64,000 bases of DNA from assembly GCA_030684405.1 (NCBI GenBank), contig JAUXYA010000019.1, positions 1 through 64,000 of the forward strand. The letters run 5' to 3'. This document shows, one piece after another, positions 1-64,000 of the stretch. The notes under the pieces were generated by a model, which worked only from the letters and a program-made list of their open reading frames with translations, had not been told where the DNA came from and made no database searches. A program made the position numbers and the translations under genes. Numbering within the stretch: position 1 is the first letter of the stretch; each line of letters starts with the position of its first letter. Source of the stretch: Burkholderiales bacterium (GTDB lineage Bacteria > Pseudomonadota > Gammaproteobacteria > Burkholderiales > SG8-41).

Positions 1-49
1 CCTGGAATACCTGCTTTGCCAAATCCAACCCAATTCGCTTAATCTTCAT
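1..49 (-). CDS. IS110-family transposase, N-terminal fragment (cut by window edge)
   Basis: Read on the minus strand, the first codons give MKIKRIGLDLAKQVFQ. The xxIGLDLAKxVFQ start is the hallmark of the RuvC-like DEDD domain that opens IS110-family transposases, with the first catalytic Asp in it. An AAGGAG ribosome site lies 8 nt before the ATG. Only 16 residues are inside the window, so whether the gene is intact is unknown. Family assignment rests on this short but very characteristic stretch. Confidence 0.8.
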   Translation of the reverse strand, partial: MKIKRIGLDLAKQVFQ

Positions 50-200
50 CTCGGACTCCTTCCCCTTTTGTCTGGTGGTCACAGCCTCCAGTCTGGCGCA
101 TCGACGCCGTCAGGTGGGAGGAGTCCATCCCATTGGGCTACAGCCCCGTGATTCGCTCACCTTGACGGTAAATGGGAATTTCATTTTGATAGGCGCTCTT
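1..200 (-). mobile_element. 5' end of an IS110-family insertion sequence
   Basis: The transposase start at 49 is preceded by about 150 bp of non-coding DNA before the next gene ends at 216. In IS110-type elements the non-coding end next to the transposase start often encodes the structured bridge RNA that guides insertion. The exact element boundary is not visible because these elements carry no long terminal inverted repeats; the end given here is approximate. Confidence 0.5.
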
Positions 201-215
201 AATCAGGTCGCAGCG

Positions 216-1502
216 TCAGGCGGCAGCGCCGGTGGCCGGCCGCCGGTCCGGCGACTGCAGCATTCTAGCCGCATCACCCAGCCTGCGGATGTCCGCGCCG
301 CCCGGCGCCTGGAAAATGCGCAGCCCGAATTCCGGAATGATCGCCAGCAGGTGATCAAAGATGTCCGACTGGATCGCCTCGTACTCGCCCCAGACCGTGG
401 TGTTGGTGAAGCACCAGATCTCCAGCGGCAGGCCGGTGGGACCAGGATTGCGTTGGCGCACCAGCGTCGTCATGCCCTGGTGGATGCCGGGATGGTTGCG
501 CAGGTAGCTGTCGACGTAGATGCGAAAAGTGCCGAGGTTGGTCAGCCGCCGCGCGTTGACCGGATCACGCCCCTGGGCCTCGAGCCGCGCATTCCACTCG
601 CCGATTTCCCGCTCCTTTTCTTCGAGGTGCTCGCGCAGCAACGCGAAGCGGTGCAAACACTCGCGCTCGGCAGCGCTGAAGAAACGCACGCTGTTCTGGT
701 CAATCAGCAGCGAGCGCTGGATACGGCGGCCGCCGGATTCGCTCATGCCGCGCCAGTTTTTGAAGGACTCCGTGATCAGGCGCTTGGTCGGGATCGTGGT
801 TATGGTCTTGTCCCAGTTCTGCACCTTCACCGTGTGCAGCGCGATGTCGATCACGTCGCCGTCGGCATTGAGCTGCGGCATCTCGATCCAGTCGCCGACG
901 CGCACCATGTCGTTCGACGAAATCTGCACGCTCGCCACCAGCGAGAGCAGCGTATCCTGGAAAACCAGCATCAGGACCGCCGCCATCGCACCGAGGCCGG
1001 AGAGCAGAATAAGCGGCGAACGGTCGATCAGGGTCGCGATGATCAGAACCGTCGCCAGCACGTAGATCACCAGCTTGACCACCTGCAGATAACCCTTGAT
1101 CGGCTTGCTCGCAGCATCCGGGCGCCGGCGGTAGAGGTCGTTGGCGACATCCAGCGCCGCGCCCAACGCCAGGGCCAGTGTCAGCACGACGAAGGCGCCA
1201 CAGACGTTCTGCACCACGGTCACCAACGCCGCCGGCAGATCGGGCACCGCCGCCACGCCCGCAGAAAGCACCAGCGCCGGCACCACGTTCGACAAGCGCC
1301 GGATCACGTCATGGCGGGACAGCCCTTCATCGGCGCCCAGCGGTGTCGCGCGCAACACGCGGTAGGCGCCGCGCACGAGGATGCGCTTGGCGATCCAGTT
1401 CGACAGCCAGGCCGCGGTCAGCAGCAGCAAAAGTGCCACCAGCATATAGGCCCGGGGGTAGTCGTTCAGCATTGCGGACAGTTGCTCGAAGCCGTTGATC
1501 AC
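216..1502 (-). CDS. ybdG: MscS-family mechanosensitive channel (YbdG type)
   Basis: Inner-membrane channel that opens on membrane tension and releases osmolytes during hypo-osmotic shock. The 428-residue protein has hydrophobic segments near residues 16-34, 73-86, 96-118 and 139-157. The MscS pore helix is at about 165-192 (GLGAMAAVLMLVF), followed by the beta domain with GDWIEMP and the conserved NWDKTITTIPT. These blocks match E. coli YbdG closely, and the length fits that family (about 415). A GTG start at 1502 is chosen because AGAGGAG lies 9-10 nt upstream; a longer ATG reading to 1562 has no such site. It stands alone on the minus strand. Confidence 0.93.
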   Translation of the reverse strand: MINGFEQLSAMLNDYPRAYMLVALLLLLTAAWLSNWIAKRILVRGAYRVLRATPLGADEGLSRHDVIRRLSNVVPALVLSAGVAAVPDLPAALVTVVQNVCGAFVVLTLALALGAALDVANDLYRRRPDAASKPIKGYLQVVKLVIYVLATVLIIATLIDRSPLILLSGLGAMAAVLMLVFQDTLLSLVASVQISSNDMVRVGDWIEMPQLNADGDVIDIALHTVKVQNWDKTITTIPTKRLITESFKNWRGMSESGGRRIQRSLLIDQNSVRFFSAAERECLHRFALLREHLEEKEREIGEWNARLEAQGRDPVNARRLTNLGTFRIYVDSYLRNHPGIHQGMTTLVRQRNPGPTGLPLEIWCFTNTTVWGEYEAIQSDIFDHLLAIIPEFGLRIFQAPGGADIRRLGDAARMLQSPDRRPATGAAA

Positions 1503-1646
1503 GGTCTGTTCTCCTCTTGATGGATTGCAGCCCGTCGTTGCGGACCGTGAATGGGCGTGCATGAACGCCGGCGCGGGGAGCGCTTATATAAAGACAAGCA
1601 GACACTGCGGGAGGTTCCCGCAGATTTCAGGGGATACAGCGGGGAA

Positions 1647-2603
1647 TTATTTTTCCGAGCCGCGGATGAAGGCGTCCAGCACACCGCACCAGCCCAGCGC
1701 GAGGTTTCTGCGGTTGTAGCCGCCGCCGCCGAAACCCATGATGCGGCCGCCGCACATCTCATTCGCCAGCACACAAAGTCGCTGTGCGGCGTGGGCATGC
1801 GCCTGCGGTGTGTACTGCAGGTGCGCCAGCGGATCGCCGGCAATGCTGTCGGCCCCTGCCTGGAATACGATGAACTCCGGCTTGTGTGCGCGCAAATGCT
1901 CTTCGACGCGCTCCCAGGCCTTCATGAACTGGGCATCGGTCGAACCCGGTGCCATCGGGATGTTCAGCTTCAAACCCGCGCCAGCACCTTTGCCGCGTTC
2001 AGTGTCGGCACCAGTGCCCGGATACAGAAAACGTCCGTCCTCATGAATGTCGGCATAGACCAGATCCGGATCGGATTCGTAAGGATAGTAGAGCCCGTCG
2101 CCGTGATGCACGTCGATATCGACATAGGCCACGCGCTTGACGCCGTATTGCGATCGCAGCGTGTCGATCACCACGCCGCAGTCGTTGAACACGCAGAAAC
2201 CCGCCGCCCGCTCGCGCGCCGCATGGTGCAGGCCACCGATCGGCTGGAAAGTGCGCAGCGCTTCCCCCGCCATGATCCGCGCCAGCCCGTCGAGGGCAGC
2301 GCCCACCACATGGGCCGAAGCCTCGTAGACACCGGAGAAGGCCGGCGTGTCGCCGTGGTCGATCAGGCCGTATCCCTGCTCGGAGAGTTCATGCACCCGC
2401 GCGACATGGGCTTCGTCGTGGAAACGGCTGATTTCCTCAACCGAGGCCGCGCGTGAACCGCAGATCTCGGCAGACTTGTCGAGTTTTTGATTGTGCGCTT
2501 CCGTCCAGAACGCATTTTGGCGGTCCGGCCCCCAGGGATGACCATCGGGAAATCCGTAACTGCCCAGCGCATCGTCCACATACAACAAAACTTCCGATTT
2601 CAT
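1647..2603 (-). CDS. Histone-deacetylase-family (AcuC/HDAC-like) deacetylase
   Basis: Zinc hydrolase of the arginase/deacetylase fold, probably removing acetyl groups from a protein lysine or a polyamine. Visible active-site elements are the His pair GGLHHA (His126-His127), the metal-binding DIDVHHGDG at 162-170, GADSIAGDP near 260 and the GFGGGGYN turn near 295. At 318 residues it is normal length for bacterial class II-like HDACs, and all expected zinc ligands are present. AGGAGG lies 5 nt before the ATG. The substrate cannot be told from sequence; acetylpolyamine amidohydrolase and acetoin-utilisation roles are alternatives. Confidence 0.92.
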   Translation of the reverse strand: MKSEVLLYVDDALGSYGFPDGHPWGPDRQNAFWTEAHNQKLDKSAEICGSRAASVEEISRFHDEAHVARVHELSEQGYGLIDHGDTPAFSGVYEASAHVVGAALDGLARIMAGEALRTFQPIGGLHHAARERAAGFCVFNDCGVVIDTLRSQYGVKRVAYVDIDVHHGDGLYYPYESDPDLVYADIHEDGRFLYPGTGADTERGKGAGAGLKLNIPMAPGSTDAQFMKAWERVEEHLRAHKPEFIVFQAGADSIAGDPLAHLQYTPQAHAHAAQRLCVLANEMCGGRIMGFGGGGYNRRNLALGWCGVLDAFIRGSEK

Positions 2604-2665
2604 GCTGCCTCCTGCTGAAAAAATAACGTCAAAAGCTTTTGGCCGCAGATGGCACAGAGAGCATC

Positions 2666-2748
2666 GTCATTCCGGACGTGTGGCGCGCAATCCGGAATCC
2701 AGAGGATTTTCCAGGTCCGCACTGGATTCCGGCTTGCGCCGGAATGAC
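2666..2748. repeat. Interspersed palindromic repeat, copy 1 (two-hairpin form)
   Basis: The unit begins gtcattccggac, continues to atccggaatccag, and ends with tggattccgg...ccggaatgac. It forms two back-to-back imperfect hairpins with mirror-image ends. The same unit recurs at 13244-13279 (one hairpin only) and 62424-62516 (full form). All copies are intergenic. It sits between the deacetylase start and the end of the next radical SAM gene. Confidence 0.85.
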
Positions 2749-2809
2749 ATCCGGGCAAAGGGTTTCTCTGTTTTCTCTGTGCATCATGTAGCTCCTTTTG
2801 ACTTCGACT

Positions 2810-3925
2810 TTAAAACAAATCCCCCTGCTTCATCACCCCCGGCACCCGGAACTGCGAGGTGTCACGCCGCATGCCTTCGCCGCGCCGCGCCGGGTTGAGG
2901 CCGGCTTTTTTGCAGGCGACGCTGAAGCGTTGCTTGAGCAACTGTGCAAACTCACCCTCGCCGCGCATGCGACTGCCGAATTCGGGATCATTGTCGCGAC
3001 CGCCCCTCAAGGCCTGTACGCGACTCATCACATGCGCTGCCTTCAGCGGATAGTGGCGCTCCAGCCATTCGCGGAACAGCGTCTTCACCTCGTAGGGCAG
3101 GCGCATCAGGATATAGGCACAGCGCTGCGCGCCGTGTTCCGCCGCTGCGGCGACCAGTGTCTCGATTTCGTGGTCGTTGAGGAAGGGCACCACCGGCGCC
3201 ACCATAACCCCCGCGGGAATGCCGGCATCCGCCAGCGCACGCACCGCCTGCAGCCGTCGCGCCGGCGCCGTGCAACGCGGCTCCATGCGTCGCGCCAGTT
3301 CATGGTCCAGCGTAGTCACCGATACGAACACCTCGGCAAGCCCCTTCGCCGCCATCGGCGCGAGAATGTCGATGTCGCGCTCAACCAGCGCATTCTTGGT
3401 GACAATGCCCACCGGCTGGTTGAATTCGGCGCAGACCTCGAGAATGCCGCGGGTGATGCGCTTCTCGCGCTCCGCCGGCTGGTAGGGATCGGTGTTGGCG
3501 CCGAGCGCGATCAACTCGCAGCGGTAACCGGGTTTCGACAGTTCCTTGCGCAACAGCTCCGCCGCATTCACCTTGGCGAAAATCCGCGTCTCGAAATCAA
3601 TTCCCGGCGACAGGTTGCGATAGGCATGGCTGGGCCGCGCATAGCAGTAGATGCAGCCGTGCTCGCAGCCCTGGTAGGGATTGATCGACTGGGTGAAGGG
3701 AATGTCGGGCGACTCGTTGCGCGCGATGATCGATTTCGCGCGCTCGTCGGTGACCACCGTCTTCAGTGCACGCTCCTCTCCGCTTGCCGCCGCATTTGGG
3801 TCACTGCTCCAGCCGTCGTCGAAGGCCTCGCGCTCGACCCGCTCAAAGCGCCCTTCCGGATTGACGCCGGCACCGCGGCCCTTGCGCGGATCGCTGTGTT
3901 TGCCGGACAGCGTGCGCAGCGCCAC
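2810..3925 (-). CDS. PA0069-family radical SAM protein
   Basis: Radical S-adenosylmethionine enzyme of unknown substrate, distantly similar to spore photoproduct lyase-like proteins. The [4Fe-4S] cluster motif CEHGCIYC (Cys87, Cys91, Cys94) is intact. The N-terminal KGRGAGVNPEGRFE segment and the INPYQGCEHGC context are typical of this 350-370 residue family. The start is a GTG; a GGAG site overlaps the stop codon of the upstream thioesterase gene 2 bp away, which suggests translational coupling. Reaction unknown; family assignment is firm. Confidence 0.9.
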   Translation of the reverse strand: MALRTLSGKHSDPRKGRGAGVNPEGRFERVEREAFDDGWSSDPNAAASGEERALKTVVTDERAKSIIARNESPDIPFTQSINPYQGCEHGCIYCYARPSHAYRNLSPGIDFETRIFAKVNAAELLRKELSKPGYRCELIALGANTDPYQPAEREKRITRGILEVCAEFNQPVGIVTKNALVERDIDILAPMAAKGLAEVFVSVTTLDHELARRMEPRCTAPARRLQAVRALADAGIPAGVMVAPVVPFLNDHEIETLVAAAAEHGAQRCAYILMRLPYEVKTLFREWLERHYPLKAAHVMSRVQALRGGRDNDPEFGSRMRGEGEFAQLLKQRFSVACKKAGLNPARRGEGMRRDTSQFRVPGVMKQGDLF

Positions 3926-3927
3926 CG

Positions 3928-4935
3928 TTACTCCGCGCGATAGGCGTGGGTGGTCATCAGTTCGAAGACCTTGCGCCGGCCGCCGTCGCGGCCCTTGCCG
4001 GTAACTTCCGTGCGCACCACTGCGACCATACGCCCGTGGTGCACGACCTTCGAGCGGATGCGCAGCGATCTCCCTTCACCGGGGCTGATGTACCAGGCCG
4101 ACAGTGCGGTCAGTTGCCAGTGCGGTGTCAGCGCAGCCACCGCATTGTCAGCGGCGAGCCCGAGCAGGATGCCGCCCTGCACATGTCCGACACGGTTGCC
4201 GATATGCGGCCCGTTTTTCACCACCGACTGCGCGCCGCCGGCGACATGTTTCGCATCGACGCTCCAGAAACGGTCGATGAAGGCGCTGCCGCGCGCCGCC
4301 GACTGCGCCAACGCCTCTTCCGCGATCGCAATCACTTTTTTCTCGTCGGGCCGCAGCTTGCCACCGGGAATCTCCGGCATCGGATTTTCGCCGCGGCGGC
4401 GCTGCGGCACCGGATGCATTTCGACGCCCTTCGGCGGCTTCAAAATCATGAATGTCCCGGTACCCGTGCAGACTATCCCCGCGGCATTACCGATCTGCAC
4501 CGTGCTCACGCCCTGCCGTCCCGCCGCGCCCGCGACGAAACCGAACATCGCACCGCGGCCCTCGAGCCGGCCCGTGCGCTGCGCGCCGGTGAACTGCAGG
4601 TTCATGGTGACCGTCGCCAGCCGCGTGTGCGAAGGCAATCCCGCACGCACCGCCGCCGCCATCACCAGATCGGCGAGGATCGCGAGGCTCGCCATGCCGA
4701 GTTGGCCATCGGCCTGCGCGCAATGCGGAGCGACATCCACCGACAGCGCGGTGTAGTCGGTGCCGACATGGTCATAAGAGAGATCAAGAAAATTGCCGGC
4801 GAAGTGGTAACCGGGTTCGCGGTTGAGCGCGATGCCGCGCAGCACCTGCGCGCGAATGAAATCCTGGGTCGAATCAGACATTGCGGAGTTAAGGGTTACG
4901 TCAGAAGTGGATGCAGCGTGATCGAAGGCAGTCAT
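3928..4935 (-). CDS. Tandem hotdog-fold thioesterase (PaaI-like)
   Basis: Probably hydrolyses acyl-CoA thioesters in the cytoplasm. The 335-residue protein contains two hotdog halves. The first, about residues 45-170, contains GQLGMASLAILADL and TVTMNLQF; the second, about 215-335, contains GHVQGGILLGLAADNA. Both halves show the PaaI pattern of a gly-rich turn followed by a long helix. The first ATG has no clear ribosome site; an internal ATG 18 codons in (MSDSTQDF) is an alternative start. It runs into the radical SAM gene 2 bp downstream. Confidence 0.8.
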   Translation of the reverse strand: MTAFDHAASTSDVTLNSAMSDSTQDFIRAQVLRGIALNREPGYHFAGNFLDLSYDHVGTDYTALSVDVAPHCAQADGQLGMASLAILADLVMAAAVRAGLPSHTRLATVTMNLQFTGAQRTGRLEGRGAMFGFVAGAAGRQGVSTVQIGNAAGIVCTGTGTFMILKPPKGVEMHPVPQRRRGENPMPEIPGGKLRPDEKKVIAIAEEALAQSAARGSAFIDRFWSVDAKHVAGGAQSVVKNGPHIGNRVGHVQGGILLGLAADNAVAALTPHWQLTALSAWYISPGEGRSLRIRSKVVHHGRMVAVVRTEVTGKGRDGGRRKVFELMTTHAYRAE

Positions 4936-4999
4936 CGACCGATTGTAACAAGTGCCCTCAGGGGCAGATCGCGGGGAGAGTGATTATAAATACTTGATT

Positions 5000-5887
5000 T
5001 TATTGATAATTTTGTAATTCCTTCGCTATGGCATCAAGTGCCGCCTGCGGAGCACTGCCCTGCGCCCGTGCCAGTTCCAAGGCAATGCTGTTCAAAGCGC
5101 GATAGGCCGCGGCGATCTGTGGATCAAAACTCTCCAGCGCAGCGAGTTGCCGGCGCACCACCTCCGCATCACCGCGCGCCACCGGCCCGGTCAGCGCGCG
5201 CACCGTGCCCAGCGCAAACACGTTGTCCAGCGTATCGCGCACCAGCGGCTCCATCATCTGCTGCGCCGTCGCGCGATCAAGCCCGGCGTTCTGATAAACA
5301 CGAAGCCCCGCCTCCATCAATGCAGTGAGGCCGTTGCAGACCAGCACGCTTGCCGCGTGATAGAGCGTCTTGCCCGCGGGATCGATAGTCGCGACCTGCG
5401 CGCCGAGACCCTCGAACAAAGGCTGCAGCACCGCGATCGCGGCAGCATCGCCCTCGACCGTGCACCAGGTGCCGGCGAAGGACTGCAGCGCCGCCGCGGG
5501 ATCGGCGAAACTTTTCAGCGGATGCAGGCTGGCGATGTGCGCGCCGGAAGCGGCCAGTGGTGCCAACAGCGACGAAGGCAGCGATCCGCTGCAATGGAAC
5601 ACGATGTCACCCGAGCGGATCGTGCCGCTTGCGGCCAGCGCCGCCGCCACCGGCGCGATCGCCGCATCCGGCGGCGTCAGCAGCCACAACGCAGCCGCCC
5701 GCATCTCCGGCAACCGGCGTACCGCGAGTCCGCTGCCGATGAAGGCCACCGCCGACTGCGCCGTCGCGTATTCCGCACTCAGCACGTCCTGCAGCGCGCA
5801 GGCGCCACCGCCCGCCAGCAGGGCCGCCAGCGTGAGGCCGGCGCGTCCGGGCCCGATCAGGTTCAGTGTCGGCGGGGTTGCGGTCAT
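5000..5887 (-). CDS. Rossmann-fold/DUF2520 protein
   Basis: Predicted NAD(P)-binding oxidoreductase-like protein of unknown substrate. It opens with a dinucleotide-binding loop IGPGRAG at residues 11-17, then HCSGSLPSS and a SLHPLKSF segment (about 115-122). The C-terminal helical DUF2520 half contains LYHAASVLVCNGL. The architecture resembles 6-phosphogluconate dehydrogenase-type enzymes. Length (295) is normal. The stop codon overlaps an AT-rich motif seen at several places in the window. Confidence 0.87.
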   Translation of the reverse strand: MTATPPTLNLIGPGRAGLTLAALLAGGGACALQDVLSAEYATAQSAVAFIGSGLAVRRLPEMRAAALWLLTPPDAAIAPVAAALAASGTIRSGDIVFHCSGSLPSSLLAPLAASGAHIASLHPLKSFADPAAALQSFAGTWCTVEGDAAAIAVLQPLFEGLGAQVATIDPAGKTLYHAASVLVCNGLTALMEAGLRVYQNAGLDRATAQQMMEPLVRDTLDNVFALGTVRALTGPVARGDAEVVRRQLAALESFDPQIAAAYRALNSIALELARAQGSAPQAALDAIAKELQNYQ

Positions 5888-5987
5888 GGCGGCATGGTAA
5901 CGCAGCCGAACCGCGCCTCAAGTCGGGTCCGGGATCTGCCGTTAACCCGTGGGCAAAGCGCCGTCTTCATTCATCAGGAACATGCCC

Positions 5988-6839
5988 ATGGACACCGCCG
6001 TCATCGACCGCGAAGCCGAATCCATCGCCAGATCGGTGGGTATACCGCCCTGCCCGGCGATCCTTACCGGGCTGGTCGCGCAGATGCGCTCCGACGATCC
6101 GGATTTCCCGAAAATCGCCAAACTGATCGGCACCGACGTTGCGCTCGCCGCGACCATGCTGAAAACGGTCAACTCGCCGTTTTACGGTCTGCCGCAGAAA
6201 ATCAGCTCGATCCCGCAGGCGCTGGCGCTGCTCGGGCTGCGCAACGTTTCGCATCTCGTCACGCGGCTGCTGCTGCAACAGGCCTTCCCGGTCGGCGACG
6301 GCGAAGCGATGGAGCGTTACTGGGAATCCTCGTCGGCGATCGCCGTCCTCCTCGCCTTCATCGCCCGCAAGACCCGCAAACTCGACCGCGACGACGCCTA
6401 TACCTACGGCCTGTTCCGCGACTGCGGCATCCCGGTGATGATGATGAATTTCACCGACCATCCGGAAATTCTCGACGCCGCCTACAACGATCCCGCGCGC
6501 CTGCTCTCCGAAATCGAAAACGAACAACTCGGCGTCGACCATGCCGGCGTCGGCGCGGAACTCGCCGAATCCTGGCATCTCTCGGCCGCCACCAGCGCCG
6601 CGATCCGCCACCACCATAACTATGCCGTTCTGCGCGGTGGCGATGCGGTGCCGCTGCAGAGCCAGTTGATGATCGCGCTGGGCGTGCTTGCCGAACGGCT
6701 CTACCGCGACCACTGCGGCGACAAGCCGGGCGTGGAATGGGAACGTGCCGGCGCGGATGCGCTGGCGGCAGCCGACCTCAGTGCGGAAGTATTCGCGGAA
6801 CTGGCAAAGGAAATCGACGACGTACTCGCCGCAAAATAA
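5988..6839 (+). CDS. HDOD domain signalling protein
   Basis: HDOD proteins are degenerate HD-domain regulators often found in two-component and cyclic-nucleotide signalling. The protein (283 residues) shows the HDOD core: IPPCPAILTGL near the start, ATMLKTVNSPFYGLPQKI, SIPQALALLGLRNV, and the DCGIPVMMM region. The ATG at 5988 is preferred because CAGGAA lies 7 nt upstream; ATG 5982 and GTG 5949 are possible longer starts. It is single and convergent with the next gene. Confidence 0.87.
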   Translation: MDTAVIDREAESIARSVGIPPCPAILTGLVAQMRSDDPDFPKIAKLIGTDVALAATMLKTVNSPFYGLPQKISSIPQALALLGLRNVSHLVTRLLLQQAFPVGDGEAMERYWESSSAIAVLLAFIARKTRKLDRDDAYTYGLFRDCGIPVMMMNFTDHPEILDAAYNDPARLLSEIENEQLGVDHAGVGAELAESWHLSAATSAAIRHHHNYAVLRGGDAVPLQSQLMIALGVLAERLYRDHCGDKPGVEWERAGADALAAADLSAEVFAELAKEIDDVLAAK

Positions 6840-6855
6840 ATAAGCGCGTCAGCCC

Positions 6856-7233
6856 TCAGACCGGACCGTCCGCCGCCTGCACGCGTCGCGACGACAGCCG
6901 TGCAGCGATCAACCCGGCGACGAACTGCGGTACCGACACCACGGTCATTGCGATGATCGCCAGCGGCCACAGCGACAGCGAATTGCCGCATACTGCAAGC
7001 GCCGCGGCCTGTCCTACTGCCATCGCCAGCGCCCAGCGCCAGGCGCGCCGCGGCCAGTGCCAGGCCAGCACGAAAACGATTACAAACATCAGCGGAATGC
7101 CGATGCTGAAATATTCAGTGGCATCCCAGGCCTCTCGGCGCCCGGTCGCCTGCGCGATCGCAAAACACACCGCGAAACCGCTGACCGCGGCCAGCGTGTA
7201 CGGCAACCAGCCCTCGCTGCGCTGCCCGTTCAT
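6856..7233 (-). CDS. Small integral membrane protein, unknown function
   Basis: A 125-residue protein with about four hydrophobic segments: residues 12-28, 44-60, 68-84 and 88-112. It ends in a basic tail (RLSSRR) that suggests a cytoplasmic C terminus. No recognised domain. Its start overlaps the stop of the upstream secreted-protein gene by 4 bp (ATGA), so the two are probably co-translated. Confidence 0.72.
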   Translation of the reverse strand: MNGQRSEGWLPYTLAAVSGFAVCFAIAQATGRREAWDATEYFSIGIPLMFVIVFVLAWHWPRRAWRWALAMAVGQAAALAVCGNSLSLWPLAIIAMTVVSVPQFVAGLIAARLSSRRVQAADGPV

Positions 7234-7895
7234 TTCCAGCGCAGCCCGTCAACCATCAGCCGCGCCGTGCCCACCGCCTCGTCGAGATCGGTGCGTATGC
7301 CCTTCAGCGTGATCGTGAACAGGGCGATGCGCTCCGGCCCGAACACGTTGTAGGTGAAGGAGGTCAGCAGGTTGGCATTGTCGTAATACACCGCCTCGTA
7401 CACCGTCCCGTGCTGCGACAGCTCGGCATCACCCGCGCGCGCCATCAGCCAGCCCCCACGCGTCTCCCCCTGCTCCGCCTTGCGCAGCCGCTCCCGCGCG
7501 CCGGCATACTGCTCCGGCGCGAGTTTTCCGGACACGCTCAGCTGGATCATCTCGTTCTGCGCGTTGAAAAAACTCGCCATCGCGAAGGAACTGCGCAGTT
7601 CGTTGTTGAACACCGACCAGCCGGCCGGCGCCTCGTAAATGAAGAAATCGCGTTCAACGCGGTTGGCGGCAGAGGACTGGGAGGCGGGCTTGGCTGCGGG
7701 TTTGGTTTCAGTATTGCTTTCCGCAGCGATGCCGCCAATGGGCAACAGCAGCAGAACCGCCAGAGATGCTCCGATACTGCCTTGGCGAAACTCCCGTCCT
7801 CTCCGCGAGCGGGACGAGGCGGATTTTATTTTGTCAGACAATCCAGGCCGATGATTTTCCAGTTTTTCCACGATCCGATACAGTTTACGGGACAA
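7230..7895 (-). CDS. Hypothetical exported protein
   Basis: Unrecognised 221-residue protein. A basic N-terminal region (SRSRRGREFR) is followed by a hydrophobic stretch near residues 41-58 ending AAES, which looks like a long Sec signal peptide or membrane anchor. The mature part contains FFIYEAPAGWSVFNN and VYEAVYYDNANLLTSF, suggesting a beta-rich periplasmic domain. A shorter start further in is possible. Coupled by ATGA overlap to the downstream membrane protein. Confidence 0.7.
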   Translation of the reverse strand: MSRKLYRIVEKLENHRPGLSDKIKSASSRSRRGREFRQGSIGASLAVLLLLPIGGIAAESNTETKPAAKPASQSSAANRVERDFFIYEAPAGWSVFNNELRSSFAMASFFNAQNEMIQLSVSGKLAPEQYAGARERLRKAEQGETRGGWLMARAGDAELSQHGTVYEAVYYDNANLLTSFTYNVFGPERIALFTITLKGIRTDLDEAVGTARLMVDGLRWK

Positions 7896-7898
7896 GAT

Positions 7899-9230
7899 TC
7901 AAGGCACCGCCAGTCGCGCCAGCTCTCCGGCGTCGTGCAGCTCCGCCAATGACCAGCAGCAATCGATCAGCTTGCGGGTTTGCGGCTGCGGCAGGGTATC
8001 AGCGGCCAGATCAATGAACTTGCGCTCCAGGTCCTGATCGCTCATCGGATTGCTGGCGCTGCCCAGGGCATGCGGAATGTGGCAGTCGATCACCTCGCCG
8101 CCGGCCAGCGTCATGGTCACACGCGCCTCGTCTTCGCGCAACTGCTCGTCAGCCTCGGCCACAATGCGTTCACGCAGTGCCGCCACACGCGGATCAAAAA
8201 CCAGCTCATCGGTGTACTGGCGTTCACCGGCAATGCCTTCCACGATGGACACGGCCGCAGAATGATAAAGACTCCACTTGCTTTCGAGCCCGCCTTTCGG
8301 CGACTTGATGCCCGTGAGTTTCAGGGCAAGGGGATGCGCGCGCAGCGTCATGCCGGTGATCCTCGCCGGATCGACCGGCGGCGACCCACGCAGTTGCAGA
8401 CAGGCGTCGATGACCGGATGGCAGACAACACCGCAAGCATGAGGCTTGTAGGTGTTGAGCTCCATTTCCCAGACCTTGCCCAGTCCAGCGAGAACCTCGC
8501 CAAGGTCATGCCGGGTCGATACCGCATTGGCGAAACCCCGGGGCGCCTCAATGACCCGCTCAGAACTGGTGAAACCCTGCGCAGCCAGAAGAGCCGCCTG
8601 CATACCGTTCTGCGCCGCACGCCCGTGAACGAAACTCTTGCACATGGTCCCGGCCATGTCGCGCAGGCCCGCCGCCTGGGTGCCGGCGATGCCGAAGGCC
8701 CAGGCCATCTTCTGCTCATCAAGGCCCAGCACCTTGCCGATGGCGGCGGCCGCACCGAACACACCGGCGGTGCCGGTGATATACCAGTTGACGTTGTGCC
8801 CCTGGTAAATGGCGTTGGCGATGCGGCATTCCACTTCCACCCCGAGCACGAAGGCGTGGAGGAATTCACTGCCTGAAAACGGCCGGTATTCGGCAAGCGC
8901 GAGCAGGGATGACGCCACCGGCACGCTGGGATGCACCAGTGTGCGCAGGTGCGTGTCGTCGAAATCAAGCACGTGCGCACTGATGCCGTTGATCAGCGCG
9001 GCGTGCAGGATGTCGAGCCGTTCGCGGCGACCCAGCACAGTAGCCTGTGCAGGCCCCGAGAACGGCGCCAGTGTCGCCAGCGCGACGGAGACGGCATCGT
9101 GATGCGCGCCGCCGATGGCGCAACCCATCCAGTTCACGACGGACCGTTTGGCCTCGCGGGCGGCGGCTGCAGGAATGTCCGCGGGCCGTGAATCGACGAC
9201 AAAACGTGCCAGCTCCCGGGTGATTTCCAT
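7899..9230 (-). CDS. MmgE/PrpD family protein
   Basis: Member of the family that includes 2-methylcitrate dehydratase (PrpD) and cis-aconitate decarboxylase. The N-terminal all-helical domain contains NWMGCAIGGAHHDA and INGISAHVLDFDDTH, and the mid region has KPHACGVVCHPVID. About 443 residues is typical. No other methylcitrate-cycle genes are nearby, so a different dicarboxylate or tricarboxylate substrate is likely. It lies directly behind a Bug receptor (the receptor stop adjoins a possible GTG start at 9239; ATG 9230 is preferred). That implies one transcript for substrate capture and catabolism. Confidence 0.88.
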   Translation of the reverse strand: MEITRELARFVVDSRPADIPAAAAREAKRSVVNWMGCAIGGAHHDAVSVALATLAPFSGPAQATVLGRRERLDILHAALINGISAHVLDFDDTHLRTLVHPSVPVASSLLALAEYRPFSGSEFLHAFVLGVEVECRIANAIYQGHNVNWYITGTAGVFGAAAAIGKVLGLDEQKMAWAFGIAGTQAAGLRDMAGTMCKSFVHGRAAQNGMQAALLAAQGFTSSERVIEAPRGFANAVSTRHDLGEVLAGLGKVWEMELNTYKPHACGVVCHPVIDACLQLRGSPPVDPARITGMTLRAHPLALKLTGIKSPKGGLESKWSLYHSAAVSIVEGIAGERQYTDELVFDPRVAALRERIVAEADEQLREDEARVTMTLAGGEVIDCHIPHALGSASNPMSDQDLERKFIDLAADTLPQPQTRKLIDCCWSLAELHDAGELARLAVP

Positions 9231-9239
9231 GTTGCCCAC

Positions 9240-10208
9240 TCAGTCAGCGCGAATGCCGGCGGCCTTGATGACCTTGGCCCACTTCGCGATCTCGCTGCTG
9301 GTGTAGGCCGCGTACTCCTGGGGCGTGCTGCCGATGCCCTGGAATCCGCTGGATTCGAGGCGTTTCTTCAGGTCGTCGAGGCCGAGTATCTTCACCGTCG
9401 TGCCATGCAGCCGGTTGATGATGTCACCCGGAGTCCCCGTCGGCACCAAAAGGCCATACCAGGTCGAGGCCTCATAACCCGCAATGCCGGCTTCGCTGAT
9501 GGTCGGCAGATCGGGCGCCAGGGGAAGACGGCGGTCGCCGGTGACCGCGAGGCCGCGCACCCGTCCCGAAGTCACGTGCGGCATCACCGAAGGCGTGGTT
9601 GCAAATCCGACCGGCACTTGGCCGCTGATCAGCGCAATCACGGCCGGGCCGCCCCCCTTGTAGGGAATATGGGTCAGCTTCACGCCGCCCATGCTGTTGA
9701 ACAGTTCACCCGCAAGATGCGACGAGCTGCCGCTGCCGGCGGACGCGAAGTCAAGCTGTCCTGGCCGCGCCTTGGCCAGCGCGATGAGATCCTTGACCGA
9801 CTTCACGGGCAGGGAAGGATGCACCACCAGAATGTTGGGTGTGGAAGCCAGAATGCTCACCGGCGCGAAATCCTTCACCAGATCGTAGTTGAGCTTGGGA
9901 TAGAGGCTGACATTGATGGTGTGCGCGACATTGCCCATGAATATCGTGTAGCCGTCCGGTGGCGACTTGGCGGCAATTTCCGCCCCGAGGTTTGCTCCAC
10001 CGCCCGGTCGGTTGTCCGAAATCACCTGCTGCCCCAGCGCTTCGCCCAGTTTCTGCGCGATCATGCGGCCCAGGGTGTCAGTGCCGCCACCGGGCGGAAA
10101 TGGCAGGATGAAGCGGATGGGCTTGGCCGGATACTGGGCCTGGGCAAATGCGTTCGACACAACCGCGCACAACAGCAACGACACCAGCAGCGGCCAATTC
10201 CTTTTCAT
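9240..10208 (-). CDS. Bug-family tripartite tricarboxylate transporter receptor
   Basis: Periplasmic solute-binding protein for carboxylated compounds. A signal peptide (MKRNWPLLVSLLLCAVVSNA) precedes the mature start QAQYPAKPIRFILPF. Family blocks include FPPGGGTDTLGR, VISDNRPGGGANLGAE, SPPDGYTIFMG and THIPYKGGGPA. The AGGAGGAG site is optimal. No TctB/TctA membrane subunits are present in the window, which is common for Bug genes of Burkholderiales. First gene of an operon with MmgE/PrpD, suggesting its ligand is that enzyme's substrate or precursor. Confidence 0.94.
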   Translation of the reverse strand: MKRNWPLLVSLLLCAVVSNAFAQAQYPAKPIRFILPFPPGGGTDTLGRMIAQKLGEALGQQVISDNRPGGGANLGAEIAAKSPPDGYTIFMGNVAHTINVSLYPKLNYDLVKDFAPVSILASTPNILVVHPSLPVKSVKDLIALAKARPGQLDFASAGSGSSSHLAGELFNSMGGVKLTHIPYKGGGPAVIALISGQVPVGFATTPSVMPHVTSGRVRGLAVTGDRRLPLAPDLPTISEAGIAGYEASTWYGLLVPTGTPGDIINRLHGTTVKILGLDDLKKRLESSGFQGIGSTPQEYAAYTSSEIAKWAKVIKAAGIRAD

Positions 10209-10259
10209 GACTCCTCCTTGTCGGGCTTGATGGGCGAATCAACGATGTCCGGCGCCTTT

Positions 10260-10275
10260 ATGCAAGCGCTTGCAT
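10260..10275. promoter_or_regulatory. 16-bp palindromic operator candidate (LacI-type)
   Basis: ATGCAAGCGCTTGCAT is a perfect palindrome about 52 bp upstream of the Bug receptor start and is flanked by an AT-rich TTTTTATAAAAG stretch. Its centre AAGCGCTT matches the AANCGNTT core bound by LacI/GalR-family regulators. No such regulator gene is in the window, so the binding protein is inferred. Confidence 0.55.
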
Positions 10276-10353
10276 TTTTATAAAAGAATTCTACTCCCAA
10301 TTTCCTGCCTTCATGGAAGACATGGCGGGCGAACCTGGCCGACAACCTTTGTG

Positions 10354-10746
10354 TCAGTCACCCGTCTCGCGCCGGCGGGCCCACAACAACAAACTTCCCA
10401 GCAACGCCCCCACCACCGCCGCGGCCGCGCCGACCAGTGCCGCGATCACGAATTCGAAAGGCCACAGATTGTGCGAAGTCGGCCGCTGCGCCACCTCGAC
10501 AATCACCCGCGCCATCACCGCCGCCGGCACCGCCGAACCCATCACCAGAACCGAACGCATGAAAGACTTTCCCGAGTAAGCCCTGGCCACCACCGCCGCC
10601 GCGAGCACCACCACCAGCCCTGGCCCGTACAGCCCGTCCGGCAGATTGGCCTTGCTGTAGGGAATCATCCAGAACGGCACCCCGACCGTGAAGAAGGCCA
10701 GCGTGAAGCCGGGTTTCCACCAGTGTTTGCGCCAGTCGATGGTCAT
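10354..10746 (-). CDS. Small membrane protein coupled to a toxin-antitoxin pair
   Basis: 130 residues with about four hydrophobic segments (16-30, 41-55, 65-82, 100-124) and a basic C-terminal end WARRRETGD. No recognised family. Its ATG overlaps the toxin stop codon (ATGA at 10743-10746), so it is the third gene of the toxin-antitoxin operon. A role in that module is not established; it may be an accessory or simply a co-transcribed neighbour. Confidence 0.68.
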   Translation of the reverse strand: MTIDWRKHWWKPGFTLAFFTVGVPFWMIPYSKANLPDGLYGPGLVVVLAAAVVARAYSGKSFMRSVLVMGSAVPAAVMARVIVEVAQRPTSHNLWPFEFVIAALVGAAAAVVGALLGSLLLWARRRETGD

Positions 10747-11039
10747 GCTCGGCGCTGCCAGATGACCGGATTGCGTCGTCCGTGGAACACGGCAAGAACC
10801 ACCAGCGTATCGGAGCGCACACGAAAATACACCGCAAACGGAAACCGGCGCGCAACCGTGCGGCGTATATCGCCAAAAACCGCTGGATGACGTTGCGGCG
10901 CAGATGCGGCAGCCTGGATGGACTGCTCAATCTCCCTTACAAATTCCTCACCGAGCCCGGGACCTTGCCTGCCATACCATGTGGCCGCCTCTACCAATTC
11001 GTCTCTGGCGGCTCGCCGAAATACAACGCGCAGGGTCAT
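10743..11039 (-). CDS. RelE/ParE-family toxin
   Basis: Type II toxin that acts on gyrase (ParE-like) or ribosome-bound mRNA (RelE-like). The 98-residue protein has the family pattern: VVFRRAARDELVEAATWY near the N terminus, FVREIEQSI, then RRTVARRFPFAVYFRV and VLAVFHGRRNP at the C terminus. The ATG overlaps the antitoxin stop (ATGA), as in many such pairs; an upstream in-frame ATG at 11081 is less likely. Toxic target cannot be read from sequence. Confidence 0.87.
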   Translation of the reverse strand: MTLRVVFRRAARDELVEAATWYGRQGPGLGEEFVREIEQSIQAAASAPQRHPAVFGDIRRTVARRFPFAVYFRVRSDTLVVLAVFHGRRNPVIWQRRA

Positions 11040-11266
11040 TGGCCCAGACGTATCCTGACCGCCGCTTTGACTTCGTCCCAAGGCACTACGTCATCCGGAA
11101 AGGAGTCGTCGTCCGCAACCCGGCGATCAAGTTCCATACGCTGCTCGTCGGTCAGCGGAAAGGCCTTAGCATCAACGCAGATCGTCGCCCAGATCTCCTC
11201 GACCAAAGCCAGCCGCTCATCGACGTTGAGTCTGTCAATACCCAGTGTTTTCACAGAAACGCTCAT
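11036..11266 (-). CDS. Antitoxin, addiction-module component family (TIGR02574-like)
   Basis: Small 76-residue protein with the pattern NVDERLALVEEIW, LTDEQRMELDRR and a C-terminal PWDEVKAAVR, typical of antitoxins paired with ParE/RelE toxins. The ATG at 11266 is chosen because CGGAGG lies 5 nt upstream; a start at 11290 lacks a ribosome site. It is the first gene of the operon antitoxin-toxin-membrane protein. Confidence 0.87.
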   Translation of the reverse strand: MSVSVKTLGIDRLNVDERLALVEEIWATICVDAKAFPLTDEQRMELDRRVADDDSFPDDVVPWDEVKAAVRIRLGQ

Positions 11267-11313
11267 GCTCGCCTCCGTCCAAAATGGCAATCTAGCACGG
11301 GTGTGCCGGAAAG

Positions 11314-11327
11314 GTACTGGCCAGTAC
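11314..11327. promoter_or_regulatory. Palindrome upstream of the toxin-antitoxin operon
   Basis: GTACTGGCCAGTAC is a perfect 14-bp palindrome 48-61 bp before the antitoxin start. Its place fits an autoregulatory operator bound by the antitoxin or toxin-antitoxin complex. The rest of the gene-free stretch from here to 11598 shows no further coding signal that I recognise. Confidence 0.45.
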
Positions 11328-11598
11328 TATCTTTGCGGGGCACTGGGATGGGAACCGTAGTGATGCCTTGACGCCGCGATCCTTGGCCCAATGCAAGGTC
11401 ATAAAACCTTACATTGACCCCTTCTTTGGACTGCAAGCGCAAGCAAATACAGCGCCGAAATATTCGGCATAGCGAACCCCCTTCCAGATATTAAATGCAA
11501 TCAGTTATTTACAATAAATCTCGCCGGAAATTCGTGAAAATTCCGCTGCACTTAATGTAGTCCTCCCGTCACCCCACCGCGTTATCCTCCGCATCACC

Positions 11599-13155
11599 AT
11601 GAAAAACAACCGCCGCAGTTTCCTGCTCCGCAGCGCCGTGCTCTCCAGCGCACTGGCACTGCCCTCCCGCCAACTAGTCGCGCAACCGCGATTCGAACGC
11701 AATCCCTTCACGCTCGGCGTCGCTTCGGGTTATCCGCAGCCGGATTCGGTCGTGCTGTGGACGCGGCTCGCACCCGATCCGCTGGACGGCGGCGGCATGC
11801 CGGCGGCGGATGTGGCGGTGCGCTGGGAGATTGCTGCGGATGAGGGCTTCAAGAAAATCGTCAACCGCGGCGAGGTGATGGCGACACCGGCGCTGGCGCA
11901 TGCGGTGCATGTCCGCGCGCAGGGGCTCGCGCCGTCGCGCTGGTACTGGTACCGCTTCATGGCGGGTGATGCGGTGAGCATGAGCGGGCGCACGCGCACC
12001 GCGCCGGCGGCGGACGATGCGCGCGGGCGCCTGGCGTTTGCGGTGGCGTCCTGCCAGCACTACGAACACGGCCATTACGCGGCCTACCGCGACATGGCGG
12101 CGCAGGAACTGGACCTCGTGGTGCATGTCGGCGACTACATCTACGAGGGTTCCTGGGGCCGGCGCGACCGGGTCGTGCGCCAGCACCATTCGAAGGAGCC
12201 CTACACGCTAGCCGATTACCGCAACCGCTACGCGCAGTACAAGATGGATTCGCAGTTGCAGGCTGCGCACGCGGCCTTTCCCTGGCTTGCGACATGGGAC
12301 GACCACGAGGTCGACAACGATTACGCCAATGACCGCTCGCAGGATCTCGATCCGGTGGAAGCTTTCCTCAAACGCCGCGCCGCGGCTTATCAGGCGTACT
12401 ACGAACACCTGCCGCTGCCGCCCGGCACCTGGGCCGGCGGGCACTCGATGAAGATTTACGGCACGCACGCCTTCGGCCGGCTGCTGAACCTGCAGCTGCT
12501 CGACATGCGCCAGTACCGCGACTACCACGTCTGTTCGCGCCCGAACCGCGGTGGCGGCAACCAGGTCGACGTACGCGACTGCCCCGAGCGCCTGCAGCCG
12601 GGCCGCTCACTGCTGGGCGCGGAACAGGAACGCTGGCTGGAACAGGCCCTCGCGGCCTCGCCCGTGCAGTGGAACGTGATCGCGCAGACCACGGTGATGG
12701 CGCAGGCCGACCGCGGGCCGGAGGATGCGCAGGTGGTTTACACCGACGGCTGGGACGGTTATCCGGCGGCGCGCGAGAAATTGCTGAAATTCATCGCCGC
12801 GCGCAAGGTAAGGAATCCGGTGGTGGTCGGCGGCGATGTGCATTTCGCGATGGCGGGCGACCTGAAGACGGATTTCAACGACGCGCAGGCGCCGGCCGTC
12901 GCCAGCGAATTCGTCGCCACATCGATTTCCTCCTTCGGCCCCAATGCCGCGCGCATGGACGCGCTGCGCGCAAAAAATCCGCATGTGAAGTTCGCCAACG
13001 GCGCGCGCCGCGGTTATGCGATGTTCAGCATCACGCCGAAACGCTGGGAGACAACTTTCCGCGGACTGGCCGATGCGGCCGATGCGCAATCACGCGCGTT
13101 TACGACCGGGCGTTATGTGGTGGAGGATGGACGGGCGGGGGTGGAGAAGGAGTGA
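11599..13155 (+). CDS. phoD: PhoD-family alkaline phosphatase
   Basis: Exported metallophosphoesterase that releases phosphate from phosphodiesters or monoesters. A Tat signal is evident (Arg5-Arg6-Ser-Phe-Leu) ending near LVAQP. The PhoD N-terminal domain contains FTLGVASGYPQPDSVVLWTR. Metal-site motifs are VASCQHYEHG, VHVGDYIYE, TWDDHEVDND and NPVVVGGDVHF. Length 518 fits the family, and no key residue appears missing. Single gene; no Pho box was identified. Confidence 0.93.
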   Translation: MKNNRRSFLLRSAVLSSALALPSRQLVAQPRFERNPFTLGVASGYPQPDSVVLWTRLAPDPLDGGGMPAADVAVRWEIAADEGFKKIVNRGEVMATPALAHAVHVRAQGLAPSRWYWYRFMAGDAVSMSGRTRTAPAADDARGRLAFAVASCQHYEHGHYAAYRDMAAQELDLVVHVGDYIYEGSWGRRDRVVRQHHSKEPYTLADYRNRYAQYKMDSQLQAAHAAFPWLATWDDHEVDNDYANDRSQDLDPVEAFLKRRAAAYQAYYEHLPLPPGTWAGGHSMKIYGTHAFGRLLNLQLLDMRQYRDYHVCSRPNRGGGNQVDVRDCPERLQPGRSLLGAEQERWLEQALAASPVQWNVIAQTTVMAQADRGPEDAQVVYTDGWDGYPAAREKLLKFIAARKVRNPVVVGGDVHFAMAGDLKTDFNDAQAPAVASEFVATSISSFGPNAARMDALRAKNPHVKFANGARRGYAMFSITPKRWETTFRGLADAADAQSRAFTTGRYVVEDGRAGVEKE

Positions 13156-13243
13156 AGAGTGAGGAGTGAGGCGGATGTGCATCGACGCATGAACCCGGTG
13201 ACCTGCTGCATTCCGTGACTCGCTTCGCCGGATCACCCACTTT

Positions 13244-13279
13244 GTCATTCCGGACACGCGGAGCGTGATCCGGAATGAC
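13244..13279. repeat. Interspersed palindromic repeat, copy 2 (single-hairpin form)
   Basis: gtcattccggacacg...gatccggaatgac, a 36-bp inverted repeat that corresponds to one hairpin of the longer copies at 2666 and 62424. It lies in the 157-bp gap between the convergent PhoD and coiled-coil protein genes. Confidence 0.8.
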
Positions 13280-13312
13280 GGTTAACGTAAGTAGCTGATT
13301 ATATTCATATTT

Positions 13313-13600
13313 TTATAACCCGATAATACGCCCGATTTCTGCGGCGTAACGGCTGATGGTCGTGCCTTCGTAGATCGCTTCATCAACGGTTTCGTCGAGC
13401 AGGCCGCGGATGTCCTGCAGGCTGTCGCCGACCCAGTGGTGGCGTTTCACCGGCGAGTTGAGCACGTTGCGCAGGGTTTCGACTTCGTCACGCAGGCGCT
13501 GCACGTCGGCATGGCCGCTGCGCACCTCGGCGAGATCGCGCTCGAGGGCATCGATCAGTTTGGCGGCTTCTTCGAGGTTGATGTCTTTACGGTCGGTCAT
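13313..13600 (-). CDS. Hypothetical protein with coiled-coil N terminus
   Basis: 95 residues, acidic. The N-terminal half (INLEEAAKLIDALERDLAEV onward) is predicted helical coiled coil with heptad leucines, and the C-terminal half is helical. No family recognised. It is the last gene of a minus-strand run behind the DUF4870 and Hsp15 genes, with 29 bp between it and Hsp15. Confidence 0.65.
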   Translation of the reverse strand: MTDRKDINLEEAAKLIDALERDLAEVRSGHADVQRLRDEVETLRNVLNSPVKRHHWVGDSLQDIRGLLDETVDEAIYEGTTISRYAAEIGRIIGL

Positions 13601-13629
13601 GTTGTATCGTCCTTTGCATCCAGTATGAC

Positions 13630-14004
13630 TTACTCGCTGCGCCAGCGTTCCAGCTGCCGGCGTTCGCGCTTGGTGGGGCGGCCGTGGCGGTCCTGTGCCG
13701 GTTCTGCGGCGAGTTTGCGCAGGGCGGCCTGTTCCTCGCGTTTCAGCCGGCTCGATTCATCTTCGCTGTAGAGCGTGCGCGCGACGGGTGCGGCGCCGCG
13801 CTTGTCCGACAGTCCTTCGACACGCACCGTCCATTCGTAAGCGCCGATGTTGATCGCCAGTTGGTCGGCGAGACGCACTTCCTTCGACGGCTTGATGCGT
13901 TCACCGTTGACTTTGACTTTGCCGCCCTCGACCGCCTGCTGCGCCGCCGAGCGCGTCTTGAAGAAACGCGCGGCCCACAGCCACTTGTCGATGCGCAGAG
14001 ACAC
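13630..14004 (-). CDS. hslR: S4-domain RNA-binding heat-shock protein Hsp15
   Basis: Hsp15 binds free 50S subunits carrying nascent chains and helps recycle stalled ribosomes. The S4 domain fills about residues 1-60 (LRIDKWLWAARFFKTRSAA, VNGERIKPSKEV). The basic C-terminal tail contains GRPTKRERRQLERW, as in known HslR proteins. At 124 residues it is close to E. coli Hsp15 (133). The start is a GTG two bases past the stop of the DUF4870 gene; a longer reading to 14172 merely overlaps that gene. Confidence 0.88.
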   Translation of the reverse strand: MSLRIDKWLWAARFFKTRSAAQQAVEGGKVKVNGERIKPSKEVRLADQLAINIGAYEWTVRVEGLSDKRGAAPVARTLYSEDESSRLKREEQAALRKLAAEPAQDRHGRPTKRERRQLERWRSE

Positions 14005-14006
14005 GT

Positions 14007-14420
14007 TCAGTCCGGCATTGGCATCGCCTTGCGGTTCGCCAGCGCGATCCAGCCGCGGATGATGCGGTAAAGCACCCAGATGCCGACCACCAGCATCACC
14101 GGAATGCCGACCACCATGCCAATGATGGTGGCGATCATCAGCCAGGCGACGACGAACCAGCCGAGCGCCCACCAGAAGGTGCGGATCTGCCAGGAGAAGT
14201 GGGTATCGAGGAAAGTGCCGCGCACCTCATCGCGCTTCACGTAGTTGATGATCACCGCAATGATCGAGGGCCAACCACTAAGAAAGGCGGTGACAATGAA
14301 GGCCGCGCTGGTCATCCCCGTCAGCGCGCTGAAGGCGTGCAGGGCGTAGATGATGTGGGTCAGCGTGACCAGGTCCTTCGCTGGCAGCGGGGTCAGGGAC
14401 TTGCCGTCGATGTCGGTCAT
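14007..14420 (-). CDS. DUF4870-like membrane protein
   Basis: 137 residues with hydrophobic segments near 20-55 and 82-125. The sequence LVTLTHIIYALHAFS at the start and WQIRTFWWALGWFVVAW in the middle are typical of this Tic20-like family, whose function is unknown. It is the first gene of a short operon with Hsp15 just downstream. Confidence 0.75.
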   Translation of the reverse strand: MTDIDGKSLTPLPAKDLVTLTHIIYALHAFSALTGMTSAAFIVTAFLSGWPSIIAVIINYVKRDEVRGTFLDTHFSWQIRTFWWALGWFVVAWLMIATIIGMVVGIPVMLVVGIWVLYRIIRGWIALANRKAMPMPD

Positions 14421-14460
14421 GTTTTTCCTCTCTCAAGAATCTTTCAACGGACAACTTCCG

Positions 14461-14498
14461 TTTGGGCTGAGCCCTTCGACAGGCTCAGGGCGAACGGG
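14461..14498. repeat. Intergenic palindromic repeat
   Basis: ctgagcc-cttcgaca-ggctcag at 14467-14488, followed by ggcgaacgggg, resembles the widespread 'gagc-ttcgaca-gctc' extragenic repeats of proteobacterial genomes. Found once here, in the 103-bp gap between the DUF2237 and DUF4870 genes. A stem-loop of this type could also act as a terminator for the DUF2237 gene, but it has no T-run. Confidence 0.6.
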
Positions 14499-14523
14499 GA
14501 TAAATCAGGCAACCCCATCGAAA

Positions 14524-14913
14524 TCATGACAAGTCGATCGCGTGTTGCTTGAAATCTTCCAGCGACGCAAATTCCAGCGAGGCTTCGTGCGTCGCGCCAA
14601 GCACCACCCGCGGCGCGCGGCCAGCATCAAGCGCCTCGCGCCAGCGCGGCGCGCAGAGGCACCAGCGATCACCCGGCTTCAGTCCCGGAAAGCCGAACTC
14701 GGGCACGGGCGTCGACAAGTCGTTGCCGCGGGCCTTGCTGAACTCGAGGAACTCGGCGGTCATCACCGCGCAGACGGTATGCACGCCCAAATCTTCGGGC
14801 GAGGTATTGCAGCAGCCGTCGCGGAAAAAGCCGGTCGGCGGCCGCTCGCTGCAGGACTGCAGCTTTTCGCCCAGCACGTTGCGGGCATGTTCGTGGGGAT
14901 CAAATCGTCGCAT
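14524..14913 (-). CDS. DUF2237 family protein
   Basis: Conserved 129-residue protein of unknown function. Family blocks are clear: TGFFRDGCCNTSPEDLGVHT, VCAVMTAEFLEFSK, GNDLSTPVPEFGFPGL and KPGDRWCLCAPRW. Four of the five cysteines (two in GCCN, two in CLC) sit in conserved blocks and may bind metal, which is an inference. It stands 47 bp after the B12/radical SAM gene and may share its transcript. Confidence 0.87.
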   Translation of the reverse strand: MRRFDPHEHARNVLGEKLQSCSERPPTGFFRDGCCNTSPEDLGVHTVCAVMTAEFLEFSKARGNDLSTPVPEFGFPGLKPGDRWCLCAPRWREALDAGRAPRVVLGATHEASLEFASLEDFKQHAIDLS

Positions 14914-14960
14914 GTCAGGTTTTCCGTTCCGCGTTCATCGCTCATCACTCATCGCTGCAT

Positions 14961-16466
14961 TCAGGCATGCACATGCCGCGCCTGGCGCAACTTGCCGCGC
15001 CTGGCGGATTGCGGCTCGGGACGTGTGCCTTTCGCCATGAACGGCAGTTTGCCCTTGGCACCGCCGGCCTCGAAATCGGCGGCCACCGCGGCCGCCACCG
15101 TCGTCGCGTCGACGCCCTGCGCGCAGAGGAAATCATGCAGGCAGCCGCAGAGTTTTTCCAGCGCAAATTCGTGGGTCTTGCCGGTGTTGGCGTAAATCCA
15201 GTCGGCAAAGGCCATGAAACGGCGGAACGGCGCATCGCCCAGCAGCAACGGCAGCGTGCGCGGGAAACGGCCGGAGTTGCCGACGAGATCCCAGTAGCGC
15301 GCGAAACGCACAATGCGCTGGATCTCGCCGAAATCCAGTGCATCAGTGGCCAGCACGGTGTACGGCGCATCCGGGCTGTAACGCATGGCGTGGGTTTCGG
15401 TATGGCGGTCGATCGGCGCGCCGCGCAGGCGCTTGAGGATGCCGACCTGGATTTCATGCGGCTTCAGCGCATGCAGGCGGTCGAAGCCGCGGCCGAAGGT
15501 CTCAAGATCCTCGCCCGGCAGGCCGGCGATCAGGTCGACATGCAGCAGCGCCGGTGACGCCTCGCGCAGCCAGCGCAGGTTGGCCTCGGCGGCGGCATTG
15601 TCCTGTTTGCGCGAGATGCGCGCCTGCACCGCGGCATCCCAGGTCTGGATGCCGACCTCGAAATGCAGCACGCCCGACGGAAAACGCAGAATCGCAGCCT
15701 TCAGCTTCTCCGGCAGGTGGTCGGGGATCAGCTCGAAATGCACGAACAGGTCATCAGACAGCCGTTCAAGAAAAAACTCGAGGATGCCGAGGCTGGCGGC
15801 GATTTTCAGGTTGAAGGTGCGATCAACGAAGCGGAAATGCCGCACGCCGCGGTCATACAGTGCCTTCAGCGCGGCGAGGAAACGTTCCTGCTCGAAAGGC
15901 CAGGCAGTCTTGTCCAGCGCCGACAGGCAGAACTCGCACTTGAAGGGGCAGCCGCGCGAGGCTTCCACATAGATGAAGCGGCGCGCGATGTCATGGTCCG
16001 TGTATTCGGCATAGGGCAAGGCGATGTCGGCCAGCGGCGGCTGCAGGCCGGCGAACACTTTCCCCGCCGGCGGCTTGCCGGCAAGAATGTCGGCGCAGAG
16101 CTGCGGAAACGTCACATCACCCCAGCCGGTCACGACGTAATCGGCGAGTGCGCAGATGCGCTGCTCCGCGGTTTCGTGGCTGACCTCGGGCCCACCGACG
16201 ATGATCGTGATCTGCGGCGCCACACGTTTCAGGATGGCAACCACCCGGGTCGTGTCTTCGACATTCCAGATGTAGACGCCGAAACCGATGATGCTTGGCG
16301 CATCAGCCAGCAGTCGTTCGGCGATGTCGGCCGGACGGTCCCCCAGCACGAATTCGCGGATGCGGCTTGCCTCGCGCAGCACGCCCAGGTTCGCGCGCAG
16401 GCAGCGCAGGCCGAGCGCGGCGTGAACATGGCGGGCGTTGATGGTGGTAAGGGTGATGCTGGACAT
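14961..16466 (-). CDS. B12-binding radical SAM protein (DUF4080 type)
   Basis: 501-residue enzyme with an N-terminal cobalamin-binding-like domain (about 1-150, with IIGFGVYIWN and IIVGGPEVS). A radical SAM core follows, whose cluster motif is Cys173-Pro-Phe-Lys-Cys177-Glu-Phe-Cys180. The C-terminal DUF4080 region is about 390-480. The B12 domain lacks an obvious DxHxxG, so cobalamin may be bound base-on or not at all. Such enzymes often methylate or rearrange unactivated carbons; the substrate here is unknown. Confidence 0.88.
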   Translation of the reverse strand: MSSITLTTINARHVHAALGLRCLRANLGVLREASRIREFVLGDRPADIAERLLADAPSIIGFGVYIWNVEDTTRVVAILKRVAPQITIIVGGPEVSHETAEQRICALADYVVTGWGDVTFPQLCADILAGKPPAGKVFAGLQPPLADIALPYAEYTDHDIARRFIYVEASRGCPFKCEFCLSALDKTAWPFEQERFLAALKALYDRGVRHFRFVDRTFNLKIAASLGILEFFLERLSDDLFVHFELIPDHLPEKLKAAILRFPSGVLHFEVGIQTWDAAVQARISRKQDNAAAEANLRWLREASPALLHVDLIAGLPGEDLETFGRGFDRLHALKPHEIQVGILKRLRGAPIDRHTETHAMRYSPDAPYTVLATDALDFGEIQRIVRFARYWDLVGNSGRFPRTLPLLLGDAPFRRFMAFADWIYANTGKTHEFALEKLCGCLHDFLCAQGVDATTVAAAVAADFEAGGAKGKLPFMAKGTRPEPQSARRGKLRQARHVHA

Positions 16467-16504
16467 GGAGCCATTATCGCACCGCAGATGACGGCCTCCG
16501 GGCG

Positions 16505-16538
16505 TTTTGATACCCGCCCACGGGTGTTTTTGATACCC
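16505..16538 (+). promoter_or_regulatory. Direct repeat upstream of the 133-residue protein gene
   Basis: TTTTGATACCC occurs twice (16505-16515 and 16528-16538) with a 23-bp period, about two helical turns, 33-66 bp before the start at 16571. It lies between divergent genes. A regulator-binding function is inferred only from the spacing. Confidence 0.35.
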
Positions 16539-16570
16539 TAGCGCCCTCCCCCTTATCAGGAAGCACTGTC

Positions 16571-16972
16571 ATGGCACAACGACCCGACCAGGGCGCCCCC
16601 GATTCCAGAATGGACGCCGCTTCGCTTTATCGCGAGGACATCGTCACCGACCGCAAGGTCGGCACCATCCGTCGCATGATCCCGCTCAAGACCGATGGCA
16701 GCGATGACAGCGCGCGCCCGACAATCTATGTCGGTGAGGCACAGATCATGACCAACGCCGGGCCGCTACCGATCAATTTCGACATCGAAGCGAAAAACCT
16801 CGCCGAGGCCGTCGAAAAGTTCGGCGATTCAGCCAAGGAAGCAGTGGAACGCACCGTGCGCGAACTGCAGGAACTGCGCCGCCAGCAGGCGTCTTCCATT
16901 GTCGTGCCCGGCGCCGGCGGCATGGGCGGGCTCGGCGGGCCGGGCGGACCCGGCAAAATCCAGATTCCGTGA
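16571..16972 (+). CDS. Conserved hypothetical protein with Gly-rich tail
   Basis: 133 residues. The central part (REDIVTDRKVGTIRRMIPL, TIYVGEAQIMTNAGPLPI) looks beta-rich, followed by a helix (about 78-110) and a glycine/proline tail (GGMGGLGGPGGPGK). No named function known to me. AGGAAG precedes the ATG. Its TGA overlaps the GTG start of the NUDIX gene, so the two are translationally coupled. Confidence 0.78.
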   Translation: MAQRPDQGAPDSRMDAASLYREDIVTDRKVGTIRRMIPLKTDGSDDSARPTIYVGEAQIMTNAGPLPINFDIEAKNLAEAVEKFGDSAKEAVERTVRELQELRRQQASSIVVPGAGGMGGLGGPGGPGKIQIP

Positions 16973-17397
16973 CCGCCCCCGTCACGCTCGTTCGTTCCGC
17001 TGGCGTCGTCATCGCGAGGCGCCGCGACGGCGTCTGGCGACTGCTGGTATTGCGCGCCGCGCGCAACTGGGATTTTCCCAAAGGTCTTCTCGGCGAAGGC
17101 GAAGACGTGCTCGACACTGCGCGGCGCGAAGCCACTGAGGAAACCGGTATCGCCGACCTGACCTTCGATGCTGCAGAATCACACAAGGAAACCATCGCCT
17201 TCGGTACCGGCGAGGTCGCACGTTACTACCTCGCCATCACAAATACCGAGGAAGTCACGCTGCCGATCGCGCATGAACTCGGACGCCCCGCCCACGACGA
17301 ATGGCGCTGGGTGACTTTCGACGAGGCGGAAGACGTGCTGCCACCGCGGCTGACCGCCGTGCTTGAGTGGGTGCGTGACACGCTGGATCCGCGCTGA
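16969..17397 (+). CDS. NUDIX hydrolase
   Basis: Hydrolyses a nucleoside diphosphate linked to another moiety. The Nudix box is complete: Gly39, Glu45, Arg53-Glu54, Glu57-Glu58, Gly60. The preceding RNWDFPKG resembles the diadenosine-polyphosphate (MutT/Ap4A) subgroup. 142 residues is normal. GTG start overlapping the upstream stop (GTGA). Confidence 0.92.
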   Translation: MTAPVTLVRSAGVVIARRRDGVWRLLVLRAARNWDFPKGLLGEGEDVLDTARREATEETGIADLTFDAAESHKETIAFGTGEVARYYLAITNTEEVTLPIAHELGRPAHDEWRWVTFDEAEDVLPPRLTAVLEWVRDTLDPR

Positions 17398-17412
17398 GCA
17401 TTTGACGACGCC

Positions 17413-18045
17413 ATGCGCCGGGGCGACCACCGCGTCTGTTTTGTCGGCGACTCCTTTGTGCAAGGCACCGGCGACGCTGCCGGCGACGGCTGGGTCAGCC
17501 GCGTCACTGCGGCCGCCGTCACTGCAGGTTACGACATCACTGCCTACAAGCTCGGCGTGCGCCGCGACACCAGCGCCGACATCGCCGCGCGCTGGCAGGC
17601 GGAATGCGACGCAAGGCTGCGCGCCGAGTGCTCGCCCTACCTGCTGTTTTCCTTCGGCGCCAACGACATGACCACCGACGGCGAAGTACTGCGCGTGCCG
17701 ATGCCGGCGAGCATAGAAAATTTTCGCAACATCGTCAGCGAAGCACGCAGCCGCTGCCCGACGCTGGTCATCGGCCCGCTGCCGGTCAGCGATGCAGCGC
17801 AGGACACGCGCATCATCGCGCTGTGCGCGACCTATGCACTGCTCGCCGCGGAACTGGGCGTGCCCTACCTGCCGCTGGCGCAGCAGCTCGCAGAAGATCC
17901 CGCGTGGAAACGCGCGGTTGCCACTGGCGACGGCACGCATCCCGATGGCAACGGTTATGCGCTGATCGCGGAACGCGTGCTGCAGTGGCCGGCATGGTGG
18001 TTCAGCGCATCCCCCGTTTCTAGCGACCCCGCTTCGGCGGGATGA
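17413..18045 (+). CDS. SGNH/GDSL-family hydrolase
   Basis: Serine esterase or lipase of the SGNH fold. Conserved blocks are FVGDSF (Ser14 nucleophile), the GAND block at 82-85, and the Asp173/His176 pair in GDGTHPDG. No signal peptide, so it is probably cytoplasmic. 210 residues. It follows the NUDIX gene by 15 bp and overlaps the convergent S15-type hydrolase at the 3' end by about 26 bp. Confidence 0.88.
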   Translation: MRRGDHRVCFVGDSFVQGTGDAAGDGWVSRVTAAAVTAGYDITAYKLGVRRDTSADIAARWQAECDARLRAECSPYLLFSFGANDMTTDGEVLRVPMPASIENFRNIVSEARSRCPTLVIGPLPVSDAAQDTRIIALCATYALLAAELGVPYLPLAQQLAEDPAWKRAVATGDGTHPDGNGYALIAERVLQWPAWWFSASPVSSDPASAG

Positions 18046-19747
18046 TCGGCACCATCAGGTACGACGGCGTGCTGCCGCCGGCATGGATGGTGTTGGTCGC
18101 ACCTGCATTGTAGTCACCGTGATAATGGGTGTACGGCGCGCTGCCCTGTCCGTCACGCGGCTGGATGTCGACACGGATGCGATGGCCCTTTTTGAACACC
18201 ATGCTGGTGGGCCAGACTTCGATCCGGCATTCAACGACATCCCCCTTCTTCAACCACTGCCGCTCGTCGTGCGCGTGATAGGGCCTGTACGGCAGCGACT
18301 TCTTCGGATCGAGCTTGCGGTGTGATGCGCGCAGCCAGCCCTTGGTCACGCAGGGCACCGGCTGACCATGCTGGCCGACCTCGCAGATGTCGTGACCATC
18401 GGGACCGATGTTGCGCAGGGTCACGAAAATATCCATGTCCTCGGACGTGCTCGACACCCACAGATTGGCGACCAGCGGGCCGGTGACCTCGGTGTCCTCG
18501 GCGAGCGGCGGTGTCACGAAGGAAACGCCGGTGCGTCCGACATTGCCGTGGGTGGTGGCCAGCGAGGAACCGCCGGCGACGCCAGCGCTGGTCACACCAC
18601 TCGGGGTGTACGACAGTTTTGTCGAAACCTTCGGCGCCGACTTTGCGAGCAACCCCTCCACCTCATCTGGCCCGCCCGGCGTTTTGCGTTCGGGTTTCAG
18701 GTAAAGTCTGGTCCACTTCGTGCGCTTCAGCGGCCATTCGTTCTCGAAGCGGAAGGCATAAGGTTTCTTGCCGCCTCCGGTGCGGATCTCGAGCTTGACC
18801 GGCGGCTCGTCCATGATCCCGGTGTCGATACCCTTCAGCCAGTAATCGAACCAGCGCAGCTGGTCCATGCGCCCTTCCTCGGCATGGAAGGGATGAAAAT
18901 GCGTGCCGGTATGGATGCGCAGCTTCTTGTTGCGGGAAGCCGCGTTCATAAAGCCTTCGGTGTTGCCGCGCAGATGCATCGAGAAACCGCCCCAGTTGCC
19001 GACGCTGTACAGCGGCACCTTGATCTTGTCCCACTGCGCGCTGTTCATGCGCCAGTACTCCGAATCGAGGTCGTTGCGCATGAACTGCCACATCATGTCG
19101 TTGTGGAAGGCGTCGGGGTTGTAGCTGCGCGGCTTGCCGAGCAGTTGATGCGCAGTGTGGGTCAGCCACCAGTTGCCGATGAAGCCCAGCGCAAAAATGC
19201 CGCCGTGATAAGCCTGGTCGCGGTACTGGTCGGCACGCCCCTCCCAGGGCATGATCGCCTTCAGCGAGGGCGGCTGCAGATTGGCCGCACGCCACTGCGA
19301 CGACGCATGGTATGAAATGCCCAGCATCCCGACATTCCCCGAACACCAGTCGCGTTTGGCAATCCATTCAATGGCGTCATAGGTATCGAGCCCTTCCTGG
19401 AAGGAACTCGGATCCGACTTGCCCGGCGACTTCCCCGAACCGCGCATGTCGATCCGCACGGCGGCATAACCCCGCGGACACCACCACTCGGGATTGACGG
19501 TCTCCCAGTTCATGTAGGGATTCGCCTTCTCCTCCAGGTCCGCCGGCGGTATCCACAACTTGTCTTTCTGGTACGGTCCTGCATTGAGGATCACCGGCAC
19601 CTTTTCGCGGAAATTCGGGCGGAACACGTCGGCATAGATCACGCTGCCGTCGCGCAGCGGAATCTGCACGTCCTTCTCGACGATCAGCTTGCACTTGCGC
19701 GGTTGCGATATGCGCTTGAGCCCGCGCCGGCTGCGTACTGCTGCCAT
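18020..19747 (-). CDS. CocE/NonD (peptidase S15) family hydrolase
   Basis: Alpha/beta hydrolase of the X-Pro dipeptidyl-peptidase/cocaine esterase group, acting on esters or amides. It shows VQIPLRDGSVIYADVFRP, the oxyanion-side RIDMRGSGKSPG, the nucleophile elbow GISYHA (Ser145), and the jelly-roll C-terminal domain characteristic of S15 (about 350-560). The elbow ends in Ala where Gly is usual. No signal peptide. GGGGGAG precedes the ATG. 575 residues is normal. Confidence 0.9.
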   Translation of the reverse strand: MAAVRSRRGLKRISQPRKCKLIVEKDVQIPLRDGSVIYADVFRPNFREKVPVILNAGPYQKDKLWIPPADLEEKANPYMNWETVNPEWWCPRGYAAVRIDMRGSGKSPGKSDPSSFQEGLDTYDAIEWIAKRDWCSGNVGMLGISYHASSQWRAANLQPPSLKAIMPWEGRADQYRDQAYHGGIFALGFIGNWWLTHTAHQLLGKPRSYNPDAFHNDMMWQFMRNDLDSEYWRMNSAQWDKIKVPLYSVGNWGGFSMHLRGNTEGFMNAASRNKKLRIHTGTHFHPFHAEEGRMDQLRWFDYWLKGIDTGIMDEPPVKLEIRTGGGKKPYAFRFENEWPLKRTKWTRLYLKPERKTPGGPDEVEGLLAKSAPKVSTKLSYTPSGVTSAGVAGGSSLATTHGNVGRTGVSFVTPPLAEDTEVTGPLVANLWVSSTSEDMDIFVTLRNIGPDGHDICEVGQHGQPVPCVTKGWLRASHRKLDPKKSLPYRPYHAHDERQWLKKGDVVECRIEVWPTSMVFKKGHRIRVDIQPRDGQGSAPYTHYHGDYNAGATNTIHAGGSTPSYLMVPIIPPKRGR

Positions 19748-19976
19748 GACTCCCCCTCGTTTGAATGATAATCCGGGTCCGGCACTGGGCGGCCGGCACG
19801 ATTTCCCGCAGTGTAGCCCGTGACTTAGGTGCCCAGCAAAACGCGTCCAGCATGTGATGCCTCACGGGCGCGGATGCATTATTTGCGCTGCATCAAGACG
19901 GCAGCCGCAGCCCGGTGCTATGGTGCAATCAAGGCTGGCCAATGTGTGCCGGCACCATCCTCAAGTGGAGAATTTC

Positions 19977-20468
19977 ATGATCAAGGCAGTAAGCGGCGAC
20001 ATCCTGTTGACGCGGGCGCAGGTGATCGCCCACGGCGTGGCACCCAATGACCCCTTCCACAGCGGGCTCGCGCTGCAATTGCGTGAGCGCTGGCCGGCGA
20101 TGTACAAGGATTTTCGCCATTTCTGCCAGTCCCAGCATCCCAAACCCGGAACCCTGTGGACCTGGATGGGCGCCGACGGCAAGAAAATCGTCAACCTGTT
20201 CACCCACGACGCGATCGAGGGCCATCATGGCGGTACGCCGGGACCGGCTTCGCTGCAGCATGTCGGTCATGCGTTGCGCGAACTGGTGAAACTCGCGGAG
20301 ACCGAGAAGTTCTCCAGCCTCGCACTGCCGCGACTCGCCACCGGCATTGGCCGCCTCGATTGGGACGCAGTGAAACCCTTGCTCGATCAGCACCTCGGCG
20401 CGCTGAAAATTCCGGTGCTGGTCTACGCGACCTACCACGCGGGGCAGCAGGCCGAAGAAGGTATCTGA
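19977..20468 (+). CDS. Macro-domain protein
   Basis: Macro domains bind or hydrolyse ADP-ribose derivatives. The 163-residue protein begins MIKAVSGDILLTRAQVIAHG and carries APNDPFHSGLA, HHGGTPGPA and LPRLATGIGRLDW, corresponding to the ligand-binding loops. Start 19977 is chosen for the GTGGAG 7 nt upstream. Distinct from canonical O-acetyl-ADP-ribose hydrolases in the first loop; nearest to the ALC1/Poa1-like group by my reading. Confidence 0.82.
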   Translation: MIKAVSGDILLTRAQVIAHGVAPNDPFHSGLALQLRERWPAMYKDFRHFCQSQHPKPGTLWTWMGADGKKIVNLFTHDAIEGHHGGTPGPASLQHVGHALRELVKLAETEKFSSLALPRLATGIGRLDWDAVKPLLDQHLGALKIPVLVYATYHAGQQAEEGI

Positions 20469-20542
20469 GGATCTCCGAGCGCAGCCGTGGCCTCTGGTAA
20501 ACTCGCCGCTCCAACAAGAGCGGCGACCACCCGGAGGACACC

Positions 20543-21181
20543 ATGATTTACGAAGTGCGCACGTACGACCTGAAGCCCCATTCCGTAGGCGAAGTCGAAA
20601 AACGTTTCGGCGAAGCCTACGAACACCGCAAGAAACTGTCGCCGCTCGCCGCGTTCTGGCACACCGAGATCGGCCCCCTGAACCAGATCATCCATGTCTG
20701 GCCGTACAAGGACATGGCCGAACGCGAGCGCATTCGCAACGAGGCTGTCGCCACCGGCAACTGGCCGCCGAAAATCGGCGAGTTCATCCTCAACATGCGC
20801 ACCGAGATTTTCATCCCGTTTCCCTTCTCGCCTGAACTGAAGCCGGGCAAGATGGGGCCGTACTTCGAGATGCGCACCTACACCCATGCGCCTGGTGAAA
20901 TGCCGAAAATCACCAAGACCTGGGAAAAGGCACTGGTCGAACGCGTGAAGATCAGCCCGCTGGTCGCGATGTGGTACGCCGAGTGCGGTAACGTCAATCG
21001 CTTCGTGCACATCTGGTCGTACCCGACGCTGGACGCCCGCAACAAATTGCGGCAAAAGTCGATCACCACCGGCGTCTGGCCGCCTTCGGTGCTGGCAAAG
21101 AAGGAAGGCCTGCCCGAAGTGCGACTGACCGCGCAGGAAAACAAGATCGTGATGCCTGCGGCATTCTCGCCGCTGCAGTAA
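20543..21181 (+). CDS. NIPSNAP family protein (two repeats)
   Basis: 212 residues with two NIPSNAP repeats, about 1-100 (MIYEVRTYDLKPHSVGEV, IHVWPYKDMAER) and 108-205 (FEMRTYTHAPGEM, VHIWSYPTLDAR). The dimeric alpha/beta-barrel fold is related to antibiotic-biosynthesis monooxygenases; function in bacteria unclear. CGGAGGA precedes the ATG. First of three plus-strand genes with short gaps (NIPSNAP, VOC, FAD monooxygenase). Confidence 0.88.
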   Translation: MIYEVRTYDLKPHSVGEVEKRFGEAYEHRKKLSPLAAFWHTEIGPLNQIIHVWPYKDMAERERIRNEAVATGNWPPKIGEFILNMRTEIFIPFPFSPELKPGKMGPYFEMRTYTHAPGEMPKITKTWEKALVERVKISPLVAMWYAECGNVNRFVHIWSYPTLDARNKLRQKSITTGVWPPSVLAKKEGLPEVRLTAQENKIVMPAAFSPLQ

Positions 21182-21198
21182 AACACCGGGAGCGGCGC

Positions 21199-21642
21199 AT
21201 GCCCGTCGGCAGGCTCGACCATTACTCGATCCGCACGCTCGACATCGAGGCATCGCGCCGCTTCTACACCGGGGTGATGGGCTTCACGGTAGGCTTCCGG
21301 CCACCCTTCGATTTTCCCGGCATCTGGCTCTACAACGGCGCGCAGTATCCGGAGACTACCGGCGTCGTGCACATCATCGGCATCGATCCGCACAATCCGC
21401 AGGGCCTCAAGGATTACCTCGGCGACCGCGATCCCGCCTCGCTGCAGGGCACCGGCACCGTCGACCACATGGCCTTCACCGCCACCGGCCTCGGTGACAT
21501 GCGTCGCCGGCTGCAACAGGGCGACGTCGCCTTCCGCGAACGCACGGTGCCTGCGCTGAGCATCCATCAGGTGTTCTTCGAAGATCCCAGCGGCGTCACC
21601 ATCGAACTGAACTACCCCGCCGCCGAAGCCGCGGTCGCCTGA
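21199..21642 (+). CDS. VOC-superfamily (glyoxalase/dioxygenase) protein
   Basis: 147-residue metal-dependent enzyme of the vicinal-oxygen-chelate fold. Motifs are LDHYSIRT (His8), TVDHMAFTA (a second His near 90) and a C-terminal FFEDPSGVTIELNY providing the metal-ligand Glu. GGGAG precedes the ATG. The gene lies 17 bp after the NIPSNAP gene and 5 bp before a flavin monooxygenase, suggesting a shared aromatic or ring-opening pathway. Confidence 0.88.
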   Translation: MPVGRLDHYSIRTLDIEASRRFYTGVMGFTVGFRPPFDFPGIWLYNGAQYPETTGVVHIIGIDPHNPQGLKDYLGDRDPASLQGTGTVDHMAFTATGLGDMRRRLQQGDVAFRERTVPALSIHQVFFEDPSGVTIELNYPAAEAAVA

Positions 21643-21647
21643 ACGGC

Positions 21648-22865
21648 ATGGCCGCTGCTGCGCGCCCGCCACGGGCGCTGGTCATCGGCGGTTCCCTCGG
21701 CGGATTGTTTGCCGCCAACCTGCTGCTGCGCCAGGGCTGGGACGTCGAGGTCTTTGAGCAATCGGCGCAACCCCTCGCCGGCCGCGGCGCCGGCATCATC
21801 ACCCATCCCGACCTGTTCGCGGCACTGGAACTCATCGGCATTCCGCGCGATGACTCCATCGGCGTCGACATTGAGGGCCGCGTCGCTTTCGACCGCGACG
21901 GCGCCGTACTCGGCACGCTGCCGATACGCCAATGCCTGACCACCTGGGGCCGGCTGCACGAGCTGCTGCTCGCAGCCTTCCCGGCTGCGCGTTACCACCT
22001 CGGCCATGCCTGCACCGGCGTCGAACAGGATGCGGATGGCGTCAGCGCACATTTTCGCAACGGTGCTGCGACGCGCGGCGATCTGCTGATCGGCGCCGAC
22101 GGCATACGCTCGGCGGTTCGTGCGCAGCTCTCGCCGGAAACCATGCCGCGTTACGCCGGCTACATCGCCTGGCGCGGACTCGCCGACGAGAACGACCTGG
22201 CGCCACAGACCCGTCACGACCTGTTTCCGAAATTCGCCTTCAGCCTCGCGCCACGCGAACACATGCTCGGTTATCCGGTCGCCGGCTTCGGCCATTCGAC
22301 GCGCGCCGGCGAACGCGCATTCAACTTCGTCTGGTACCGCCCGGCCCATCCAGAACACGAGCTGCCAGCGCTGTACACCGACATCCACGGCCGCCGCCAC
22401 GACATGGCGATCCCGCCGCCGCTGATCCGCCCCGCGGTGATCGCGGCGATGCGTAATGCGGCAAGGGATCACCTGTCACCGCAGTTTGCGGAAGTCGTCG
22501 CCCGCACGCGACAACCCTTCTTCCAGGCCATCTTCGACCTCGAATCGACGTGCATGGATTTCGGCCGCGTCGCCTTGCTCGGCGACGCGGCCTTCGTCGC
22601 ACGACCGCATGTCGGCATGGGTGTGTCCAAGGCCGCCGGCGACGCGCTCGCGCTGGCCGTGCTGCTGCGGGACAGTGGCAACGATGTTGCGTCCGCGCTG
22701 CCCGAGTACTCAGCGCAGCGCCTGCGCTTCGGCTGTGCCGTGGTTGCGCATGCCCGCGCACTTGGCGCCTATCTCCAGGCCTGTGCTGCCGGCAAAACAG
22801 CGTCTGAAAACCTGCACACGCCCGAGGCGGTAATGCGGGACATCGCAGTGACGCGGACCTTCTGA
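21648..22865 (+). CDS. FAD-dependent aromatic-ring monooxygenase
   Basis: Group A flavin hydroxylase. It has the GGSLGGL dinucleotide loop (14-20), LIGADGIRSAVR (the DG motif, about 149-160), and LLGDAAFVARPHVGMG (the second FAD motif, about 297-312). Length 405 and these motifs resemble 2,6-dihydroxypyridine 3-monooxygenase-like enzymes. Third gene of an operon with NIPSNAP and VOC proteins; the substrate is not determinable. Confidence 0.88.
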   Translation: MAAAARPPRALVIGGSLGGLFAANLLLRQGWDVEVFEQSAQPLAGRGAGIITHPDLFAALELIGIPRDDSIGVDIEGRVAFDRDGAVLGTLPIRQCLTTWGRLHELLLAAFPAARYHLGHACTGVEQDADGVSAHFRNGAATRGDLLIGADGIRSAVRAQLSPETMPRYAGYIAWRGLADENDLAPQTRHDLFPKFAFSLAPREHMLGYPVAGFGHSTRAGERAFNFVWYRPAHPEHELPALYTDIHGRRHDMAIPPPLIRPAVIAAMRNAARDHLSPQFAEVVARTRQPFFQAIFDLESTCMDFGRVALLGDAAFVARPHVGMGVSKAAGDALALAVLLRDSGNDVASALPEYSAQRLRFGCAVVAHARALGAYLQACAAGKTASENLHTPEAVMRDIAVTRTF

Positions 22866-22928
22866 TACAGGCAACGCCGACCACATCGAGGTTAAAATGG
22901 AATCTTGCGACCCGACCCCGCGCAGCCC

Positions 22929-25565
22929 ATGCTCCAAGCCCACGGGGAAGCATTGAAACCAGCCATGGCGCAACATTTCCTGCATGACATGTTCCAGCGC
23001 ATCAGGCGCGCCATCGCCTGCCTCATGTGCAACCCACCCCCATCCCAGGACCCTTTCCACTCGCTTGTGGAGCGCAGCAGCGACGCCATCGCCCGCCTGG
23101 ACCGCGACGGGTGCTACGTATATGTAAATCCGGCTCACTGCGCACTCGCCGGACTGGAAGCTTCCCGCATCATCGGACGGAACTGCCGGGAAATCGGCGC
23201 CCCGGAACACGCCGTCGAACTGTTTCAGAAGAACGTGCAGGAAGTTGTACGGAGCGGAGACGAAAGCCGGTTCGAAATCGCGCTTCCACATAAAGGGCAC
23301 ACGCGCTGGTTCGAGGCGCGGTTCATGCCCGAGCACCTCGCCGACGGCACGGTAGGCGCCGTGCTCAGCTTAATGCGCGAAATCACTGACCGCCGGCAAC
23401 TCGAACAACAGCGCACGGAACTGGAACGCCGTCAGCGGGCGCTGCTCGACGGCATTGCCGAACGCGCTTGGCTGAAAGACCTGTCCGGACGTTACTTGGC
23501 CGTCAATCGGCAGTTTGCAAGCAAGACGGGCCATTCTCCGGATGATCTGATCGGCAAGACGGTCTGGGACATTCTTCCAGCTGACGTTGCCGCCATGATC
23601 GAAATGGAAGACCAAGAAGTCGTCGAGTGCGGTCAACCCATGGCCGTGGAACGATCGAGCGTGCTCGACCATCATGTGACCTGGCGGGAAACCATAAAGG
23701 TACCGCTGCGCAACAGCAGTGATCGAATCATCGGGCTGATCTGCAGCTCGCGTGACATGACGCCACACAAGCGGGCACAGGAAAGTCTGGAAGAAAGCGA
23801 ACGCCGGCTGCAGTTTGCACTGCGTGCGGCAAAATCCGGGGTCTGGGAATGGTGGCTTGGTGCACCGGAAATTTACTGGTCCGAAGAAGCCTATGCGGTC
23901 ATCGGACTAGACCCTGCGAAAGCGAGGCCGACATTCGAAAACTGGCTCGCACAGATTCACCCGGAGGATCGGACTCGGGTGCTTGACCGGTTCGAGCATT
24001 GCGTGCGAACCAAATCGGAATACAGGGCCGAATACCGGGTTTTCCCGGACGACGGCACGATCCGCTGGATCAGTGACGTCGGATGCCTGTATGGCAAGGG
24101 AACGGCGCACCGCGTGATCGGCATCAACACCGACATCACCGAGCGCAAGTTGCTCGAGAAAGCGCTGCAGGAGTCGAACGAGATGCTGCACGCGATCTTC
24201 GGCGCGTCTCCCTATGCCATCATCGCCTTCAGCACGTCGCTTGAAGTCATGTTCTGGAACCCTGCGGCGGAACGCCTGTTCGGCTGGAAAGCGGGGGAAG
24301 TCATTGGCAGGGTGCTGCCGGCCAGCAGCCACAGCGATCTGGAAGCGCTGGGGCGCAGCATGCTGAACCACGAAATGCTCGCCAACATGGAAGCTGTCTG
24401 GCAAAAGCGCGACGGTTCGCCGGTCGAGATCCTGCTGTCGGGGGCGGCGCTGCGCGACACTTTCGGGAAAATGGCCGGTACCGTCGCAATCTGCGTCGAT
24501 GTCACCGAGCGCAATCGCGAGCAGCGCGCACTGATAGCATCGGAGGAGCAGTTCCGCCTGCTCGCAGAGGATGCACAAGCGGTTTTCTGGATCGGCGATC
24601 GCATGTTTTCACGCATCGACTACATCAGTCCGGGGTTTGATGAAATGTGGGGAATGCCGAGAAAGGATGTCTTCCGGGATCCGAAAGCCTGGATACGCCA
24701 TATCCATGTCGACGATCTTCCAGTCGTCGAATCGTTTCTCAGGTCACAGGCCGAAGGACTACCTGCCGCCGCCGAGATCCGCATCTCCTTGCCAAACGGC
24801 GCGGAACGCTGGGGCCGCATGCGATCATTCCCGCACAATTCGTTCCGCTTGGGCGATTGCGTTACCGGCATCATCAGTGACATTACAGACGTCAAGATAC
24901 AGGCAGAAAACCGGCTGGCACAGGTGGAACAGCAGCGTGATGCCCTGATCCGGGAGGTACATCACCGCATCAAGAACCATTTGCAGGGCGTCGCGGGACT
25001 GCTGCGCATGCATGTATCCGAAACCCGTGTCGACAAGGACATCCTTGAGCGCGCGATAAGCCAGATCCAGTCGGTCGCTATCATCCACGGCCTGCAGGGC
25101 CTGAAAGCGGGGAGAGAAATCATACTCTGTGAAATGGTGCCGGCAATAGTGCAGATGATGCGGGGCCTGGGCGACATCAGGACAGAGCTGTCTACCGACG
25201 CACAGGTTGACAAACCAGTGCGAGTCGCCGAAGCAGAAACGGTGCCGATCGCACTTATCATTACCGAAATGATCAGCAACGCCATCAAGCACAATGATCC
25301 GTCGGACGCGCCGGTCAGAATCGCAGTAACAACAACACTGGACTCCGCCAAGGTGCAGGTGATCAACAGCGGAAAACTGGCTTGCGTTCCTGACAGCAGC
25401 GGCGCCGGGAGTGCCGGACTCGATCTGGTTAGAGCCCTGATGCCGCCGCACGGCGCCACTTTTGCGCTGGACAACACTGAGCAAGGCGTTGAGGCACGGC
25501 TTCTGCTGCACTATCCGGCAGTCACTTCCATCAAGGGCCCTGAATCTTCAGAAACCATAAATTGA
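22929..25565 (+). CDS. Multi-PAS sensor histidine kinase (HisKA_2 type)
   Basis: Soluble-looking sensor with five PAS domains in a row (about residues 40-140, 155-265, 285-405, 415-530 and 540-660). A HisKA_2 dimerisation/phosphoacceptor domain follows (REVHHRIKNHLQGVAG, about 680), then an HATPase domain with ITEMISNAIKHND and GSAGLDLV. No transmembrane segment was seen. The start is uncertain: ATG 22929 is used, but ATG 22965, ATG 22989 and TTG 22905 are possible. The downstream ANTAR regulator is its likely partner, as in EutW-EutV type systems. Confidence 0.88.
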   Translation: MLQAHGEALKPAMAQHFLHDMFQRIRRAIACLMCNPPPSQDPFHSLVERSSDAIARLDRDGCYVYVNPAHCALAGLEASRIIGRNCREIGAPEHAVELFQKNVQEVVRSGDESRFEIALPHKGHTRWFEARFMPEHLADGTVGAVLSLMREITDRRQLEQQRTELERRQRALLDGIAERAWLKDLSGRYLAVNRQFASKTGHSPDDLIGKTVWDILPADVAAMIEMEDQEVVECGQPMAVERSSVLDHHVTWRETIKVPLRNSSDRIIGLICSSRDMTPHKRAQESLEESERRLQFALRAAKSGVWEWWLGAPEIYWSEEAYAVIGLDPAKARPTFENWLAQIHPEDRTRVLDRFEHCVRTKSEYRAEYRVFPDDGTIRWISDVGCLYGKGTAHRVIGINTDITERKLLEKALQESNEMLHAIFGASPYAIIAFSTSLEVMFWNPAAERLFGWKAGEVIGRVLPASSHSDLEALGRSMLNHEMLANMEAVWQKRDGSPVEILLSGAALRDTFGKMAGTVAICVDVTERNREQRALIASEEQFRLLAEDAQAVFWIGDRMFSRIDYISPGFDEMWGMPRKDVFRDPKAWIRHIHVDDLPVVESFLRSQAEGLPAAAEIRISLPNGAERWGRMRSFPHNSFRLGDCVTGIISDITDVKIQAENRLAQVEQQRDALIREVHHRIKNHLQGVAGLLRMHVSETRVDKDILERAISQIQSVAIIHGLQGLKAGREIILCEMVPAIVQMMRGLGDIRTELSTDAQVDKPVRVAEAETVPIALIITEMISNAIKHNDPSDAPVRIAVTTTLDSAKVQVINSGKLACVPDSSGAGSAGLDLVRALMPPHGATFALDNTEQGVEARLLLHYPAVTSIKGPESSETIN

Positions 25566-25728
25566 CCCCCCCAACCGACCAGATTCGCGTGCTGCAAAGC
25601 AATACTATTGTCTTGAACAATCCGGCCGATACTTGTTGGCGCTATGGCCAACTTCAGCTAATCTCCTTGGTCATCGATAGGGTTATTAATCTGATATCGC
25701 AAATCGCTCAAAGACTGAACCGCCGATA

Positions 25729-26367
25729 ATGCCAAATTCAACCCTCTCACCCGGTAAACGCGTCCTGCTGGTCGACGATGACCGACTGATCGTGACCACC
25801 CTGGCCCGCGGCCTGCGCAACCATGGCTATGCGGTCAAAGAAGCCACCAGCGGGGGGGATGCCATCGCACTGGCACAGCAGGATGCCCCGGAAATCGCAT
25901 TGCTCGACGTGCGCATGGCGGGGCTGTCAGGCCTCGATGTAGCGCGGGTATTCCGTGACCAGTTGAACATCCCCTTCCTGTTCCTTTCCGCCTATGGCGA
26001 TGCCGACATCGTCAGGCAAGCTGCGGAATGCGGCGCATTGGGCTATCTGGTCAAGCCGCTGGACGTGGCGCAGATCATCCCGGCACTGGAGAGTGCGCTG
26101 GCCCGGGGCCGGGACATCCGGGCCTTGCGGGAAACGGAAAGCCAGCTCAACGCAGCGCTGGCCACCAGCCGCGAAACCAGCACAGCGGTAGGCATACTGA
26201 TGGCGCGCGATCATATCGACCGGGAAAGCGCGTTCAACCAGTTGCGCAGCCACGCACGTGCACAACGCCGCAAGATCCACGAACTTTCGGCCGAAATGAT
26301 TGCCGCGCTGGAAACCATGAACGCAATATCCGGCGAAGAAAAAAAAGGCCGTTCCGGGAGTTGCTAA
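25729..26367 (+). CDS. ANTAR-domain response regulator
   Basis: Receiver domain (about 10-125) with phosphoacceptor Asp60 in LLDVRMAG and the acidic pair Asp16/Asp17 (LVDDD). An ANTAR RNA-binding domain follows at about 140-195 (AVGILMARDHIDRESAF...AQRRK). ANTAR regulators (AmiR, NasR, EutV) act by antitermination on paired stem-loops in leader RNA. The upstream HisKA_2 kinase is the likely phosphodonor. No clear two-hairpin target was recognised in the flanking gaps. Confidence 0.9.
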   Translation: MPNSTLSPGKRVLLVDDDRLIVTTLARGLRNHGYAVKEATSGGDAIALAQQDAPEIALLDVRMAGLSGLDVARVFRDQLNIPFLFLSAYGDADIVRQAAECGALGYLVKPLDVAQIIPALESALARGRDIRALRETESQLNAALATSRETSTAVGILMARDHIDRESAFNQLRSHARAQRRKIHELSAEMIAALETMNAISGEEKKGRSGSC

Positions 26368-26665
26368 CCCCCCCCAGGACCCGCTTGTTTGCCCGATCGA
26401 ATTTGTTTACCCTGAACATTTGAACGGTTGGCTGGCACAACTGGCGTTTCGTGTCTGCTCGCCGCGTTCTACACCTGCCCGGCCCCCCCAGCCCCCCGTG
26501 CGCCGGCCGCAAAACAGGTGATGCGCGGGATTTGCATATCCTACGCAGCATCGATCAGGCCGCGAACCCGCCTCTGAAACGCCGAAGCTTGCGCGATTTT
26601 CACGCAAGCCCGGCGTCCCGCAGAACTGAATCAAAGCTGCCGCGATCTGTGCCTGCGACAGCATC

Positions 26666-29566
26666 ATGCACGGAGTTATCGCAGTGCATCTTTTTTCATA
26701 CGGCAAAGATAGCGACATCGCAGGCAGCAGCCGCAAAGAGACATTCAGCGCATGCCCGCATCAACTGGTATGTCTGATCGGCGTACTGGCGCTTGTGCTG
26801 CTGGCTGCAAGAATATTCCCGCAGTACCGGGTCATTGACCATGCAGACACGTATTTGTGGCTGCATACGGCGATGGAAACATTGTCCGTCACGATATGCG
26901 GGATGATCTTCGGCCTCTACTGGGCGATGGACAACCGGCAGATTGCCCGCGGTGTCACCATCCTGTCCTGCGGCCTGCTGGGCGTGGCATTGCTTGACTT
27001 CGGCCACTTGCTTTCGTATCCCGGAATGCCGACGTTTGTTACTCCCAGCAGTGCAGACAAGGCCATTGCCTTCTGGCTGGCGGCTCGCGCCCTCGCTGCC
27101 CTCGCCTTGCTGAGTGCCGCGCTGTCAATGGCAACGCCTTTTGCCACCGCAAGCAGCCGCTATGTGCTCATCGCACTGACCCTGTTGATCGCGGGCATTG
27201 CGTTTTGGCTCATACTCGGACACCCGGATCAATTGCCGCCATGGTTCATCCCCGGTCAGGGTCTGACCCGCAGCAAGATACTCGTCGAGTACCTGCTGAC
27301 CGCCGTCTACATGGCCGCCGCATTCGGCTTTTACCACCAGTACCGTCGCCACCCGGGTGAGGGAAACGCCCTCCTGCTGGCAGCGAGCATTGTTGCGGCT
27401 CTCAGCGAACTGTGGTTCACCGCATATTTCAGTGTCTCCGACCAGAGCAACCTGCTCGGCCACATCTACAAGATCATCGCCTACCTGTTGATCTACGAAG
27501 CCCTGTTCACAAAAGGTGTGCAGGAACCGTTTGCACAACTCGATCAGTCGCGGCGCGCGCTGGCTGAAAGCGAACATCGTTTTCGCCGCCTGACGGCCCT
27601 GTCATCCGACTGGTACTGGGAACAGGACGCTCAACACCGTTTCACCAAAGTATCGCGAGGAATAAGCGCCCTCACCGGCTTCACGCCGGAGCAGTTGATC
27701 GGCAAAACACGCTGGCAGGTCTCGCCTTCCGACCTCAGCGATGAACAATGGCAAGCCCATCGCGCTACGCTCGAGGCGCACCAGCCTTTTCAGGATCTGG
27801 TATTGCAGCGGGTGAATGCCCGAAACGAGAAACTCTGGATCCGCATCAGCGGTGAGCCGATGTTCGATGACCGCGGAAACTTCCTCGGTTACCGTGGCAT
27901 CTCCAAGGACATCACCGATCGCGAATGTAACAGAGAAAACCTGGAGCTCGCAGCGAGCGTCATCGAGCACTGTCAGGAAGCGGTGATGATTACCGACGCA
28001 TCAAACACCATTATCTCCGTCAATCCGGCATTCACCCGCATCACCGGCTATGCAGCGGAGGAGGCCATTGGAAAAAACCCGAGGATCCTGAGTTCAGGAC
28101 ATCACCCCGAGTCTTTCTACCGGGACATGTGGGCCACCATTGCCGCACGAGGCTACTGGTACGGTGAAGTCTGGGATCGCCGCAAGAACGGTGAACTTTA
28201 TTGCGAAAGTCTGTCGATCAACGTCGTCCGCAATACCGACGGCAAAGTACGCCACCATTCCGCAATTTTTACCGACATTACCCAGCGCAAGCGCAATGAA
28301 ATTCTGCTGGAAGCGGAAAAGAAGCACCTGGAAATGGCGCAAACGGACCGGTCTCTCGAGCAGATACTTGATCAGCTCTGCAGCGATATCGAAATCATTT
28401 TTTTCGATTCCCTGTGCTCGGTGATGCTGCTTGACGAGGTGCGCCTGCGCAGCACTGCTGGCCCCAGCCTCCCCGTGGAATACCGGGCAGCCATTGACAA
28501 CATGCTCATCGGCCCCGAGTCCGGATCCTGCGGAACCGCTGCATACATGGGACAACCAGTCGCCGTATCCGACATTGCCACCGATCCCCTGTGGTCCCGC
28601 TATCGCAGTCTGGCTCTGGCAAACGGGCTGCGGGCATGCTGGTCGGCGCCTATCTTTTCCAGCGACAACAGCGTGCTGGGTACTTTCGCCATCTATTTCC
28701 GGGAGGCGCGTGAACCCAGCGCTGCCGAGGAACAGGCGCTGGACACTGCGATACGCATTGCCGGCATCGTCATCGAACGCAAAACCAGCGCCGAGCGGAT
28801 CGTTCGACTCAACGCGGAACTCGAAAAACGCGTAGCCGAACGCACTGTCCAACTGGAAGCCGCCAACCGCGAACTGGAGTCGTTCAGCTATTCGGTATCC
28901 CATGATCTGCGCTCGCCCCTGCGCGCGATCCACGGCTTCAGCCAGATCCTGCTCGACGATCATTCCGGTCAACTGGACGCCCAGGGCCGGCGCCACCTGC
29001 AGTCCGTGCGCAGGGCCAGCGAACGCATGAGCGAGCTGATTGACGGCATGCTCGCACTGGCACAGATCATGCGCCAGGATATCCGTTCCGACGAAGTAGA
29101 ACTGAGTGAAATCGCCAGATCCATCGCCGCACAACTGCAGGGCAGCCAGCCGTCGCGCGCTGTGGAATTCCGCATCGAAGAGGGTGTCTTTGCACGCGGC
29201 GACCGCCGTCTGCTGCACAACGCGCTCGAGAACCTGCTGGGCAACGCCTGGAAATTCACCTCGAAACTGCAGGCCGCAACCATCGGCTTCGGGACTACGG
29301 TGCATGACGGCGAGCGCGTCATTTATGTATCCGACAACGGCGCCGGCTTCAACATGCAGCACGCCGAAAAGCTGTTCGGGGTTTTCCAGCGTCTGCACCA
29401 TCCGACGGAGTTCGAAGGCACCGGCATCGGACTCGCCACGGTGCACCGCATCATCACCCGCCACGGCGGGCGAATCTGGGCAGAGTCCGCGCCGGACTCC
29501 GGAACGACCTTCTACTTCACGCTGCCTCAGAAAAACGAAAAAGACGGACAGCCTGTTCTAAAGTAA
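26666..29566 (+). CDS. MASE3-PAS-PAS-GAF hybrid-input histidine kinase
   Basis: 966 residues. The N-terminal membrane MASE3 domain (about 30-280) has several hydrophobic segments. Two PAS domains follow at about 300-425 and 430-550, then GAF at about 570-720. A HisKA box has FSYSVSHDLRSPLRAIHGF (phospho-His near 753). The HATPase at 850-960 has LLGNAWKF, SDNGAGFNMQHA and GTGIGLATV. The membrane domain probably senses an envelope signal. There is no receiver domain. The 298-bp gap before it holds no recognised gene; the start lacks a strong ribosome site. Confidence 0.9.
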   Translation: MHGVIAVHLFSYGKDSDIAGSSRKETFSACPHQLVCLIGVLALVLLAARIFPQYRVIDHADTYLWLHTAMETLSVTICGMIFGLYWAMDNRQIARGVTILSCGLLGVALLDFGHLLSYPGMPTFVTPSSADKAIAFWLAARALAALALLSAALSMATPFATASSRYVLIALTLLIAGIAFWLILGHPDQLPPWFIPGQGLTRSKILVEYLLTAVYMAAAFGFYHQYRRHPGEGNALLLAASIVAALSELWFTAYFSVSDQSNLLGHIYKIIAYLLIYEALFTKGVQEPFAQLDQSRRALAESEHRFRRLTALSSDWYWEQDAQHRFTKVSRGISALTGFTPEQLIGKTRWQVSPSDLSDEQWQAHRATLEAHQPFQDLVLQRVNARNEKLWIRISGEPMFDDRGNFLGYRGISKDITDRECNRENLELAASVIEHCQEAVMITDASNTIISVNPAFTRITGYAAEEAIGKNPRILSSGHHPESFYRDMWATIAARGYWYGEVWDRRKNGELYCESLSINVVRNTDGKVRHHSAIFTDITQRKRNEILLEAEKKHLEMAQTDRSLEQILDQLCSDIEIIFFDSLCSVMLLDEVRLRSTAGPSLPVEYRAAIDNMLIGPESGSCGTAAYMGQPVAVSDIATDPLWSRYRSLALANGLRACWSAPIFSSDNSVLGTFAIYFREAREPSAAEEQALDTAIRIAGIVIERKTSAERIVRLNAELEKRVAERTVQLEAANRELESFSYSVSHDLRSPLRAIHGFSQILLDDHSGQLDAQGRRHLQSVRRASERMSELIDGMLALAQIMRQDIRSDEVELSEIARSIAAQLQGSQPSRAVEFRIEEGVFARGDRRLLHNALENLLGNAWKFTSKLQAATIGFGTTVHDGERVIYVSDNGAGFNMQHAEKLFGVFQRLHHPTEFEGTGIGLATVHRIITRHGGRIWAESAPDSGTTFYFTLPQKNEKDGQPVLK

Positions 29567-29800
29567 CGGCAGGATCCGGCCGTTAAGCTTCATCATAAGA
29601 TTACTCCGGGAAGATCCTCACACCATGCGACGGATCGCAGGCCGGGCCGAGCCCTGCAATCCCCGCCTGGTGTTCTCGTTACGACCTGCCGCCCAACCCC
29701 TCCGGCTGACGTCGTGGACGCCCATGATTTCGCCACGCTCGGCATCAAGGGTTGTCGGGCATTGGTCTGCGTTCCGTTTAATCGAAAGTGAAATTTGACC

Positions 29801-31081
29801 ATGTTGATGGAACACTCTCGTTGCGTGACCGGGGAATCGCCCCCCCCCTCATTCAGCACCGGTTATGCCGTACTGAACCTGCTGTCCGACGGCAGGATCG
29901 CCTCCTGCAACCTGACCGCTGCACAGATGTTCGGCCTCGAGAGCTCGGAACTGGTCGGTCGCCCTTTGGCCAGCCTGCTGCATCAAACCGAGCCCCTTTC
30001 ACCGAGTGCCCGCCGTGGACCGGATCCAGTCCGGTCGACATCTGCATTGCGTGCCGACGGCAGCCTGTTTCCGGTCGATCTTCATTTCACTCCCATCGAT
30101 CGAGCAGCCGGAGACGCCTTGGTCATCATCCGCGACCTCACCCATGAGAGTCAGACGCGGGAACTGATGCGCAAGCTGACACTGGCTGTCGAGCAAACCG
30201 CGGACTCGATCATGATCACCGATCGCAACGGCATCATCGACTACGTCAACCACGCCTTTGAACAGGTTACGGGCTACACGCGTGCGGAGGCGCTGGGACG
30301 CACCGGAAACATCGTCAAATCCGGCTTTCACGATGCGCGGTTCTACAGGGCATTGTGGAAAACCATACGCAGCGGAAACGCCTTCCGCGCTGTTTTCCGC
30401 AATCGGCGAAAGAGCGGTCAGATCTATTGCGAAGAAAAGACCATCACCCCCATACGTGATGACTCCGGAGAAATCTCGCACTTCGTCTCCACGGCCAAGG
30501 AGGTGACCGACCGCGTCAATGAAGAAGAGCGCCTCAACCGGCTCGCCAATTACGACGGACTGACTGGACTGCCGAACCGGACGCTGTTCATGGATCGCCT
30601 GCGGGGTGCCTTGGCCGCAGCCAAGCGCAACAACCACCTGGTCGGCCTGTTCTTCATGGATCTCGACCGTTTCAAGGCCGTAAACGATACCCTTGGACAT
30701 GCCGCCGGAGACAAGTTTCTCGTCGAAATCGCAAAGAGGCTGAATGGTTGCCTGCGGACGACCGACACCGTGGCTCGCTTCGGCGGCGACGAATTCGTGT
30801 TCATCATCAACGACCTGAAGACAAAGACAGACGCAGAGCAGGTTCTGAAAAAAATTCTTGATGCATTTCACATCCCCGTAACCATCGGCGACCAAAAGAT
30901 TCCTGCCTCGGCAAGCATCGGCGTCAGCCTGTATCCGCAGGATGGTAAGACTATCGACGAATTACTGAAACGAGCAGATACCTCAATGTACCGCGCCAAA
31001 TCCGCGGGTAACAATCTCCATTGCTACCACATACCCCAAACCAGAGATGACAACTCTCCCTGCATGCAATCAATCGACTGA
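29801..31081 (+). CDS. PAS-PAS-GGDEF diguanylate cyclase
   Basis: Makes cyclic di-GMP from two GTP. Two PAS domains at about 20-120 and 125-245 precede a GGDEF domain at about 250-415 with the catalytic RFGGDEF signature. The RTTD motif 5 residues before GGDEF is the RxxD inhibitory I-site, so product feedback is expected. No EAL domain. ATG 29801 is used instead of the TTG two codons upstream. No transmembrane segment. The 234-bp gap before it shows no gene. Confidence 0.9.
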   Translation: MLMEHSRCVTGESPPPSFSTGYAVLNLLSDGRIASCNLTAAQMFGLESSELVGRPLASLLHQTEPLSPSARRGPDPVRSTSALRADGSLFPVDLHFTPIDRAAGDALVIIRDLTHESQTRELMRKLTLAVEQTADSIMITDRNGIIDYVNHAFEQVTGYTRAEALGRTGNIVKSGFHDARFYRALWKTIRSGNAFRAVFRNRRKSGQIYCEEKTITPIRDDSGEISHFVSTAKEVTDRVNEEERLNRLANYDGLTGLPNRTLFMDRLRGALAAAKRNNHLVGLFFMDLDRFKAVNDTLGHAAGDKFLVEIAKRLNGCLRTTDTVARFGGDEFVFIINDLKTKTDAEQVLKKILDAFHIPVTIGDQKIPASASIGVSLYPQDGKTIDELLKRADTSMYRAKSAGNNLHCYHIPQTRDDNSPCMQSID

Positions 31082-31235
31082 TGCCTTTGCCTGTAGCATG
31101 GGGAAACCCCACCGGACCTGAACTAAACGGGCGCCAAGCCCTTGGCCCGAGGGTTCTGAAACCGGCAACGCCGGCGTGCTCGTCAGCGTCTAGAATAATC
31201 AGCGTAAGCCCATGCTTGTGCCGGAGTCCGCTGCC

Positions 31236-31436
31236 ATGCCCATCACCCCGCTGTATGCCGCCATCCTCGGCCTAATTTTCGTCGCCCTCAGCCTGCAGAC
31301 CATTCGCCTGAGACGCCGGCACCGGGTGGCACTGGGCGACGGCGACCATGCACCGCTGCGACAGGCGATGCGGGTGCATGCCAATTTCGCGGCTGTTCCA
31401 AGGCTCCCGTTCAGCGCCGGTATTCGCCGGGGTTGA
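31236..31436 (+). pseudogene. Truncated MAPEG-family gene (5' fragment)
   Basis: The first 50 or so residues (MPITPLYAAILGLIFVALS, LRRRHRVALGDG, LRQAMRVHANFA) match the start of MAPEG membrane proteins of the microsomal glutathione-transferase type. The frame then runs into AVPRLPFSAGIRRG and stops, missing about 80 residues of further membrane segments. The break sits against the 3' end of the neighbouring minus-strand gene, suggesting a deletion. GGAG precedes the ATG. Confidence 0.7.
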
Positions 31437-31668
31437 GCCGATCGATGTCCGCCTGCACCTGCTCGCGGCTGCGCTCGTAGACGATTTCGCGGCCCATCAC
31501 CGTGCCGGCATAGGCCAAGCCGTTGCGGGTCGGCGTGAGTTCGCACTTGACGCTGTGCACGCCGCTGCCGATCACCACCTCGATCGATGAAGGGCGCTTG
31601 CTGAGCACGACCACCTCCATCTCCTGGCGCGTTTCGGTGTTACGGATCTTGATCTTTTCACTGTGCAT
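31411..31668 (-). CDS. Conserved hypothetical protein
   Basis: 85-residue basic/acidic mixed protein (MHSEKIKIRNTETRQEMEV, VVIGSGVHSVKCELTPT, YERSREQVQADIDRL). Predicted beta-rich. No family recognised. CGGAGA lies 4-9 nt before the ATG at 31668; a longer start to 31728 has no such site. Its 3' end overlaps the truncated MAPEG reading frame by 26 bp. Confidence 0.7.
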   Translation of the reverse strand: MHSEKIKIRNTETRQEMEVVVLSKRPSSIEVVIGSGVHSVKCELTPTRNGLAYAGTVMGREIVYERSREQVQADIDRLNPGEYRR

Positions 31669-31889
31669 GGATTCTCCGCAGGCGGGGGACCGGACTGCCC
31701 GGTCGTAGCGCACTATAGCTGCTGACACGACGCCATGCGACGTGCGCTACGCGACAGCCGGGCTGGCGTGTGTCTGACTTATAATACGTGCTCCCCACCG
31801 GACAATACTGCGCCATGCCCGCAACGAGCGGGCGGCCAAAAGGCGGCGCCCTGTCCGCTCTCCTCCGATCATCACGAAAGAACAGGCAC

Positions 31890-32696
31890 ATGACCGAAAA
31901 ATTCATGAGTTCCGACGGCTGCGACATCACCTACACCCTGCACGCCGGCGCAGGCAGTCAGGCACCGCGCGTGGCGCTGGTGCATTCGCTCGCTCTCGAC
32001 CGCAGCATCTGGGACGGCGTTGTCCAGGAACTGGCACGCGACTGCCAGGTGCTCACCTGGGATTGCCGCGGCCACGGCCGCTCCGGCCAACCGGTGATGA
32101 ACTACACGCCGCAGCTCTTCGCCTGCGACCTCGCCGAACTGATGGACCATGTGCAATGGCCCTCGGCAGTGGTGGGCGGCTGCTCGATGGGCGGCATGGT
32201 GGCCCAGGCCTTCGCCATCGACTACCCGCAACGTACCACCGGACTGGTGCTGATCGACACCACTGCCTGGTACGGTGCCGACGCGCCCAAGGTCTGGCGC
32301 GAGCGCGGCGCCACCGGTCTGGAGAAAGGCATGGCCGCGCTGGTCGAGTTCCAGACTGGGCGCTGGTTCGGAGACGCCTTCCGCGCCAATCAAAAGGCCA
32401 CGGTCGATCAACTGGTCAAGGTCTTCCTCGATAACAATGTCGACTGTTACGTGAAAACCTGTGAAATGCTCGGCGACGGGGACCTGCGTGCCGGTCTCGC
32501 CTCGATCAAGGCACCCACCGCGGTGGTCGTCGGCGAGGAAGACTATGCGACACCCGTTGCAATGGCCGAAGCGCTGCACAAGGGTATCAGCGGTTCAACA
32601 CTGACGGTGATCCCCGGCGGTCGCCACATCACACCTACCGAAAAGCCGCAGGACATCGCCGCGCGCATCCGCGAAGTGATTGCTCGGGCTAAATAG
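31890..32696 (+). CDS. Alpha/beta hydrolase (3-oxoadipate enol-lactonase-like)
   Basis: 268 residues with a complete catalytic triad arrangement: nucleophile Ser in GGCSMGGM, Asp in VVVGEEDYATP, and His in PGGRHITPTEKP. The oxyanion strand is ALVHSLALDRSIWDG. The layout resembles PcaD-like hydrolases, but no protocatechuate genes are nearby, so the reaction is not assigned. AGGCAC precedes the ATG. A -10-like TATAAT lies at 31780-31785. Confidence 0.85.
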   Translation: MTEKFMSSDGCDITYTLHAGAGSQAPRVALVHSLALDRSIWDGVVQELARDCQVLTWDCRGHGRSGQPVMNYTPQLFACDLAELMDHVQWPSAVVGGCSMGGMVAQAFAIDYPQRTTGLVLIDTTAWYGADAPKVWRERGATGLEKGMAALVEFQTGRWFGDAFRANQKATVDQLVKVFLDNNVDCYVKTCEMLGDGDLRAGLASIKAPTAVVVGEEDYATPVAMAEALHKGISGSTLTVIPGGRHITPTEKPQDIAARIREVIARAK

Positions 32697-32764
32697 CGTA
32701 GCGGAAGAGGCCGGGCGACGTGCGGCGGTAACGCGGCACGTGCAAGCCGGACGACCAACTGAAG

Positions 32765-33250
32765 TCAGGTCTTGCCGAGATCCTTGTCCGGATGATCCGA
32801 GCTCATCAGGGCGCGGAAAGTGAGCACCGGAATCGAGGTCCGGTGCAGCACGCGACTGGCCTCGCTACCGAGGATCAGCGACACCAGGCCCTTGCGTAAG
32901 CGCGAAGTCATCACGATGAGGTCACAGCCGCGTTCATTGGCGGCATCGACAATCGCATCGTACGGCTGCGGCCCCTTGGCAATCACCGTTTCGCAGAGCA
33001 CGCCGGCCGCAGCGGCGGTTTTCTGGACAAAGGCGAGGAAGCTGTCAGCGCGCTCACGCTCGCGCTCTTCCATACCCTCCTCAAGTTCTGTCGGCGCCAG
33101 TCCCTCAGGGCCGATCATCATGCGGTAATCCTGCATCACATGAATGCCGGTGACCTTGGCGCCGCACAGCTTCGCCAGTTCGATGCCGCGCGCAACCGCG
33201 CGCTCGGAATGCTCCGATCCGTCGGTGGGCATCAGGATATGTTTGAACAT
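32765..33250 (-). CDS. Universal stress protein (UspA family)
   Basis: 161 residues. It begins MFKHILMPTDGSEHSERAV and ends with the nucleotide-binding C-terminal block GCDLIVMTSRLRKGLVSLILGSEAS (positions about 105-130). UspA proteins bind ATP or AMP and are induced in stress. The glycine-rich G-2x-G-9x-G(S/T) signature is only partly kept (GLVSLILGSEAS), so ATP binding is uncertain. Single gene. Confidence 0.9.
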   Translation of the reverse strand: MFKHILMPTDGSEHSERAVARGIELAKLCGAKVTGIHVMQDYRMMIGPEGLAPTELEEGMEERERERADSFLAFVQKTAAAAGVLCETVIAKGPQPYDAIVDAANERGCDLIVMTSRLRKGLVSLILGSEASRVLHRTSIPVLTFRALMSSDHPDKDLGKT

Positions 33251-33450
33251 GCAAGCTCCTCGCTCAAAGACTGGTCATTGGCCCCGGCCGCACTGCTGCT
33301 GCCGGCACCCTGAACGCACGGTACGTTGCCGTGCCTGCGCATGTTCGCCCAATTTGGGTTGTAACGTCCAGCATGTGTGAAACGTAGCGCGGGCCGACCC
33401 ACATAAGCACGCAAAAACAGTAACTTACGCGGGCCGCTCAGGCCCAGCGA

Positions 33451-33487
33451 TCCCGCGAAGCTCGCCACTGCGAACGAACTCGCGGGA
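33451..33487 (-). terminator. Inverted repeat downstream of the exported methyltransferase
   Basis: TCCCGCGA at 33451-33458 pairs with TCGCGGGA at 33480-33487 around a 21-nt loop, just past the stop of the gene at 33501. It has no T-run, so it is at best a weak or factor-assisted terminator. Confidence 0.3.
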
Positions 33488-33500
33488 GATTCCTGCGGAA

Positions 33501-34337
33501 TTACTTGCTGCGGGTTGCGACCCAGGGCGAAGTCTTGCCGCCGGCGGTCACCGTACCTTCGATACGATCGCCGCTGACCTTGCCGGCGTAACGAGCGGAA
33601 CCAGTGGAGAAGCTGATTTCATCGCCGCGCAGTCGGCCGTTCTGAATGTTCGACAGCTTGCCGCCGCTGTTATGCGAACCCTGCAACATCTGGAATTCCT
33701 GCGCCAGCTTGATCTCTTCGTTTCCGGATTTCCAGACGCCCTCGACTTTCGCCGGCACGATCCACATGTAAGCCGTGCAGTAGCTGGTGCAGTCACCCTT
33801 GGCGGTCTGTGTTTCGTCAGACTTCCAGTCGCCCATCGTGAACGAGTTCGATACCACGCGGGTGCCCGGCGCCATGGCGAGGATTTTCGGACGCAGCTTG
33901 ACGTTGAGCTCGGGCAGCAGGAACAAGGTGATCACCGTCGCCTTCGAGAAATCGGTCTCGAAAATATCGCCGTGGATGAAGGTCACCTTGCCAGCAAGCT
34001 TCTCCTTCGCGGCATTGCGACGCGACAACTCCACCATGTCCGGGTTGTACTCGACGCCGTAGGCGGTGGCGCCGCGGCGCGCAGCAGTGATCACCGTGCG
34101 GCCGTCGCCGGAACCGAGGTCATAGTGAATGTCCTTGGCCGTCAGCTTCGCCATGTCGAGCATGCGGTCGACAAGGCCCTGCGCAGTGGGCACCCAGACC
34201 ACGTCCTTGCCGGACTGGCCAACTTCGGGCACGAACTCGGACTTGGCGGCGGGCTGGGCCTGCGCGATGGCGCCGGCCGCAAATAGGGACAGGGTAAGCG
34301 CCAGCACGATGCGGCGCGAGGTGGTGAATGTGCTCAT
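33501..34337 (-). CDS. Class I SAM-dependent methyltransferase with Sec signal peptide
   Basis: 278 residues. A signal-peptide-like N terminus (RRIVLALTLSLFAAGAIAQA) is followed by a Rossmann methyltransferase core: motif I at about 92-98 (YDLGSGDGRTVITAARR), GVEYNPDM with the ribose-binding Glu, and IHGDIFETDFSKATVITLF. The last 90 residues form an added beta-rich region. Similar small methyltransferases modify lysines. Export is odd because SAM is not known to be made in the periplasm; the N terminus may be a membrane anchor with the catalytic part facing inside. Confidence 0.8.
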   Translation of the reverse strand: MSTFTTSRRIVLALTLSLFAAGAIAQAQPAAKSEFVPEVGQSGKDVVWVPTAQGLVDRMLDMAKLTAKDIHYDLGSGDGRTVITAARRGATAYGVEYNPDMVELSRRNAAKEKLAGKVTFIHGDIFETDFSKATVITLFLLPELNVKLRPKILAMAPGTRVVSNSFTMGDWKSDETQTAKGDCTSYCTAYMWIVPAKVEGVWKSGNEEIKLAQEFQMLQGSHNSGGKLSNIQNGRLRGDEISFSTGSARYAGKVSGDRIEGTVTAGGKTSPWVATRSK

Positions 34338-34521
34338 TGCGATCTCCGGATTTGATTGACAGCGTGACAGCGCCTAGTGGAACACGAATCTGTCGGGCAC
34401 TGCTGCTGGGTAGTAAAAAGCTGCCGCAAGATGATACCGGATTCGGCCCAGCGGGGCGGCTTCGGACCATCATCAGGCTTTACCTCGCGAAGCCTGCCAT
34501 GAACCCTGCCCTGCCGGCACG

Positions 34522-34791
34522 TTGTGCACCAAAGTGGCGCGTCATCTGGATTGCAGCTACGCGCCGTCACGCATCCTTTACTCGATCAAACACATTGGCC
34601 GTAAGGGCGAAAGCTGCTTCACGCACACCTCCCGGGACGAGGCGCGAAAGGGCGTAATCGCCTTACAGGAAAGCAGAGGTGCCGTAACGGTGCTTGAAGT
34701 GGTGCTGCCACTCGATTCCTCTCTGCCGGCGCACCCCGAATGGAAAGTCGCGCACAAACTGGTCTATCGCATCCTGCCCGTCATACGCTGA
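34522..34791 (+). CDS. Hypothetical small protein (doubtful)
   Basis: 89 residues from a TTG, without a ribosome site. The central region ILYSIKHIGRKGESCFTHTS and a C-terminal HKLVYRILPVIR look like a folded domain, but no family is recognised. It stands in an 850-bp stretch between the methyltransferase and the sigma-54 regulator that otherwise holds an amidohydrolase remnant; it may be a remnant itself. Confidence 0.35.
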   Translation: MCTKVARHLDCSYAPSRILYSIKHIGRKGESCFTHTSRDEARKGVIALQESRGAVTVLEVVLPLDSSLPAHPEWKVAHKLVYRILPVIR

Positions 34792-34932
34792 CCCGGACCG
34801 CTCTCTGTGAACGGGGCGTACAATGCACTCACAAAACTGGCGCCAAATTTTCCCGTATCAAGGTTATTCGGCTGCGGCCGACACCCGGACTTCAACCACT
34901 ATCGCGGCCTCGACCTCGACATATCGATCAAC

Positions 34933-35119
34933 TTAAATCTCGGCCTTCCAGCCATAAGCCTTCGCACAGGCGCTGCCGATCAGCATCTCGCGCCCGCTGA
35001 TGCGATCGGTCAGCCGGAAGGGCTCCACCACCTGCTCATAATTCACCACGGCGTAGGCGCGGGTCCTGTCTGCGCCTCGGAGGCGGCGCTCGAAGCCCCA
35101 GGCGTCAAAGACACACGCC
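34933..35119 (-). pseudogene. Amidohydrolase C-terminal remnant
   Basis: Translated on the minus strand, the last about 60 codons read [19 protein letters not shown]...[18 protein letters not shown]...GSACAKAYGWKAEI-stop. They match the C terminus of the intact amidohydrolase at 41513-42358 over this whole length. The conserved LWGTDW has become LRGADR, and everything upstream of VFDAWGF is gone. It is a decayed paralogue lying next to the sigma-54 activator start. Confidence 0.82.
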
Positions 35120-35195
35120 TTCGACCGAAACTGCTCGCGGCCCGCTCCTCCGGGTGCTGTTACACTGGCAGCGTTGCATCCTGCTTCAGTCTGTC

Positions 35196-36782
35196 ATGCC
35201 GCCCCGGACCGCTCATCAAACACCGATCGACTGGCACCGTCAGGAACTGCTGCTCCTGCGAGAAGTCGTGAAACTCGTCGGCAAAAGCCTTTCACCGGAC
35301 GTCGTCGTCCGCGAAATGCTGCACCTGATGAGCGAGCTTCTCGGTCTTAACCGTGGTCGTCTGATCCTACTGCACCCCGATGCCGGCCCGCATGCCGCGA
35401 GCATCAGGTACGCCTATGGATTGACTGGTGAACAGGTGCGGCAGGGCCACTACATGCTGAACGAAGGCATCACCGGAAAAGTGCTCGCCACCGGCCGGCC
35501 GCTCATCGTTCAGGATGTCGACGCGGAGCCCGCCTTCCTGTTCCGTGCCGTCAGCCGTGCCGAACTGCCGCCGGACACGGTTTCATTTCTTGCGCTGCCA
35601 GTCCTCGTTTCGGGCCAGATCCGCGGCGTGCTTGCCTGCCATCGCATCCGCAACCGCCAGCGCCACCTCAACGATGACCTTTCGATCCTGTCCGTGCTCG
35701 CCACCCTCTGCGGACAGATGCTGCAACTCGATGAAATGGTGCGCGAAAAAACGGAAACGCTGGAAGCGCAGAACGCATTGCTCACGCAGGCATTGGATTC
35801 GCAGACCACGCGATTCGGAATTATCGGCCATTCCCCGGTGTTGCTGCGGGCACTGGGCGAACTTGAGCGGGTCGCGCCGTCGAACGCGACGGTGCTGTTG
35901 CTGGGCGAATCCGGCACCGGCAAGGAACTTTTCGCGCGTGCGCTGCACTTGCTGAGCCCGCGCCGGGAAGCGCCGTTCGTTCGCGTCAATTGCGCGGCGA
36001 TTCCGGACACCCTGTTCGAATCGGAACTCTTCGGCCACGAGAAAGGCGCATTCACCGGCGCACAGTCTGCGCGGCCCGGCCTGTTCGAACAGGCCCAGGG
36101 CGGCACAATCTTCCTCGATGAAATCGGCGAACTGCCCCTATCCCTGCAATCGAAGCTGCTGCGTGCCCTGCAGGAAAACATGATCACAAGGCTTGGGGGC
36201 AAGCGCGAAATCGCGCTCGACGTCCGTGTCGTCGCCGCCACCAACATCGAACTCGGCAGCGAAGCTGCGGCAGGCCGCTTCCGGCAGGACCTTTATTACC
36301 GGCTGAACGTCATTCCGATCCGCATGCCGCCGCTGCGCGAACGACCCGATGACATTCCGCCACTTATCCTCCACCTGCTAAACCGGGCGAACCAGTCCCA
36401 CCAGCGCAATGTGTTTCTGGACACCGCAGTGATGGAGCGACTGCAGCGACATGTCTGGCCGGGAAACATTCGCGAGTTGGGGAACCTTATCGAAAGACTG
36501 GTTCTCCTTGCGCAGGAACCTCGTGTGGACCTGAAAAGTCTCTCGGCACTGTGGCCCGACGCCGCTGATGCACCTCCAGCCGGGAGTTCGCGGTCAGGGG
36601 CGCCCTCGACGCCGGCGGGTTTCGTCCGGAGCCACCACGCCGCCGATGCCTTCGACGCCAGCATGCTGACCGAAGCGCTCAAGGCACATGGCAATCAATC
36701 ACGCGCGGCACAAAGCCTGGGGCTGACGCTACGCCAGTTCAGTTATCGCCTCAAAAAGCTGGGTATCCGCACATCGCGTTGA
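35196..36782 (+). CDS. Sigma-54-dependent activator (GAF-AAA+-Fis)
   Basis: Enhancer-binding protein of the NifA/NorR layout, 528 residues. A GAF sensor domain occupies about 30-175. The AAA+ domain is about 205-440 with Walker A GESGTGKE (237-244), the sigma-54 contact loop GAFTGA (284-289) and Walker B FLDEIGEL (306-313). A C-terminal Fis-type helix-turn-helix includes [20 protein letters not shown]. It should remodel sigma-54 RNA polymerase in response to a ligand of the GAF domain. Directly after its stop come two TTGTCGACA sites and a -24/-12 promoter that drive the next operon. Confidence 0.93.
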
Positions 36783-36784
36783 CA

Positions 36785-36805
36785 TTGTCGACAAATTGTC
36801 GACAT
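36785..36805. promoter_or_regulatory. Upstream activator sites (two TTGTCGACA palindromes)
   Basis: TTGTCGACAA at 36785-36794 and TTGTCGACAT at 36796-36805 are two copies of the palindrome TGTCGACA with centres 11 bp apart, one helical turn. They start 3 bp after the stop codon of the sigma-54 activator and about 80-100 bp before the expected transcription start. The position and spacing fit enhancer sites for the adjacent Fis-type activator. Confidence 0.65.
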
Positions 36806-36857
36806 TGATGCACCACCGGCTCTCCCGGTAGCTCCGCCCTTCCCCTTAAAACGCCTC

Positions 36858-36873
36858 TGGCACACCCATTGCT
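36858..36873 (+). promoter_or_regulatory. Sigma-54 (-24/-12) promoter
   Basis: TGGCACACCCATTGCT matches the consensus TGGCAC-N5-TTGCW with no mismatch; the GG and GC dinucleotides are separated by the required 10 bp. Transcription should begin about 12 bp past the GC, near 36884, some 50 bp before the OsmC-like gene. Confidence 0.85.
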
Positions 36874-36936
36874 AAACGGAAAGCATGCGCCCATGCAAAC
36901 CGGGCTTTCCGTTCAATTCACAACAAGAGGTCTTTC

Positions 36937-37497
36937 ATGTCCGTTGTCCTGCAATCTGTGCCGAACACCACCGTGACCACGTACCTACGCCCCATCGACC
37001 GTGACGGATTGATGGCCTTTGCCGAGAAAGGCAAGGCCAACCCCAAGGCCCAGGGTACGAACAAGGTCCACACCTTCATGGAAGGCCAATACCGTTCGCT
37101 AAGCCATGTCGGCGATCATAAACCGGTGGTGGTCGACGAACCGTTGCACCTGATGGGCGAAAACACCGCACCCGCCCCAGGTGAAATCGTGCTTTCCGGC
37201 CTCGGCGGCTGCATCGCCGTAGGCATCACTGCGGTAGCGACATGGAAGCAGGTCAAGCTGTCGAAAATCGAAGTATTCATGGAAGCCGATATCGGCAACT
37301 CGGCGGCTTGGGGCGCTGGTGGTGCACTCGACAAGAAACCCGAAGACATGGGATTTCAGGCGATCCGCGTGAAGGTCAACGTCGAGGGCGACGCACCACG
37401 CGAAGTGCTCGAAGAAATCGTCAAACACGCCAACTACTATTCGCCGGTCGCCAATTCGATGCGCAATCCCATTCCGTTTGAAATTTCTCTCGCATAA
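36937..37497 (+). CDS. OsmC-like protein with one cysteine
   Basis: 186-residue member of the OsmC/Ohr fold. The central helix carries GLGGCIAVGITAVATW with Cys92. At the site of the second redox cysteine (HxxxCPVSN in peroxidases) this protein reads HANYYSPVANSM, so Ser169 replaces Cys, and no other Cys exists. A classical thiol peroxidase reaction is therefore unlikely; a thioesterase-like, binding or sulfur-handling role is possible. It is the first gene of the sigma-54 operon. Confidence 0.87.
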   Translation: MSVVLQSVPNTTVTTYLRPIDRDGLMAFAEKGKANPKAQGTNKVHTFMEGQYRSLSHVGDHKPVVVDEPLHLMGENTAPAPGEIVLSGLGGCIAVGITAVATWKQVKLSKIEVFMEADIGNSAAWGAGGALDKKPEDMGFQAIRVKVNVEGDAPREVLEEIVKHANYYSPVANSMRNPIPFEISLA

Positions 37498-37524
37498 ACA
37501 AAGACAAAGGCAAAGGGGAAAAAC

Positions 37525-38664
37525 TTGACCCAGGCTGACCTAGCGGTAGATGCGTCCAGCAAAGCGCAACCCGTGCATCCCCTGATTGCTTCTGTCCGGG
37601 ACATCGCCCGCAACCAGCTCGCGGGCCAGGTGCAGGCCATTGATCGCGGGCTGTATCCCGCCGATGTGCTGCGCAAGCTTGCGGCGGCGGGCGCCATGAG
37701 CGCCCACCTGAATGCCCCCCATGGCCATGGCGATTACGCGCTGGCCATCCAAGCGATGGCGGAGGTTGCCAAGGTTTGCGGCGCGACCGGCTTCATGATG
37801 TGGTGCCAGGCCGTCTGCGGGCTCTACATGCAGGAGGCCTCGGCAAGTAAACTCGCCGGGCAACCGCTGTCGGATCATGTCGCCGGCAAGCGGCTCGGTG
37901 GTACCGCGCTGTCCAATCCGATGAAAACCTATGCGCAGATCGAATCCTTTCTGCTGCAGGCAAAACCGGTCGATGGCGGTTACCGGGTCAACGGCGCCCT
38001 GCCCTGGGTCAGCAATCTCAAGCGAGATCATTACTGCGGCGCCATCGCCACGCTCGAAGGCAGTCCCGGCCGGGAGATGATGTTCCTTCTGCGATGCGAT
38101 GCGCCGGGCATGACCTTGCGCCAGTGCCCGAGCTTCTCCGGCATGGAAGGTACCGGAACCTATGCACTGCATCTGTCGGACTATTTTGTTCCGCAGCACG
38201 AAGTCATCGCGGATCCGGCAAAACCGCTGATCAAACGTATCCGCGCCGCATTCGTCATGCTCCAGTGCGGCATTGCCGCAGGGGTGATCCAGGGCGCGAT
38301 CGACTCAATGTGGGCGGTCGAGCCCCAGCTTGGACACGTCAACCAGTACCTGGAGGACCGTCCCGATACCCTGCAGGCTGAACTGGATGAACTGCTTGCG
38401 CGGGTCATGAAGCTGGCCGCCACGCCTTGCAACGACAGCGACGAATTCTTTATTGAGGTTCTGGATGCCCGCGCCCATGGCGCTGAACTGAGCCTGCGCG
38501 CCGCTCAATCCGCGTTGCTGCACCAGGGCGCCCGCGGTTACCTGATGGACTCCGAGGTGCAGCGCAGGGTTCGTGAATCACATTTCGTCGCCATCGTGAC
38601 GCCCGCAATCAAGCACCTGCGCAGCGAAATCGCCCGACTCAGCCAGGAAGAGATGCCGGCATGA
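37525..38664 (+). CDS. Acyl-CoA-dehydrogenase-fold flavoprotein
   Basis: 379 residues with the N-terminal helical, middle beta and C-terminal helical acyl-CoA dehydrogenase layout. Markers are [39 protein letters not shown] and a late [19 protein letters not shown]. No obvious catalytic-base Glu was seen in the usual place. Relatives such as SfnB and DszC are FMN-linked monooxygenases rather than dehydrogenases. Start is a TTG behind GGGGA. It shares the operon with a rubredoxin-reductase, which could supply electrons. Confidence 0.82.
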
Positions 38665-39908
38665 ACGTTACAGTACCATGGCGCGAATTCATCTGCCGGG
38701 CTTGCGGACACATCTATAACGAAAAGAAGGGTGATCCGGACAGCGGCATCGCCCCGGGCACCCGTTTTGAGGACATACCCAACGACTGGCTGTGCCCGTT
38801 GTGCGGCGTCACCAAGGCTGACTTCGTGCCTTACGACCGGGCGGCGTCGGAGAAGGCACGACAATCAGCCTGCGCCTCGGCCCCCGTTCTGGCGCGCAGC
38901 CGGGTACTCGGCCGTGCGCGTGATCACGATGTTGTCATCATCGGTGGCGGCACCGCCGCCTGGCGCACGGCTGAAGCCATCCGCCAGGTCAGTGAATACC
39001 TCAGCATCGCGATTGTTGCCGCCTGCGATGCCCATCGCTATGACAAGCCGATGCTGTCGGTCGCATTCGCGCGCGGTCTGACGCCCGCCGGAATGATCAA
39101 GGAAAGCGGTGCAGCGGCTGCGGCAAGGCTGTGTGTCGACCTGTTTCCGAGAACCTCCGCCACCAGCATTACTGCGGCGCGCTCGGAGCTGCGCACGACA
39201 CGCGGCAGTTTTCATTACCGGCACCTCGTTCTTGCCCACGGCGCCCGCTCGATACTCCCGCCCGGCCTGACGCCCGGCCATTGCTGGCGGATCAACCATC
39301 TTGACCATTACGCCCGCTTTTGCGCCGCGCTCGAAGGCGGGCGCAAGCACGTACTGATGGTCGGCGCCGGCCTCATCGGCGCGGAACTGGCCAATGACCT
39401 CGCCCTGGGCAACCATCGGGTTACATTGATCGACGTTGCAGACCGGCCGTTGGCGCGTTTGGTAAAGGATGGCGCTGTCACCGAAGCCTTGTTCGCCGCC
39501 TGGAAGTCACTGCCGATCGAATTCATTGGTGGCATCACCATCTCCACGAGCGAAAAAATAGCCGTCGGATACCGGGTGACGCTGAGCAATGGCACCGTAC
39601 TGCATCCCGACATGATCGTGGTCGCCGCCGGATTACAGACGCCGGACCGGCTTTCACGCAGCGCAGGCCTGGAATGGAACAACGGTATCGTCGTCAATCC
39701 AGTTTCCCTGCGCACATGCTTACCGGGAATCTATGCGATCGGCGATTGCGCGTCGATCGCCGGGAAGGTCAGCCGCTTCATCGAGCCGATCGCGCGGCAG
39801 GCACTGACCATCGCCAGCCAGATCCACGGCGACAAACTGTTGCCATACGCGGATCTTCCTCTGCCGGTACGCGTGAAGACCACCTCGTATCCGATCACAG
39901 TTCGTTAA
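38661..39908 (+). CDS. Rubredoxin fused to FAD/NAD(P)H reductase
   Basis: 415 residues in two parts. Residues 1-55 form a rubredoxin whose iron is bound by Cys12, Cys15, Cys45 and Cys48. Residues 88-415 form a pyridine-nucleotide-disulfide-type reductase with a FAD loop [10 protein letters not shown] (91-100), an NAD loop [10 protein letters not shown] (about 227-238), and the FAD-ligand YAIGDCAS near the C terminus. It should move electrons from NAD(P)H to its own rubredoxin. The ATG overlaps the upstream stop (ATGA). Partner is probably the flavoprotein upstream. Confidence 0.92.
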
Positions 39909-39909
39909 C

Positions 39910-39955
39910 GGGGGGCCAGTCGCTCCAAGACGGGCGGGGGAGCGAAATGCCCCCC
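39910..39955. terminator. Long hairpin between convergent genes
   Basis: GGGGGGC (39910-39916) pairs with GCCCCCC (39949-39955), and the nested CGCTCC (39921-39926) pairs with GGAGCG (39939-39944). The result is a two-part stem with a 4x4 internal loop. It stands in the 64-bp gap between the converging rubredoxin-reductase and NrtA-like genes. No T-run, so termination is inferred. Confidence 0.45.
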
Positions 39956-39972
39956 GGGTTCCGGGATGCCGT

Positions 39973-41349
39973 TCAGGCCCTGCTGATCTTGAACGACTTC
40001 AGATACTGCTCCGGTTGGGTCGGATTGAATTCCCGACCCATGATCATATGCCGGCGCATGTTGGTATCCGGAGCCTTGATGCCGAGTTCGGCCATGCGTT
40101 TACGTGCCTCGGTCGCCAGGAACACCTGCTCGGCAATACGCGTGTAATTGACATCCTCCTTGATGTAGCCCCAGCGCTTCATCTGCGTCAGCATCCAGAC
40201 GGCCATCGATTGCCAGGGGAAGGGATCGAAGTTGATCCGGTTGGGCTCATTTCGCACCTGGCCCAGACCATCGGCAAACTTACCCAACAAAACCTGCTCC
40301 AGAACCGTCAGTGGCTGATTCAGAAAATTCGCCCCCTGGATCGCTTGTGCGACGGCCGGACGGTTCGCCATCTGCGAGCAATGAACCGTGGACGCCACAA
40401 TTGCCCGGAACAGGGCAGCAAAGCTGTTCGGATGTGCCTTGACGAAGCGCTCCGGCACCGCAAACGCGCAGCACGGGTGGTTGTCCCAGATCTCGCTGGT
40501 CAGCATGTGGATGAAGCCAACGCCATCGAATACTGCGCGCTGATTGAAGGGTTCCGCGACAATGAAGCCGTCAATGTTCTCAGCGCGCAGGTTAGCAACC
40601 ATGTCAGGTGGCGCCATGACCCGCAGTTGCACATCCTTGTCGGGGTCGAGACCGTTTTCGGCCAGGTAATAGCGCAGCAGGAAGTTGTGCATTGAGTAAT
40701 CAAAGGGGATGCCGAAGCGCATCCCTTTCCAGGTCTTGGGATCGCGCTTGTCCTTGTGTTTGATATGCAGCGTGATCGCATTGCCATTAACGTTCTCGAT
40801 TGCCGGCATCACCATCGGTGTTGCTGTGGCTCCGAGGCCGAGCGTCATCGCCAGCGGCATTGGAGACAGCATGTGCGAAGCGTCGAATTCGCCTGCGATC
40901 ACCTTGTCGCGCACAACGGCCCAGCCTGCCGTCCGGTTCAGCTCTACGTTCAGCCCGTTTTTGGCGTAGAAACCCAGGGGATCTGCCGCGACGATCGGAG
41001 TCGCACAGGTAATCGGCAGGAAGCCGATCTTCAGATCCTTCTTTTCCACGGGCTTTTGCTCCTGCGCCAGCGCCTGCAGGACAGTCACCGGCAACATGGA
41101 ACTGATAGCAGCCATCGCCGTGGTCCTGCCGACGGCCTTGAGAAAATTGCGGCGCAGGTTGTCCTGGGGAAACAGGGCCTTTACCAGAGCGGCCTCAACA
41201 AACTCGGAGGCCCTTGCCTCGATCTGTGTTTCACTTGCTTCGGACCCTTGAGACGGCACAGGGTGCTCAGCAGCGGAATGATTTCCTCCGCAACTGCATT
41301 TCAGGTTCAGGGGTTGATCCTGATCGTACGGCGAGTAATAACGTCCCAT
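39973..41349 (-). CDS. NrtA/CmpA-like ABC receptor, Tat-exported, with Cys-His-rich N extension
   Basis: 458 residues. The body (about 98-458) is an ABC nitrate/sulfonate/bicarbonate-type receptor (DLKIGFLPITCATPIV, FYAKNGLNVELNRTAGW, GFIVAEPFNQRAV). A Tat motif LRRNFLKAV (Arg66-Arg67) precedes a hydrophobic stretch to about 95. The first 60 residues are unusual for a signal and contain CSCGGNH (Cys18, Cys20, His24), a possible metal-binding site. There is no permease or ATPase gene nearby. GGAGG precedes the ATG at 41349. Convergent with the sigma-54 operon and itself behind a -24/-12 promoter. Confidence 0.88.
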   Translation of the reverse strand: MGRYYSPYDQDQPLNLKCSCGGNHSAAEHPVPSQGSEASETQIEARASEFVEAALVKALFPQDNLRRNFLKAVGRTTAMAAISSMLPVTVLQALAQEQKPVEKKDLKIGFLPITCATPIVAADPLGFYAKNGLNVELNRTAGWAVVRDKVIAGEFDASHMLSPMPLAMTLGLGATATPMVMPAIENVNGNAITLHIKHKDKRDPKTWKGMRFGIPFDYSMHNFLLRYYLAENGLDPDKDVQLRVMAPPDMVANLRAENIDGFIVAEPFNQRAVFDGVGFIHMLTSEIWDNHPCCAFAVPERFVKAHPNSFAALFRAIVASTVHCSQMANRPAVAQAIQGANFLNQPLTVLEQVLLGKFADGLGQVRNEPNRINFDPFPWQSMAVWMLTQMKRWGYIKEDVNYTRIAEQVFLATEARKRMAELGIKAPDTNMRRHMIMGREFNPTQPEQYLKSFKISRA

Positions 41350-41388
41350 GTGCGTAACCTCCGAGCTGATTAAGGTAATACTTAGCAA

Positions 41389-41404
41389 AGCAATACCCGT
41401 GCCC
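41389..41404 (-). promoter_or_regulatory. Second sigma-54 (-24/-12) promoter
   Basis: On the minus strand GGGCACGGGTATTGCT fits TGGCAC-N5-TTGCW with one mismatch at the least conserved T; GG and GC are exactly 10 bp apart. Expected transcription start is near 41378, 29 bp before the ATG of the NrtA-like gene. No TTGTCGACA copy was seen upstream. Confidence 0.72.
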
Positions 41405-41453
41405 GCAGCATTTACCCGCTACTCACCACGACTGCGGGATGCCGGCCCGGAAA

Positions 41454-41485
41454 ACAGAAAAGCCCGGGAATCCGGGCTTTTCTGT
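41454..41485 (-). terminator. Rho-independent terminator of the amidohydrolase gene
   Basis: ACAGAAAAGCCCGG-GAAT-CCGGGCTTTTCTGT is a perfect 14-bp stem with a 4-nt loop, 28 bp past the stop of the gene at 41513. The stem carries T-runs on both strands, so it can work in either direction. It also shields the downstream sigma-54 promoter at 41389 from read-through. Confidence 0.85.
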
Positions 41486-41512
41486 GCTGCTGCGCCAACA
41501 GTGGCCGGGCAA

Positions 41513-42358
41513 CTACCGCGTCACCACCGGCTCCCACTCATAAGCCTTCGCACAGGCGCCGCCCATCAGCATCGCGCGCTCGCTGTCGCTGATGCGATCG
41601 GTCATCCGGAAGGGCTCCACCGCCTGTTCGTAATTGACAACGGCAAACGCACGCGTCCAGTCAGTGCCCCAGAGGCAGCGCTCGAAACCCCAGGCGTCGA
41701 ACACGCGCGCCAGCGGATCCCAGATGTCAGGGAAGGGGTAAGGCTCCTTCGACAGCGTGCAGGCGCCGCTGACCTTGATCACCAGGTTCGGGCGCTGCGC
41801 CAGCTCGAGCACCTTCGGCAGGTCGGCCCAAGGTTCAGCGGCACGCCCCGCGGGCTCATGTGGTTGCAGGATGCCGAGGTGGTCGAGTATGAAGCGCGTC
41901 TCGGGATGGCGGTCGATCAGCGCGGCGCCGGCCTCGATGTTGCCCCAGCACAGGATGTTGACCGGGAAGCCGTGGCGCGCCGCGGCGCGCAGCATGCGGT
42001 CGAGGCCGGGATGGCCAGCGCGGTGTGGGGAGTCGGTTTTCATCAGCGCGCGGATGCCAACCGTGCCCGGCGTCTTTATCCATTCGGCGACGATCTCCTC
42101 CACCGCGGGATCGTCAGGGTCCACTGGTTTAACCAGGCCAAACTTACCGGGATGGGCTTTTTGCACCTCCACGGCGTAACTCGCGTCGTAACCGTACATT
42201 GAGAACGAAGAAATGAATATCGCGCCGTCGACACCGACCTTGTCCATCGCCGCGACCATCTCGTCGCCGGTGGCCGAGGGCGGCCAGTTCGGCACTGAGC
42301 GCCAGGGGCGTTTCGGAGTGTTCGCCTCGTAGGCGTGGATCTGGGAATCGATGATCAT
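41513..42358 (-). CDS. Amidohydrolase family (AMDH2-type) protein
   Basis: TIM-barrel metal hydrolase or decarboxylase, 281 residues. Features: MIIDSQIHAYE at the N terminus (an IHA in place of the usual HxH), RFILDHLGI (about 154-162) with the conserved metal-site His, and WGTDWTRA near 230 with the metal-ligand Asp. The group includes lactonases such as 2-pyrone-4,6-dicarboxylate hydrolase. A decayed copy of its C terminus lies at 34933-35119. Confidence 0.87.
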   Translation of the reverse strand: MIIDSQIHAYEANTPKRPWRSVPNWPPSATGDEMVAAMDKVGVDGAIFISSFSMYGYDASYAVEVQKAHPGKFGLVKPVDPDDPAVEEIVAEWIKTPGTVGIRALMKTDSPHRAGHPGLDRMLRAAARHGFPVNILCWGNIEAGAALIDRHPETRFILDHLGILQPHEPAGRAAEPWADLPKVLELAQRPNLVIKVSGACTLSKEPYPFPDIWDPLARVFDAWGFERCLWGTDWTRAFAVVNYEQAVEPFRMTDRISDSERAMLMGGACAKAYEWEPVVTR

Positions 42359-42382
42359 GTTTGGATGACTCCGGTAACTGGA

Positions 42383-42835
42383 TTAGCGTACGCCAAGCAG
42401 TTGCACTTCAAACACCAGCGTCGCGTTCGGCGGAATCACACCGCCGGCACCGCGCGCGCCGTAGGCAATCGCCGGCGGACAGGTCAGGCGCGCAGCGCCG
42501 CCGACCTTCAACATGCCCACGCCCTCGGTCCAGCACTTGATCACGCCGTTGAGCGGAAACTCGATCGGCTCGCCGCGACTGAAGGAACTGTCGAATTCCT
42601 TGCCGTTGGGAAACATGCCGCGGTAATGCACCTTCACTGTCGATGTCGGCGCGGGTTGTGTGCCCCGGCCCTCCTTGACCATTTCGAACACCAGACCGCT
42701 GGGCATCACTTTCGCGCCCGGCGCCTTCGCGGCGGCGGCAAGCGCGGGATCAGGCTTGCCCTGAGCGATGGCCGGAAACTGAAAAACGAGGCCGGCGACG
42801 CCGGCAAGCAGACACTTGAAGATTGCGGACATCAT
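42383..42835 (-). CDS. FKBP-type peptidyl-prolyl isomerase, exported
   Basis: 150 residues. A signal peptide (MMSAIFKCLLAGVAGLVFQF...AIAQG) is followed by an FKBP domain: VKVHYRGMFPNGKEFDSSF, GVIKCWTEGVGMLKVG, CPPAIAYGARGAGGVIPPN and LVFEVQLL. It catalyses proline cis-trans isomerisation of periplasmic proteins. A longer in-frame reading to 43057 just overlaps the upstream thioesterase gene. Confidence 0.92.
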   Translation of the reverse strand: MMSAIFKCLLAGVAGLVFQFPAIAQGKPDPALAAAAKAPGAKVMPSGLVFEMVKEGRGTQPAPTSTVKVHYRGMFPNGKEFDSSFSRGEPIEFPLNGVIKCWTEGVGMLKVGGAARLTCPPAIAYGARGAGGVIPPNATLVFEVQLLGVR

Positions 42836-42864
42836 GGAGGTAAGCCTTTTCGGTATAACGCGTT

Positions 42865-43350
42865 TCAGGATTTTTTCGGGATCACGATCTGGGTCTGGGT
42901 AACAATCGCCACCCGAGTGCCATCGAGGTTGCTGATCGTCGACTGCCAAACCATGGTGGTGCGACCGATGTGTAGCGGCAATGTCGTGGCGGCGAGCGTA
43001 TCGCCCTCGCCCGCAGCGAAAAAGTTGGTTTTGGATTCCAGCGTGGTCGTGCGGCAACCCTCGGGCAGATTCGCCAGCGTGCCCATCGCGCCGAGAATGT
43101 CGGCGAAGGCCATCAATACACCACCGTTGATGCGGCCACTGCGATTGATGTGGTCGGCGGTGACACTCATCTGGGCATCGATGCGCCGCTTCGACAGCTT
43201 CTGCAGGCGGATGCTGAGCGCGCGGCCCATACCCATAGACAACGACTGCTCGATCATCGCGCGGTTCGCGGCCGCTAGCGTGTTGGGCGGCAGCTTCACA
43301 CCTGACTTCGTAACTGCGGACTTGGGTGGAGATTTTTTTTCGGTTGCCAC
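42865..43350 (-). CDS. PaaI-family hotdog thioesterase
   Basis: 161 residues. The hotdog core has INGGVLMAFADILGAMG (about 75-92), where the conserved catalytic Asp/Glu lies, and VVxTTLPLHIGRTTMVWQ-type strands. Hydrolyses acyl- or aryl-CoA thioesters. It lies 29 bp before the FKBP gene. A basic N-terminal extension (MATEKKSPPKSAVTKSG) precedes the domain. Confidence 0.87.
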   Translation of the reverse strand: MATEKKSPPKSAVTKSGVKLPPNTLAAANRAMIEQSLSMGMGRALSIRLQKLSKRRIDAQMSVTADHINRSGRINGGVLMAFADILGAMGTLANLPEGCRTTTLESKTNFFAAGEGDTLAATTLPLHIGRTTMVWQSTISNLDGTRVAIVTQTQIVIPKKS

Positions 43351-43431
43351 TACCTTGCCTTTACTCGAGATATTTTATAAGTATTTGTTTTTAAATGATA
43401 TTTAAATATTTGTCTGCCGGGCAGTTGCCAG

Positions 43432-44232
43432 TCAATTCTTATAGTCTGGATACAGCTTCTCGACCAGGGCGAGACTTGCTACCCAGTCGCGGCTATCAGA
43501 GTCGTAGATACCGATGCGCCCGAACTTCGCCGCGCGCGCCGCGCAGACTGCGGGATTGGGCAGGATCAGCTTGCCGCCGCCAGCCAGCGCGCCGACCTGC
43601 GCGCGGCAGGCCAGTTCGAAGAAGTGGTGATAGATGTAGGCCTCGGGCAGCGTCGTGCCGCAGACCAGCACGCCGTGGTTCTCAAGCAGCATTACCCACT
43701 GTTCGCCAAGCACGGCGGCCAGCCGGTCCGCGCCTTCGCGCGTGGTGTCGTCGACCTCGTTCGGGTAGCGCGCAACGCGCTTGTAAAAACGCATCGCCTG
43801 CTGGGTCAGCGGCAGCAGCCCTTGCTGCTGTGCTGACACCGCAAGATTTGCCGGCGTGTGCGTGTGTACCGCAGCGTGGATGTCGGGCCGCGCCTTGAGC
43901 ACCGCAGCGTGCAGGTTGTAGGCAGCGGGGCTCGCTTTGAAGACCGAGGTTCCGACCTGGCGGCCATCGAGGTCGTACTTCACCAGGTTGGACGCGCTCA
44001 CTTGCTCCATCAGCAGGTTGTCGGCTTTCACCAGAAAATACCCGGGTTCACCGGGCACACGCAGCGAGATGTGGTTATAGGTCAAATCCGCGAACATGAA
44101 ATGCCCGACCAAACGATGCGCTGCTGCCAGTTCGCAGCGCGCCTGCCACTCCGTAGCGCTGATGCGCGAGCGCGCAACCCGCGGCCGCGCGGTGCGGGTG
44201 ACGGCATGTTTCTGTTTGGCGCGGGCGACCAT
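43432..44232 (-). CDS. Class II aldolase/adducin-family protein
   Basis: 266 residues. The zinc-site motif HTHT (His123, His125) and the late YIYHHFFELACRAQ His are present, with the NHISLRVP substrate loop near 54. Members cleave or epimerise sugar phosphates or related hydroxy-acids. It lies upstream of the thioesterase and FKBP genes on the same strand, separated by an AT-rich 80-bp gap. Substrate unknown. Confidence 0.9.
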   Translation of the reverse strand: MVARAKQKHAVTRTARPRVARSRISATEWQARCELAAAHRLVGHFMFADLTYNHISLRVPGEPGYFLVKADNLLMEQVSASNLVKYDLDGRQVGTSVFKASPAAYNLHAAVLKARPDIHAAVHTHTPANLAVSAQQQGLLPLTQQAMRFYKRVARYPNEVDDTTREGADRLAAVLGEQWVMLLENHGVLVCGTTLPEAYIYHHFFELACRAQVGALAGGGKLILPNPAVCAARAAKFGRIGIYDSDSRDWVASLALVEKLYPDYKN

Positions 44233-44445
44233 GGTTTTAATTCAGCCGATGTCAGCTGGAACTTCGAGTGCGACCGTCGTACCGCAAGCAGGCAGCACAA
44301 AGGACCACAGTCCGGACAATTTCGGCATTTGTTTCATCGGTATAAGCACTTCAAGAGGGTCACGCATGGTAATGCCTAATGCGCGGCCGGTAAAATCCGT
44401 GTACGTGCTCCACAGGGGCATATTCACATTGAGGAGAAAACAATC

Positions 44446-45195
44446 ATGGCGGCAGGCAGGGAACTTGAAGGCAAGGTTGCATTGGTCACCGGTGCGGCAC
44501 GCAACATCGGACGCGCCATCGCCATCGCGCTGGCGGAAGCTGGCGCCACAGTGGCTGTCAACGCGCGTGCTGCCAAAGAGGACGCAGAAGCGGTGGCAAA
44601 GGAGATTCGCGACGCCGGCGGCAAGGCCGAGGTATTCATGGCCGACATCGCCGACGGCAAGGCGGTCGATGCGATGGTCGGCGACATCGTCAAGCGCCAC
44701 GGCAAGGTCGACATCCTCGTGCTCAACGCCTCGATCCGCAAGGAAACCGCTTTCATCGACATGAGCTACGAGGAATGGCGCAGCCTGCTGTCGATCACCC
44801 TCGACGGCTCCTTCTTCTGCACCAAGGCCTGCCTGCCCTCGATGATCAAGGCCGGCGGCGGCAGCATCGTTACCCTTGGCGGCATGAGCGCGCTGTCCGG
44901 CGCGAAGAAACGCGTGCACGGCTCGGTCGGCAAACACGGGCTGTGGGGCATGACCCGCGCACTCGCCAAGGAACTCGGCGAACACCGGATCAACGTCAAT
45001 TGCGTCGCTCCCGGACAGATGGATACGGCGCGCGCCTCCGACCGTTCCGCACGCGCCCCGGTCAGCAACGTGCCGATGGGCCGCCGCTCAACACCGGAAG
45101 AAGTCGCCGGAATAGTGCGTTACCTGTGCACACCCGCGGCGGCGATGATCAGCGGCCAACTGATTTACGTCGACGGCGGGCAGCAGATGTTCTAA
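44446..45195 (+). CDS. SDR-fold protein lacking the catalytic Ser and Tyr (paralogue A)
   Basis: 249 residues with the SDR Rossmann layout: VALVTGAARNIGRAIA near 11-26 and NAG-like LVLNASIR (91-98). Aligned without gaps to FabG, the catalytic Ser is Gly146 and the catalytic Tyr is Gly159; Lys163 is kept and His158 precedes. The paralogue at 51256 has the same losses. A normal Tyr-based ketone reduction is therefore doubtful. GAGGAG precedes the ATG. Overlaps the convergent EAL gene by 4 bp. Confidence 0.88.
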   Translation: MAAGRELEGKVALVTGAARNIGRAIAIALAEAGATVAVNARAAKEDAEAVAKEIRDAGGKAEVFMADIADGKAVDAMVGDIVKRHGKVDILVLNASIRKETAFIDMSYEEWRSLLSITLDGSFFCTKACLPSMIKAGGGSIVTLGGMSALSGAKKRVHGSVGKHGLWGMTRALAKELGEHRINVNCVAPGQMDTARASDRSARAPVSNVPMGRRSTPEEVAGIVRYLCTPAAAMISGQLIYVDGGQQMF

Positions 45196-46454
45196 AAGAG
45201 AATGGTTCGGTGCCCACCAGCGCGCAGTTTAGGTAAGCGCTGGTGGTGCTCCTTCATCCACTTCGGCATATCACCGGCCGGCATCGGCCGGCCGATCATG
45301 TATCCCTGCGCGACGGCACAGCCGCACTCCTTTAGCAGCCGCCAGTCCTCCTCGGTTTCCACGCCCTCGGCCACCGACACTAATCCGAGGCGCTGCGCCA
45401 TGTCCAGCGCCGACTGCAGGATTACCCGCAGATTGCGCTTGCGCGACGCGCCGATGATGAACGAGCGGTCAACCTTGAGTTCGGTGAAAGGAATGCGAGC
45501 GAGTTGCTGCATCGAAGAAAAACCGGTGCCATAGTCATCGATCGATAGCCCGCATCCCAGCAGCCGCAGGCGGCCCAGCATGCCCAATGCAGTGCCAAGC
45601 GAGCCGACTACCCAGCTTTCGGTGATTTCCAGCACCACTTGTTCCGGCGACAACGCATGTGCCTCGATCTGCCCGACTATGCGCCGCACCAGGTCTGGCA
45701 GCTCGAGTAGCCGCGCTGACAGATTGATCGCCACCGACAACCGCAGGCCGCTGGCATTCCATTTGGCTGCCTGTCGCAGAGCCTGCCCCATCACCGACAT
45801 CGTCAACGGATGGATCAGACCCTCGCGCTCAGCCACAGCGATGAACAGGCCGGGCGGTATCCGACCATGCTGCGGATGCTCCCAGCGCGCCAGTGCCTCG
45901 ACGCCGCGAACGAAACCGGTGCGCACGTCGACCTTGGGCTGGTAATGCACGCTGATTTGATGATTTCCAATGGCTTGGCTAAGCTCATCGTGATTGACTT
46001 GGATTACGTCGCTTCCCCCGCCGGCAACGGCATCGTGCCATGCTGTTCTTTGAGCCAGCGCACTACCCAGTGCCGCCGCAGTCAATGGCTTCTGCAAACC
46101 AGCCAGCATATTGATACCCAGCATGCGCCCCATCGTTTCGACGGATTCAATCAGCGCCTGCTCCCGGCCCGAGACCACGATGACAGATGCTCCGAGATTC
46201 CGGTTGTGCAACTGCTGCAGAAACTCGATGCCATCCATGCCGGGCATTTCCAGATCGACCACGATCACCGTCGGCGGCAATACCAGCATCGCCAGCAGTT
46301 CCAGCGCCTCGAGACCGTTGCCAGCCTCGTAGATGAGGCCGACGCCCAGCGCTCGACTCAACGCGACCGCGTGCTGGCGCTGGACGACGCTGTCATCGAC
46401 GATCAGCAGCGAGTCGGCGTTGTGAGTGACCGGTATGCGGGATATGTCGTTCAT
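45192..46454 (-). CDS. REC-EAL c-di-GMP phosphodiesterase
   Basis: 420 residues. The receiver domain (about 15-135) has the phosphoacceptor Asp in VIVVDLEMPGMDG. An EAL domain (about 165-405) follows with GVEALARW, AINLSARLL, VLEITESWV, LSIDDYGTGFSS, LKVDRSFI and AEGVETEE, so the residues needed for catalysis look intact. It should cleave cyclic di-GMP to pGpG under phosphorelay control. Confidence 0.91.
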   Translation of the reverse strand: MNDISRIPVTHNADSLLIVDDSVVQRQHAVALSRALGVGLIYEAGNGLEALELLAMLVLPPTVIVVDLEMPGMDGIEFLQQLHNRNLGASVIVVSGREQALIESVETMGRMLGINMLAGLQKPLTAAALGSALAQRTAWHDAVAGGGSDVIQVNHDELSQAIGNHQISVHYQPKVDVRTGFVRGVEALARWEHPQHGRIPPGLFIAVAEREGLIHPLTMSVMGQALRQAAKWNASGLRLSVAINLSARLLELPDLVRRIVGQIEAHALSPEQVVLEITESWVVGSLGTALGMLGRLRLLGCGLSIDDYGTGFSSMQQLARIPFTELKVDRSFIIGASRKRNLRVILQSALDMAQRLGLVSVAEGVETEEDWRLLKECGCAVAQGYMIGRPMPAGDMPKWMKEHHQRLPKLRAGGHRTILF

Positions 46455-46463
46455 GCTACAAGA

Positions 46464-46787
46464 TCAGTGATGCTGGCGCCGTGGCGTCACGCGATCGTTG
46501 TTCTGCGCACTGCGCGCCTCGATCTGGAGCATATCGTTCAGCTGCGCCCCAAAAGCCGCGCTATAGCGCTCAGGCATGTGCTGCATATTGATCATGCCCG
46601 GCGCGAGTTTTTTACCGCGCAGTGCTCCTCCGCAAGATGAGCTGAAATCGCGAGTACTGACATTCATGCCGAAGGGCGCGCTAACCAGCAGCAGGATCGT
46701 GCCGGCACATCCGGCACTCCAAGCATCAATGTCACCGCATTCAGCCAGTATGGCGACGGTGCGCCGTCCATTTGCAGCGTTTTGCAT
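46464..46787 (-). CDS. Doubtful small protein upstream of the EAL gene
   Basis: 107-residue reading frame (MQNAANGRRTVAIL, CAGTILLLVSAPFGMNV) ending 9 bp before the EAL gene on the same strand. Its codon third positions are moderately GC-rich. A hydrophobic stretch of about 14 residues is present. No family recognised. It may be a small upstream gene or only leader sequence; the rest of the gap to 47016 shows nothing. Confidence 0.3.
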   Translation of the reverse strand: MQNAANGRRTVAILAECGDIDAWSAGCAGTILLLVSAPFGMNVSTRDFSSSCGGALRGKKLAPGMINMQHMPERYSAAFGAQLNDMLQIEARSAQNNDRVTPRRQHH

Positions 46788-47016
46788 GTCATTGTTCCAT
46801 TCGATACCGGCAGCGACTCCCGGCAAGCCGGTCCGCATCTCAATCTGTATTTACGGCCGACGGATCCCGGTCTTTAGCGCCAGGGTGGGGATGCTGCGTG
46901 AATCAGGTCTCATTGTGCGATTGCGGACCCGTTGGCCATTGGCCGAAAAAGGCAATACGATCCGCCAATTCCGCGATGCGGAGGGCCATTCGTCAAGCGG
47001 CACCCCCGCCCGCGAC

Positions 47017-48804
47017 TTAGTCCGTCAGACTGTCGTGCATGAACTGCAGCCGCGCAAGGTGGGCATAGAGGCCGTCGGCGCGCAGCAGTTCATCGTGAGT
47101 TCCGGTGGAATGCAGCCGGCCGCGATCGAATACGAGAATGCGGTCGGCATTGCGCACGGTGGCGAGGCGGTGCGCGATCACCAGCGTAGTGCGGCCACGC
47201 GCTAGACGTTCCAGCGCCGTAGCCACCTGGCGCTCGCTCTCGGCATCCAGCGCGCTGGTCGCTTCGTCGAGCAGCAGGATCGGCCGGTCCGCAAGCAGCG
47301 CACGGGCAATCGACAGCCGCTGGCGCTGCCCACCGGAGAGGCGGACGCCGCGCTCGCCAAGTTCGGTGTCGAAGCCCTGCGGCAATTCCTCGATGAACTC
47401 GAGCGCGTTTGCGTCGGCACAGGCCGCACGTACCGCCTCCGCAGTGGCCTCGGGTCGCCCGAAGCGCACGTTCTCGGTAACACTCGCAGCGAAAATCACG
47501 GGATCCTGGGAGACTAAAGCCACTGACTGGCGCAGCGTCAGTGGCTCGCAATGGCGGATATCGACGCCGTCGATGCGGATACAGCCGGACTGCGGATCGT
47601 AAAAGCGCAGCAGCAACGCGAAGATCGTGGTCTTGCCGGCACCGGAGGGTCCGACCAGCGCGACGCGCTCACCGGGATGCACCTCGAAGGACAGTTCCGC
47701 CAATGCCGGTGATTCGGGTCGTGTCGGGTAGGCAAAGCCCACGCCCTCGAAGCGAATCGCGCCGCGCACCGGTTGCGGCAGCACTGCGGCCGGTGGCTCG
47801 GCGCGCAGCAGCGGCCGGGTATCGAGGAGTTCCATCAGTCGTTCGGTGGCGCCGGCAGCACGCTGGATCTCGCCCCAGACTTCCGATAGGGTGCCGGCGC
47901 CACTGGCAACGATGCCGGCGTAGAACACGAAGGCTGACAACTGGCCGGCGGTAAGCCGCCCGGCAAGCACGTCGTGACCGCCGACCCAGAGAATTGCGCC
48001 AACCGCGCAGAAGGCGATCAGCATCACCGACGCAATCAGGAAGGCCTTGACGCGAATGCGATCGACGCCCGAGGCATAGGCGGCCTCAGTCACTGCATTG
48101 AAGGCGGCGCGGGTATGCGCCTCGTGACCGTAGGCCTGAACGGTGCGGATTTCGTGCATCGCTTCATCGACCTGCGCCGACACTTCGGCGACGCGATCCT
48201 GGTTGGCGCGTGACAGCCGGCGCACGCGACGACCGACAATCAGTATCGGCACCAGAGTCGCCGGCACGCCGAGCACGATCAGCGCGGCAAGTTTCGGGCT
48301 GGTGGCAAACAGCAGCAGCAGCGCGCCGACCATCATCAGACCGTTGCGCAGGAACATCGACAGGCCGAAGCCGATGACCTGGCGCAACTGGTCGCTGTCG
48401 TTGGTCAGCCGCGACACGATGTCGCCGGTGCGCGAGGCGTCGAAGAAGGCCGGCGACAGCGACAACACATGCGCGAACACCGCGCGCCGCAGGTCGGCGA
48501 TCACGCGCTCGCCGACACTCATCATCAGGTAGAAGCGGATGAAGGTCGCCAGCGACAGCACCACGGCCACCGCGATCACCCCGGCAAGCGCGGTGTTGAG
48601 CAGTGCCGGGTTGCCGCTGCCAAAACCTGAGTCGATGACATAACGCAGTCCCTGCCCGAGCGCGAGCACACTGCCGGCAGCGACCACCAGCGCTGCGAGG
48701 GCAATGGCCACCCGTCCGCGATAGGGCCGCAGGAAACGCAGCAGGCGTCGCAGCGGCGACACCACTGCGCGTGGGGCCGCGGCAGCCATGTTCTGCAGAG
48801 CCAC
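47017..48804 (-). CDS. MsbA-like ABC exporter (fused permease-ATPase)
   Basis: 595-residue half-transporter of the lipid-A/multidrug type. A six-helix membrane domain spans about 25-320, followed by an ATPase with Walker A GPSGAGKT, signature LSGGQRQR and Walker B ILLLDEATSALD. It dimerises to export a lipid or drug. The MALQ start at 48804 is used; ATG at 48789 is possible. It lies 8 bp behind the lipoprotein gene, forming a probable operon. Confidence 0.92.
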   Translation of the reverse strand: MALQNMAAAAPRAVVSPLRRLLRFLRPYRGRVAIALAALVVAAGSVLALGQGLRYVIDSGFGSGNPALLNTALAGVIAVAVVLSLATFIRFYLMMSVGERVIADLRRAVFAHVLSLSPAFFDASRTGDIVSRLTNDSDQLRQVIGFGLSMFLRNGLMMVGALLLLFATSPKLAALIVLGVPATLVPILIVGRRVRRLSRANQDRVAEVSAQVDEAMHEIRTVQAYGHEAHTRAAFNAVTEAAYASGVDRIRVKAFLIASVMLIAFCAVGAILWVGGHDVLAGRLTAGQLSAFVFYAGIVASGAGTLSEVWGEIQRAAGATERLMELLDTRPLLRAEPPAAVLPQPVRGAIRFEGVGFAYPTRPESPALAELSFEVHPGERVALVGPSGAGKTTIFALLLRFYDPQSGCIRIDGVDIRHCEPLTLRQSVALVSQDPVIFAASVTENVRFGRPEATAEAVRAACADANALEFIEELPQGFDTELGERGVRLSGGQRQRLSIARALLADRPILLLDEATSALDAESERQVATALERLARGRTTLVIAHRLATVRNADRILVFDRGRLHSTGTHDELLRADGLYAHLARLQFMHDSLTD

Positions 48805-48812
48805 GTGCCCGC

Positions 48813-49292
48813 TCAGGGCCGGCCCGCGGGGACGTTGATGCGCACGACGATCTGCGGCGCCTCCAGCGTCACCGTCGGCGGCTGCAGCGGCAGGATCGCC
48901 AGTTCATACTCGTCTTCGGCGCGAAGGTCGACGACGAACAGCAACTGCCGCAGCGAGTTCGGCGGTGGCGAGCGGGATCCGGCCGAGTCTTCGGGTTCGG
49001 GGCTGTTGACGCTGAACTCCGCGGTCTGGACCATCCTGCCGCCGGCACTCAGCGTCGCGCGGTAGCGGTCCCAGCGGCCGGCTTCCCCGCGCCGACCCCA
49101 GGCGAAATTGGCAGTGAAATCGAAAGCGACGGCATTCATCTGCGGTCGCAGCAGGATGCGCACCGGTTCAAAGCCGCCGCCCGCGACAGGCTGCAGCGGA
49201 ATGCGCGCAGCTTCCTCGCCGCCGAACCAGCCTTCACAGGCCGCCAGCAGCGCTGTCAGGACCAGCGCCGCGCAGGCCCGCGCCCGCATCAA
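48813..49292 (-). CDS. Hypothetical lipoprotein
   Basis: 159 residues. A lipobox LTALLAAC (Cys19) follows a hydrophobic signal. The mature region has VAFDFTANFAWGRRGEAGRW and IVVRINVPAGRP, beta-rich. No family recognised. Its start overlaps the stop of the upstream hydrolase (ATGA), and it is followed by the ABC exporter gene 8 bp on. Confidence 0.8.
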   Translation of the reverse strand: MMRARACAALVLTALLAACEGWFGGEEAARIPLQPVAGGGFEPVRILLRPQMNAVAFDFTANFAWGRRGEAGRWDRYRATLSAGGRMVQTAEFSVNSPEPEDSAGSRSPPPNSLRQLLFVVDLRAEDEYELAILPLQPPTVTLEAPQIVVRINVPAGRP

Positions 49293-50080
49293 CGGTCCAC
49301 TTTGGCGAGAAAATCGAGCATCGCCTGGTTGAACGCCGCCGGCTGCTCGATGTTGGAGAGGTGAGCTGCCGACGGAATGATCAGCAGTTCGGAACCGCGC
49401 AGATTAGCCTGGATCTGGCGCGCCATCTCGGGCGGTGTGCCATGGTCCTCCTCGCCGACCACGACCAGCGCCGGGCAGTCGATTTCCGGCAAGCGGTCAA
49501 GCACGTCGATTTTTGCGATCGCGTCACAGCAGCCGGCAAAACCGGCAACCGGCGTGCTGCGGATGCCTTCGCCGATGCGTGCCATCACCGCGGACTGCGC
49601 CTTGCGGTAGGGTTCGGTGAACCAGCGCGCCAGCGTCGAGTCGACCAGCGCTGCCATGCCCTGCTCCCGCGCAAGTTTTACGCGCTCGCCCCACATCTGT
49701 TCGGCATTGGGGGGACGGCGGCTGGTGGTGTCGGCGAGCAGCATGCTGCGGAACACGCCGGGGTATTTCAATGCATAGGTTTCGCCGATCATTCCGCCCA
49801 TCGACAGGCCGATCCAGTGCGTGCTGCGGATGCCCAGCGCGGCAAACAGGCCCTGCAAGTCATCGGCCATCTGCTCCAGAGTGTAGGTGCCCTCGGGCGC
49901 GTCGCTCGCACCGTGGCCGCGGGTGTCGAAACGCAGCACCTTGTAACCTTTGGACACCAGCAATTGCGCCTGCTCGTCCCACATCGACAGGTTGCTCGCC
50001 AGCGAATGGGACATCGTCACCCAGGGACCTTCGCCCTCGACGACGCAATTGATTTCGATGCCGTTGCTCTTGATTTTCAT
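49289..50080 (-). CDS. 3-oxoadipate enol-lactonase-like alpha/beta hydrolase
   Basis: 263 residues. Triad: Ser in GLSMGGM (about 95-101), Asp in VVVGEEDHGTPP, His in PSAAHLSNIEQP. The N-terminal MKIKSNGIEINCVVEG is typical of PcaD-like hydrolases. AAGGGG precedes the ATG at 50080; a longer frame to 50278 is not needed. It precedes the lipoprotein gene (ATGA overlap) and follows a Bug receptor gene by 34 bp, so one operon of uptake and hydrolysis is likely. Confidence 0.88.
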   Translation of the reverse strand: MKIKSNGIEINCVVEGEGPWVTMSHSLASNLSMWDEQAQLLVSKGYKVLRFDTRGHGASDAPEGTYTLEQMADDLQGLFAALGIRSTHWIGLSMGGMIGETYALKYPGVFRSMLLADTTSRRPPNAEQMWGERVKLAREQGMAALVDSTLARWFTEPYRKAQSAVMARIGEGIRSTPVAGFAGCCDAIAKIDVLDRLPEIDCPALVVVGEEDHGTPPEMARQIQANLRGSELLIIPSAAHLSNIEQPAAFNQAMLDFLAKVDR

Positions 50081-50114
50081 GCATTGATCCCCTTGGACTG
50101 CGTGACTTGGCTTG

Positions 50115-51092
50115 TTACTGGGCCTTGATGTTGCCGGCCCTGGCCAGCTTGGTGAACAGTACGATCTCGGCAGCGACCAGTTTGTCGAAGGCCTCGGGCG
50201 TGGTCGGACTCGGGTCGAGCCCGATCGGCGCCCAGCGTTTGCGCAGATCGGGATCGTTAAGCGCGCGCATGGTCTCACGGTTCAGCTCAGCGATCAGCGG
50301 TTTCGGCGTTTTCGCCGCAGTCAGCAGGCCGAACCACAGCACCGAGTCGTAGCCCGGCACACCGGACTCGGCAATGGTCGGCATGTCGGGCAACAGCGCA
50401 TCGCGTTTCAGCGAGGACACGCCGAGGCCGGCCAGCCGGCCGTCGCGTACCAGACCCACCGCATTGGCGATCGGCGACATGAAGAAATGCACACGTCCGG
50501 TCATCGATTCGGTCACCGCTTCGGGGATTCCCTTGAAAGGAATGTGCACAACGTCGATCTTCGCCATGCTCTTTAACTGCTCGGCGGCGAAGTGTGTGCC
50601 ACTGCCGGTGCCCGCCGAAGAGAAGTTCAGCGCGCCGGGTTTCGCGCGCGCTGCGGCAAGCAGGTCCTTCAGACTGCGGAATCCGCTCGTCGGCGAAGTC
50701 ACCAGCACGTACTTTGACACTGCCGACAGCGTGATACCGGCGAGGTCTCGCTGCGCGTTATACGGCAGCTTGTCGTAGATCGCGGGCGCCACGGCATGCG
50801 CAGAGGACACCGACAGCAGCGTGTAGCCGTCGGGGTTCGCAGTGGCCGCAAGGTTGGCGGCGATGGTGCCGCCTGCTCCGGGCCGGTTGTCAACGACCAC
50901 CTGCTGCTTGAATTCCTCTGTCAGTTTCTGCGCAATGAAGCGCGCGGTGATGTCGGGACCACCGCCGGGTGTGAAACCGACGAGGATGCGAATCGGCTTG
51001 GTCGGATATTCATTGACGCCTGTCTGCGCGGCCTGCACGAACGTGCCCGCAGCGGCGAGCGCGGCCACACCCAGATAGCGTATGAAATTCAT
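50115..51092 (-). CDS. Bug-family tripartite tricarboxylate transporter receptor
   Basis: 325-residue solute receptor with a signal peptide (MNFIRYLGVAALAAAGTFVQ) and the family blocks EYPTKPIRILVGF, VVVDNRPGAGGTIAAN, NPDGYTLLSVSS and VHIPFKGIPEA. GGGGG precedes the ATG at 51092. First gene of the operon receptor-hydrolase-lipoprotein-ABC exporter; divergent from an SDR gene. Confidence 0.93.
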   Translation of the reverse strand: MNFIRYLGVAALAAAGTFVQAAQTGVNEYPTKPIRILVGFTPGGGPDITARFIAQKLTEEFKQQVVVDNRPGAGGTIAANLAATANPDGYTLLSVSSAHAVAPAIYDKLPYNAQRDLAGITLSAVSKYVLVTSPTSGFRSLKDLLAAARAKPGALNFSSAGTGSGTHFAAEQLKSMAKIDVVHIPFKGIPEAVTESMTGRVHFFMSPIANAVGLVRDGRLAGLGVSSLKRDALLPDMPTIAESGVPGYDSVLWFGLLTAAKTPKPLIAELNRETMRALNDPDLRKRWAPIGLDPSPTTPEAFDKLVAAEIVLFTKLARAGNIKAQ

Positions 51093-51255
51093 GCTGCCCC
51101 CGTCGTTTTCCGGCAAATGCCGCAGGGCGCAAACTATACCAGCAGCGAATCCGCATCACAGCATGTGGATAGCTGCACAGCGCATCGCAACGCATCGCGT
51201 GCGGCGGCATTCCCCGTTATGCTTGCGCCTCCCCCCGGAACATGGAGTGCAGCGC

Positions 51256-52008
51256 ATGAGTGCAGCCCCTGAACTCGCCGGCCAGGTCGCACTGGTCACC
51301 GGCGCCGCGAAAAACATCGGCCGCGCGATTGCGCTGGAGCTCGCTGCCGCGGGCGCGCGGGTCGCGATCAACACCCGCACCTCGCGTGCCGAGGCGGAAG
51401 CCGTAGTCAACGAGATCCGTGCTGCTGGTGGCAGTGCCGCTGTTTATATGGCCGACATAGCCGACGCTGCGCAGGTCGCAGGCATGCACGCCGATATAGC
51501 TGCCGCTCTGGGTCCCGTCGACATCCTCGTGCTTAATGCCTCGGTACGCCGCGAAATTCCTTTCGCCGACATGAGTTTCGAGGAATGGCGCCAGGTGATG
51601 TCGATTTCGCTCGACGGATCATTCCACTGCGTGAAAGCCGTGCTGCCCGGCATGCTCGCTGCGGGGCGCGGCAGCATCATCACCCTTGCCGGCGATACCG
51701 CGTTGACCGGTGCCGTCGGCAAGGTGCACAGCTCTTCGGCCAAGAGCGGACTTGTCGGCATGACGCGCGCACTGGCGCGCGAACTCGGCCCGCAAGGCAT
51801 ACGCGTCAACTGCGTGTCGCCCGGCCATTTCAATACCACGCGCCCAGCTGGTCGTGCCGCAAGGCCGGCGGCTTCCGGACACATTCCGCTGGGCCGCTAC
51901 GGCGACTCCGCTGAAGTCGCGGCGACCGTGCGTTTTCTTTGCGGTCCGGGCAGCGGCTTCATTACCGGCCAGGTCATCCACGTCAACGGCGGCCAGTGGA
52001 TGTTTTAA
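51256..52008 (+). CDS. SDR-fold protein lacking the catalytic Ser and Tyr (paralogue B)
   Basis: 250 residues, collinear with the protein at 44446. The cofactor loop is TGAAKNIGRAIA. The active-site positions read Gly146 (Ser in classical SDRs), His158, Ser159 (Tyr in classical SDRs) and Lys163. The two paralogues share the same exchanges, so this is a subfamily trait and not decay of one copy. GGAG upstream. It is followed by a carboxymuconolactone-decarboxylase-like gene and an MFS permease, likely one transcript. Confidence 0.88.
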   Translation: MSAAPELAGQVALVTGAAKNIGRAIALELAAAGARVAINTRTSRAEAEAVVNEIRAAGGSAAVYMADIADAAQVAGMHADIAAALGPVDILVLNASVRREIPFADMSFEEWRQVMSISLDGSFHCVKAVLPGMLAAGRGSIITLAGDTALTGAVGKVHSSSAKSGLVGMTRALARELGPQGIRVNCVSPGHFNTTRPAGRAARPAASGHIPLGRYGDSAEVAATVRFLCGPGSGFITGQVIHVNGGQWMF

Positions 52009-52044
52009 TAATATTAATAAAATCAATTACTTAAAGGATTTACG

Positions 52045-52623
52045 ATGAGCCAGACCATACATGCTGAACGTTTTCCCGCCATTCCTCCGGAGCAGTGGAC
52101 AGTAGATCAGAAAAAAGTCGCAGCGAGCATCGCCTCCGGTCCACGCGGCGAAGTGCGCGGACCTTTCCTCGCGCTGCTGCGCAGCCCCGGCCTCGCGCAG
52201 ACCGTACAACAGGTCGGCGAGTACCTGCGCTTCAAGTGTCCGCTCGACCGTCGCATCGCCGAAATGGCGACGCTGATCGCAGCACGCCACTGGACGCAGC
52301 AATATGAATGGCAGTCGCATTACAAGCATGCGATGAAGGCGGGGCTCAGTCCGGCAATCGCACAGGCCATCGCCGAGGGCCGGCGTCCACAGAATATGGC
52401 TGCGGACGAGGAAGCGCTCTATGACATGCTGACTGAAGTACTGCACAACCACGGCGTCAGCGATGCCACCTACGGCCGCGCGCTGATCGTGTTCGGCGAA
52501 CAGGGCGTCATCGAGCTGATCGCGGTGGCCGGTTATTACGCAATGCTGGCGATGATCCTCAATGTCGGACGCAAGGCCCTGCCTGCCGGACAGGAGCCGA
52601 TGCTGCCCTGGTTTCCAAACTGA
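52045..52623 (+). CDS. Carboxymuconolactone decarboxylase-family protein
   Basis: 192 residues with the CMD/AhpD fold: GPFLALLRSPGLAQTVQQVG and DRRIAEMATLIAARHW are typical. The AhpD redox CxxC is absent, so it is the non-redox decarboxylase/isomerase-like type. Short AT-rich spacer (52009-52044) separates it from the SDR gene; AAAGGA before the ATG. Eight bp before the MFS permease gene. Confidence 0.88.
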   Translation: MSQTIHAERFPAIPPEQWTVDQKKVAASIASGPRGEVRGPFLALLRSPGLAQTVQQVGEYLRFKCPLDRRIAEMATLIAARHWTQQYEWQSHYKHAMKAGLSPAIAQAIAEGRRPQNMAADEEALYDMLTEVLHNHGVSDATYGRALIVFGEQGVIELIAVAGYYAMLAMILNVGRKALPAGQEPMLPWFPN

Positions 52624-52631
52624 CAGCCGGC

Positions 52632-53834
52632 GTGCTGCAGACCCTGCTGTTGCCGGCTCTGCTCGCCGGCCACAGCTTCGCATCGATGGCCGTGCTGGTG
52701 TTGCCGGCGGTGGCGCCGGAGGTCGCGCGCGATTACGGTTTCGATCCGTCGCTGATTGGTTACCAGATCAGTCTCGTCAGCAGCGGCATGGTGGTGACTC
52801 TGACGCTGCTCGGCAACACCAGCCGCCGGCTCGGGGCCGCGCGCACCAACCAGTTCGGCCATGCATTGGTCGCCAGCGGCATGCTGGTGTTGCTGATTCC
52901 CTCAAGCGTCTTCCTGGTGATCGGGTCACTGGTGATCGGACTGGGCTACGGCATGATCACGCCATCCGCCTCGCATCTGCTGATGCGCTACACCCCGCCA
53001 CAGCGACGCAGCACCGTGTTCTCGATCCATCAGGTCGGCATTCCGGCAGGCGGCATGCTCGCGGCACTGATTGCTCCGGCCGTGGCAATCATCGCCGGCT
53101 GGCGCTGGGCGGTCATCGTCAGCGTGACCCTGCTCGTCGCAGTGGTGCTGATGATGCAGGCAGGCCGGCGGCAATGGGATGACGACCGCGATCGTGCAGC
53201 ACCAGCGGTCACCCCCAATCCTCTCGCCGGCGCCATCGCGATCTGGCGGCAACGCGAATTGCGGCTGATTGCGATTGCGGGCAGCTGCTTTTCCTGGGCG
53301 CAGTTCTGCGCTGCGACCTTTGCCGTGGTGGCCTGCGTGGAAATGCTGGATATGAGCCTCGTCGTCGCCGGCACGGTGCTCACCGTGGTGCAAATCGCCA
53401 GTGCGGTGGGACGGGTACTGATCGGCTGGATCGCCGACCGGGTCGGCGACGCCGCGAGGGTGCTGGCATGGAATGCGGCGCTGCTGGTCGCCTGCTCGGT
53501 TGCGGCGCTGGCCCTCGGCCCCACGCTGCCGCTGGTGGCGGTTTACCTGCTGTTCGCGCTTCTCGGCGCCACCTCGGGCTGCTGGCCCGGCGCGATCCTC
53601 GCCGAAGTAGGCCGGCTTGCGCCGCAGGGTCAAGTCAGCCTGGCCATCAGCGGATCACTGGTGATCACCAACGTCGGGAAATTCCTCGGGCCGATCGTGT
53701 TCGCCAATGTCTACGCGCTGACCCGCGACTATGCGCTGGCTTTTGCCTCTCTGATCGTGCCTGCTGCGGTTTCACTGTACTGCCTGTGTGCCGCTCGCAG
53801 CACGGCACAGCGACTCAGGCCAGGATCTGGCTGA
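52632..53834 (+). CDS. MFS transporter
   Basis: 400 residues with about twelve hydrophobic segments and the MFS loop pattern GNTSRRLGAARTN between helices 2-3 and IGWIADRVGDAAR between helices 8-9. Start is a GTG at 52632. Probably imports or exports the small acid handled by the neighbouring CMD and SDR proteins. The 3' end overlaps the convergent CBS gene by about 20 bp. Confidence 0.88.
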   Translation: MLQTLLLPALLAGHSFASMAVLVLPAVAPEVARDYGFDPSLIGYQISLVSSGMVVTLTLLGNTSRRLGAARTNQFGHALVASGMLVLLIPSSVFLVIGSLVIGLGYGMITPSASHLLMRYTPPQRRSTVFSIHQVGIPAGGMLAALIAPAVAIIAGWRWAVIVSVTLLVAVVLMMQAGRRQWDDDRDRAAPAVTPNPLAGAIAIWRQRELRLIAIAGSCFSWAQFCAATFAVVACVEMLDMSLVVAGTVLTVVQIASAVGRVLIGWIADRVGDAARVLAWNAALLVACSVAALALGPTLPLVAVYLLFALLGATSGCWPGAILAEVGRLAPQGQVSLAISGSLVITNVGKFLGPIVFANVYALTRDYALAFASLIVPAAVSLYCLCAARSTAQRLRPGSG

Positions 53835-54249
53835 CCTGCTCCTGGCGCAGCAGTTCGTAGACGAAGGCCTCCAGTTCGGGGCCCAGTGCGTCGCGCACCG
53901 AGATCATGCCGACCGGGCGGCCGTCCTCGATCACCGGCAGATGGCGGAAACAGCCCTCGTGCATGAATCCGAGCGCATGGGCGAAGGAACGCTCAGGTGT
54001 GATCGTGCGCGGATTGCGGGTCATCACCTGCGCCAGCGGCGTGCTGCTGCCATCGAGGCCTGCGGCCAGCACACGAAACAGCGCATCGCGCTCGGTGAAC
54101 ATGCCGACCAGCTTGCCGTCGTCGACCACCATCATCGCACCGACGTTGCGCTGTTTCATTAGTCCTGCAGCTTCGGCCACGGACATGGTGGATGGCGCCG
54201 TCAACAGGTCCTGCCCCTCGATGACTTCACGAATCGTACGCTCAGCCAT
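53815..54249 (-). CDS. CBS-domain pair protein
   Basis: 144 residues made of two CBS motifs (about 10-65 with VAEAAGLMKQRNVGAMMVVDD and 75-130 with AHALGFMHEGCFRHLPVIED). CBS pairs bind adenosyl nucleotides and regulate partners. GGGAG precedes the ATG at 54249; a longer frame to 54336 has no ribosome site. Confidence 0.88.
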   Translation of the reverse strand: MAERTIREVIEGQDLLTAPSTMSVAEAAGLMKQRNVGAMMVVDDGKLVGMFTERDALFRVLAAGLDGSSTPLAQVMTRNPRTITPERSFAHALGFMHEGCFRHLPVIEDGRPVGMISVRDALGPELEAFVYELLRQEQVSQILA

Positions 54250-54332
54250 GGTTGTTCTCCCGCTCGCAGATTGACAGGCCGCGCCGCCGCGGCGCAGAAC
54301 CGATTTGATGCTAACTCCGGCACCGCCGCCGG

Positions 54333-54787
54333 TCAAACCGCGGCGCGTCCCTCGCGCATGTAAACGGGCAGATCCATCGTTGGCGGCCGGTGACCCGGAG
54401 TGTCGTAAATCATGTCCGCGACATAACCACGGTGGTAGCTGGCATGGGTCACCACGTGTATCAGGATTTCACCGCAGGTCATCGAGCCGCGATTGCCGCC
54501 GATCAGGGTGAATCCGACGGTCCTTGCAAAATCGGCATCGTCCAGGCCATCGGCCCAGCCCACATACCAGGCATCGATGGCCTGCTGCTGCGCCCGCAGC
54601 TCTTCGAGCGGCGGGCAGCTATTGGTGTTGCGCGCCGAGTATCCGTGCTCGCGCCCCTCGTATTGCGGAACAGGGAATGCCGCGGCTTCTCGGCCTCCCC
54701 CGGCGGCAGCGCCGCAACAGCGTCGAACATCAGCCGGTTTGCCCATTGCTTGTGGCCTGCCATCAGGCGCGCAGTAGCCGAGTCCAC
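54333..54787 (-). pseudogene. Frameshifted DinB-like gene
   Basis: The N-terminal DinB start (DSATARLMAGHKQWANRLMF, then DAVAALPPGEAEKPRHSLF) is read in one frame from GTG 54787. The C-terminal part (EGREHGYSARNTNSCPP ... GGNRGSMTCGEILIHVVTHASYHRGYVADMI) is read in another frame to 54333. Some 20 codons normally found between these (GTLNHxxxxDRxW) are missing. The metal-binding HxxxHRG at the C terminus is intact, but the junction needs a deletion plus frameshift. GGGGAG precedes the GTG. Confidence 0.78.
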
Positions 54788-54830
54788 ACCGACTCCCCGT
54801 TCCAGCCGATCAAGGCCAAATTCGATCCCC

Positions 54831-55802
54831 TCAGTCGCCGGAGAGCTTCGCCTCCGCGACCACCTTGGTCCATTTCGCGATTTCCGACTTGACGTGGTCT
54901 GCGAATTGCGTGGGCGTTGCCTGCTCAACGGTGATGCCCTGATCTTCCAGGCGCTTTTTCAGCGGACCGGAAAGCACCTTCGCCCCATCGGCATGCAGCT
55001 TGTCCAGTATCGGCTGCGGCACCTTCGACTGGGTACACAGGCCGTACCAGCCGGTCACGTCATAACCGGGCACGCCGGCTTCGGCAAAAGTCGGCACATC
55101 CGGCAATTGCGCACTGCGCACCGCCGAGGTCACACCCAGTGCCCTTACCCGCCCTGACTTGACCGCGGCCAGCGGCGCGCCGGCGAGGTTGCCGACCGAG
55201 GATTCCATATGCCCGCTGATGGCGTCAGCCAGCGCCGCGGCAGCGCCCTTGTACGGCACATGAACGATGTTGATGCCGGTCATGCTCCTCAGCAATTCGA
55301 TCGACAGGTGCGGCGACGCGCCGACACCCGACGAACCGAAGTTAAGCTTGCCCGGATTTTTCTTCGCATAGTCGATGTACTGCCGTAGCGACCGGATCGG
55401 CATCGAGGGATGCACCATGAAAATGTTGGGGACGCCGCCGATCTTGATCGGAAACGCGAAGTCGCCGATCGGGTCATAGGTCAGCCGCTTGGCGAAGCGC
55501 GCCGGCGTGATCGCATGCGAGCCGATGTTGCACAACACCAGTGTGTGGCCGTCGGGCGGCGACTTGGCCGTCGCCTCGGTGGCGATGTTGCCGGCAGCGC
55601 CAGGGCGGTTTTCCACAATCACGGTGCTGCCCCACAGTTCGCCCAGTGCGTGCGCCATCATGCGCGCCGTGGTGTCCACGCCTCCGCCCGGTGAATAGCC
55701 GACCATGATGCGTACCGGCTTGCCGCCGGGATAGTTCTGCGCCGAAGCCGGTGCCGCCACCAATGCGATGCCTGCGAGAATGATGCATGCCATGCTTTTC
55801 AT
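54831..55802 (-). CDS. Bug-family tripartite tricarboxylate transporter receptor
   Basis: 323 residues. Signal peptide MKSMACIILAGIALVAAPASA, then NYPGGKPVRIMVGYSPGGGVDTTAR, VIVENRPGAAGNIATEA, SPPDGHTLVLCN and VHVPYKGAAAALADA. AGGAGGAG precedes the ATG at 55802. A truncated paralogue lies 32 bp upstream on the same strand. Confidence 0.93.
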   Translation of the reverse strand: MKSMACIILAGIALVAAPASAQNYPGGKPVRIMVGYSPGGGVDTTARMMAHALGELWGSTVIVENRPGAAGNIATEATAKSPPDGHTLVLCNIGSHAITPARFAKRLTYDPIGDFAFPIKIGGVPNIFMVHPSMPIRSLRQYIDYAKKNPGKLNFGSSGVGASPHLSIELLRSMTGINIVHVPYKGAAAALADAISGHMESSVGNLAGAPLAAVKSGRVRALGVTSAVRSAQLPDVPTFAEAGVPGYDVTGWYGLCTQSKVPQPILDKLHADGAKVLSGPLKKRLEDQGITVEQATPTQFADHVKSEIAKWTKVVAEAKLSGD

Positions 55803-55834
55803 CTGCTGACTCCTCCTCAAAAATATGACGATCG

Positions 55835-56149
55835 TCATGGGACCTTTTTCTTGATGAAGGCCGCCCGGTCCCGCTTGGTAAGTTTCAGCCCCCGCTGCAG
55901 GGCGCCGCCGGGGCGGTTGTCGACCACGACCTGCTGGCCGATTTCACGCGCCATCTCAATGGCTACGATACGCGCCACATTGTCGGTCGAACTGCCGACC
56001 GCCTGCGGCACGATCATGCGAATCGGCCGCTCCGGATAGGCCGCTGTCGCAGGCATGGTCTGGATCAACACGGCCGCGACACAGGCTATCGTGCTGACTG
56101 TCGTGCGCAGGAACAAGCCCGGCACGACACTGCCCGACATGAAATCCAT
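55835..56149 (-). pseudogene. Truncated Bug-family receptor
   Basis: About 100 residues. The start (signal-like ACVAAVLIQTMPATA, then YPERPIRMIVPQAVGSSTDN, VVVDNRPGGALQ) is a normal Bug N terminus. After DNRPGGALQ the frame turns into RGLKLTKRDRAAFIKKK and stops, leaving out about 240 residues. The ribosome site GGGAGG is intact. It cannot bind ligand as it stands. Confidence 0.75.
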
Positions 56150-56464
56150 ATTCACCTCCCCCAGATGAAGTATGCATTGTGGACCATGACATCGCTTCGG
56201 TGTAATTCTTTGTCGCAGCCAATTGCCGATGTCATTGATCGTGGCGCGCCTTCATTGAATCCCTGAGAATTTATTTTAATAAAATCAATGCAATACGCGT
56301 CGTCGCCGGGAGCGCTCTAGAGTTGCATCGCAGCATTGGGAGTGCCAGGCATTCCTGCGAGATCGGCAAAGAGGAAAACAGTCAAGAAAATATAAGCAGG
56401 CCTGATTTCCAAGCGAAATCGGCGCACCGGAAACGGCGCGCCGATTTTTGTTCTTCCACGATAC
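56150..56464. other. Gene-free stretch
   Basis: 315 bp between the truncated Bug gene and the DUF6868 gene. It contains one copy of the AT-rich AATAAAATCAA motif at 56278-56288 and the hairpin at 56416-56448; nothing else is recognised. No reading frame with a start and ribosome site was seen. Confidence 0.5.
56416..56448. terminator. Hairpin terminator
   Basis: AAATCGGCGC(A)CC-GGAAAC-GGCGCGCCGATTT forms a 13-bp stem with one mismatch, followed on the plus strand by a T-run (ATTTTTG). On the minus strand it stands 17 bp past the DUF6868 stop. Confidence 0.6.
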
Positions 56465-56707
56465 CTACCCGACGATGCGCAGCGCGATCCAGGGCACCAG
56501 GTTGAACAGGAATATGCCTATCTTGTAGATCGCCATGCCGGCGTAGTGGATCGCATCGAAACGCTCCGCCGGGAGGTGGAACCACCGACCGTGAAACCGG
56601 TGCATCCAGTCGCCGGCCAGGCTGAACATCAGGAACCACCACAGCAGGATCGCGTAGTTGATTACGGCACACCACAGCAGTGCGTCACGTATCGTGTCAA
56701 CAGTCAT
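56465..56707 (-). CDS. DUF6868-like small membrane protein
   Basis: 80 residues with two membrane segments (about 9-30 and 55-78). The pattern WCAVINYAILLWWFLMF, HGRWFHL, FDAIHYAGMAIYKIGIF and LFNLVPWIALRI identifies a small conserved family of unknown function. It follows the sirtuin gene by 23 bp on the same strand. Confidence 0.82.
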   Translation of the reverse strand: MTVDTIRDALLWCAVINYAILLWWFLMFSLAGDWMHRFHGRWFHLPAERFDAIHYAGMAIYKIGIFLFNLVPWIALRIVG

Positions 56708-56730
56708 TGGTCATCTCCAGTCCTCCTCCT

Positions 56731-57486
56731 TCAGTCGCACAACGCGGGCAGCACCTCGCCAATGGGCACCCGCACCACCGCATCCGCCACCTCGTCGAAC
56801 TGAGTCGGCTCTGCATTGATGATTACCAGCCGCGCGCCGGCATCCAGCGCACGCGGCACTGCGGCGGCAACCGGATAGACCTGCAGCGTGCTGCCGATGG
56901 CAAGGAAGAGGTCCGCTTCCCCGGCGACACGCATTGCGCGTTCTATGACATCCGGGATCAGCTGCTGGCCGAAAGAGATAGTGTCGCTTTTGAGCAGGCC
57001 GTCGCATTCGAGGCAGGACGGGTCCTCTTCACCGGCGCGCACCCGTTCCAGTGTGTCTTGCATCGGCCCGCGCCAACCGCAGCCGAGGCAGATCACCTTG
57101 TGCAGCGTACCGTGCACCTCGATCACCTTGTCGGGCGAGACTCCAGCGCGCTGGTGCAGACCGTCGATGTTCTGGGTAATCAGCGCATGCAACTTGCCGC
57201 GGCGCTCCAGTCCAGCAAGTGCGCGATGGCCGGGGTTCGGCTCTGCGGTCCACGCCGGATGGGCAAGCCGCGACTGCCAGGACAGCCGTCGCACTTCCGC
57301 ATCGGCGACGTAGTAGCGAATGTCCGACATCTGCTCCGCCTTTGGGTTAAGCGTCCACACACCCCGCGGTCCGCGGAAGTCGGGAATGCCGGAATCGGTG
57401 GAAATACCGGCGCCGGTCATCACGACGATGCGTTGCGAAGCCGCAATCCAGCCACAAATGACGTGAAGCGCATTCTCCCGATCCAT
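56731..57486 (-). CDS. cobB: Sir2-family NAD-dependent deacylase
   Basis: 251 residues. The sirtuin NAD motifs GAGISTDSGIPDFRG (about 24-38) and TQNIDGLHQRAG (about 108-119) are intact, with the catalytic His in EVHGTLHKV. The zinc Cys pairs are CLGC and CLEC. It removes acyl groups from lysines using NAD+. The start at 57486 is used; upstream in-frame ATG at 57585 lacks a ribosome site, and the GGGGG here is unusually close to the ATG. Confidence 0.9.
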   Translation of the reverse strand: MDRENALHVICGWIAASQRIVVMTGAGISTDSGIPDFRGPRGVWTLNPKAEQMSDIRYYVADAEVRRLSWQSRLAHPAWTAEPNPGHRALAGLERRGKLHALITQNIDGLHQRAGVSPDKVIEVHGTLHKVICLGCGWRGPMQDTLERVRAGEEDPSCLECDGLLKSDTISFGQQLIPDVIERAMRVAGEADLFLAIGSTLQVYPVAAAVPRALDAGARLVIINAEPTQFDEVADAVVRVPIGEVLPALCD

Positions 57487-57749
57487 ACCCCCAATGATGC
57501 ACGGCGTCGGGATCGCCAGCCAGCGCTCACCGGCATACGCTTGCTTCTGATTAGTGTCTAAGGCGTCACAGCGACGCCTTTTCAAATTAGAAAATATTTA
57601 CCGGAAACTGAGGAAATAACAGCTATTGCATTGCAACATTAAGATTCCATCTATGCTCTAATCCTCACGTAACGCAATGAATCATATTGATGATTTCAAA
57701 GCAAATGGCTTATTGCGAAGGATTAGTAAAACTTAATTGGAGATTGATC

Positions 57750-57959
57750 ATGAACAAACAGAGCTCATCCGTAACCAGTATGTTCGACCAGTTGCCGCTG
57801 ACTGCCAGCCAGCGTGTCCGTGCCGAAGCCCAGATGCGCCAGAGCGAATTCCTGGCTGAACTTATGCTGAGCGCCTTCCGCGCGATCAAGTCCGTCGCAA
57901 GCGCCCTGCGGGGTCAAGTCAAAGCCAAGCCCGCCCAGCGCCTCGGTACCGCCAGCTGA
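57750..57959 (+). CDS. Small hypothetical protein
   Basis: 69 residues (MNKQSSSVTSMFDQLPLTA..., EFLAELMLSAFRAIKSVASAL). The central helix is amphipathic and the C terminus basic. TTGGAG lies 8 nt before the ATG, which supports translation. No family recognised. The gap upstream (57587-57749) is AT-rich and may hold its promoter. Confidence 0.6.
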   Translation: MNKQSSSVTSMFDQLPLTASQRVRAEAQMRQSEFLAELMLSAFRAIKSVASALRGQVKAKPAQRLGTAS

Positions 57960-58147
57960 CCGACAGCAGTTGCCCGCGACAACCGGGCAATTGCATGAAC
58001 GGCAGACGGTCAAGTACCGGCTGCGCCGCCGCGAATGGCAGCGCAGCCTGAGGGTACGCCCGCACACAGTCCTGCATCGCAGACAAAATCCGCAATATGG
58101 CCTGTGCCTTCGCGCGCGGGGACGGCCGCTATAATCGGCGGGCCGCC

Positions 58148-59323
58148 ATGCCTCTTGTACTGATTCTTGCCCTCAGCAGCATCGCCTTCATCACGATGAA
58201 GGGCAGCCGCATCCTGATGACGCTGTTCGCAGTGGATATGGGCGCCGGCCCCCTTGAAGTCGGCATCCTGTTTGCGCTATATGGACTCTTCCCTTTCCTG
58301 CTGGCAATTGCCGCTGGCCGCATCGCCGATCGCTTTGACAACCGGCTGCTGATGTACTGGGGGCTGGGCAGTTACACGATCAGCCTGATCCTGCCGTTCT
58401 TCTTTCCCTCGCTGACGATGCTGTATATCGTCGCGCCGCTGTGGGGCCTGACCAGCATGTTGTGGGTGGTGGCCACCCAGAATCTGGTTGGCGTATTGTC
58501 GAGTGCCAGCACCCGTACCCGTAATTTCAGTTTCTACAGCCTCGGCGAATCCACCGGATCGGTGCTGGGTCCGATCATTGTCGGCCTGTCGATCGACGCG
58601 CTGTCGCATCAGCCCTCGTTCCTGATCATGGCGGCAATACCCGCCCTGTGCGTCCTCGCCGTGGTATTGAAACGCAACAGCATTCCCGGGGCAGCGGCAA
58701 CGCCCGTTAGTGGCGGACCGCAGGCGCCGCGCAACATGAAGGACATGCTGGCGCTGCCGGCAATGCGCAATGCGCTATTGTCGAACGCAGCGGTAATGAC
58801 CGGCATCGACCTGTTCAGCCTCTACATGCCGATCTACGGCCACAGCCTGGGATTCTCGGCAACCACCATCGGCCTGATCATGGGTGCCTTCGGCGCAGCC
58901 GCATTCATTACCCGGTTGGCGATCCCGCCGATCAGCAAGCGTTATGGCGAACGCGCGATGCTCGCCGGCGCGCTGCTGCTGTCTGCCGCTGCGTTCATGG
59001 TCTTCCCGCTGACCGCCAGCGCGCTGCTACTCGCCGTCGCCGCCTTCGTGCTCGGTCTCGGTCTCGGCTGCGGTCAGCCGCTGTCGATGATCCTCGCGTT
59101 CAATGCCGGCCCGCCAGGGCGCTCCGCCGAGGCAATTTCGATGCGGCTGGCCGTCAGCTACGGCGCCCATGTGGTCGTGCCGCCGGTTTTTGGCGTGGTC
59201 GGCGCCGCGATCGGCGGTATCGCACCGATTTTCTGGACCTGCGCCGCGATCATGGGCGCAGGCTCCTGGATCAACCGCAGCAACGCACGCCGCGAAGAAA
59301 TTCCGTCTTCACCGGAGAAATGA
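58148..59323 (+). CDS. MFS transporter
   Basis: 391 residues with about twelve hydrophobic segments. Loops show AAGRIADRFDNRL between helices 2-3 (the MFS signature) and PPISKRYGERAM in the second half. It is followed by an SDR gene whose start overlaps (ATGA) or lies 2 bp past the stop. Substrate unknown. ATG 58148 is used; an in-frame start at 58097 is weaker. Confidence 0.88.
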   Translation: MPLVLILALSSIAFITMKGSRILMTLFAVDMGAGPLEVGILFALYGLFPFLLAIAAGRIADRFDNRLLMYWGLGSYTISLILPFFFPSLTMLYIVAPLWGLTSMLWVVATQNLVGVLSSASTRTRNFSFYSLGESTGSVLGPIIVGLSIDALSHQPSFLIMAAIPALCVLAVVLKRNSIPGAAATPVSGGPQAPRNMKDMLALPAMRNALLSNAAVMTGIDLFSLYMPIYGHSLGFSATTIGLIMGAFGAAAFITRLAIPPISKRYGERAMLAGALLLSAAAFMVFPLTASALLLAVAAFVLGLGLGCGQPLSMILAFNAGPPGRSAEAISMRLAVSYGAHVVVPPVFGVVGAAIGGIAPIFWTCAAIMGAGSWINRSNARREEIPSSPEK

Positions 59324-59325
59324 GC

Positions 59326-60090
59326 ATGGCCAATTATCCAGAACTGCAGGACCGCGTCGCGCTGATCACCGGTGCTGCGCAGGGCATCGGCGCCGAGACT
59401 GCGCGGCTGTTCGCCGCCCAGGGCTGCAGGGTCGCGGTGGTCGATATCGACGCCGAAAACGGCAGCAAGGTCGCCGCCGCCATCACCCAGGCCGGCGGCA
59501 CGGCACAGGCCTTCCGCACCGACATCACCGATGTCACCTCGGTCGAGCAATGCATCGACAGCGTCGTGCAGGCTTTGGGTGGCATCGACATCGTCATCAA
59601 CTGCGCTGGCGGCTACGGCCGGCTGGCGACAGTGGAAGACATGTCCATAGACGAATGGGATCGCACGGTGGCGCTCAATCTGCGCAGCGTGTTCCTGATC
59701 TGCAAGATGGCGATTCCGCAGCTGAAGAAATCTAAAGCCGGCCGCATCATCAACGTGTCGTCGATTTCAGGCCGCACGGTGCATGCCGCCTCGTCTCCCG
59801 CTTATGGCGCAGCCAAGGCCGGCGTGACACAACTCACCCGCTTCCTCGCCTTCCAACTGGGCCCGGACAACATCACGGCCAATGCAATCGCGCCGATCAC
59901 CACGCTGACACCGCGAGTCGCTGCACTGCGCAGCGAAGCCGACATCGAACGCATCGCCTCGCAGGTGCCGCTGCGCCGGCTGGCGGTGCCCGAAGACCAC
60001 GCCCAGGCGATGCTGTTCCTCGCCTCCGACGCCGCGGCCTACATCAACGGTGTGATACTGGACGTCAATGGTGGCCGGGTGATGATGTAA
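59326..60090 (+). CDS. Classical SDR oxidoreductase
   Basis: 254 residues with TGAAQGIGAETA (cofactor loop), NCAGGYG, catalytic Ser in NVSSISG and the full YGAAK (Tyr-x-x-x-Lys). Unlike the two SDR paralogues at 44446 and 51256, the catalytic Ser, Tyr and Lys are all present. A GGAG lies 8 nt before the ATG at 59326; ATG 59320 overlaps the permease stop and is the alternative. Coupled to the MFS permease. Confidence 0.91.
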   Translation: MANYPELQDRVALITGAAQGIGAETARLFAAQGCRVAVVDIDAENGSKVAAAITQAGGTAQAFRTDITDVTSVEQCIDSVVQALGGIDIVINCAGGYGRLATVEDMSIDEWDRTVALNLRSVFLICKMAIPQLKKSKAGRIINVSSISGRTVHAASSPAYGAAKAGVTQLTRFLAFQLGPDNITANAIAPITTLTPRVAALRSEADIERIASQVPLRRLAVPEDHAQAMLFLASDAAAYINGVILDVNGGRVMM

Positions 60091-60102
60091 GGCTGCAGGA
60101 CT

Positions 60103-61344
60103 CTAGCGGCCGAACAGACCGCGCAGCGCCTTGATGCCCTCATGCACCGGATCGATTGCCGGAGTTGCCGCGCCGCTGCTGCCCTGAGATCCGCCCTGCG
60201 CCGGTGCATTGCCGGCACGCGACCCACTGCCCATGCCACCCTCCTCACCAAGCAACGCTGACGCAGTCGACTTCAGGCGAACCTTAACCGCCCATTCGGG
60301 ATTCCACGGCGTCTTCGGATCCTGCGGCCGCGGCGGATGGGCAAAGTTGGCTTCCTCGCCGTAGGCGATGAAACGCAGGAAGGCCGAAGGCGCGGCCTTA
60401 ACAAACTGCGACGGCACCGTGCATTCGGTGGTCGATGGCGACAGCACGACTTTCTCGCGCACCAGCCTGGCAACCTCGGCCGGCGCCAGCCAGGTCATCA
60501 GCAGTTCACCGAATTCGCGGCTGTTGCTGGAGCTCCAGAACACGACATCCTCGCTGCCGTCCCGGCTGCCCATCGCGGTGGCGAAATAGCCCTGGGCGTT
60601 GGCGACGCTGTTCCAGGACAGGTTGACACCGCCGCCGCTGCGGCGCTGTGCGAGGTTCACCGGCGCCATGAAGTCATATTTTTCCGACAGTGAGAAACGG
60701 ATATCCGGCGAATAATTGCCCTTGACCACATGTTCGCCGCGCAGGCTGCCGTCGGCTGCAACCCGCGTGCTGTCGGTCGGGTTGGGCCAGTCGCCGTAGG
60801 TTTTGCTGCGCGACTGCGAAGGACCACGCTGGACGTTGATGCGCCGGCCGAACAGGCCCGGCGGCACCTGGCCCTGCGCCATTTTCGCGAAATCGATGAC
60901 ATAGGGCTGGCCGGATCCGGCCTGTTCGCCACAGCCCCAGAAAATCAGCAGGCGGCCGCGCGGTTTCTCGAAATTCTCGGGCATGCCGTCCTCACGCGGC
61001 TCGGCGCGCGGCGCGCGCTGCGGCGTTTCCAGCGGCAGGCTTGCGCCCATGTTCAGACCCGGCGGAATTTCATGCGTGGCGGAGGGCGTGCCGCCGGCGC
61101 TGCGTTGGGAACCCAGTTCCAGCAGTATCGAACGGCTGGCGCCGCCCTCCATGCCACCGCCCATCATCATGCGGCCAAGATCCATCATCGAAGGCGTGCC
61201 GCCTGCGCCGCCCATCGGCAGCCCCGAAGCCGTGTCTATACTCATCCAGTAAGTGGCAATCGGCGGATTTACTTTCTGCTGTGCCAGCGCCGGCGCGATA
61301 CAAAGGATGGCAATGGCGGTGGCAAGGCGGACGGGTATGCTCAA
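60103..61344 (-). CDS. Secreted hypothetical protein with a fibronectin-like segment
   Basis: 413 residues. A signal peptide starts at TTG 61344 (LSIPVRLATAIAILCIAPALAQ) with AAGGAG 6 nt upstream. The mature protein has a Gly/Met-rich segment, RGRLLIFWGCGEQAGSGQ, and a beta stretch GGVNLSWNSVANAQGYFATA resembling a fibronectin type III strand pair. A Gly/Ser-rich tail (GSGSRAGNAPAQGGS) follows. Function unknown. It is divergent from the Bug gene at 61435. Confidence 0.78.
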   Translation of the reverse strand: MSIPVRLATAIAILCIAPALAQQKVNPPIATYWMSIDTASGLPMGGAGGTPSMMDLGRMMMGGGMEGGASRSILLELGSQRSAGGTPSATHEIPPGLNMGASLPLETPQRAPRAEPREDGMPENFEKPRGRLLIFWGCGEQAGSGQPYVIDFAKMAQGQVPPGLFGRRINVQRGPSQSRSKTYGDWPNPTDSTRVAADGSLRGEHVVKGNYSPDIRFSLSEKYDFMAPVNLAQRRSGGGVNLSWNSVANAQGYFATAMGSRDGSEDVVFWSSSNSREFGELLMTWLAPAEVARLVREKVVLSPSTTECTVPSQFVKAAPSAFLRFIAYGEEANFAHPPRPQDPKTPWNPEWAVKVRLKSTASALLGEEGGMGSGSRAGNAPAQGGSQGSSGAATPAIDPVHEGIKALRGLFGR

Positions 61345-61434
61345 GGCAGGCTCCTTACAAAGTCGCGGGATCATCAGTCTACGCCGGCGTCGTGATACGC
61401 TGCGCGCCGATCGTCAAAAAAAGGGGAATCCGAC

Positions 61435-62397
61435 ATGCGGCGCCTGATCCTGAGTGCCACGCTGGCTATCGCCTGCACCCCTACGGCTGTCGCACAGAAT
61501 TTCCCGAATCGCGCCGTGCGTATCCTGATCCCCTTCACTGTCGGCGGCGCCGCCGACGTCATCGCCCGCGCGATGGAGCCCGCGATACGCGAGCGCCTCG
61601 GCCAGCCGCTGGTCATCGACAACCGCGCCGGCGCCGGCGGCAACATCGCCGCGGAGCTGACCGCCAAGAGCCCGCCCGACGGTTACACGATCTTTCTCGG
61701 CACCATCGGCACCCAGGCCATCAACTACAGCCTGTATTCGAAGCTCAACTACCACCCGCTGAACAGTTTCAGCATGATTGCACGCGTCGGCGACAGCCCC
61801 AACGTGCTGGTGCTCAATCCCAGCGTACCGGCGAAATCGGTGAAGGAACTGATCGCGCTGGCGAAGGCGAAACCCGGCGTACTCAACTACGGCACCTCGG
61901 GCGCAGGCACCTCGGTGCACCTTTCGGCGGAACTCTTCAACAGCATGGCCGGCGTGAAGACCGTGCATGTGCCCTTCAAGGGTGCGTCAGAAGCACTGAC
62001 GGCGCTGATTTCCGGCCAGACCGACATCCAGTTTGCCAGCGTGTCCTCGGCGATACCGTTCATCAAGGCGGGACGGCTGCGCGGTCTGGGCGTGACTTCG
62101 CCGGCGCGCATTCCCTCGCTGCCCGAGGTGCCGACCATTGCCGAGTCGGGACTGCCCGGTTATGCCGCGGTGGCCTGGTACGGGATCGTCGGTCCGGCGG
62201 GCATTCCGGCACCTATCGTCGCCACGCTGAGCAAGGCCTCGCTTGATTCACTGGCCCAGCCCGACGTCGTCAAGCGGCTTGCCGCCTCCGGCGTCGACGT
62301 CAATCCCGGAGGTCCCGAGGATTTCCGCAAACTGATCGAAGCTGAAATCCCGAAATGGGCCAAGGTGGTCAAGGACTCGGGCGCCCGGGCCGACTGA
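61435..62397 (+). CDS. Bug-family tripartite tricarboxylate transporter receptor
   Basis: 320 residues with a signal peptide (MRRLILSATLAIACTPTAVA) and blocks NFPNRAVRILIPFTVGGAAD, VIDNRAGAGGNIAAEL, SPPDGYTIFLG and VHVPFKGASEA. GGGGAA precedes the ATG. Single on the plus strand, divergent from a secreted protein gene. No membrane subunits nearby. Confidence 0.93.
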   Translation: MRRLILSATLAIACTPTAVAQNFPNRAVRILIPFTVGGAADVIARAMEPAIRERLGQPLVIDNRAGAGGNIAAELTAKSPPDGYTIFLGTIGTQAINYSLYSKLNYHPLNSFSMIARVGDSPNVLVLNPSVPAKSVKELIALAKAKPGVLNYGTSGAGTSVHLSAELFNSMAGVKTVHVPFKGASEALTALISGQTDIQFASVSSAIPFIKAGRLRGLGVTSPARIPSLPEVPTIAESGLPGYAAVAWYGIVGPAGIPAPIVATLSKASLDSLAQPDVVKRLAASGVDVNPGGPEDFRKLIEAEIPKWAKVVKDSGARAD

Positions 62398-62423
62398 GCC
62401 GGGCTGTTCACAAACTACGGGCC

Positions 62424-62516
62424 GTCATTCCGGACGCGCAGCGCGCGATCCGGAATCCAGAGGTGTTGTCTTCAGGGTTGCGTAAACCACTGGATTCCGG
62501 CTTTCGCCGGAATGAC
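62424..62516. repeat. Interspersed palindromic repeat, copy 3 (two-hairpin form)
   Basis: gtcattccggacgcgc...gatccggaatccag, then tggattccggctttcgccggaatgac; the same two-hairpin plan as the copy at 2666. It sits between convergent genes (Bug receptor and the quinone oxidoreductase-like gene) and may act as a stem-loop at both transcript ends. Confidence 0.87.
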
Positions 62517-62525
62517 GGGGGAGAA

Positions 62526-63497
62526 TCAGCCGATCCTGACGACGATCTTGCCCACCATGCCGCTCGTGTCCATGCGCTCCTTCGCAGCAGGCAGTTCGTC
62601 GAAGGAATAAACACTGTCGATCAGGGGCACAATGCGGGCGTCGGCCAGCGCCGGCAGCACGTCTCGCTTGAAACCGGCGGCGGCCTCGGCCTTGCCAGCG
62701 GCGGGCAGGTGAGCGTTGGACACGCCGAAGATCTCCAGCCGCCAGGCATGCACGGCACCGAGGTCAATCTCCGCCTTGAACACGTTGTCGACATAACCCA
62801 CAGTCGCCAGGCGGCCGCGGAAACCCAAAGTGCGCAGGCACTCGGCGAACACCGAGCCGCCGACACCGTTGATCACCAGGTCGACGCCCTTGCCGCCGGT
62901 CAGTTCGCGCACCTGCGCGGCAAAATTCGGCTTGCGCGTGGCAATGCCGACATCAAGGCCGACGGCCTTCAGCTGTTCGAGTTTCTGCTGCGACCCGGAC
63001 GTGCCGATCGAGCGCGCGCCGATCAGTTTCGCAAGATGGATGCTCGCCACGCCGGCGCCGGAAGATGCGCCCATGATCAGCATGGTCTCGCCCTTCTGCA
63101 GCTTGCCGAACTGATGGATCATTTCCCAGGCCGTGATGTAGCTCACCGGCACCGCGGCGGCCTGCTCCCAGGACAGGCAGTCCGGCTTCATCATGATTTG
63201 CGCGGCATCCATCACCGCGTATTCGGCAAAACCGCCGCGCACACGGCCGAACACCGCATCACCGGCCTTGACGCCAGTCACACCATCACCGATCGCATGC
63301 ACGGTGCCCGATGCCTCGTTGCCGCCAAGTTTTTCCGGGCCACCATGCACTACACCGCCGACGAACATCTCGCCGCGGTTGAGCGCCGAGGCCTGCACCT
63401 TGATCAGGATCTCGCCGGCCTTGGGCTGTGGCTGCGGCACATCGCGGTATTCGAGGACGTTCTTGTGGTCCTTGGTGACAATCCAGCAGGATTTCAT
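62526..63497 (-). CDS. Zinc-independent medium-chain (quinone) oxidoreductase
   Basis: 323 residues of the MDR/quinone oxidoreductase type. The N-terminal GroES-like domain (1-125) has NRGEMFVGGVVHGGP and GNEASGTV in place of the zinc-ligand Cys/His pattern. The Rossmann domain has MGASSGAGVASIHLAK (about 143-158). It reduces a quinone or enone with NADPH. A short AT-rich gap separates it from the downstream partial Bug gene. Confidence 0.88.
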   Translation of the reverse strand: MKSCWIVTKDHKNVLEYRDVPQPQPKAGEILIKVQASALNRGEMFVGGVVHGGPEKLGGNEASGTVHAIGDGVTGVKAGDAVFGRVRGGFAEYAVMDAAQIMMKPDCLSWEQAAAVPVSYITAWEMIHQFGKLQKGETMLIMGASSGAGVASIHLAKLIGARSIGTSGSQQKLEQLKAVGLDVGIATRKPNFAAQVRELTGGKGVDLVINGVGGSVFAECLRTLGFRGRLATVGYVDNVFKAEIDLGAVHAWRLEIFGVSNAHLPAAGKAEAAAGFKRDVLPALADARIVPLIDSVYSFDELPAAKERMDTSGMVGKIVVRIG

Positions 63498-63530
63498 AAA
63501 ATATCCAATATAATCAAATACTTAATAAAC

Positions 63531-64000
63531 TTATTGCTCGGTACCCGCCTCGCGCACGATCGGACCCCAGCGCTGCAGTTCCTTCTGGATGAATTGCGTG
63601 GCGCGCTCAGGCGACGAGTTGGTCACTGGCTCCGCGCCGGCCCGGCGCAGGAAGTCCTGCATCTCGGCATTCGCCAGCACCTTCTGGTTGGCCTGATGCA
63701 GCACGTCAACGACGGGCTTCGGGGTGCCCGGCGCAAGGAAAATCGCATTGAAAGCCTGCACCACGAGTTCAGGCATGCCGGCTTCCGGTGCCGTCGGCAC
63801 ATCGGGCACCACCTTCAACCGCTCCTCGGCACAGATCGCCAGCATGCGCAGCCGTCCCTGCTTGTGGTACTCGAGCGGGGCCGGGCTGATCGTCGGCGTA
63901 TACATCGGAATGTGACCGGCGATGAGGTCGGTAAGGCCGGGACCGGCGCCCTTGTACGGCACGTGCACGATCTTCAGATCCCCGTTGAGCTTCTTGAACA
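63531..64000 (-). CDS. Bug-family receptor, C-terminal part (cut by window edge)
   Basis: The reading frame continues past the right edge. The visible part has FKKLNGDLKIVHVPYKGAGP, GHIPMYTPTISPAP, EAGMPELVVQAFNAIFLAPG and QKELQRWGPIVREAG, all typical of the Bug C-terminal lobe. The N terminus and signal peptide lie beyond 64000. Confidence 0.9.
   Translation of the reverse strand, partial: FKKLNGDLKIVHVPYKGAGPGLTDLIAGHIPMYTPTISPAPLEYHKQGRLRMLAICAEERLKVVPDVPTAPEAGMPELVVQAFNAIFLAPGTPKPVVDVLHQANQKVLANAEMQDFLRRAGAEPVTNSSPERATQFIQKELQRWGPIVREAGTEQ

Follow-up and report, generated by a model that had tools for sequence, protein, structure and literature searches.

We believe that GGGCACGGGTATTGCT, an element on the minus strand in front of a substrate-binding receptor gene of this Burkholderiales bacterium, is very probably a real sigma-54 promoter, judging by its sequence and by its recurrence before homologous receptors. 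The explanation we favor for the whole arrangement, which we regard as just on the probable side, is that the element serves a receptor of the CynA type, that it was imported together with a module of neighboring genes, and that the activator encoded in that module, P0002, would be the most likely one to drive it, by DNA looping. The window below means the entire stretch of 64,000 nucleotides that was analysed. These are the features on the receptor's side of the module:

41404..41389, minus strand: -24/-12 (sigma-54) promoter element GGGCACGGGTATTGCT of the receptor gene, predicted from sequence and from same-position elements in homologues; kept in L004
41363..41358, minus strand: ribosome-binding site CGGAGG, from sequence; kept in L004
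41455..41484, minus strand: hairpin with A/T-rich arms, from folding; a probable terminator between the amidohydrolase gene and the receptor promoter
39973..41349, minus strand: receptor gene P0001, 458 aa, a substrate-binding protein of the NMT1_2 / NrtA-CmpA-CynA family, from a family search and a tree

The first-pass annotation had proposed a minus-strand -24/-12 promoter at 41389-41404 with a 10-bp GG-GC spacing, and this is what we find. GGGCACGGGTATTGCT has 10 bases between GG and GC, agrees with the flanking consensus, and lies 40 to 55 bases 5' of the receptor ATG at 41349. The textbook -24/-12 form has T at the first position, where GGGCACGGGTATTGCT has G. Downstream on the minus strand come TTGCTAAGTATTACCTTAATCAGCTCGGAGGTTACGCAC and then the ATG. 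The annotation was right that the leader would be about 29 nt long, given a transcription start about 12 bases past the GC, but this leader runs to the ATG rather than to the ribosome site, which lies inside it. The hairpin folds at -25.3 kcal/mol (z -4.76) and has a counterpart at the same place in L004, and a scan for the terminator consensus did not call it. Since it is terminator-like, the amidohydrolase transcript should stop ahead of the receptor promoter. A sigma-70 promoter for the receptor was also considered and rejected, because a simple scan of 41330..41560 found no sigma-70-like site. The genome itself has one rpoN match over the cut-off, on contig C20.

The idea that GGGCACGGGTATTGCT is a functionless chance match draws on how common such patterns are. 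Allowing up to 2 mismatches to a loose consensus, the window holds 33 matches against a shuffle mean of 40.08, so the pattern is not enriched and the consensus alone would not convince us. Across the 3.74 Mb genome the strict pattern GGCAYRN4TTGCW has 30 matches and its reversed control 6. A good part of the 30 fall within long reading frames and could be accidental. Others lie upstream of a FliD-like gene, two pilin-like genes and a third NrtA-like receptor (named from their translations), which are kinds of genes often controlled by sigma-54, and 2 of the 30 fall in the 4.6 kb cluster considered here. GGGCACGGGTATTGCT itself scores 15.2 of a maximum of 16.9 on a weight matrix made by hand from the textbook consensus and untrained; scores of at least 15.2 are reached at 5/199,910 positions, GGGCACGGGTATTGCT included, on both strands of 100 kb of its own contig. 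This score, the position of the element, its conservation in L004, the counts among homologues and the difference between embedded and separate receptors described below all contradict a chance origin, which we consider so improbable that we rule it out.

Two further groups of matches in the same genome deserve mention. The third NrtA-like receptor (C35 282135-283609, 34% identical) has its -24/-12 match 176 bp 5' of its start. At L190, L194 and L211, -24/-12 matches lie 50 to 93 bp 5' of three solute receptors that appear by eye to be TctC/Bug-like.

The annotation had suggested comparing the region in related genomes, and that comparison places an element at the matching position before most homologous receptors. 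With a threshold of 13.5, picked after same-position elements in homologues had been scored, and a position between -95 and -30 of the ATG, 101/134 distinct homologous receptor rows carry a -24/-12 element. The remaining 33/134 do not, and nine of these are embedded behind cassette genes. As a control from the same fetched loci, the element precedes 11/663 other genes, 1/56 ATPase genes and 0/51 permease genes; 4/25 activator genes also pass, so the control rate is not equally low across gene kinds. Receptor starts were set by alignment for the count of 134 rows and by the longest ORF in the control run, hence the lower receptor count there (48/83). The loci are the best 80 of at least 580 from species genomes, plus further ones from relatives. 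Seven duplicate loci were excluded at the locus level, and the rows L144 (inside L129), L017 (nearly identical to L016) and L086_1272 (a duplicate of L129_3337) were left out of the receptor counts as well. L221, apparently the same contig as L009, is uncounted, and L126 is apparently the same contig as L004. It is important to realize that many rows come from close relatives (Limnohabitans, own genus); the counts therefore do not represent independent events, and the P values given here are too small. Separately, a palindrome, TGTAG-N8-CTACA (TGTAGGGCTATCCCTACA at L005:7887-7904), lies within 260 bp before 48/133 receptor rows, with and without a -24/-12 element, against 0.00 in shuffles.

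L004 is the only close orthologue found (93%). There GGGCACGGGTATTGCT and the ribosome site are kept and the stretch of about 45 bp between hairpin and element is not, a local footprint that rests on two sequences since there is one such orthologue. Looking for more of them in 74 family genomes at E 1e-200 returned only G000 and G005. In the nearest four rows (the window, L004, L009 and L010) the convergent arrangement is common to all and the element is kept in all. L004 and L009 are MAG contigs titled Bordetella parapertussis, with receptors 93% and 75% identical to P0001; the two contigs are strongly unlike each other and their labels look doubtful.

The genes that converge on the receptor are these:

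35154..36782, plus strand: sigma-54 activator P0002, with GAF, AAA+ with GAFTGA, and Fis-type HTH; start codon provisional
36785..36804, plus strand: tandem activator-site candidate TTGTCGACAAATTGTCGACA, the only perfect match in the genome
36858..36873, plus strand: -24/-12 promoter TGGCACACCCATTGCT of the OsmC operon
36937..37497, plus strand: OsmC-family protein P0003
37525..38664, plus strand: acyl-CoA-dehydrogenase-fold flavoprotein P0004
38661..39908, plus strand: P0005, a rubredoxin fused to a NorW-like pyridine nucleotide-disulphide reductase

That the receptor is linked to this convergent operon was an earlier claim that other genomes support. The receptor stands co-directionally behind the same genes in L014, L018, L019, L135, L137, L138, L139 and L223. 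When a cassette-linked receptor lies within 300 bp behind a gene of the set on the same strand, it has its own -24/-12 element in 0/9 cases, against 23/27 when it is separate (Fisher P 7.6e-6, from related rows), and this difference supports the link. The receptors behind cassette genes in L223, L224 and L226 all score below 13.5. The four separate receptors that lack an element are L169_7237, L012_9405, L014_3407 and L130_11577, of which L012_9405 comes after another receptor, and L130_11577 has the flavoprotein gene 646 bp ahead of it. A same-strand gene ends 367 bp upstream of L016 and 432 bp upstream of L012_8001, yet both carry an element of their own; L018_3247 was counted as having one on a weak match at -87. 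Shared regulation of the receptor and the OsmC operon is in our view fairly probable. A -24/-12 element is also found before receptors that have no cassette, and by itself it therefore does not establish control by P0002.

The module has the borders of an insertion:

41513..42358, minus strand: intact amidohydrolase gene, right-hand border of the module, present in 20/21 genus genomes
34936..35119, minus strand: truncated remnant of the 3' end of a second amidohydrolase gene, left-hand border, in the same orientation as the intact copy, with which it shares 82% identity over 173 bp (at 34953..35119)

In the same-genus loci L232, L233 and L234 the left flank (33501..34265) adjoins the amidohydrolase gene, with no match to 35.15 to 41.39 kb in between; in L233 the two are about 194 bp apart. 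The left flank was not seen in the other 17 same-genus module-free loci, within the 1.5 kb compared. P0002 occurs in 2/21 genus genomes. From the empty site, the flanking amidohydrolase copies and the rarity of P0002 we conclude that the block most likely arrived as one, that is, as a single insertion of activator, OsmC protein, flavoprotein, rubredoxin reductase and receptor beside the amidohydrolase gene, with the receptor promoter at its right edge.

The same event could have left GGGCACGGGTATTGCT as a leftover, severed from its activator sites by the insertion and now of little or no activity; a different promoter, or read-through, would then supply low-level expression of the receptor. 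The -24 is only about 50 bp from the hairpin, with amidohydrolase coding sequence beyond, and this fits such a leftover. We nevertheless find the idea improbable. L004 retains the element despite divergence of the DNA on the hairpin side, the empty sigma-70 scan offers no other promoter, and the terminator-like hairpin should limit read-through.

The sites of the activator bear on which protein would act. We call a site TTGTNNACAA-like if it matches 7 of 8 letters, and an NtrC-like box is GCAC-N7-GTGC with 7 of 8 letters. The annotation reported no activator site nearby, and we agree. In the window and in L004 the 1.5 kb on either side of the receptor ATG contain no TTGTNNACAA-like site, and the perfect TTGTCGACA copies nearest to the receptor promoter are the tandem pair at 36785..36804, about 4.6 kb off. 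A local TTGTCGACA-type site and a close NtrC box were both sought in these two sequences and are absent, the latter at 7 of 8 letters from the 220 bp upstream of the -24. That the DNA upstream of the receptor promoter is amidohydrolase coding sequence would explain the missing activator site. Beyond the pair at 36785..36804, a search of the genome for a second tandem site gave only two matches, each with 3 mismatches.

Before osmC, TTGTNNACAA-like sites are found in 15/23 loci with an aligned activator and in 1/11 without. The misses among the 23 are L016, L017, L041, L138, L140, L164, L171 and L172. In L016 and L017 osmC is not the first gene, and the first gene has TTGTNNACAA-like sites (shown for L016); the activators of L171 and L172 have a different recognition helix. 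L138 and L224 to L227 have neither a TTGTNNACAA-like site nor a -24/-12 element before osmC. As for the receptors, TTGTNNACAA-like sites precede 5/20 whose locus holds an activator (1.0 in shuffles) and 7/81 whose locus holds none (3.2 in shuffles), and the excess linked to the activator is not significant (P 0.12, computed on 5/21 vs 7/81). Before the duplicate L086_1272 was removed the counts were 102/135 promoters and, among activator-linked receptors, 5/21 with TTGTNNACAA-like sites and 7/21 with NtrC boxes; with L129_4876 also left out they are 100/133, 4/19 and 6/19.

The own genome has six strong sigma-54 activator domains, P0002 among them. Reading five of them by eye, we take them to be NtrC, a GlrR-like protein, P0002, a PilR-like protein and a PEP-CTERM-type regulator; the sixth (L117) displayed no frame bearing GAFTGA. 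These identities make P0002 and NtrC the likely candidates. We rank P0002, acting from the distant tandem site, first and NtrC second, and regard the claim that P0002 drives the receptor promoter as evenly balanced.

The case for NtrC is that the receptor promoter would be a general nitrogen-starvation promoter of a sort that seems usual for this receptor family, with the neighboring operon regulated separately. Within 220 bp upstream of the -24, NtrC-like boxes occur at 53/81 receptors that have no activator in their locus (10.4 in shuffles) and at 6/20 that have one (2.1 in shuffles). The organism's own paralogue of the receptor has two such boxes 20 bp apart, and one protein of the genome reads as NtrC. 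The cited portion of a study of Burkholderia cenocepacia includes a nitrate-ABC binding protein in the NtrC regulon list (PMC5491218). At P0001 itself these signs fade: the 220 bp upstream of the -24 hold no 7 of 8 box in the window or in L004, and the weak 6 of 8 match there sits in amidohydrolase coding sequence in both. The window does have a 7 of 8 box 506 bp 5' of the receptor ATG, but L004 is without it. We consider control by NtrC possible and doubtful.

If control by P0002 is right, the inserted module would bring its own sigma-54 activator along with the OsmC protein, flavoprotein, rubredoxin reductase and receptor. Sigma-54 RNA polymerase would bind at 41404..41389, and P0002 on the tandem TTGTCGACAA site at 36785..36804 would loop about 4.6 kb to the receptor promoter. 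Transcription would start on a signal to the activator, perhaps a cyano compound, and the orphan receptor P0001 would pair up with the CynBD-like permease and ATPase, whose genes lie about 41 kb away. To our knowledge natural sigma-54 activation at such a distance is rare. Sigma-54 activation over 6000 bp has been reported, at lower efficiency, according to the passage of a review cited here (PMC7408454).

The annotation called the receptor NrtA-like. This is right as a family (NMT1_2 / NrtA-CmpA), but the setting suggests cyanate, which serves as a nitrogen source, and hence a CynA type, rather than nitrate. P0001 has an RRNFLK stretch that by eye resembles a twin-arginine signal. In a FastTree phylogeny it falls in a clade of 21 rows of second receptors (support 99), often in tandem with a first receptor or beside the cassette; L005 to L008, L011, L012 and L013 have the tandem arrangement. 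Of the loci compared (the best 80 of at least 580, with some contigs ending early), 75/80 hold permease and ATPase genes and 67/80 cyanase as well. The permease, ATPase and cyanase genes are not beside P0001. They follow the paralogue, 58% identical, at C5 82321-83682, where the last is a protein reading as cyanase, and Acetobacter and Marinobacter plasmid records call its homologue cyanase, cynS. A receptor match of the paralogue's kind is present in 19/21 genus genomes. Our best guess is that P0001 is a CynA-type receptor of the cyanate family and that cyanate may be its ligand, a reading taken from gene setting.

A sigma-54 promoter before such a receptor is of a known kind, as two precedents indicate, the B. 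cenocepacia regulon and Pseudomonas pseudoalcaligenes CECT5344. In the cited part of the work on CECT5344, a putative sigma-54 promoter lies before cynA, and cynABDS is induced by cyanate, repressed by ammonium and requires CynF, a Fis-type sigma-54 activator (PMC6627978). Our module resembles cynFABDS in having a Fis-type sigma-54 activator gene with a cyanate-type receptor gene and a putative sigma-54 promoter; the likeness is one of arrangement rather than of CynF sequence. In cynFABDS the receptor gene is the first of a cynABDS operon that diverges from cynF, whereas P0001 is an orphan, convergent with the OsmC-flavoprotein-rubredoxin reductase operon, and the vicinity of its promoter yielded no activator site. 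The organism's own cynABDS-like operon (C5 79989-83682) shares with P0001 the related receptor and a promoter element, TGGCACGCTTGCTGCA at -55 from the ATG, and differs in the permease, ATPase and cyanase-like genes that follow and in its two NtrC-like boxes.

The nitrate and bicarbonate receptors NrtA and CmpA (2g29, 2i48) are of the same family as P0001 by sequence rather than by binding residues, and unlike them, homologues of P0001 are set beside cyanase. P0002 shares its GAF, AAA+ and Fis-type HTH domains with activators of the NifA/NorR type, and its best NCBIfam matches, NifA (444.8 of 528.85 bits) and NorR (337.8 of 476 bits), fall under the curated cut-offs. P0005 likewise matches NorW below the cut-off (209.8 of 392 bits), and unlike norVW the module has no flavorubredoxin gene. 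A Thioalkalivibrio thiocyanate dehydrogenase cluster has a sigma-54 Fis regulator and ABC-transporter genes, with OsmC, rubredoxin and acyl-CoA dehydrogenase unmentioned in the portion cited (PMC5744179). The promoter type is thus already known, and the surrounding module was not found described in the open-access literature.

The cassette itself recurs widely. In Acetobacter ascendens the genes for OsmC, flavoprotein, rubredoxin, receptor, permease, ATPase and cynS follow one another on one strand, an order also seen in L139 and L223. Of 398 genomes sampled from the phylum, 15 besides our own have the flavoprotein at E 1e-60; within 19 kb, at the score thresholds chosen, it is accompanied by OsmC in 13, cyanase in 8 and rhodanese in 9. 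Across several classes, flavoproteins of the P0004 type occur with OsmC close to cyanase, often together with rhodanese. The open-access literature yielded no description of an OsmC-flavoprotein-rubredoxin reductase cassette with cyanase, and OsmC and cyanase are unrelated in the part of one paper that we cite (PMC5596200). The Moraxella osloensis plasmid of L137 has the cassette without an OsmC match, with transposase and integrase genes nearby.

The structure model of P0004 (pLDDT 87.3) matches acyl-CoA dehydrogenases, the first row with Z 42.3, rmsd 2.5 and 358 aligned residues, and its Foldseek rows include 3-sulfinopropionyl-CoA desulfinase; these fold matches do not decide between dehydrogenase, desulfinase and oxygenase. 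Acyl-CoA dehydrogenases usually have their catalytic glutamate in a YEGT motif. In P0004 and its homologues (15 aligned sequences, compared by eye rather than by superposition) the place of this glutamate seems to be taken by an invariant TP.

We believe two things follow for the biology of these bacteria. The first is an argument for regulon membership: a cassette-linked receptor has its own -24/-12 element when it stands apart and none when it sits behind the cassette genes. The second concerns Alpha-, Beta- and Gammaproteobacteria, in which an uncharacterised OsmC-flavoprotein-rubredoxin reductase(-rhodanese) cassette is tied to cyanate transport and cyanase. A cyanide monooxygenase that yields cyanate has been proposed rather than shown, in the part of the literature cited here (PMC11049912). 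As a speculation that we think unlikely to hold in full, receptor and cassette may together make up a mobile sigma-54 regulon for a so far undescribed route by which a cyano compound (thiocyanate, cyanide or an organic one) becomes the cyanate that cyanase uses. In this reading the flavoprotein would be an oxygenase or a desulfurising enzyme, an idea beside which we note rhodanese as a frequent cassette partner. The orphan receptor would give the CynBD-like transporter a second specificity, and both opposed promoters, 4.6 kb from each other, would depend on a single tandem enhancer. The cassette is a testable candidate for the step ahead of cyanate.
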